DNA from: a virus
Length of the DNA stretch: 20,548 nucleotides
Reading direction: 5' to 3' (one strand)
Virus record (IMG/VR): IMGVR_UViG_3300037242_000213
Span: 1-20,548 of that record
The position numbers and the translations under genes are program-made. This document shows positions 1 to 20,548 of the stretch, in pieces. The notes under the pieces were generated by a model, which saw nothing but the letters and a program-made list of their open reading frames with translations, made no database searches and was not told where the DNA came from. The first letter of the stretch is position 1. Every line of letters begins with the position of its first letter.

Positions 1-161
1 GCGAACGGCGAGCTGATGACGATATCGACGCGTCCGACGTCGGCAACCAGGAACGCAGCCATCTGCGCAGCTTGCTTGCGTCCTTCGGAGGTGAGTGGAC
101 GTGTGGCGTCCAGCGGATGACCGGGCGCGGGCTCGGCGTGGCGCTGAAGGTAGAGCCTCAC
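1..161 (-). CDS. SixA-like histidine phosphatase, N-terminal part (runs off left edge)
   Basis: Only the first 53 codons are in the window. The translation opens MRLYLQRHAEP, then has RPLTSEGRKQAAQMAAFL and DIVISSPFA. This is the standard order for the histidine phosphatase superfamily and closest to SixA-type phosphohistidine phosphatases: the RHA catalytic motif at residues 7-9 with His8 as predicted nucleophile, the 'LT..G..QA..MA..L' helix, and the 'D.v.sSPf' strand. The GTG start at 161 overlaps the stop of the preceding gene by 4 bp (GTGA), matching the coupling style of the whole gene train. Family members remove phosphate from phosphohistidine or small phosphoesters in the cytoplasm. 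The substrate here cannot be told. The frame was read by hand, and the C-terminal half, including the second catalytic His, is outside the window. Confidence 0.72.
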   Translation of the reverse strand, partial: MRLYLQRHAEPAPGHPLDATRPLTSEGRKQAAQMAAFLVADVGRVDIVISSPF

Positions 162-439
162 CGGCGAAGCCCCGCCCGGCGAACCTCCGTCCATACGTGC
201 GGGAACCATCGGCGAATCCCTACGCCGCTGCAATGCGACGATGCATCATCAAACCGGTACTCCTGTCCGCATTTCTCGCACGTGAACGATGTCATCTTGT
301 CTAGCAACCTGTTTCGCCCGAGTTTAGCGAACGCGCGATTGCAGCACTTCTCGCCTTCCATCAGCATGTTCAACGGAGTGCGCTCAATTGCCGCGAGCTT
401 CTTCTTGCGCTCGGCCTCCATGATTTCGGTGATGTTCAT
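158..439 (-). CDS. Small zinc-ribbon-like protein, 93 aa
   Basis: Not assigned to a family. The N-terminal third is a charged helix (MNITEIMEAERKKKLAAIER). The middle holds a Cys-Cys pair and then FTCEKCGQEY followed by another Cys about 13 residues on, which looks like half of a zinc ribbon. The start is well supported: the ATG overlaps the portal stop by 4 bp (ATGA), and AAAAGGAGGG, a strong ribosome binding site inside the end of the portal gene, sits about 6 bp upstream. It is therefore made from the same transcript as the portal. Its stop overlaps the GTG of the SixA-like gene. Small zinc-binding proteins next to portal genes can be virion or regulatory proteins, but nothing here distinguishes these. 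Confidence 0.7.
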   Translation of the reverse strand: MNITEIMEAERKKKLAAIERTPLNMLMEGEKCCNRAFAKLGRNRLLDKMTSFTCEKCGQEYRFDDASSHCSGVGIRRWFPHVWTEVRRAGLRR

Positions 440-2463
440 GCAGCCCTCCTTTTGACGGCTTCGATCAGTCGCGCGAGTTTCGCCACGAACGCGCTTTCCT
501 GCGCCGGTTGGGCGCCGGGCGCTTCCGGCGTTCCCGGTGGTGGTGGCAGCGCTGTCGTCGCTGGAGCTGGCGAGCCTCCCGGTAATTGTGGCAAGCCTCC
601 TGGATTCGGGAGTGCTTTGCCGATAGGCGGAGGCAGTGGAACTTTCGTGCGCGACGGATCGTAGGCCGGTTCGTATCCGGGTGTTCCCTTGACGCCCTTA
701 GCATTCGGCGGATACATCTCGTCGAGAATCGTTTCAGTGTCCTCGACGCCGAGCGCTTCAAAGAGCAGCCGCACACCTTCGCGCTCGTCAATCCCGACGA
801 TCTGGCCGCCCTTGTTTTCGAGCGTCATCGCCGTTGCGATTGCCGTGATGATCGCCGGCATGTCGCCTTCTCGGATCGCTGGGAAAGTAACGCGAACCTG
901 AATCTCATCATCCTTCGGCTTTGCGGCTTCGTCGTACACACGCAAACCAGTGGGAAGCGTCCGCCGCGGAGCTTCGTTGATACAGATCACATTACCGGCG
1001 CCGCGGGCTTCGCGCAGCTTCCCGCTGGTGGCGCCGGCGGAAACGCTGAGCACGTACTTCGCGATCACCACAAGATCATCCTCCCATTCCATCTGGCGAG
1101 CGCGCATCCCGAGTTCGGTTGGGCGGTCGAGGGTCGTCGCCGTGGAAAGATTCGAGGTTTCCATATCCCCGAGCCACGTGGGAGGAATTCCAAACACGTT
1201 TCCGATGTAGACGTTGTAGGTCAAGCCCTCTTTCGGGTCGAGCCCCTGGTTGCGGGAGTTAACCATCCGCCACTCGGTGCCTGGTCCATGCGCGAGCTGT
1301 GACGCATCCACGGGTGTTGGGTTTGAATCCCAGAGCGAATTACCGGGAGACGTGTTCACCTGCGTTTGGAGCTGGCGCTTGGTTCCCTCGATGGCCGCCT
1401 GGCCGCCCTTGGTGGTGATGTCCCAAGCGATCTGGGCGTGCGAAGCCGCAAGCGTTGCGCAGCTCTGCATGTACCGCGCGGCGGTCTTGATCCATTCGAG
1501 CGCCGGGTAACCTTCGGGGCAGCCAAAGTGCCATTTTGCCACGCCACCGGATTTGCGGTGCAGGATCGGGCAGCCCCACTCAACTGGATCTACTCCGATG
1601 GTTGGACCAGCGCCGGGCGGTTTCGCGAATCCCAGCGCCGGATACCAAACTGTCTGCGTAACGCGGGATGTTTGTCCGGTTGCGGTATCGAATTGATCCG
1701 ATGTCCAGATGCGCTTGAAGAGTTGCTCTTTATCGCTATCGTCCGGGTCCGTGATGATCTCCTGGATCTCTGTAGCGTCGATCCTGCGAGCATCGACCTT
1801 GCCAGTCTCAAGCGTGTCCGGGAAGAACACCCAGAATAGATTGCCGTCCATCGATTTCGCTCTTTGCGTAGCTAGCAACGCGGTCGGGCCGAACGTGCGC
1901 CGGTTGCGCTCGAAGAACTCTTGCAGTACGGCGTTGGCGGCAGTATCCGTGCTGGTGATCTCCACGCCGCGGCCAAACACGTACGCCGCAACCACGTCGA
2001 TTGCTCGACGCAGGAGCGGTTGCTTGACGTAATACAGACGCGAGATGAGGATGATTTGCTGGATTCCCCACCGCGAGAACTCCAGCCAGCTCAGGTTGAT
2101 CTCTCTCCGCCAGTTCACGTTCTGCAAGGCCAGTTCGATATCGCCGAATGCGCCGACTGCGGAGACCGGGATCGTCTCACGCAGGCCGCGCAGCGCCGCT
2201 TCCTGAATACGGAGCATGGTCTGGTTGGCTTCCTGGATCAGTGTCGGGCCCGGCATGGCATACGCTGGACCGGAGCCGCACATCATCCGCGCTTCGACCA
2301 TCTCCGAAGCCATTTCGCGGAAGCGGTTGAAGTTGGTAGATTCGTCGGGCGTCAGTCGCGAGATAAGGTCGCGAAGGACGCGGTTTTCATCGGAGTAGTC
2401 TTTGCGAGGTGTGAGCGCTTGCGTCCACCGAATCAGGAGTGCGCGGAGGAACCGCTTGACCAT
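436..2463 (-). CDS. Phage portal protein
   Basis: A 675-residue protein with the features of large tailed-phage portals: a helical N-terminus, 'ISRLYYVKQPLLRRAIDVVAAYVFGRGVE' style text (the entry into the stem/wing domain) around residues 140-175, a 'GNLFWVFFPD' strand region, and the segment VYIGNVFGIPPTWLGD followed by STATTLDRP, typical of portals that form the dodecameric DNA-entry ring of the capsid. The last about 80 residues are a Pro/Gly/Ala-rich tail ending in a short basic helix. It lies downstream of terminase as in many phages, but separated from it by a glycan-modification cassette. No Shine-Dalgarno is seen before the ATG at 2463. A 40-bp stretch coding LETGKVDARRID is repeated exactly, in inverted orientation, at 3888-3927. 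Confidence 0.9.
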   Translation of the reverse strand: MVKRFLRALLIRWTQALTPRKDYSDENRVLRDLISRLTPDESTNFNRFREMASEMVEARMMCGSGPAYAMPGPTLIQEANQTMLRIQEAALRGLRETIPVSAVGAFGDIELALQNVNWRREINLSWLEFSRWGIQQIILISRLYYVKQPLLRRAIDVVAAYVFGRGVEITSTDTAANAVLQEFFERNRRTFGPTALLATQRAKSMDGNLFWVFFPDTLETGKVDARRIDATEIQEIITDPDDSDKEQLFKRIWTSDQFDTATGQTSRVTQTVWYPALGFAKPPGAGPTIGVDPVEWGCPILHRKSGGVAKWHFGCPEGYPALEWIKTAARYMQSCATLAASHAQIAWDITTKGGQAAIEGTKRQLQTQVNTSPGNSLWDSNPTPVDASQLAHGPGTEWRMVNSRNQGLDPKEGLTYNVYIGNVFGIPPTWLGDMETSNLSTATTLDRPTELGMRARQMEWEDDLVVIAKYVLSVSAGATSGKLREARGAGNVICINEAPRRTLPTGLRVYDEAAKPKDDEIQVRVTFPAIREGDMPAIITAIATAMTLENKGGQIVGIDEREGVRLLFEALGVEDTETILDEMYPPNAKGVKGTPGYEPAYDPSRTKVPLPPPIGKALPNPGGLPQLPGGSPAPATTALPPPPGTPEAPGAQPAQESAFVAKLARLIEAVKRRAA
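1777..1816. repeat. 40-bp exact inverted repeat, copy 1 (inside portal gene)
   Basis: Read on the minus strand this segment begins CACGCTTGAGACTGGCAAGG and ends GGATCGAC. It codes part of the portal protein (LETGKVDARRID). The identical 40 bases occur on the plus strand at 3888-3927. Identity stops sharply on both sides, apart from a one-mismatch extension of a few bases past the GAC end. Confidence 0.95.
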
Positions 2464-2482
2464 GACAGGAGGATATCACGGG

Positions 2483-3433
2483 TCACGCCGCTCCGAAGAA
2501 ATCCAGCCCGGCGAACTTCTCGGCTCCGTGCTGAGCGATCAGCCGCTTCAGCTCGATCTCCTGCCACGGTGCCTTATCCTCCGACAGATCCAGGTAGCTC
2601 ATCAGGTGCGCGTACGGAAGCCACCAGTCGAGCGGGACGTCGGCGCTCGAATACTTCATCGGATCGCTTTCGTAAACCGCGCGGCCGTACATCTGATTCA
2701 GCTCGGCTTTGAGGATCGCATCCGTCCCGCACCGCTTCCCGTTGAGCATCGTTGGCGCAGGCCAACGAAGAACCTCTGTCGCCTTGTAGAGCGCCTGCTT
2801 CGCCCGAAGCCTCCGCTCACTCAGGAATTGCAGGTGCATCAAGCCGCCTTGCTCCGGCTTGAGTGGCGCGTGGAAGTTGCGACCGAGCCCCATCGGATTG
2901 CGGTGGTGGAAGTCGCGGCCATCGTGGAGGGCCCAGTGCGCAGCGGGTTCGTCCTTGAAAGCCATCGAGACTTGTTGGCCAGGGCCCCAGACGCCGCTCG
3001 TGAGATAGCGGTTAGGAGTGCGCGGAAGCGCGAGCCACGGAAGTTGAAGGACGGTTGACGGCTTCGTGGTCTGGATGAGGCTCTTGATATTTTCCCGCGC
3101 ACCTGATAATCCGAGCAGGTTCCCCGTCAGGATCTCATCCGCGTCGATCATCGCAATGTGAGTTGCGCCGCGCTCACGGGCCGCTTCGAGCAGGCGTTGC
3201 CGCTGCGCCATCTCGACCCACTCGGCCTCCGCCTGTCGGAGAACCGTCACGCGCCAAGGATTCGCGTAGGAGATATCCTGAACGGCTTCCAGCGTATGCA
3301 CGATCTCCGCCGAATTGTCCGTGCAGGCGTGCAGCCCAATTACGATCTCATCGCACCACATCAGCGCCGCGCGCGTCGTCAGCCCGAGGCACCACTCCTC
3401 GTTGCGCACCGGCATGATTGCGACGAGCTTCAC
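2483..3433 (-). CDS. GT2-like glycosyltransferase
   Basis: A 316-residue protein starting (GTG) VKLVAIMPVRNEE, the classic first strand of family 2 GT-A glycosyltransferases, with the metal/nucleotide-sugar binding acidic motif AMIDADE at about residues 95-100. It should transfer a sugar from a nucleotide-sugar donor in the cytoplasm; donor and acceptor are unknown. The GTG start at 3433 is chosen because it overlaps the preceding stop by 4 bp (GTGA) and has GGAGG 4 bp upstream. A start further upstream (3460) would overlap the previous gene by 31 bp. It is the last enzyme of the cassette before the portal gene, which starts 19 bp after its stop. The C-terminal half (HHRNPMGLGRNFH, MHLQFLSERR) is not recognised but is rich in His/Trp, as in similar phage transferases. 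Confidence 0.82.
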   Translation of the reverse strand: MKLVAIMPVRNEEWCLGLTTRAALMWCDEIVIGLHACTDNSAEIVHTLEAVQDISYANPWRVTVLRQAEAEWVEMAQRQRLLEAARERGATHIAMIDADEILTGNLLGLSGARENIKSLIQTTKPSTVLQLPWLALPRTPNRYLTSGVWGPGQQVSMAFKDEPAAHWALHDGRDFHHRNPMGLGRNFHAPLKPEQGGLMHLQFLSERRLRAKQALYKATEVLRWPAPTMLNGKRCGTDAILKAELNQMYGRAVYESDPMKYSSADVPLDWWLPYAHLMSYLDLSEDKAPWQEIELKRLIAQHGAEKFAGLDFFGAA

Positions 3434-3585
3434 GCGGCCTCCCTGAATGCGCGCACCCAAACTTCCTCCGCTGGCGTGAAATCGATAATGGTTTCCATGA
3501 CACGCTCTAGTCGTTCGCGTTGAATCGCCAGCGCGAGAATCGCCTTGGCGTTTTCCTGCGCCGGGGCTCGCTCCATTTCGCTCAT
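3430..3585 (-). CDS. Small hypothetical protein, 51 aa
   Basis: Reads MSEMERAPAQENAKAILALA and continues as an amphipathic helix ending in VWVRAFREAA. No family is recognised. The start at 3585 is chosen because its ATG overlaps the stop of the preceding gene by 4 bp (ATGA) and a GGTGA lies 8 bp upstream. An in-frame longer version begins at 3618. Its own stop overlaps the GTG of the downstream glycosyltransferase. It sits between two cassette genes and is probably co-translated with them. Predicted all-helical, cytoplasmic, with no cysteines. Confidence 0.55.
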   Translation of the reverse strand: MSEMERAPAQENAKAILALAIQRERLERVMETIIDFTPAEEVWVRAFREAA

Positions 3586-3851
3586 GAAGGTTTCACCCGC
3601 GTCTGCAAGTTCGCCCATTCAACAAACCCAGGATTGATCTGGCGCACCACGCCGATTGCGTGACATGGCACGCTGAGTCCGGCAGAGGCAGCGGCGGCCG
3701 CCTCGGTATCCGTGAATACACGGTCGATCTTCGCAAGTACCATTTCTCCTTTGTCGCCGCCGAACAGCGCGCAGCGGTGCTTCTTGCACAGCGCGCGGAA
3801 CTCTTCGAGAATATCCTTCGCCCGCTCGGGATCGTTCGGGTCAATTATCAT
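3582..3851 (-). CDS. Hypothetical protein, 89 aa
   Basis: Begins MIIDPNDPERAKDILEEF and contains CKKHRCALFGGDKGEMVLAKID, suggesting a small alpha/beta fold, then an Ala-rich stretch and a tail QINPGFVEWANLQ. No family is recognised. The start is uncertain. The ATG at 3851 has AGGA only 3 bp upstream. In-frame ATGs at 3887 and 3905 would add 12 or 18 residues but lie at or inside the 40-bp inverted repeat and have no ribosome binding site. Its stop overlaps the next start by 4 bp (ATGA). The 5' end shows a near-duplication: an out-of-frame ATG 29 bp upstream encodes MIIDPNDQEK then a stop that overlaps this ATG. Confidence 0.6.
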   Translation of the reverse strand: MIIDPNDPERAKDILEEFRALCKKHRCALFGGDKGEMVLAKIDRVFTDTEAAAAASAGLSVPCHAIGVVRQINPGFVEWANLQTRVKPS

Positions 3852-3876
3852 TTTTCCTGGTCGTTGGGGTCGATAA

Positions 3877-4515
3877 TCATTCTCCATCACGCTTGAGACT
3901 GGCAAGGTCGATGCTCGCAGGATCGACCCTCACGAAAAGACAATTCTCGCCGTTGCGTGCCAGCTCGCGGTAACCCGCGTTGGCGGCAATGGGGACAAGT
4001 TCCGCATGCCGGTGGTCGTGCTCGACGCAGTACAGCTTCGGGCGAAGCGGGAACCTGAGCGTGGCAAGGAATAGATCCGCGGAACCGCCCTCGACATCGA
4101 TATCGATGAAATCGAAGTTTACGCCGAAGCGATAGACGAGCAGCTCAAGCGTGATTGATTGCGCCAGGAACGAGCCGTAGAACTTGTATCCGCCGTCCTG
4201 CCAGATTTTCAGCGCGGCCTCGCTTGATGTGCTGATGGCGTCATCGGTCGCGTGTATCTTGACCAGGTCCGTATGCTTGGTAACCGCTGCCATGACGAGA
4301 ATAATCCGCGGGTCATTTCCGTACTCCTTGAGGAGCGTGGTCATTGGGCCCGGCGAAGGCTCGACCATCACGCCAGACCATCCGCGCTCGTACAGCGCGC
4401 GCGTGTTCGACAACAACTTGGCATCGTAAGCGCCAATGTCGAGGAACCGACCATCCGCCTTCCCTTCAAATACCTGGCCAATCAGCGCCTCTTCGTTGTT
4501 TTGTGAGTAACTCAT
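3877..4515 (-). CDS. FkbM-family SAM-dependent methyltransferase
   Basis: A 212-residue protein with the FkbM pattern: SYSQNNEE at the N-terminus, SAM-binding strand FLDIGAYD at 24-31, SNT...ERGWSGVMVEP at 36-53, and FIDIDVEGGS at 136-145. FkbM enzymes O-methylate sugars or similar hydroxyls, so with glycosyltransferases on both sides a methylated glycan is the natural guess. Its ATG overlaps the upstream transferase stop by 4 bp (ATGA). The usual end of the domain appears to be around NGENCLFVR (188-196). The final 13 residues plus DGE come from the 40-bp inverted copy of portal sequence, so the natural C-terminus has probably been replaced. The catalytic core looks complete. Confidence 0.88.
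   Translation of the reverse strand: MSYSQNNEEALIGQVFEGKADGRFLDIGAYDAKLLSNTRALYERGWSGVMVEPSPGPMTTLLKEYGNDPRIILVMAAVTKHTDLVKIHATDDAISTSSEAALKIWQDGGYKFYGSFLAQSITLELLVYRFGVNFDFIDIDVEGGSADLFLATLRFPLRPKLYCVEHDHRHAELVPIAANAGYRELARNGENCLFVRVDPASIDLASLKRDGE
3888..3927. repeat. 40-bp exact inverted repeat, copy 2 (3' end of FkbM gene)
   Basis: On the plus strand this begins CACGCTTGAGACTGGCAAGG and ends GGATCGAC, identical to the minus strand of 1777-1816. Read in the FkbM gene direction it codes residues 197-209 (VDPASIDLASLKR), the antisense reading of the portal sequence. The FkbM stop follows three codons later. Confidence 0.95.
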
Positions 4516-5264
4516 CCCATACCTGCTATCTTCAGCACGGTCGTCTCGTCCGCCTTCCCGCTCTTGCCGGGAACGGTCGAGTAACCCGCCTGGTACGCAA
4601 CAAATCTAGGCCACGGAGTCAATTCCGTCAAGCCGTACTCATGGGCTATGAGACTCAATGCGCTCTGGTCCTGCCGATGACCGGAGCACCTGGGATCGTA
4701 ACTGACGAAACCGACATTGCGATAGTGGTGCGTCTTGTCGGCCGCGAGTGAATTGGAATGCGGCGCGGCGAAGCCGGGCTGATTCGTCGCCTCACACCAG
4801 CGGTTCACCGCGCTCCGTATCCGCGGATCGCCGAGCTTCAGCCCAACGATCCCGCTTGCCACGTCCCGTATCGTCATCGCGTGGTCGCGGTCGAGACCAA
4901 AGTTCGCGAGCATCGTATCGTTCGTCCATTCGCCCACCGTGAAACCAGCCGGAGCGAGATAGTAGCTGTGATCCCAGATGAAGTCGATCAGCGGCTCGAT
5001 ATGCTTGATCGGATAAACGCTCGCATCGATCAGCAGCGCCACTTCCGCACCGCTATCCATCGCGTATTTCATCGCCCACGGCTTTGCGGCGTAGCCGGTG
5101 TAATTGACGTCGTCCAGCACCAGTTTCGGCGTGCCAGATGGAAGCACGTTCAGCCAGCCTTGCAACTCATAACCAGGCGACACTCGCTCGAATTCGCGGA
5201 TCTGGCGTTCCAGGCCCTTGCGATACCAACCCCTGTAGGCGACGGTGCAGATTATGACCCGCAT
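4512..5264 (-). CDS. Glycosyltransferase-like protein
   Basis: A 250-residue protein starting MRVIICTVAYRGWYRKGLER, a first-strand/helix typical of GT-A folds, with AEVALLIDASVYPIKHIEPL at about 73-92. Here the usual D-x-D is D80-A-S82, as in some phage and capsule-linked transferases. The mid region (GYAAKPWAMKYAMDSGAEV) resembles the nucleotide-sugar binding part of small capsular/LPS transferases. It is the least canonical of the four transferases and could be inactive or use a different fold detail. The start overlaps the upstream gene's end by 13 bp. Its stop overlaps the FkbM ATG by 4 bp, so transferase and methyltransferase are translated as a pair. Confidence 0.68.
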   Translation of the reverse strand: MRVIICTVAYRGWYRKGLERQIREFERVSPGYELQGWLNVLPSGTPKLVLDDVNYTGYAAKPWAMKYAMDSGAEVALLIDASVYPIKHIEPLIDFIWDHSYYLAPAGFTVGEWTNDTMLANFGLDRDHAMTIRDVASGIVGLKLGDPRIRSAVNRWCEATNQPGFAAPHSNSLAADKTHHYRNVGFVSYDPRCSGHRQDQSALSLIAHEYGLTELTPWPRFVAYQAGYSTVPGKSGKADETTVLKIAGMG

Positions 5265-6007
5265 AATGCCTCACTCCCTGGAAATCCTTCCTTGCGGCGG
5301 CGAAAGAAGATCGCCTCCGCTTCCTTCCAGTGCTCGGCGCTAGCCCATTTCTTCATATGCTCTGGAATCATATCGACCGTGTAATTCTTCACGCGACCGG
5401 GATGCATATGCATCTGTGTCAGGTCGCGCCGCTCCCAGTACACGCCGAGCTGGACGGCTACGGCTCGCGCCTCTTCGTCGACAAACATGTGCTGGTACTC
5501 GGGCCACAGCGGGCCTTTGCCTTGATTCACACGCTTGCAGTATTCACGCCCGTACCAGGCCGAGCCTGCAATGCGGTCGATGTAAGCGGAGCGCATATCG
5601 GGACGTGCATGATTTGGATTTTCGCCCCATCTGTCGCCCGTGGGCTGCATCACTCCGAAAGTGCTGAGTGAGTTAGTAATCTCACGTCCGACGCGGCGAA
5701 AGTGATCTTCGCACTCCTCCGCGATCTCATCCGCGGTGTGGTTCGGATCTGGGAACACATCATCCGCGGCGGCGATGAACCATTCGGCTTCGGAATCTCG
5801 TTCGAGCCTCACATGCTCGATGAGTTGATTCACTGCCATCGCATATCCCGGATAAGTCGGCGACGAGTAGTACTCGTCCGCGATTGGCGCAGTTGATCCG
5901 TTGTTCCGGTACAGCGCGATCTTATATCCGCGCTCGTGCCATGCCGCTGCCCACTTCGCCACTTCCGCCACGGGCCGCGCGGATGGGATCGTCACCCACA
6001 CACTCAA
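5252..6007 (-). CDS. Glycosyltransferase, GT-A type
   Basis: A 251-residue protein reading (TTG) LSVWVTIPSARPVAEVAKWA, with EWFIAAADDVFPDPNH at about 76-90 carrying the acidic DD motif expected to bind the metal-nucleotide sugar. The C-terminal half is rich in His/Trp/Tyr (WPEYQHMFVDEE, MHMHPGRV), a pattern seen in phage-borne transferases. The TTG start at 6007 is preferred over an in-frame upstream TTG at 6103. GGAGGAG lies 6 bp before it, and the TTG overlaps by 4 bp (TTGA) the stop of a 39-codon gene in the gap upstream. It sits in the middle of the cassette. The sugar donor and target are unknown. Confidence 0.78.
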   Translation of the reverse strand: MSVWVTIPSARPVAEVAKWAAAWHERGYKIALYRNNGSTAPIADEYYSSPTYPGYAMAVNQLIEHVRLERDSEAEWFIAAADDVFPDPNHTADEIAEECEDHFRRVGREITNSLSTFGVMQPTGDRWGENPNHARPDMRSAYIDRIAGSAWYGREYCKRVNQGKGPLWPEYQHMFVDEEARAVAVQLGVYWERRDLTQMHMHPGRVKNYTVDMIPEHMKKWASAEHWKEAEAIFFRRRKEGFPGSEALCGS

Positions 6008-6123
6008 GGTTTTCTCCTCCCAAACCAAAATCCGAACCAAATCGAATCGCTGCCAAAGAACCAGCAGCAGAAATCCGTCACTAACGCTCCAAGTACCGCC
6101 CAACCCACCGCGTGGACTATCAC
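6004..6123 (-). CDS. 39-aa aromatic-rich small membrane protein
   Basis: Found by hand in the apparent gap between two glycosyltransferase genes. It reads (GTG) MIVHAVGWAVLGALVTDFCC and ends FGFWFGRRKP, one hydrophobic segment packed with Trp and Phe followed by a basic end, so a single-span membrane peptide with the RRKP end in the cytoplasm is likely. Support for it being real: its GTG overlaps the upstream transferase stop by 4 bp (GTGA), GAGAGG lies about 8 bp upstream, and its stop overlaps the TTG start of the next transferase (TTGA). It could be a membrane anchor or scaffold for the glycosyltransferases, or a translational coupling device. No family is recognised. Confidence 0.6.
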   Translation of the reverse strand: MIVHAVGWAVLGALVTDFCCWFFGSDSIWFGFWFGRRKP

Positions 6124-6911
6124 CGCGTCATCCTCTCTCGACAATACTCATCACAAGTCGGGACCCGTTTCCATTGCTGCGAGCCCATCGCAACGTGCCT
6201 CTCAAGATCGTACCCGGTGCTGGTGTTGCCGCCGTGAATCGAGGCGATCATGCGGGGTAATCCGTCGCGCTCGGTGCCCCAGCCCGGATGTGAGTCGAGT
6301 GATGTTACGCTCAGCACCTTGAGATAGGCACACCACTTTTCCTCGACGCCCTGATTCTCGTTTCGGAACGGTCTCTGCTCCCACGTCCTTCGCCAGTAAC
6401 AGAGGGACGTGCCGAGTGCGTAAGTCAGGAATGGGCCGGTGTAGAGCCACGCCGCGCCATAAGACGCGCCGCTGTAATCTTCTGTCGGCGGCGCATCCAC
6501 TTCGAGCGCCGGGCGTGTTGGCTCGCGCCAGAACAGCATGTCGCGATAGCCGACCGCGTCCCAGCCGCTCTGTTGCAGTAGCGCTACTTGCTCGGCAATG
6601 CGGTTTGGGTGGCTCCAATCGTCGTCGTCCCAATGAACGAAAATATCCGCGCCAGTCCGGCTTTTCGCGTACTGATTCGCGTAGTTCCGCAGCGCGCCTA
6701 TAGTTAGTCCGTAATCAAACGGAGCCCACAAGCGCTCTTCGGAGTTGGAGATTGTTGCGTAGGCGTACGGGAACCGGTCCACCACGCTGGTATCGAGAAT
6801 AAAGATCCGCTTGTTCTCGTACGCCTGCGCTCTGAAGGATCTTACAGCCCGAGCCGCCATTTGCGGGCGATCCCTGGTTAACATAATCGCGCAAACGAGT
6901 GGATCAGCCAC
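6120..6911 (-). CDS. GT2-like glycosyltransferase
   Basis: A 263-residue protein beginning (GTG) VADPLVCAIMLTRDRPQMA. This is the family 2 first strand, with a very clear acidic motif IFVHWDDDDWSHPNRI at about 90-105 (metal and sugar-nucleotide binding), followed by the helix typical of GT-A enzymes. It is the most canonical transferase of the cassette and its first member downstream of the terminase. The GTG at 6911 is preferred: it overlaps the upstream 56-aa gene by 8 bp and has GAGG 8-9 bp before it. A TTG at 6926 would add five residues. The C-terminal region (WCAYLKVLSVTSLDSHPGWG, SIHGGNTSTGYD) probably binds the acceptor. Confidence 0.85.
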   Translation of the reverse strand: MADPLVCAIMLTRDRPQMAARAVRSFRAQAYENKRIFILDTSVVDRFPYAYATISNSEERLWAPFDYGLTIGALRNYANQYAKSRTGADIFVHWDDDDWSHPNRIAEQVALLQQSGWDAVGYRDMLFWREPTRPALEVDAPPTEDYSGASYGAAWLYTGPFLTYALGTSLCYWRRTWEQRPFRNENQGVEEKWCAYLKVLSVTSLDSHPGWGTERDGLPRMIASIHGGNTSTGYDLERHVAMGSQQWKRVPTCDEYCRERMTR

Positions 6912-7074
6912 GAATAGCCGCCTCAATCTCGCTCATCTGGAGATGTCCGTCGAAATAGATTTCAAAATCCCCATCTTCGCGCGGATCGAAGCGCTTGAAG
7001 TATGCTCCATCATCAACCTTCGCCATCATCAGCGCTACGATCCTCAGCGCTGCGCGTTTCACATCACGCTCCAT
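6904..7074 (-). CDS. Small hypothetical protein, 56 aa
   Basis: A short frame read by hand between the terminase stop and the first glycosyltransferase. It reads MERDVKRAALRIVALMMAKV, then YFKRFDPREDGDFEIYFDGH and a short helix MSEIEAAIRG. The composition and the 8-bp overlap with the following transferase start make it a likely gene rather than a gap. No Shine-Dalgarno stands out before the ATG (only GCGGAACG). No family is recognised. The helix-strand-strand-helix outline suggests a small folded cytoplasmic protein. Confidence 0.55.
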   Translation of the reverse strand: MERDVKRAALRIVALMMAKVDDGAYFKRFDPREDGDFEIYFDGHLQMSEIEAAIRG

Positions 7075-7123
7075 CGTTCCGCTATCTTAACTGAGTCTCC
7101 CGCACGGCGCAAGATCCGTACTC

Positions 7124-8536
7124 CTAGTACCCGCGATCCGGCGGATACGCGTCGATCACGTACCGCTCCAGGCGTGGAACGATTTTCTGGAACGCCATCA
7201 CCAGCGCTTCGGCGCGATCAGGTGAACTCGATCCGCGGGCGCGAGCTTCGTCCTTGTGTTCGATCTCAATCTTGCCGTTGAGCAGCTCCCGATAGCGCAC
7301 GTCGCTGAGTTGCGCTTGGCAGTCTTCATCCGTAATGCCGTGGATTACTCCGTCGCGTAAGTGCTCGCGCAAGCGCCAGTAGGCCTCGGCTTTTGCATTC
7401 GTGAACATAACCGGGTCGAGCGGAGCGTGGCCCGCAACAAACTCGCGGACATCGAGACCTTCCCGCGCAAGTGCTCGGGCGAAGTGATAACCGACACCCA
7501 CGATGTCGGCCAGGATCACGACCGGCACACCAGGAAATCGCTTCAGTAAGTTGGTCACAAGCATGCGCACCTCTTCGAGCGGATCAGGTTTCGACCAACT
7601 CTCCTGTGCGACGACGTACGTCCCCAAGCGCGCGCACGCCGACGTTTCGTCCTCACCGGGCCCGGCGATATCAAGGCCGATCTGGATGCACAGCCGGTGC
7701 GCGTTGATACGAAGATCCTCACCGAAGGTCTCTTTGTTGATTGGGAGCCCCGCCTGTTCAATCCAGTCGAGATGAAACACGGCATCACTTGCCTGCGTCG
7801 GGAATTCGCCCAGCACGCGCGATTGAAAGCGCGGGTTGTGCGGACCCCACTTGTGGTACATCTCCTTCACCCAGCGCCGACGCGTTGTGGGAAAGGGTGA
7901 ATAGTCGAGCTGCTCATCGTCGAGCTGCAACAGCGTGTCCATCGTCAAGCCTTCGAGGTTCGGTGTATCGAACGCGGAGATGGTGATACACGCAGTGGTT
8001 GCCCGAAGTTTGGTGAAATCTTCGAACGGTGCGCCGCTCGGCACGGTTGGATTACAGAGCTTCACTAAGCGCACGTCGCCAGACGAACGGATGCCGTCAA
8101 TCGCATCCCACAACTCCGGCCCGATTCCAATCGCTTCGTCCGCGATAATCGTGACGCGCTTCCCGTGGAAGCCTTGTGCGTTGACACCCTTCGAGCTGGA
8201 AAAGCCAAGCGCGTAGCGGCGGTCGTCGATCCTCCATCCGGTTGTGGTGCGCTCCGGTAATTTCGCCGGGATCGTGGCAATCGCATTCTCGATTTCGTTC
8301 CACATCAATTTCACTTGGCGCAGCGTCGGCGCGATAGTCAGCACAACGGAATCGTCATGCGCGAGTAGATCGTAAGGCACTTCGCCCGCGATCTCATACG
8401 TCTTACCCGATCCGTGGCAACCCTTTACCGACACGGATCGGTGGGTTGCGATTGCGGTTGAAATCTCCCGCTGCTTGCGATTTAGGCGGCGATGGAGAAC
8501 CTTCTCCTGAAACTCAATCGCTGTGCGGAGCGCCAC
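7124..8536 (-). CDS. terL: Terminase large subunit (packaging ATPase/nuclease)
   Basis: A 470-residue protein with both halves of a TerL. The ATPase half has Walker A GCHGSGKT at 39-46 and Walker B VTIIADE at 128-134. The nuclease half has the RNase H-like acidic residues in IGLDIAGPGEDE (D289), VVILADIVGVG (D344) and SSPDRAEALVMA (D440). It would form the motor that pumps DNA through the portal and cuts the genome at headful or specific sites. Length is normal for the family. Its start overlaps the small subunit gene by 23 bp. Downstream, instead of the portal, comes the glycan cassette, an unusual insertion between the two packaging genes. Confidence 0.95.
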   Translation of the reverse strand: MALRTAIEFQEKVLHRRLNRKQREISTAIATHRSVSVKGCHGSGKTYEIAGEVPYDLLAHDDSVVLTIAPTLRQVKLMWNEIENAIATIPAKLPERTTTGWRIDDRRYALGFSSSKGVNAQGFHGKRVTIIADEAIGIGPELWDAIDGIRSSGDVRLVKLCNPTVPSGAPFEDFTKLRATTACITISAFDTPNLEGLTMDTLLQLDDEQLDYSPFPTTRRRWVKEMYHKWGPHNPRFQSRVLGEFPTQASDAVFHLDWIEQAGLPINKETFGEDLRINAHRLCIQIGLDIAGPGEDETSACARLGTYVVAQESWSKPDPLEEVRMLVTNLLKRFPGVPVVILADIVGVGYHFARALAREGLDVREFVAGHAPLDPVMFTNAKAEAYWRLREHLRDGVIHGITDEDCQAQLSDVRYRELLNGKIEIEHKDEARARGSSSPDRAEALVMAFQKIVPRLERYVIDAYPPDRGY

Positions 8537-8918
8537 GCAACCAAGCCTCGAGATTTTGCTGGGTGAACAGCGGCGAACCGTCCTTGCCGGTTAACTCACC
8601 CTTCCAACGATCACTGTACTTTTCTGGACGGCCGCCCTTCAAGAGGAAGATTGCGGCTGTGATATTGCGAGCCCCAATCGCTTCCTCGTGGAGCATATCC
8701 TCGACAGCATCCAGGCCTTGTTCACGGGCCCGCTGGAAGATATCTGGATACTCCGGGTCTGTCTCCATCCAGTGGTAATGTGAGCCGCGGTCGACTTTCG
8801 CGCGCTTGGCTGCTTTTGAGATTGAGCCGCAGCGCGAGAACGCCGCAAGGAACGCCCGTTTTTTAAAGTGTTGAATCTCGTGGAAGTCGCTAAGGCCCAT
8901 TTGAATCGAAAGTACCAT
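8514..8918 (-). CDS. terS: Terminase small subunit
   Basis: A 134-residue protein immediately upstream of the large subunit and overlapping it by 23 bp. The region FLAAFSRCGSISKAAKRAKVDRGSHYHW (about residues 23-50) is a clear helix-turn-helix of the type TerS uses to bind the packaging site. The following YPDIFQRAREQGLDAVEDML and GGRPEKYSDRWKGEL are typical of phage TerS/phBC6A51-like proteins. The start could be the ATG at 8918 or the one at 8900 (MGLSDFHEIQHF). Neither has a good ribosome binding site. The first is given because it fills the frame. Confidence 0.85.
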   Translation of the reverse strand: MVLSIQMGLSDFHEIQHFKKRAFLAAFSRCGSISKAAKRAKVDRGSHYHWMETDPEYPDIFQRAREQGLDAVEDMLHEEAIGARNITAAIFLLKGGRPEKYSDRWKGELTGKDGSPLFTQQNLEAWLRGAPHSD

Positions 8919-8946
8919 TGATCCGGCACGGTTTGGGGATTACGAT
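8918..8946 (+). promoter_or_regulatory. Putative rightward sigma70-type promoter
   Basis: TTGATC (8918-8923), a 17-bp spacer, and TACGAT (8941-8946), then 6 bp to the ATG at 8953. Each hexamer has four of six consensus bases. Transcription would begin at or next to the ATG. It overlaps the start of the terminase small subunit gene on the other strand. Confidence 0.4.
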
Positions 8947-8952
8947 CTTCTC

Positions 8953-9111
8953 ATGGAACACATACTTTCGTTTATCACTCCGGCCGATCCGCTGCGCCTG
9001 GTCGCATGTGCGGAGGCCGTCCTGATCGTCGTGCTATTGCAGTTGCGCTGGTATCGTAGCGCACGCTGGGACGACGTGCAGCGCCAGATTCGCAGGGTGC
9101 GGGAGGGCTAA
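8953..9111 (+). CDS. 52-aa single-span membrane protein
   Basis: A short rightward frame on the strand opposite the surrounding operon. It reads MEHILSFITPADPLRLVACA, then a hydrophobic helix (about 15-31, LVACAEAVLIVVLLQL) followed by a basic, arginine-rich tail (RWYRSARWDDVQRQIRRVREG). A single membrane segment with a cytoplasmic C-terminus is likely. No Shine-Dalgarno; a promoter-like pair ends 6 bp before the ATG. The stop is followed immediately by the TTG of the next small gene. It might belong to a lysis or superinfection function, given the XhlA-like gene facing it, but no family is recognised. Confidence 0.55.
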   Translation: MEHILSFITPADPLRLVACAEAVLIVVLLQLRWYRSARWDDVQRQIRRVREG

Positions 9112-9312
9112 TTGAGCTACGGCGTTGAGATCGAGGGCGAGACGACGTTGATCGGCTGGGATGAGAACGGCGGCCTTAAGCCGTGGTCGGAGATCGAGGC
9201 CTCGGCCGTGCTGATCCAACTCCGCCGCGAGTTCATGGATCTTGGCGATTTCCAGCCGGCTATGCGCATCGTCTCACTTCCCCATGAGAAAGTGTGCCGC
9301 CATACCGCCTAG
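9112..9312 (+). CDS. Small hypothetical protein, 66 aa
   Basis: Reads (TTG) LSYGVEIEGETTLIGWDENG, then a helix EIEASAVLIQLRREFMDLGD, ending HEKVCRHTA. The TTG directly follows the stop of the 52-aa gene (TAATTG) and GGGAGGG precedes it, so it would be translated by coupling. The beta-hairpin then helix outline looks like a real small fold. Its last 39 bp overlap the end of the convergent XhlA-like gene. No family recognised. Confidence 0.5.
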   Translation: MSYGVEIEGETTLIGWDENGGLKPWSEIEASAVLIQLRREFMDLGDFQPAMRIVSLPHEKVCRHTA

Positions 9313-9564
9313 GAAGCTGAGCGCCGAGCTGGCACCCAAGATCCACCAGCGGAAGTTTTCGAGGGCCCTGATACGCGATTCTTGATTTGCTCCCAAGAGT
9401 AGCTCCAGTTTGACGCGGATCTCAATCAGAAGATCGTGGTCTGATTTGTCGTAGTCGGCAGCCATTGCAGCATAGTCTAACAGTTTACGCTCGTGGCCCG
9501 GCACGAACTCAGCTTCCGCTACCAGAACATCGGTTGTGTGAAGAATTTCCTGGAGTAGGCCCAT
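9274..9564 (-). CDS. XhlA-like / holin-accessory membrane protein
   Basis: A 96-residue protein with a helical, partly coiled-coil middle (DHDLLIEIRVKLELLLGANQ, about 43-62) and one C-terminal transmembrane helix (about 72-92, FRWWILGASSALSFLGGMAA). This is the layout of haemolysin XhlA and related phage proteins that help holins or anchor at the membrane during lysis. The ATG at 9564 is chosen because GGAGGGC sits 4-5 bp upstream. An in-frame start at 9642 has no such site. It lies between the replication genes and the terminase. The role in lysis is inferred from layout only. Confidence 0.6.
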   Translation of the reverse strand: MGLLQEILHTTDVLVAEAEFVPGHERKLLDYAAMAADYDKSDHDLLIEIRVKLELLLGANQESRIRALENFRWWILGASSALSFLGGMAAHFLMGK

Positions 9565-9638
9565 AACGCCCTCCACACTTCGGAGAGTACGCCGAGGCGA
9601 AGAGTGTTTCAATCCCTTCAGCACCCGAGCGGGGCACG

Positions 9639-9926
9639 TCAAACTGCGGCCTGTTTCACACAGCAGGCGCGACCATTTTCAAAAGCATCGGCCTCCGAAT
9701 CCGTTAGCTGCTTTCCGCCCCGCGTTTGGCCTTTTGGCGTGCCAGTCTTAGCCTTTTGGCATATATAGCAGCAGGAAGGGCAGTAGAGCGCGATTCTAGC
9801 CCTCTCCTCGACCAGGTGGCACCTTAGGGCCTCCGACCCCACTTCGACACCACAGGCGTCGCAGGAAGTGGCAACACGGGCGGTCTGGAGGCATGGGCTG
9901 GGTTTAAAATTCGCCATGGTAGCCAT
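9639..9926 (-). CDS. Zinc-ribbon protein, 95 aa
   Basis: Carries CDACGVEVG and then RCH and LYCPSCC about 20-30 residues later. This four-cysteine ribbon resembles the zinc-binding fold of small nucleic-acid-associated phage proteins, followed by a basic linker (KAKTGTPKGQTRGGKQ). The ATG at 9926 or the one at 9917 may be the start. Either overlaps the end of the helicase-loader-like gene. It is encoded directly downstream of replication genes, which suggests a nucleic-acid role, but the function is unknown. Confidence 0.65.
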   Translation of the reverse strand: MATMANFKPSPCLQTARVATSCDACGVEVGSEALRCHLVEERARIALYCPSCCYICQKAKTGTPKGQTRGGKQLTDSEADAFENGRACCVKQAAV

Positions 9927-10524
9927 CTTCGCCGGCCAGTTGCTTCAGCATGCCCGGTAGCGGCTTCGCTCCGAACTTGCGGATGATCTTTTCGCGCGCG
10001 GCGTTCGCTTCGGAAACCAGGCCGGGCTCCCTTGACCGCCGCTCCTCTCCCGCAGGACAACCACACCACTTCCACGGGCCGTCGAATTGCCCCGTTCCGA
10101 TTTGGCCACCGTAGATCCCGTGTCCTCCACAGGTTGCGCACGCGTCCCGATCCGCAACCACAGGTTGTCCCATCGACCGGCACACACACGGTTTCGCGCC
10201 GGCAACCTCCAAGCCATCGAATGGGTTTATCCCGCGCGTCTGCACCCATCCTGAGCCGCCGCAAGCGATACAGACGGCTCGCGCTTCACTCACCTTCTCA
10301 TCGTGCGCAGTGTTTAGAGCGGCGATAATTACACGTATTTCGGCCGGCTTGGGAAACTTCGCCTGGCTGTCTACCCACGAGGTCACGGCGCTTTCGAGGA
10401 TCGGGAATGTCCGAGCTGTGCGCATCACCCGCAGAACCTCCGCACGCTGCTCGCGGCCACGGGGCCCGAACTCCAGATCCATCATCCGCTCCATCTGCTT
10501 CTGCGCGTCTTTCAGTTCGATCAT
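9904..10524 (-). CDS. Helicase-loader-like protein with two DnaJ-type zinc modules
   Basis: A 206-residue protein. The N-terminal about 75 residues are helical with a WVDSQAKFPKPAEIRVIIAAL segment resembling the N-terminal domain of phage helicase loaders/inhibitors (G39P-like). The middle holds paired cysteine motifs CIACGGSGW (85-93), CVC (113-115), CATCGGHG (129-136) and CGC (154-156), i.e. two zinc modules of the DnaJ central-domain type. The ATG at 10524 overlaps the stop of the replication organiser by 4 bp (ATGA), with GGGAGG 8 bp upstream, so the two are co-translated like lambda O and P. The loader role is inferred from order and the N-terminal segment. The zinc modules are seen directly. 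Confidence 0.6.
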   Translation of the reverse strand: MIELKDAQKQMERMMDLEFGPRGREQRAEVLRVMRTARTFPILESAVTSWVDSQAKFPKPAEIRVIIAALNTAHDEKVSEARAVCIACGGSGWVQTRGINPFDGLEVAGAKPCVCRSMGQPVVADRDACATCGGHGIYGGQIGTGQFDGPWKWCGCPAGEERRSREPGLVSEANAAREKIIRKFGAKPLPGMLKQLAGEDGYHGEF

Positions 10525-11207
10525 TTCCCCAGCCTCCCGTTTTGCTCCTGCTCTCGTTGCCACACCTCGTACTCGACACGGGTTTGGCCGGGCGGTTTTT
10601 TCCTTTTGGGGATTTTGGTCGGAGCTTCCACCGCCGCTCCATCGAGGGGAACGCTTCGGGACGCCGCTTCGTGATCCCCGGTAGACACTTCGGGAGCCTG
10701 CGCACCGACAAGTCCACTAACCGGCGAGGCGCTGGACACTCCGTCCAAAAGAGGCGAAGCCGACGCAACCGAGCGCGAAGCGCGAGGTCGGGATTGCGGC
10801 AATGGCAATGGCAAAGGCAAAGGCAGGCTATTCACGGCATGTACAAAGGATAGCCTGTGTCTATCCAGATACTTTGTAACTGATTGATCTGCGTGATGCG
10901 ACCAGTTATGCACTACTAAGCGGTGGCACGGGCACCTATCGAGCCACTTGGCCTCCACTAGGGCGTCACTTAGCTTCCACTGGGGTGTCACTCCCCTCTC
11001 ACCTGTCGGTCGCTGCCATCCAACTGCCTCCGCAATGGTGGCGTCGGTATACTTCCCGATGTCGCCGCAAGGGGCAAATTTGGCGGTAAAGTGCCAGAGC
11101 ATTTCGAGGATGCCGACAGCCCACGGACGGGGGATATTGAGGAGCTGGGAGAGGTGGGCTACTTTGGGATTGTCGGGCGTGCCGCGTTTCAATATCGGTC
11201 TCCTCAT
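10521..11207 (-). CDS. Phage replication organiser (winged-helix, DnaD/O-like)
   Basis: A 228-residue protein. Residues 1-115 look like the winged-helix DNA-binding domain of phage replication initiators: KVAHLSQLLNIPRPWAVGIL, WHFTAKFAPCGDIGKYTD, and VEAKWLDRCPCHRLVVHNWS ('the wing'). A low-complexity LPLPLPLPLPQS linker (128-139) follows, then a disordered Ser/Ala/Pro region and a basic C-terminus. It should bind the phage origin and recruit the loader encoded next. The middle of the gene holds hexamer repeats and inverted repeats that could be the origin. Upstream lie a near-consensus promoter and a strong hairpin ending 5 bp before the ATG, with no clear Shine-Dalgarno. Confidence 0.75.
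   Translation of the reverse strand: MRRPILKRGTPDNPKVAHLSQLLNIPRPWAVGILEMLWHFTAKFAPCGDIGKYTDATIAEAVGWQRPTGERGVTPQWKLSDALVEAKWLDRCPCHRLVVHNWSHHADQSVTKYLDRHRLSFVHAVNSLPLPLPLPLPQSRPRASRSVASASPLLDGVSSASPVSGLVGAQAPEVSTGDHEAASRSVPLDGAAVEAPTKIPKRKKPPGQTRVEYEVWQREQEQNGRLGK
10798..10827. repeat. Five tandem GGCAAN-type hexamers
   Basis: GGCAAT, GGCAAT, GGCAAA, GGCAAA, GGCAGG in tandem on the plus strand. They encode the Leu-Pro linker of the replication organiser on the other strand. Length polymorphism by slippage would keep the frame, since the unit is 6 bp. Confidence 0.9.
10842..10878. repeat. Nested inverted repeats inside the replication gene
   Basis: TACAAA GGATAG, a 7-bp loop, CTATCC, 6 bp, TTTGTA. 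Both arms are perfect 6-mers and the area is more AT-rich than its surroundings. In lambdoid phages the origin lies inside the initiator gene, so this is a candidate origin region. Confidence 0.5.
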
Positions 11208-11212
11208 GTCGC

Positions 11213-11257
11213 ACCGCTGGCTCGGCGGCCCATGAGGTAAGCCACCGAGACAGCGGT
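11213..11257 (-). promoter_or_regulatory. Long hairpin in the leader of the replication organiser
   Basis: On the minus strand ACCGCTG-T-CTCGGTGGC, an 11-nt loop (TTACCTCATGG), GCCGCCGAG-C-CAGCGGT: 16 base pairs with one G-U pair and one T/C mismatch. It ends 5 nt before the ATG at 11207. The loop contains an ATG opening a 9-codon frame (MGRRASGAT) whose stop overlaps the gene's ATG (ATGA). It could be an operator or a translation-control structure. No T-run follows, so it is not an intrinsic terminator. Confidence 0.7.
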
Positions 11258-11288
11258 TGAATTTACGGGTGTCGACTCCCGCTCAGGT

Positions 11289-11317
11289 AGGATAGGGGTG
11301 TTTCAGGCGCGTGTCAA
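11289..11317 (-). promoter_or_regulatory. Sigma70-type promoter for the replication genes
   Basis: TTGACA (perfect -35, 11312-11317), 17-bp spacer, TATCCT (11289-11294). It lies over the end of the VRR-NUC gene and would start RNA near 11282, giving a leader of about 75 nt that contains the long hairpin. Confidence 0.6.
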
Positions 11318-11608
11318 GGCTCTTCTAACGTCCGCGACGGCTTCTTCCGGCGTGGTGACGACGTATACAGCGCCCTTCCATGTCCGGCGCCACTCACTTT
11401 GTTTCTTGAGTGTGCCGAAGGAGTTCTCTTTGCCGCCCTTGCGCTCGGCGTTCTTCACTTCCATCAACACGTTGATTCCGGCCACGCCAATTAAAAGGTC
11501 GGGCACACTCTGCCCGACCTTGGAGATATCCTGAACTGTGCAGCCGATGGCTTCCAGCGCCTTAACTACAGCGGCCTGGTTGGCATCGACGCGCGCGGCG
11601 CGCCTCAC
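11303..11608 (-). CDS. VRR-NUC domain nuclease
   Basis: A 101-residue protein matching the stand-alone phage VRR-NUC (PD-(D/E)xK) type: DANQAAVVKALEAIGCTV, SVPDLLIGVAGINVLMEVKN with PD at 36-37 and E-V-K at 50-52 as catalytic residues, then a QSEWRRTWKGAVYVVTTPEEA tail typical of the family. Such enzymes cut branched DNA, acting like Holliday-junction resolvases in phage recombination and replication. The start is GTG at 11608, overlapping the upstream stop by 4 bp (GTGA). It is placed between recombination/early genes and the replication organiser, which suits the role. Confidence 0.88.
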   Translation of the reverse strand: MRRAARVDANQAAVVKALEAIGCTVQDISKVGQSVPDLLIGVAGINVLMEVKNAERKGGKENSFGTLKKQSEWRRTWKGAVYVVTTPEEAVADVRRALTRA

Positions 11609-12132
11609 TTCTCTTTCTTGCCCTTAGGCGCTTCTAGTTGAGCCTTGACGGGTTTAAGGTCCGCCATTTTGATATCAGGCAGACCCCGCAGCGCATCAAA
11701 CTCATCTTGTCGCACCGGGCACTGGAAGAACTCGGCGTCATTCCAGTTCGGATCGTCAATAGGGAGATAGGCGACCGCAACAAACGGATCGTTTACCTCG
11801 GTGAGTTTGATCTGGCGCTCGTTGGTTTCCAGTTTACGCCTGATTGCGATGTGGCCGGTATCAAGGCGGATGATGAGCCGGTATCCCTCTGGGCGTTCGT
11901 TGGCAACCATGCACCGGATATTCTTCATTTCGAAGCCAGCCTGCACGCGCGCGGAGATTCCATCCACCTGCGCCTGAGCTTCGGTGATGCGGGCCTTGTA
12001 CGCAATGCGGATACTTTCGAATTCAGACTCCGCAACCCGCTTCGATTGGAGCTTCTCCGCCTGCTCGCGAGCCAGCGCGGCCATCTCTTTATCTGTCAAG
12101 CTATGCCTGAGATTGACTTCCTCTGTGGTCAT
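11605..12132 (-). CDS. Coiled-coil early protein, 175 aa, unknown function
   Basis: Begins MTTEEVNLRHSLTDKEMAAL. The first about 70 residues are a continuous charged helix with coiled-coil character (LAREQAEKLQSKRVAESEFE). Then comes a beta-rich middle (RLIIRLDTGHIAIRRKLETN) and a basic Lys-rich tail (KAQLEAPKGKKEK). Not assigned to a named family, but phages often carry this helix-then-beta layout among early genes. The ATG at 12132 overlaps the preceding stop by 4 bp (ATGA) with an AGGA about 8 bp upstream. An in-frame ATG at 12150 is an alternative. Confidence 0.7.
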   Translation of the reverse strand: MTTEEVNLRHSLTDKEMAALAREQAEKLQSKRVAESEFESIRIAYKARITEAQAQVDGISARVQAGFEMKNIRCMVANERPEGYRLIIRLDTGHIAIRRKLETNERQIKLTEVNDPFVAVAYLPIDDPNWNDAEFFQCPVRQDEFDALRGLPDIKMADLKPVKAQLEAPKGKKEK

Positions 12133-12275
12133 TCCATATCCTTTTTCCAAAAATACAGCAAATCAAACACTCCAAACCAAAAGTCACGGATGGCGCGCTC
12201 CCGGCACTCCTTGAGGCTCATGATTACTACGATTGCGCGCGACGGTATCAGGTGACACTGATAGCGCGGGTGCAT
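12129..12275 (-). CDS. Small hypothetical protein, 48 aa
   Basis: Reads MHPRYQCHLIPSRAIVVIMS and ends DFWFGVFDLLYFWKKDME, an aromatic hydrophobic tail capped by charged residues. Its stop overlaps the next gene's ATG by 4 bp (ATGA), which argues the frame is used. The start is uncertain: ATG 12275 has no good ribosome binding site, and an inner ATG would give only 30 residues (MSLKECRERAIRDFW...). No family recognised. It could be peripheral to the membrane because of the Trp/Phe-rich end. Confidence 0.45.
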   Translation of the reverse strand: MHPRYQCHLIPSRAIVVIMSLKECRERAIRDFWFGVFDLLYFWKKDME

Positions 12276-12291
12276 CTCACGGAGTAGATCG

Positions 12292-12558
12292 TTATCCAAT
12301 TCGCGAATCCTTGGGGTTATCGCACACATCAAGAACGAAGCGCAGCGCCATAGCCGCGACTTGGATAGCCTCGGCTCGCATCTTCGCCGGGTCGCGAGTC
12401 TTCTTATTCTTCCAGACCTCCTCTTTGAGTTCGTCGAGTTCTTCGAGGATGACGGCATAGCCCTCGTGGCCTGAATTGAAACCCTCGAATTTATTTAACG
12501 CCCTCCCCAGTTCATCGGCAACATCTAGCATCACCTTCTGAGTATTGATCGCTTCCAT
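12292..12558 (-). CDS. MazG-like nucleotide pyrophosphohydrolase
   Basis: An 88-residue protein with the all-helical MazG-like pattern: HEGYAVILEELDELKEEVW (31-49), giving the E-E-x-x-E metal-binding set, and RAEAIQVAAMALRFVLDV (61-78) with the paired E...D. Phage members of this family hydrolyse NTPs or dNTPs to monophosphate and pyrophosphate, tuning nucleotide pools or dampening stress signalling. AGGAG lies directly before the ATG at 12558. It is preceded by a 113-bp GC-rich gap with RNA-structure potential and followed by small early genes. Confidence 0.82.
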   Translation of the reverse strand: MEAINTQKVMLDVADELGRALNKFEGFNSGHEGYAVILEELDELKEEVWKNKKTRDPAKMRAEAIQVAAMALRFVLDVCDNPKDSRIG

Positions 12559-12574
12559 ATTCTCCTTTTGTGGC

Positions 12575-12642
12575 GGGGCGGCCTCCCCCGGGATATTAAG
12601 GCTCAGTAGCTTTCGCTATGCTGGCACACCTGGGACCGCCCC
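12575..12642 (-). other. GC-rich gap with nested inverted repeats (possible structured leader)
   Basis: The 113-bp stretch between two genes has no convincing frame. On the minus strand GGGGCGG (12636-12642) can pair with CCGCCCC (12575-12581), enclosing a TAGC-GAAA-GCTA tetraloop hairpin (12607-12618). The structure ends about 17 bp before the MazG-like ATG. It may be a regulatory leader or simply processed spacer; no known riboswitch class is recognised. Confidence 0.35.
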
Positions 12643-12671
12643 AACCCAAACCGCCCCGAAGGACGGAAACC

Positions 12672-12911
12672 CTACGCTGAATTCCTTAATCCCTCTTCCC
12701 TAAGGCTCATCAAAACACGCTCCATGTCGCGGAGCTGATCGATATCGCTAGGCCATTCGGCATCGCGCCATACCTGGCCTATCTGGTCCGCCGCGATCCA
12801 GAGCCGCATAGCCAACCGCTCGATGCGCTTCGCCCGCGCCTTATCTTCCGCCGTCGCGCGCTTGCGCGTTATGGAGTTTTGCGGAGGCTTCCTCTCAACT
12901 TGTTCTGACAT
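12672..12911 (-). CDS. Small hypothetical early protein, 79 aa
   Basis: Reads MSEQVERKPPQNSITRKRAT, a basic N-terminus, then helices KRIERLAMRLWIAADQIGQV and DIDQLRDMERVLMSLREEGL. No family recognised; predicted helical and cytoplasmic. The ATG at 12911 has AGGAG/AAGGGG upstream within the end of the Gp157-like gene, which it overlaps by 17 bp, so the two are co-transcribed. Confidence 0.65.
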   Translation of the reverse strand: MSEQVERKPPQNSITRKRATAEDKARAKRIERLAMRLWIAADQIGQVWRDAEWPSDIDQLRDMERVLMSLREEGLRNSA

Positions 12912-13530
12912 GTTCGCCCCTTTCTCCTAGCTCGCATCCTGGTACGCCTTCGCCGCGCTCTAGCGCCGCGCGAATCTCATCATTGTCCAGTTCTGTCCGA
13001 ACCAACTCGCAGTCGATCCCGATATCCGCCAGGTGGTCTCCGTACTGCCTCCATTTGTCGAGCGGCATCCTGATCGTGACCAACCGATACTCATCCGGCA
13101 CCAACGCCGGTTGACGGATATTGAGCGGTCTCAGGCCGCCATTCCCCTGTCGGCGCACCCAGTGCAGCGCGCCTTCGAGCTTCGTTTGCCCGAGCTGCTG
13201 GAGGCACCACAGCAGCATCCCTTTCATGCGCTCGACGTTGGCCTCCGCGCGACCGGCAAGGACCGCCTGATTCTTCGCTTCTTCGGCGCGGACCTCGGCC
13301 TCATTCTCCTGCCAGCGGATGTAATTGCGGACGCTGTCGATCTTCGCCGGCAGTTCGTTCGACAGGTATTGCTTGAGTTGGCCGTCGATCTCGGCGACGC
13401 GCGCGGCATCGCCCTCATACTCGGCTTGCTCACGCAGCTCGTGGAGCCCGACGATAGCGACGCTGATATCGTACAGCGACCGCCGCGGCGCGGGTGCGCT
13501 AGAAGGGGAGGTCATCGGCTGTTGCGACAT
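12895..13530 (-). CDS. Siphovirus Gp157-like protein
   Basis: A 211-residue protein beginning MSQQPMTSPSSAPAPRRSLY. A long helical domain (SVAIVGLHELREQAEYEG through the Ala/Glu-rich RAEEAKNQAVLAGRAEANVE) is followed by RMKGMLLWCLQQLGQTKLEG and a beta part with ALVPDEYRLVTIRMPLDK, ending GEGVPGCELGERGEHVRTS. This is the layout of the Siphovirus Gp157 family found beside recombination genes; the function is not firmly known, and it was first linked to phage resistance. The start at 13530 is chosen for GGAGGGAG just upstream. It overlaps the RecT-like gene end by 32 bp. Confidence 0.75.
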   Translation of the reverse strand: MSQQPMTSPSSAPAPRRSLYDISVAIVGLHELREQAEYEGDAARVAEIDGQLKQYLSNELPAKIDSVRNYIRWQENEAEVRAEEAKNQAVLAGRAEANVERMKGMLLWCLQQLGQTKLEGALHWVRRQGNGGLRPLNIRQPALVPDEYRLVTIRMPLDKWRQYGDHLADIGIDCELVRTELDNDEIRAALERGEGVPGCELGERGEHVRTS

Positions 13531-14455
13531 ATTCTCCCTCCTTTGCGGGCTCGGCCTTCGGCGCTTCCGTGGCAATCTCGCCAGCGGCCCGGCGCAAGCG
13601 CGCCTCTTCAATCTCACTCCACACGTCGAGCAGAAACGATTCCATCACCCAGGCGGGAATTACCTTACCCTTTGGGAAGCTGGTGCGCAGCCCGGTTTGC
13701 CGGTTCGTGTATGCGGGTAGGATGCCCTCTTCGGCGCAGCACGCTTCGAGGAACGCGCATGCGCTTTTAATTGCGGAGAAATCGCCCTTGCGGAGCTTGT
13801 CAACCACCACCATTAGTTCCTCGGGAACCTTGCGCGATGGTCCGACAGGTGCTTCGATCTGCGCCTGTGCCTGTTCCTCGGTAACCGTCGTTGCCTCGCG
13901 AATCTGCTCAACCTCGGTTTCGTCCGCGAAGCCCAGTCCGAACAGGGAAAGGGTCGCCCGCCGCTTCGCCTTCGTCTCCGCCTTCATCATCGCGTTCGCA
14001 CGCTCGGTCGGGCTCAGCGGGACATACGTGCCATCGGGCTCGAACTGATTCCGGCCGTCCTTGTTGTGCCAGCGGCCGCCCTCTTTCTGTATCGGGACTG
14101 CGCCTATGGATTCTTCCTCGCGTCCACCCGGCGTGGAAGCGCGAGCCGTCACGATATAGACACCCTCAACCGTCTCGCGCGAGATGATCTTGCAGGACAC
14201 GTCGCGTTTATTGCGGAGCTGGTCAGTGCAATCCTTTTTCGTGTACAGGGTGAGGCTGACTTTACCGCCAGGCCCCTTCAGTTCCAGGTACTCGAACGGC
14301 TTCGTCAGCGGATTGAGATCGAGGCTCGCGCATAATTCTCGGTAATATGTTATACGCTGCGCTGGCGTGAGGGATGATAGGTCCCCCTGAAGTAAGACCT
14401 TCTCTAGCGCGTGCGCGTCCGGCGCGGTAAGTGCGGTAAGTGCGGTGCTATTCAT
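13499..14455 (-). CDS. RecT-like single-strand DNA annealing protein
   Basis: A 318-residue protein. Residues 30-120 (TYYRELCASLDLNPLTKPFE, YLELKG, LTLYTKKDCTDQLR, SIGAVPI) and the conserved helix MKAETKAKRRATL with LSLFGLGFADETE (157-181) follow the phage RecT/annealing-protein pattern. It would pair complementary single strands in phage recombination and repair. AGGAGG lies 8 bp before the ATG. It is followed by the Gp157-like gene, a common pairing. The last five residues are DDLPF, resembling the acidic tip by which single-strand binding proteins dock partners. A separate exonuclease partner is not seen in the window. Confidence 0.75.
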   Translation of the reverse strand: MNSTALTALTAPDAHALEKVLLQGDLSSLTPAQRITYYRELCASLDLNPLTKPFEYLELKGPGGKVSLTLYTKKDCTDQLRNKRDVSCKIISRETVEGVYIVTARASTPGGREEESIGAVPIQKEGGRWHNKDGRNQFEPDGTYVPLSPTERANAMMKAETKAKRRATLSLFGLGFADETEVEQIREATTVTEEQAQAQIEAPVGPSRKVPEELMVVVDKLRKGDFSAIKSACAFLEACCAEEGILPAYTNRQTGLRTSFPKGKVIPAWVMESFLLDVWSEIEEARLRRAAGEIATEAPKAEPAKEGEYVATADDLPF

Positions 14456-14488
14456 GTGTGTATTCCTCCTTGGATGCTGTGTGTGATC

Positions 14489-14767
14489 TCATAGCTTCAC
14501 CTCCGCGCGGATATCGCCAGCGAGAAAGCGCGCCGCCGCGATCTCGGCAAACCCACTGCTCTCTAATCGGCCTGCGCGCGCAAGATAGACGCGAGCGCCT
14601 TCGAGTGCCACGAGACCTGCCCGCTCCATACCATCCTCACAGCCGTCCTCGATCAACCTGTCAAGGATGTCGCGCGGCACGATTACCTCATCCATTTCGG
14701 GTTCGTCTAGGCCGAAGTAGTCATCGATTGTCTGGTTAGTTACGCCAGCGGGGTAGTTGCTTGACAT
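14489..14767 (-). CDS. Small acidic hypothetical protein, 92 aa
   Basis: Begins MSSNYPAGVTNQTIDDYFGL, with an acidic N-terminal half (EPEMDEVIVPRDILDRLIED) and an Ala-rich helical C-terminal half. No family recognised. The longer frame extending to 15106 is rejected because it runs through the lysozyme gene in another frame with low-quality sequence. The ATG at 14767 has no Shine-Dalgarno. It lies between the lysozyme and the RecT-like gene. Confidence 0.55.
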   Translation of the reverse strand: MSSNYPAGVTNQTIDDYFGLDEPEMDEVIVPRDILDRLIEDGCEDGMERAGLVALEGARVYLARAGRLESSGFAEIAAARFLAGDIRAEVKL

Positions 14768-14822
14768 GACCAAATTTTGCCAAGGGAACGCGTACGTGTA
14801 AATAGTACTTGTTTCGTAGTAC

Positions 14823-15275
14823 TCACGCCTTTTCAAGTGCCGCCGCCTGCGCCAGCGGCAGAAAGCTAAGGTATTCGTCACGGTCCACACCTGGCCGGGC
14901 GATGTACCACGCCTCATCGAGATTCGCCACGCGCTCGCCATACAGCAGCCACGCTGCATTCGCGTTCGTGAGGGCATCAAACAGCCGCGCTTCGGTGTTG
15001 GGTGCGAAAGGTACCGCTTCACCCGCATCGAGCGGGATGTTGAAGATATGCTCGTAAACGTCCCGCGCGACGTTGGGATCGCGCATGTTGATTTGCCAGC
15101 ATCCATAGGAGCGGTCGCCGGTCTTGACGTTCCCGTTGTAGGCGTCCGGGTTGCCTCGGCTCTCGCGCCAAGCGATGGCGCACATGCAGACGACCTCGGA
15201 GACGCCGGGCGAAACCTCGACGGTGTCGCGGAAGCCCGCGGCGCGGGCGGTTGAGCAAATCTGCGCCATAGTCAT
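14823..15275 (-). CDS. Lysozyme-like muramidase / transglycosylase
   Basis: Reads MTMAQICSTARAAGFRDTVE, then CAIAWRESRGNPDAYNGN (catalytic Glu at about residue 38) and SYGCWQINMRD, the goose-type/SLT lysozyme-like core found in phage endolysins and tail lysozymes, then a helical tail with WYIARPGVDRDEYLSFL. It would cut peptidoglycan glycan strands. No signal peptide, so it would need a holin or be virion-borne. The ATG at 15275 is chosen; 15269 and 15332 are in-frame alternatives. No good ribosome binding site; a TATATC hexamer lies 8 bp before the ATG. It heads the leftward gene train ahead of recombination genes, an unusual place for a lysin. Confidence 0.75.
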   Translation of the reverse strand: MTMAQICSTARAAGFRDTVEVSPGVSEVVCMCAIAWRESRGNPDAYNGNVKTGDRSYGCWQINMRDPNVARDVYEHIFNIPLDAGEAVPFAPNTEARLFDALTNANAAWLLYGERVANLDEAWYIARPGVDRDEYLSFLPLAQAAALEKA

Positions 15276-15324
15276 TTTTCCATGATATACTCGCCGGGTA
15301 TCCCTCCGATACAATCTGTCACTT

Positions 15325-15357
15325 GGGCGCATCCTCGCGGGTGCGCCCGTTTTTTGT
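15325..15357 (+). terminator. Intrinsic terminator facing right
   Basis: GGGCGCATCC-TCGC-GGGTGCGCCC (10-bp stem with one G-U, 4-nt loop, 15325-15348) followed by GTTTTTTG. It works only for rightward transcription, yet no annotated rightward gene precedes it within 6 kb. It separates the lysozyme leader from the 15406 gene. Confidence 0.85.
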
Positions 15358-15370
15358 TACCCGAGTACTA

Positions 15371-15399
15371 TTGGTTTGGGTCGCGGAAACGGCTAGAAT
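15371..15399 (+). promoter_or_regulatory. Putative promoter of the 15406 gene
   Basis: TTGGTT (15371-15376), 17-bp spacer, TAGAAT (15394-15399). The start codon lies 7 bp after the -10 element, so the transcript would be leaderless. No Shine-Dalgarno is present. Confidence 0.45.
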
Positions 15400-15405
15400 G
15401 GCCGG

Positions 15406-16515
15406 ATGAAGCGCTTTATACTTCTATTCCTCCCGGCCCTCGCTGCCGCGCAGGGCCTCCAATTCTACCCGTTCGGTCCCTGCCGCCTGGTGGATACTCG
15501 CGGCACGGCATTCGGATTCGCCGGCCAAGCGCCGTTCAGCGGCCCATCGCTCGCGCCGATGAGCACAACTGTATTCCCATTCCTGTCCTCCGCGCAGGCT
15601 GCCACGACAGCCCCGTCCCCGTGCGGACAGATTCCCGCGACGGCGCAGGCCTACGCGCTTAACATCACGGTCGTTCCGCAAGCGCAAGCCAACGACGATC
15701 TGGCAATCGTCGCGGTGGATTACATCACGGCTTGGCCTGCGCCGACTCCCGGAGCCACAGCGATGCCACAGCCGGTTGTAGCCACACTCGACGATCCGCA
15801 GGGGATGATCGTGCAGAACGCGGCGACGATCAGCGACGGCGGAGGCGGGATACAGGTCTACAACGCTGGGCCGGCCACGACGGATATCGTCATCGATATA
15901 AATGGGTATTATGCCCCTGGCCAAGATGGGGCAACTGGTGCGCCGTGGCCGGTCATGTGGAACGGTCCCGGTATGCCGCTCTACCCGAATCAGCCAGGCA
16001 TGCCGCCGGGGACGGCGCTCGCCTGTTTGCCGTACAGTCCGGTGGGATATAGTGGTATGCCCTACGCCTCACCAGGTAATCTTTACTATGAGCCAGGTGC
16101 ACAAACGCCAGTGGCTACGGTGGTTGGTTCACCTTTTACACTGACGTATGCCGTGGTTGCGACCGATACCCCGATGACCATAGCGGCCGCACTGGCCGCG
16201 CTCGTGAGCGGCAACGCCGGGTTGGTAACCGCGGGAGTAACGGTCAGTGTAGACGGCATGGGTGATTTGACCCTTGCCGTCCCTGCGGCGCTGGGGGTGT
16301 TCGGGTTGATCGCAAACTTCGGGACCGGCGCAACGGCCGAATCTATGAGCGTGGCCGGGAACGAAGTGACGGTTTCCGGCACGGCAACAGCGGGAGATAC
16401 AGCCATCCTCAATCTCAGCTTCTCCGCGGTCACCACCACGCCGGATCAGCTTTGGGTGTGCATGATCGGCAAATCACAGACGGGAGAATGGGTGGCAATC
16501 GCCACAGCGCCGTAG
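15406..16515 (+). CDS. Exported protein with Acidobacteria-type surface domain
   Basis: A 369-residue protein. Residues 1-16 (MKRFILLFLPALAAAQ) are a signal peptide, probably cut after ALAAA. Residues about 20-172 match the domain common in Acidobacteria secreted proteins: FYPFGPCRLVDTRG with Cys26, PSPCGQIP with Cys73, AYALNITVVPQ, QGMIVQNAA and DIVIDINGYYAPG. Residues 200-369 are Gly/Ala/Thr-rich beta sequence (AALAALVSGNAGLVTAGVTV, LWVCMIGKSQTGEWVAIA) like phage fibre or decoration domains. It may be a virion protein carrying a host-derived head, or an exported surface protein altering the infected cell. The next gene's ATG directly follows its stop. Confidence 0.7.
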   Translation: MKRFILLFLPALAAAQGLQFYPFGPCRLVDTRGTAFGFAGQAPFSGPSLAPMSTTVFPFLSSAQAATTAPSPCGQIPATAQAYALNITVVPQAQANDDLAIVAVDYITAWPAPTPGATAMPQPVVATLDDPQGMIVQNAATISDGGGGIQVYNAGPATTDIVIDINGYYAPGQDGATGAPWPVMWNGPGMPLYPNQPGMPPGTALACLPYSPVGYSGMPYASPGNLYYEPGAQTPVATVVGSPFTLTYAVVATDTPMTIAAALAALVSGNAGLVTAGVTVSVDGMGDLTLAVPAALGVFGLIANFGTGATAESMSVAGNEVTVSGTATAGDTAILNLSFSAVTTTPDQLWVCMIGKSQTGEWVAIATAP

Positions 16516-17022
16516 ATGCGAGGCGGAAGCGAGCGCCGCACAGCCGTCCTCCGCTGGGGGACATGCGCTAATCCAGACTGCGGGCGCGAGTTCCACTGGA
16601 TGGACTACGTGCTGAGCATGGCCGAATGGGATAAGGAACCAGAGGACCGGATATTCAGGGGGCCCTGCCATTTCTTCTGTTCGCGGTCTTGCTCCGCAAA
16701 GGACGCACTGGCGAAGCGGCGCAAGATGCCGCATATCCTCGATACCCGCATCGTCGAGTTATGGGGCTCGGGCATGAGTACGTACGAGATTGCAGAACTC
16801 CTCAAGGTGGGACGTGGCGCGGTTCATGGGCGCCTACGGACGTTAGGGATAGCGATGCGAGGGCGCCGCATGCGGAAATTCTGCATCGGTTGCGGACAGC
16901 ATGCACCGTGGCGAGGGTTTCGTTGCAAGGCGTGCTGGACTGCTAAGGATAGGGCGCGGCGCTCCCGGTGCTACCAGAAACGTCGCGCGAGGGAACTAAA
17001 CCTGGTCCGTTCCGGGCGGTAG
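16516..17022 (+). CDS. Zinc-finger and helix-turn-helix protein
   Basis: A 168-residue protein with three parts. First, a treble-clef-like finger from CANPDCGREF (C17, C22) and PCHFFCSRSC (C51, C55, C59). Second, a helix-turn-helix at about 85-112 (MSTYEIAELLKVGRGAVHGR). Third, a second zinc ribbon CIGCG (C123, C126) with CKAC (C137, C140), ending in a strongly basic tail. It should bind DNA; regulator or homing-nuclease relative are both possible, but no nuclease motif is seen. The ATG directly follows the previous stop (TAGATG) and lacks a Shine-Dalgarno, so translation is probably coupled. Its end overlaps the convergent gene by 27 bp. Confidence 0.65.
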   Translation: MRGGSERRTAVLRWGTCANPDCGREFHWMDYVLSMAEWDKEPEDRIFRGPCHFFCSRSCSAKDALAKRRKMPHILDTRIVELWGSGMSTYEIAELLKVGRGAVHGRLRTLGIAMRGRRMRKFCIGCGQHAPWRGFRCKACWTAKDRARRSRCYQKRRARELNLVRSGR

Positions 17023-17868
17023 GTCGTTTCGCGAAACCTGCGCATCGCCGAACGGGCCCAGTGTGAAGGATTCATTCGGGAGCAATTGGCGCTGAGGCAC
17101 GGGCGCGAAGTTTGGATTCGGCGCGGGCGCTGGCGCATTCGAGAAAGTGAAAGTGGGCGTCCCGACGCCGCCGGTCAGATTGCCCCACACGCCCGGATAG
17201 CCGACGCCATTCTGAGCGTTGAGCTGCATCTGTATGCCGACGTTGATCGGCACACTGGCGCCGCTCGCTTGCGGCCACATAATCACCCACGGCTGCCGCG
17301 TCTCTCCGTTGGCCACGAATGTGAACGGGGCGTACATAGTGTCGTAGTTGTTGACAACAGCCGCAGTTGCCTGCGCAGGCGTCATTCCCATCGCCTGGGC
17401 CATCGCGAGAGCTTGCGCATACGTGCTGAGCAATCCGGGGTTGAAGCCGTCCGGTCCCTGCGCGCCGGGAGGCAGCGGAGCACCACCGATTGTTGCGGGC
17501 GTGGGCGCAATGGTGTACTGCGGATAGTTCGGCTGTCCGGGGATGTTGAACGCGAGAGCCTGCGCACCGGTGATCGTCACGGTAGTCCACACCGGCATCG
17601 AGCCAGGGACAGCCTTCCAGCAGCCGTACGCTACAGCCGGAGTCGCGGTGGTGATCGGATTCCCGCTGGGGTCCACCGACATACTCCACGTCTTGGAGAG
17701 CTGCGTCGAATCATAGCTATTGGGGCTGAAGCTCCCGGTTGCCGCAAGCACCTGGTCGGCGGTGTACTGTGGCAGGAGGTTCAATTCTGCCAATCCGTAG
17801 GCGGACATGATCGGCTGGGGAAGCGGCGCGGGGATCGACTGGAGGGCGGGAACGCTGGGTGTGCTCAT
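16996..17868 (-). CDS. Probable virion protein, Pro/Ala/Gly-rich, 290 aa
   Basis: Reads MSTPSVPALQSIPAPLPQPI, with a beta-rich middle (SKTWSMSVDPSGNPITTATP, PVWTTVTITGAQALAF) and a Pro/Asn/Gln-rich end (APAPAPNPNFAPVPQRQLLP). No named family, but the low-complexity Pro/Ala edges around a beta core, absence of Cys clusters and location among mixed-orientation fibre-like genes suggest a structural or tail-associated protein. No signal peptide. The ATG at 17868 has TATCAT 7 bp upstream and no Shine-Dalgarno. It is divergent from the 17892 gene, sharing the promoter region. Confidence 0.55.
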   Translation of the reverse strand: MSTPSVPALQSIPAPLPQPIMSAYGLAELNLLPQYTADQVLAATGSFSPNSYDSTQLSKTWSMSVDPSGNPITTATPAVAYGCWKAVPGSMPVWTTVTITGAQALAFNIPGQPNYPQYTIAPTPATIGGAPLPPGAQGPDGFNPGLLSTYAQALAMAQAMGMTPAQATAAVVNNYDTMYAPFTFVANGETRQPWVIMWPQASGASVPINVGIQMQLNAQNGVGYPGVWGNLTGGVGTPTFTFSNAPAPAPNPNFAPVPQRQLLPNESFTLGPFGDAQVSRNDLPPGTDQV

Positions 17869-17874
17869 GCGCGC

Positions 17875-17881
17875 TATGATA
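17875..17881. promoter_or_regulatory. Shared -10 element of divergent genes
   Basis: The 7-bp TATGATA reads as TATGAT on the plus strand and TATCAT on the minus strand, each five of six consensus bases. It lies 11 bp before the rightward ATG (17892) and 7 bp before the leftward ATG (17868). No good -35 is seen for either. Confidence 0.4.
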
Positions 17882-17891
17882 CCCTATTTCC

Positions 17892-18203
17892 ATGCCTAAC
17901 GTCTTCCTTGGCGACATCGAGAACATCGGCAAGCACATCGGCACCGGCATCCTCCGCGCCGCCCCGCTGGTCGAGAAAATCTTAACCTCGAAGCCCGTCG
18001 CCGCCATCCCGACGTTCGGCCCCATCCTCTCGGAATTGGGGACGATCTTTTCGAATATCGAGGCCGCGAAGACCGCGCCGTTGACAGCCGCCGAGGTCGA
18101 AGAGATCGTCGCTTCGGTGGTCGCGGCGCTGCAAATCAAGTCCGCCGCGAGTAGCGCTGCCGCTGCCACGGCATCCCCGTCTTTCACCATCAGCACCCCC
18201 TAG
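17892..18203 (+). CDS. Small hypothetical protein, 103 aa
   Basis: Reads MPNVFLGDIENIGKHIGTGI, then amphipathic helices (LVEKILTSKPVAAIPTFGPI) and an Ala/Ser-rich tail ending PSFTISTP. No family recognised and no signal peptide. It ends 7 bp before the putative lipoprotein gene and is likely co-transcribed with it. Both proteins contain similar Ala-rich helical stretches, so they may act together at the membrane, which is only a guess. Confidence 0.55.
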   Translation: MPNVFLGDIENIGKHIGTGILRAAPLVEKILTSKPVAAIPTFGPILSELGTIFSNIEAAKTAPLTAAEVEEIVASVVAALQIKSAASSAAAATASPSFTISTP

Positions 18204-18210
18204 GAGCCAT

Positions 18211-18747
18211 ATGAACCTCAAGACCAAATCAATCGCCGCTTTCCTCGTTCTTGCCGTGCTGCTGTGCGCCGCATGCGGAGCCGCCGAAGTCGTCACCGGC
18301 CTGGAGTTGGCCATCGACGCCGCCGAAGCCGTACTGCCCGCTATCGCAACAGCGGCGAACGTGCCGCCCGCAACGGTCACGCTGATCGATAATTACCTTG
18401 CCGCCGTCGCCACCGCGCTATCGCAAACTTCAGCGCTGCTCGCGTCGAGCCCGGCCTCGGGAACTGCGGTTGAAGCGGGCCAGATTACCGCGCTATTCGC
18501 GCAAGCTCTCGTTCCCGTGCTTCCGGCCGGTACGCCGCAAGCAGTCGCCGCCGCCGTCCAGGCCGTTGGCAACGCCGTGGCGAACTTCGTAGCGCAGTTC
18601 ACAGCGACAACCACGCCCGCCGGTGGCACCGCGTTCGCGGCTGCTAAGCGGCGAGGCTCGGTGAAACTCACGAAGGGGCAGAAGGCGCAAGTTGTAGCGC
18701 TGAAGGCGCGCGCCGATGCCGTGCTGGCAAAACTCCCAAAGAGATGA
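18211..18747 (+). CDS. Putative lipoprotein, Ala-rich, 178 aa
   Basis: Begins MNLKTKSIAAFLVLAVLLCAAC, a signal peptide with a lipobox-like end (the Cys at position 22 would be lipidated, although Cys at -3 is not ideal). The rest is Ala/Val/Thr-rich helices (AIDAAEAVLPAIATAANVPP) and a basic tail (RRGSVKLTKGQKAQVVALKA). AGGAG lies 4-5 bp before the ATG. An exported Ala-rich lipoprotein in a phage could serve superinfection exclusion or lysis, but this is inference. A 12-bp-stem hairpin follows its stop. Confidence 0.6.
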   Translation: MNLKTKSIAAFLVLAVLLCAACGAAEVVTGLELAIDAAEAVLPAIATAANVPPATVTLIDNYLAAVATALSQTSALLASSPASGTAVEAGQITALFAQALVPVLPAGTPQAVAAAVQAVGNAVANFVAQFTATTTPAGGTAFAAAKRRGSVKLTKGQKAQVVALKARADAVLAKLPKR

Positions 18748-18755
18748 TGGCTCTA

Positions 18756-18788
18756 GGAAGGGCGCGGCTTGGCCACCCGCGCCCTTCC
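18756..18788. repeat. Perfect 12-bp-stem hairpin between convergent genes
   Basis: GGAAGGGCGCGG, loop CTTGGCCAC, CCGCGCCCTTCC. It follows the lipoprotein gene by 8 bp and lies about 60 bp past the end of the convergent gene. No T-run follows on either strand, so it may act as an mRNA end stabiliser or a Rho-assisted stop rather than a classical terminator. Confidence 0.75.
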
Positions 18789-18848
18789 AGTTGCTCTGGC
18801 TATCGTGTTCTCTTCGGCAGTCTCCTTTCTTTAGATTCCTCCAGCCTA

Positions 18849-20024
18849 TCAGAGGCAATAGCTTCCGATCTGCCCGCACTGGTACGGAATCGCTCGCCGC
18901 GTCGTGATCTTCTCAAGAACGAGCTGCGTCACGTAGGAATCGCCGACGCCAGCCTGCACGCCCCACCAGGCGTTTTCAATCGCGCCGTCCACCCATGTGC
19001 CGTTTGGGCCTTGTTCTGTGATGGCCTGGCGCACCGCGTAAGTTGGCGAAAGAGCCGCGGTGCCCATCACCACATCCATTCCGTTCGATGGCGTTGGGCG
19101 CACGATCAGCCCAAGCGTCTGGGCGCTTGGATCGCGGGCGCAAGCGTTCCAGGCGATGCCGAGAATCCCCGCGTAACAGTCCACCGAAGGGAACGAGAAC
19201 AGCGCATCCTTTCCCACCGCGCCGCCGTTGATGTATGACGAATCGCCGTCCGGCGCTGAACCGAACGCCCCCACACTCGCTGGGGATTCGCTGATCGCCT
19301 GCCACGCGGCGTCTGAGCTTGGCGCCACTGTAGTCCAGGCGTTGAACGCGTTCGCGGCGGGGAAGTACGCCTTGACCTGGCACGGCCCGAGGCGCGTGTT
19401 ATTGAAGCTCCCGGAGCCGTCAGAGATTACGATGTCGCAGATAGAGAAGCCATTGCCGGGCGTGAACGGCACGTTGGCCACGAGCTGGAAGATGGACGGC
19501 TGCGGGCCCCACGTGATGTTGGGTGCGCTGGGTTGCCCCGGATTCGTCGTGTCGAGCACATCGTTGATGTAGAGCGCGCACCATCCGTTGCCGCTTCCTG
19601 GAAAGTACCAGTCCAGGTCGACCGAATACCACGTGTTGAGCGCGAGTGCCGCCTGTGAAGTGTACACGAGACCGCCCAGTGTGGTGAATCCGTCGCCACC
19701 GATGTAGATGCGAATGCGCCCATCATTCGAGGCCGTGACGGTGGTAATGCATCCGGTGGCCGTGAGCCACGCGGCGATGTTCGATTCCCACCGCGAGCCG
19801 ATATTTGAGATGGAGAGCGAGAGGCTCAAGCGCCAGTGCTGTTGAATGTCGAATGTGAGTCCGTAGAGCACCTGGAGGTTGGCTGCGTAATAGGCGTTCT
19901 GGTTGCGCCCGGCGGTGATCTGAAATCCGTAGCCAGCGGGGGTGTAGTTGTATTTCAGTCCGGCCCCGATGCCGATAGCGGCGGTGGTACACCAGGAGGC
20001 GGAGTCGGCGAAGCGGATGGCCAC
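18849..20024 (-). CDS. Lectin-like probable tail/virion protein, 391 aa
   Basis: A beta-rich protein. Residues about 45-160 look like a concanavalin/LamG-type jelly roll: LQVLYGLTFDIQQHWRLSLS, GRIRIYIGGDG and LNTWYSVDLDWYFPGSGNGW followed by CALYINDVLDTT, the usual 'W y ... g ... yvDg' strand pair of carbohydrate-binding domains in phage structural proteins. The second half has Ser/Gly/Asn-rich repeats of beta character. It may be a fibre, decoration or receptor-binding protein that contacts host glycans. No signal peptide, no clear Shine-Dalgarno before ATG 20024. It is divergent from the pentapeptide gene. Confidence 0.65.
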   Translation of the reverse strand: MAIRFADSASWCTTAAIGIGAGLKYNYTPAGYGFQITAGRNQNAYYAANLQVLYGLTFDIQQHWRLSLSLSISNIGSRWESNIAAWLTATGCITTVTASNDGRIRIYIGGDGFTTLGGLVYTSQAALALNTWYSVDLDWYFPGSGNGWCALYINDVLDTTNPGQPSAPNITWGPQPSIFQLVANVPFTPGNGFSICDIVISDGSGSFNNTRLGPCQVKAYFPAANAFNAWTTVAPSSDAAWQAISESPASVGAFGSAPDGDSSYINGGAVGKDALFSFPSVDCYAGILGIAWNACARDPSAQTLGLIVRPTPSNGMDVVMGTAALSPTYAVRQAITEQGPNGTWVDGAIENAWWGVQAGVGDSYVTQLVLEKITTRRAIPYQCGQIGSYCL

Positions 20025-20039
20025 GGTACGATGGTACTA

Positions 20040-20068
20040 TTGCGCCAACCAAACGTGCGTGGAATAAT
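20040..20068 (+). promoter_or_regulatory. Putative promoter of the pentapeptide gene
   Basis: TTGCGC (20040-20045), 17-bp spacer, AATAAT (20063-20068), then 6 bp to the ATG. The RNA would begin at or near the start codon. The -35 is weak (three or four of six). Confidence 0.35.
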
Positions 20069-20074
20069 CCCTGC

Positions 20075-20548
20075 ATGGCTTTCGACATCAAGAATCGATG
20101 GGACGATACAATCGTCTACCACTCCGAACTAACGCTGGATCTACGCGCCGCCGTCCTGGAAGCGCTGGACAGCGGGGCGAACCTCATCGAGGCGAACCTC
20201 AGCGGGGCGAACCTCAGCGAGGCGAACCTCAGCGGGGCGGACCTCATCGAGGCGAACCTCAGCTGGGCGAACCTCCGCGGGGCGAACCTCAGCGGGGTGA
20301 ACCTCCGCGGGGTGAACCTCAGCGGGGCGAACCTCCGCGGGTCGGACCTCCGCGGGGCGGACCTCATCGAGGCGAACCTCCGCTGGGCGAACCTCAGTGA
20401 CGCGAACCTCAGCGGGACGGACCTCCGCGGGGCGAACCTCAGTGACGCGAACCTCAGCGGGACGGACCTCCGCGGGGCGAACCTCAGCGGGGCGGACCTC
20501 AGCGAGGCGGACCGCAGCGGGGCGAAGTACGCTCCTGCAGATGTTTGC
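20075..20548 (+). CDS. Pentapeptide-repeat protein, N-terminal part (runs off right edge)
   Basis: 158 codons are visible without a stop. The N-terminus MAFDIKNRWDDTIVYHSELT is the usual head of a phage/plasmid pentapeptide family. From residue 33 about 23 repeats of the A(N/D)LxG type follow (SGANL, IEANL, SGADL, RGANL), forming a right-handed quadrilateral beta helix that mimics the shape of DNA. Relatives such as Qnr and MfpA bind gyrase; many phage members have no known role. At residue about 148 the repeat gives way to SGAKYAPADVC. The codons of the repeats are nearly identical, pointing to recent expansion. No Shine-Dalgarno. Confidence 0.88.
   Translation, partial: MAFDIKNRWDDTIVYHSELTLDLRAAVLEALDSGANLIEANLSGANLSEANLSGADLIEANLSWANLRGANLSGVNLRGVNLSGANLRGSDLRGADLIEANLRWANLSDANLSGTDLRGANLSDANLSGTDLRGANLSGADLSEADRSGAKYAPADVC
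20171..20515 (+). repeat. Tandem 15-bp repeat coding pentapeptides, with an exact 45-bp duplication
   Basis: About 23 units of a 15-bp consensus near GCGAACCTCAGCGGG. Positions 20390-20434 and 20435-20479 are identical 45-bp copies (three pentapeptides). The repeat leaves several other frames open on both strands, which produces spurious reading frames. Confidence 0.92.

Follow-up and report, generated by a model that had tools for sequence, protein, structure and literature searches.

An exact inverted copy of 40 bp of portal gene at the 3′ end of a phage FkbM methyltransferase gene, a probable templated insertion at a cassette joint

An FkbM-family methyltransferase gene in a 20,548-bp viral record, referred to here as the window, carries near its 3′ end an exact inverted copy of 40 bp of the portal gene of the same phage. 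With a probability of about 0.72, this segment (3888-3927) is a short inverted templated insertion made in this phage lineage at an illegitimate cassette junction. The first-pass annotation had reported that the minus strand of 1777-1816 is identical to the plus strand of 3888-3927, and re-reading the window confirmed all 40 bases. The two arms are reverse complements separated by 2071 bp. When taken over 1774-1816 and 3888-3930 the match is 42/43, with two extra bases past one mismatch. The 40-mer is in frame in both genes, reading LETGKVDARRID in portal and VDPASIDLASLKR in FkbM, where DGE and the stop codon follow. The features discussed below are listed in Table 1.

Table 1. Coordinates of genes and junction elements in the window.
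Feature	Position	Strand	Details
Portal protein gene	436..2463	-	675 aa; PHROG 10963 portal protein, E 1.3e-53
Source copy of the 40-mer, in the portal gene	1777..1816	-	codes LETGKVDARRID; residues kept in relatives
89-aa gene, downstream neighbour of FkbM	3582..3851	-	start MIIDPNDPERA; 79% identical in L041 (L036 contig); start aligned with L036
Partial second copy of the 89-aa gene start	3858..3880	-	ATGATTATCGACCCCAACGACC; 18/22 identical to the start at 3851
FkbM-family methyltransferase gene	3877..4515	-	212 aa; PF05050 E 1.8e-07, TIGR01444 E 1.9e-10
Filler	3880..3887	-	8 nt, ATGGAGAA; finishes the 16-codon tail (D-G-E); read directly
Derived copy of the 40-mer	3888..3927	-	codes VDPASIDLASLKR at the FkbM C-terminus; exact reverse complement of 1777-1816
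Glycosyltransferase-like gene, upstream neighbour of FkbM	4512..5264	-	83% identical in L040 (L036 contig)

First-order Markov simulations of the window (n=100) gave longest inverted repeats of 13-17 bp, and the runner-up exact inverted repeats in the window itself are 15 bp. Related viral contigs were searched at 38 loci, and exact inverted repeats at a distance never reached 18 bp there. A further 20 stretches and one cultured Streptomyces phage (21 in all, 446 kb) contained one 21-bp and one 23-bp distant inverted repeat. This survey of related phages totals ~0.79 Mb with partial overlap between loci, and 23 bp is the longest repeat in it. The 40-bp repeat is thus a true feature of the sequence, far longer than chance predicts, as first claimed, and it is unusual among its relatives. 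The contig of the relative L036 has a 23-bp exact pair in inverted orientation, AGGGAATTATATAGGTGACTACA (L060:4839-4861 and 5945-5967), that looks regulatory; the window lacks its 19-bp core, even with up to 3 mismatches allowed. At window 20075-20548 an ORF of 15-nt repeats, with NLSGANLR-type pentapeptide repeats, runs past the contig end.

The portal protein is 88% and 78% identical to those of its two nearest relatives, L036 and L037, respectively. Its reading frame can be aligned with theirs over its entire length, and the donor locus is intact. Over the 40-mer the residues GKVDARRID are the same in L036, and L037 has VDARRLD / VDARR(L)D. No FkbM match was found in the whole contigs of L036 and L037. 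Because these residues are conserved in two relatives that both lack FkbM, the portal copy is the ancestral source and the FkbM copy the derived one. This agrees with the reversed copying from portal into FkbM proposed in the first-pass annotation, as does the lack of the extension in FkbM homologues. Transfer in the opposite direction, from FkbM to portal, or descent of both copies from a repeated element, is the least probable reading considered. The exact identity by itself would fit it, but FkbM as donor is contradicted by the conserved portal residues in relatives without FkbM. Exact searches with the 40-mer in the viral collection, and with its 36 leading bases in the genome collection, gave no hit (near-identical records may be omitted from both searches), which also counts against this reading.

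The FkbM copy is identical to the portal gene of the window itself at 40/40 positions. Against the portals of L036 and L037 the count falls to 26/40 and 24/40, the best matches to the 40-mer there differing at 14/40 and 16/40 sites, respectively. Because of this difference, the FkbM copy is a recent self-copy, taken from its own or a near-identical portal gene after the L036/L037 split. A portal profile search of genome contigs found no relative, and a second portal scan, together with the glycosyltransferase-like and 89-aa genes as queries, recovered only the two known contigs. Cultured phages provided no FkbM relative and no DNA relative, and their portals are only ~24-31% identical.

The FkbM domain scores above the curated cut-offs for both PF05050 (31.9 bits, cut-off 22.7) and TIGR01444 (41.3 bits, cut-off 37.7). 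Viral contigs contain 33 loci related to the gene; the closest FkbM gene found is ~54% identical over its full length, with none nearer. All viral homologues with a recovered C-terminus end at the equivalent of R196 plus 0-7 unrelated residues. The window protein continues past R196 for 16 residues, VDPASIDLASLKRDGE, the 13 leading ones from the 40-mer. The copy therefore supplies the last residues before DGE and the stop, past the usual end of the domain, as had been claimed. The first-pass annotation had also proposed comparing FkbM C-termini, and no homologue was found to carry the same C-terminal residues. An AlphaFold2 model built with 20 sequences (mean pLDDT 91) has a confident core up to residue 196, with the last strand at 191-196 and a pLDDT of ~50 in the tail. 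The tail is an extra extension, probably unfolded and probably harmless. Among antisense portal segments of the same length 78% are open, so an open tail proves little. No function is supported for the tail; on the favoured reading the insertion is a mutation scar without selected function.

An exact inverted repeat of 40 bp is a possible recombination substrate, and a recombinase or annealing protein could in principle flip 1817-3887 and so switch FkbM or portal expression. We regard this as very improbable. The first-pass annotation had warned that flipping the 2.1-kb segment would break the portal gene, and the computed inversion indeed truncates portal after LETGKVDARRID, leaving a 277-aa fused product. 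FkbM would stay near full length, with only its last residues altered. An invertible switch would call for a nearby recombinase and for essential genes left intact in both orientations, but no invertase family matched among the window proteins scanned. Programmed inversion was rejected because the portal is truncated, and a conserved regulatory inverted repeat because the repeat is not conserved in the two relatives, both without FkbM.

L036 keeps both FkbM neighbours and has other genes between them; because of this arrangement FkbM is read from gene order as a cassette at a variable site. The gene, which is sugar-methyltransferase-like, was recently acquired. Its start overlaps the upstream stop codon, which suggests operon transcription rather than an own promoter and terminator. 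The upstream neighbour has no Pfam, PHROG or NCBIfam match, and the label glycosyltransferase-like is our own. A glycosyltransferase-like cluster plus FkbM occupies window 2483-6926, between portal and terminase, and the contents of this region differ in the window, L036 and L037. In L036 a glycosyltransferase gene before portal contains a 72-bp tandem duplication (L036:4840-4990) in which MSYLDVSETEAPWQEIALRRLIAE occurs twice.

The 40-mer lies at the 3′ boundary of the FkbM cassette, in a composite junction. Read in the FkbM direction, the downstream edge consists of AGG (R196), the 40-mer, ATGGAGAA, TGATTATCGACCCCAACGACC and AGGAAAA, after which the 89-aa gene begins with its ATG at 3851. 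The tail past the homologues takes 16 codons (48 nt), of which only 40 nt derive from portal. Downstream lies ATGATTATCGACCCCAACGACC, whose first base overlaps the filler and whose TGA is the FkbM stop codon (3877-3879). None of 20,000 shuffles reached its 18/22 match to the 89-aa gene start, so ATGATTATCGACCCCAACGACC is that start repeated in part. In L036 GGGGAAAA precedes the start of the 89-aa gene, which shares bases with the stop codon upstream (AAGTGATC). In a reconstructed ancestor, ...GTG AGG TGATTATCGACC..., R196 would be the last FkbM residue and the stop codon would overlap the start of the next gene; a 48-nt insertion would be needed to give the present junction. The search for this pre-insertion junction found no close relative with FkbM at the site; the distant FkbM homologues lack the insert. 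CGTGA (5 nt) occurs on both sides of the insert, as good a match as ~4% of random pairs reach, and is weakly compatible with microhomology. For the filler, the window offered no source longer than a chance-level 12-mer. The 12-mer CTCAAGCGTGAT (window 4144-4155) is found both on the plus strand inside FkbM and at the insert's right end, which it overruns by 2 nt; as a further template it was judged to be at chance level.

We propose that, while the DNA was being replicated or a break repaired, the 3′ end under synthesis at the FkbM cassette's downstream edge would have used the phage's own portal gene, 2.1 kb off, as template and taken 40 nt from its antisense strand. Rejoining just upstream of the 89-aa gene may then have left the 8-nt filler and the partial second gene-start copy. 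The event could have been template switching or error-prone joining, at cassette acquisition or later. The proposal builds on what is shown: the 40 bases were copied exactly and from portal to FkbM, the event is recent compared with the L036/L037 split, the copy sits at the cassette boundary and the junction is composite. From these we infer an origin in vivo and a template-switch route. The copy is an exact reverse complement of a nearby locus whose donor is intact, as in a templated insertion. It falls after R196, the last conserved codon of FkbM, and before the stop, adding 16 residues and damaging neither gene.

Comparable events are known elsewhere. Paired inverted template switches have been proposed for complex rearrangements in E. 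coli (PMC3161906), and yeast breaks acquire templated inverted insertions of 5-34 bp (PMC11724301). As in both, a short stretch has been copied exactly and in reverse from DNA close by, and it sits at a new joint that has two junctions and shows little homology. However, local inserts in yeast are for the most part foldback and 5-34 bp long (PMC11724301), whereas here 40 bp came from 2.1 kb away, and the E. coli inverted duplications span 5-43 kb (PMC3161906), as against 40 bp in one phage contig. Phage mosaic joints may themselves come from illegitimate recombination near gene boundaries (PMC3029335). FkbM resembles such mosaicism and morons (PMC3029335) in being absent from close relatives, lying between two of their conserved genes and having its joint at gene ends; what sets it apart is that its joint includes, in addition, a stretch copied from a second gene in the genome.

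The feature is known from a single contig, as would be expected of an artefact. An in-vitro chimera would arise if template switching in whole-genome or library amplification joined an antisense portal fragment to the FkbM end and the assembler retained the product. Chimeras from multiple displacement amplification (MDA) are mostly inverted (85%) and intramolecular; the sites joined usually lie within 10 kb of each other, and short complementary sequences are used at the join (PMC1855051), so the orientation and distance seen here fit. However, these chimeras join two segments in inverted order at a single junction with an intervening deletion (PMC1855051), whereas here the gene order resumes after 40 nt, which would take two switches per molecule. 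The insert also falls exactly between the last conserved codon and the next gene start, beside a second scar. We judge amplification an unlikely source, though one to be taken seriously. Somewhat less likely is an assembly chimera of two related strains, with the FkbM side and the partial gene-start copy from one, the rest from the other, and the 40-mer brought in by a wrong graph path. Such a mis-join could leave two divergent partial copies of one gene start side by side, but an antisense portal piece is an unnatural bridge between strains and strain mixing explains it poorly. De Bruijn assemblers require reads for each junction k-mer, and the same would hold here only if such an assembler was used. 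Together the artefacts hold about a quarter of the probability and are less likely than the biological reading, which is favoured by the boundary position, the adjoining second scar and the two-junction form.

A broader idea is that this phage acquired its FkbM cassette through end-joining or template switching, with gaps filled by copies of its own genome, and that such fillers are an unrecognised, datable signature of mosaic-joint formation. We hold this to be improbable. We know of no mosaic joint described as containing a fragment copied from a second gene of that phage. Mutations of the present kind are known; this one is a neat example at a phage cassette joint, and its interest is modest unless self-templated fillers prove common. 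If it is an artefact, it is a warning against reading gene ends from single metagenomic contigs. If it is real, a new C-terminal tail was made out of the antisense DNA of another gene, and the window holds a natural, recent cassette joint whose filler, left by repair or copying, can be traced to the genome of the phage itself. To our knowledge phage mosaic joints usually carry no such clue to their mechanism.
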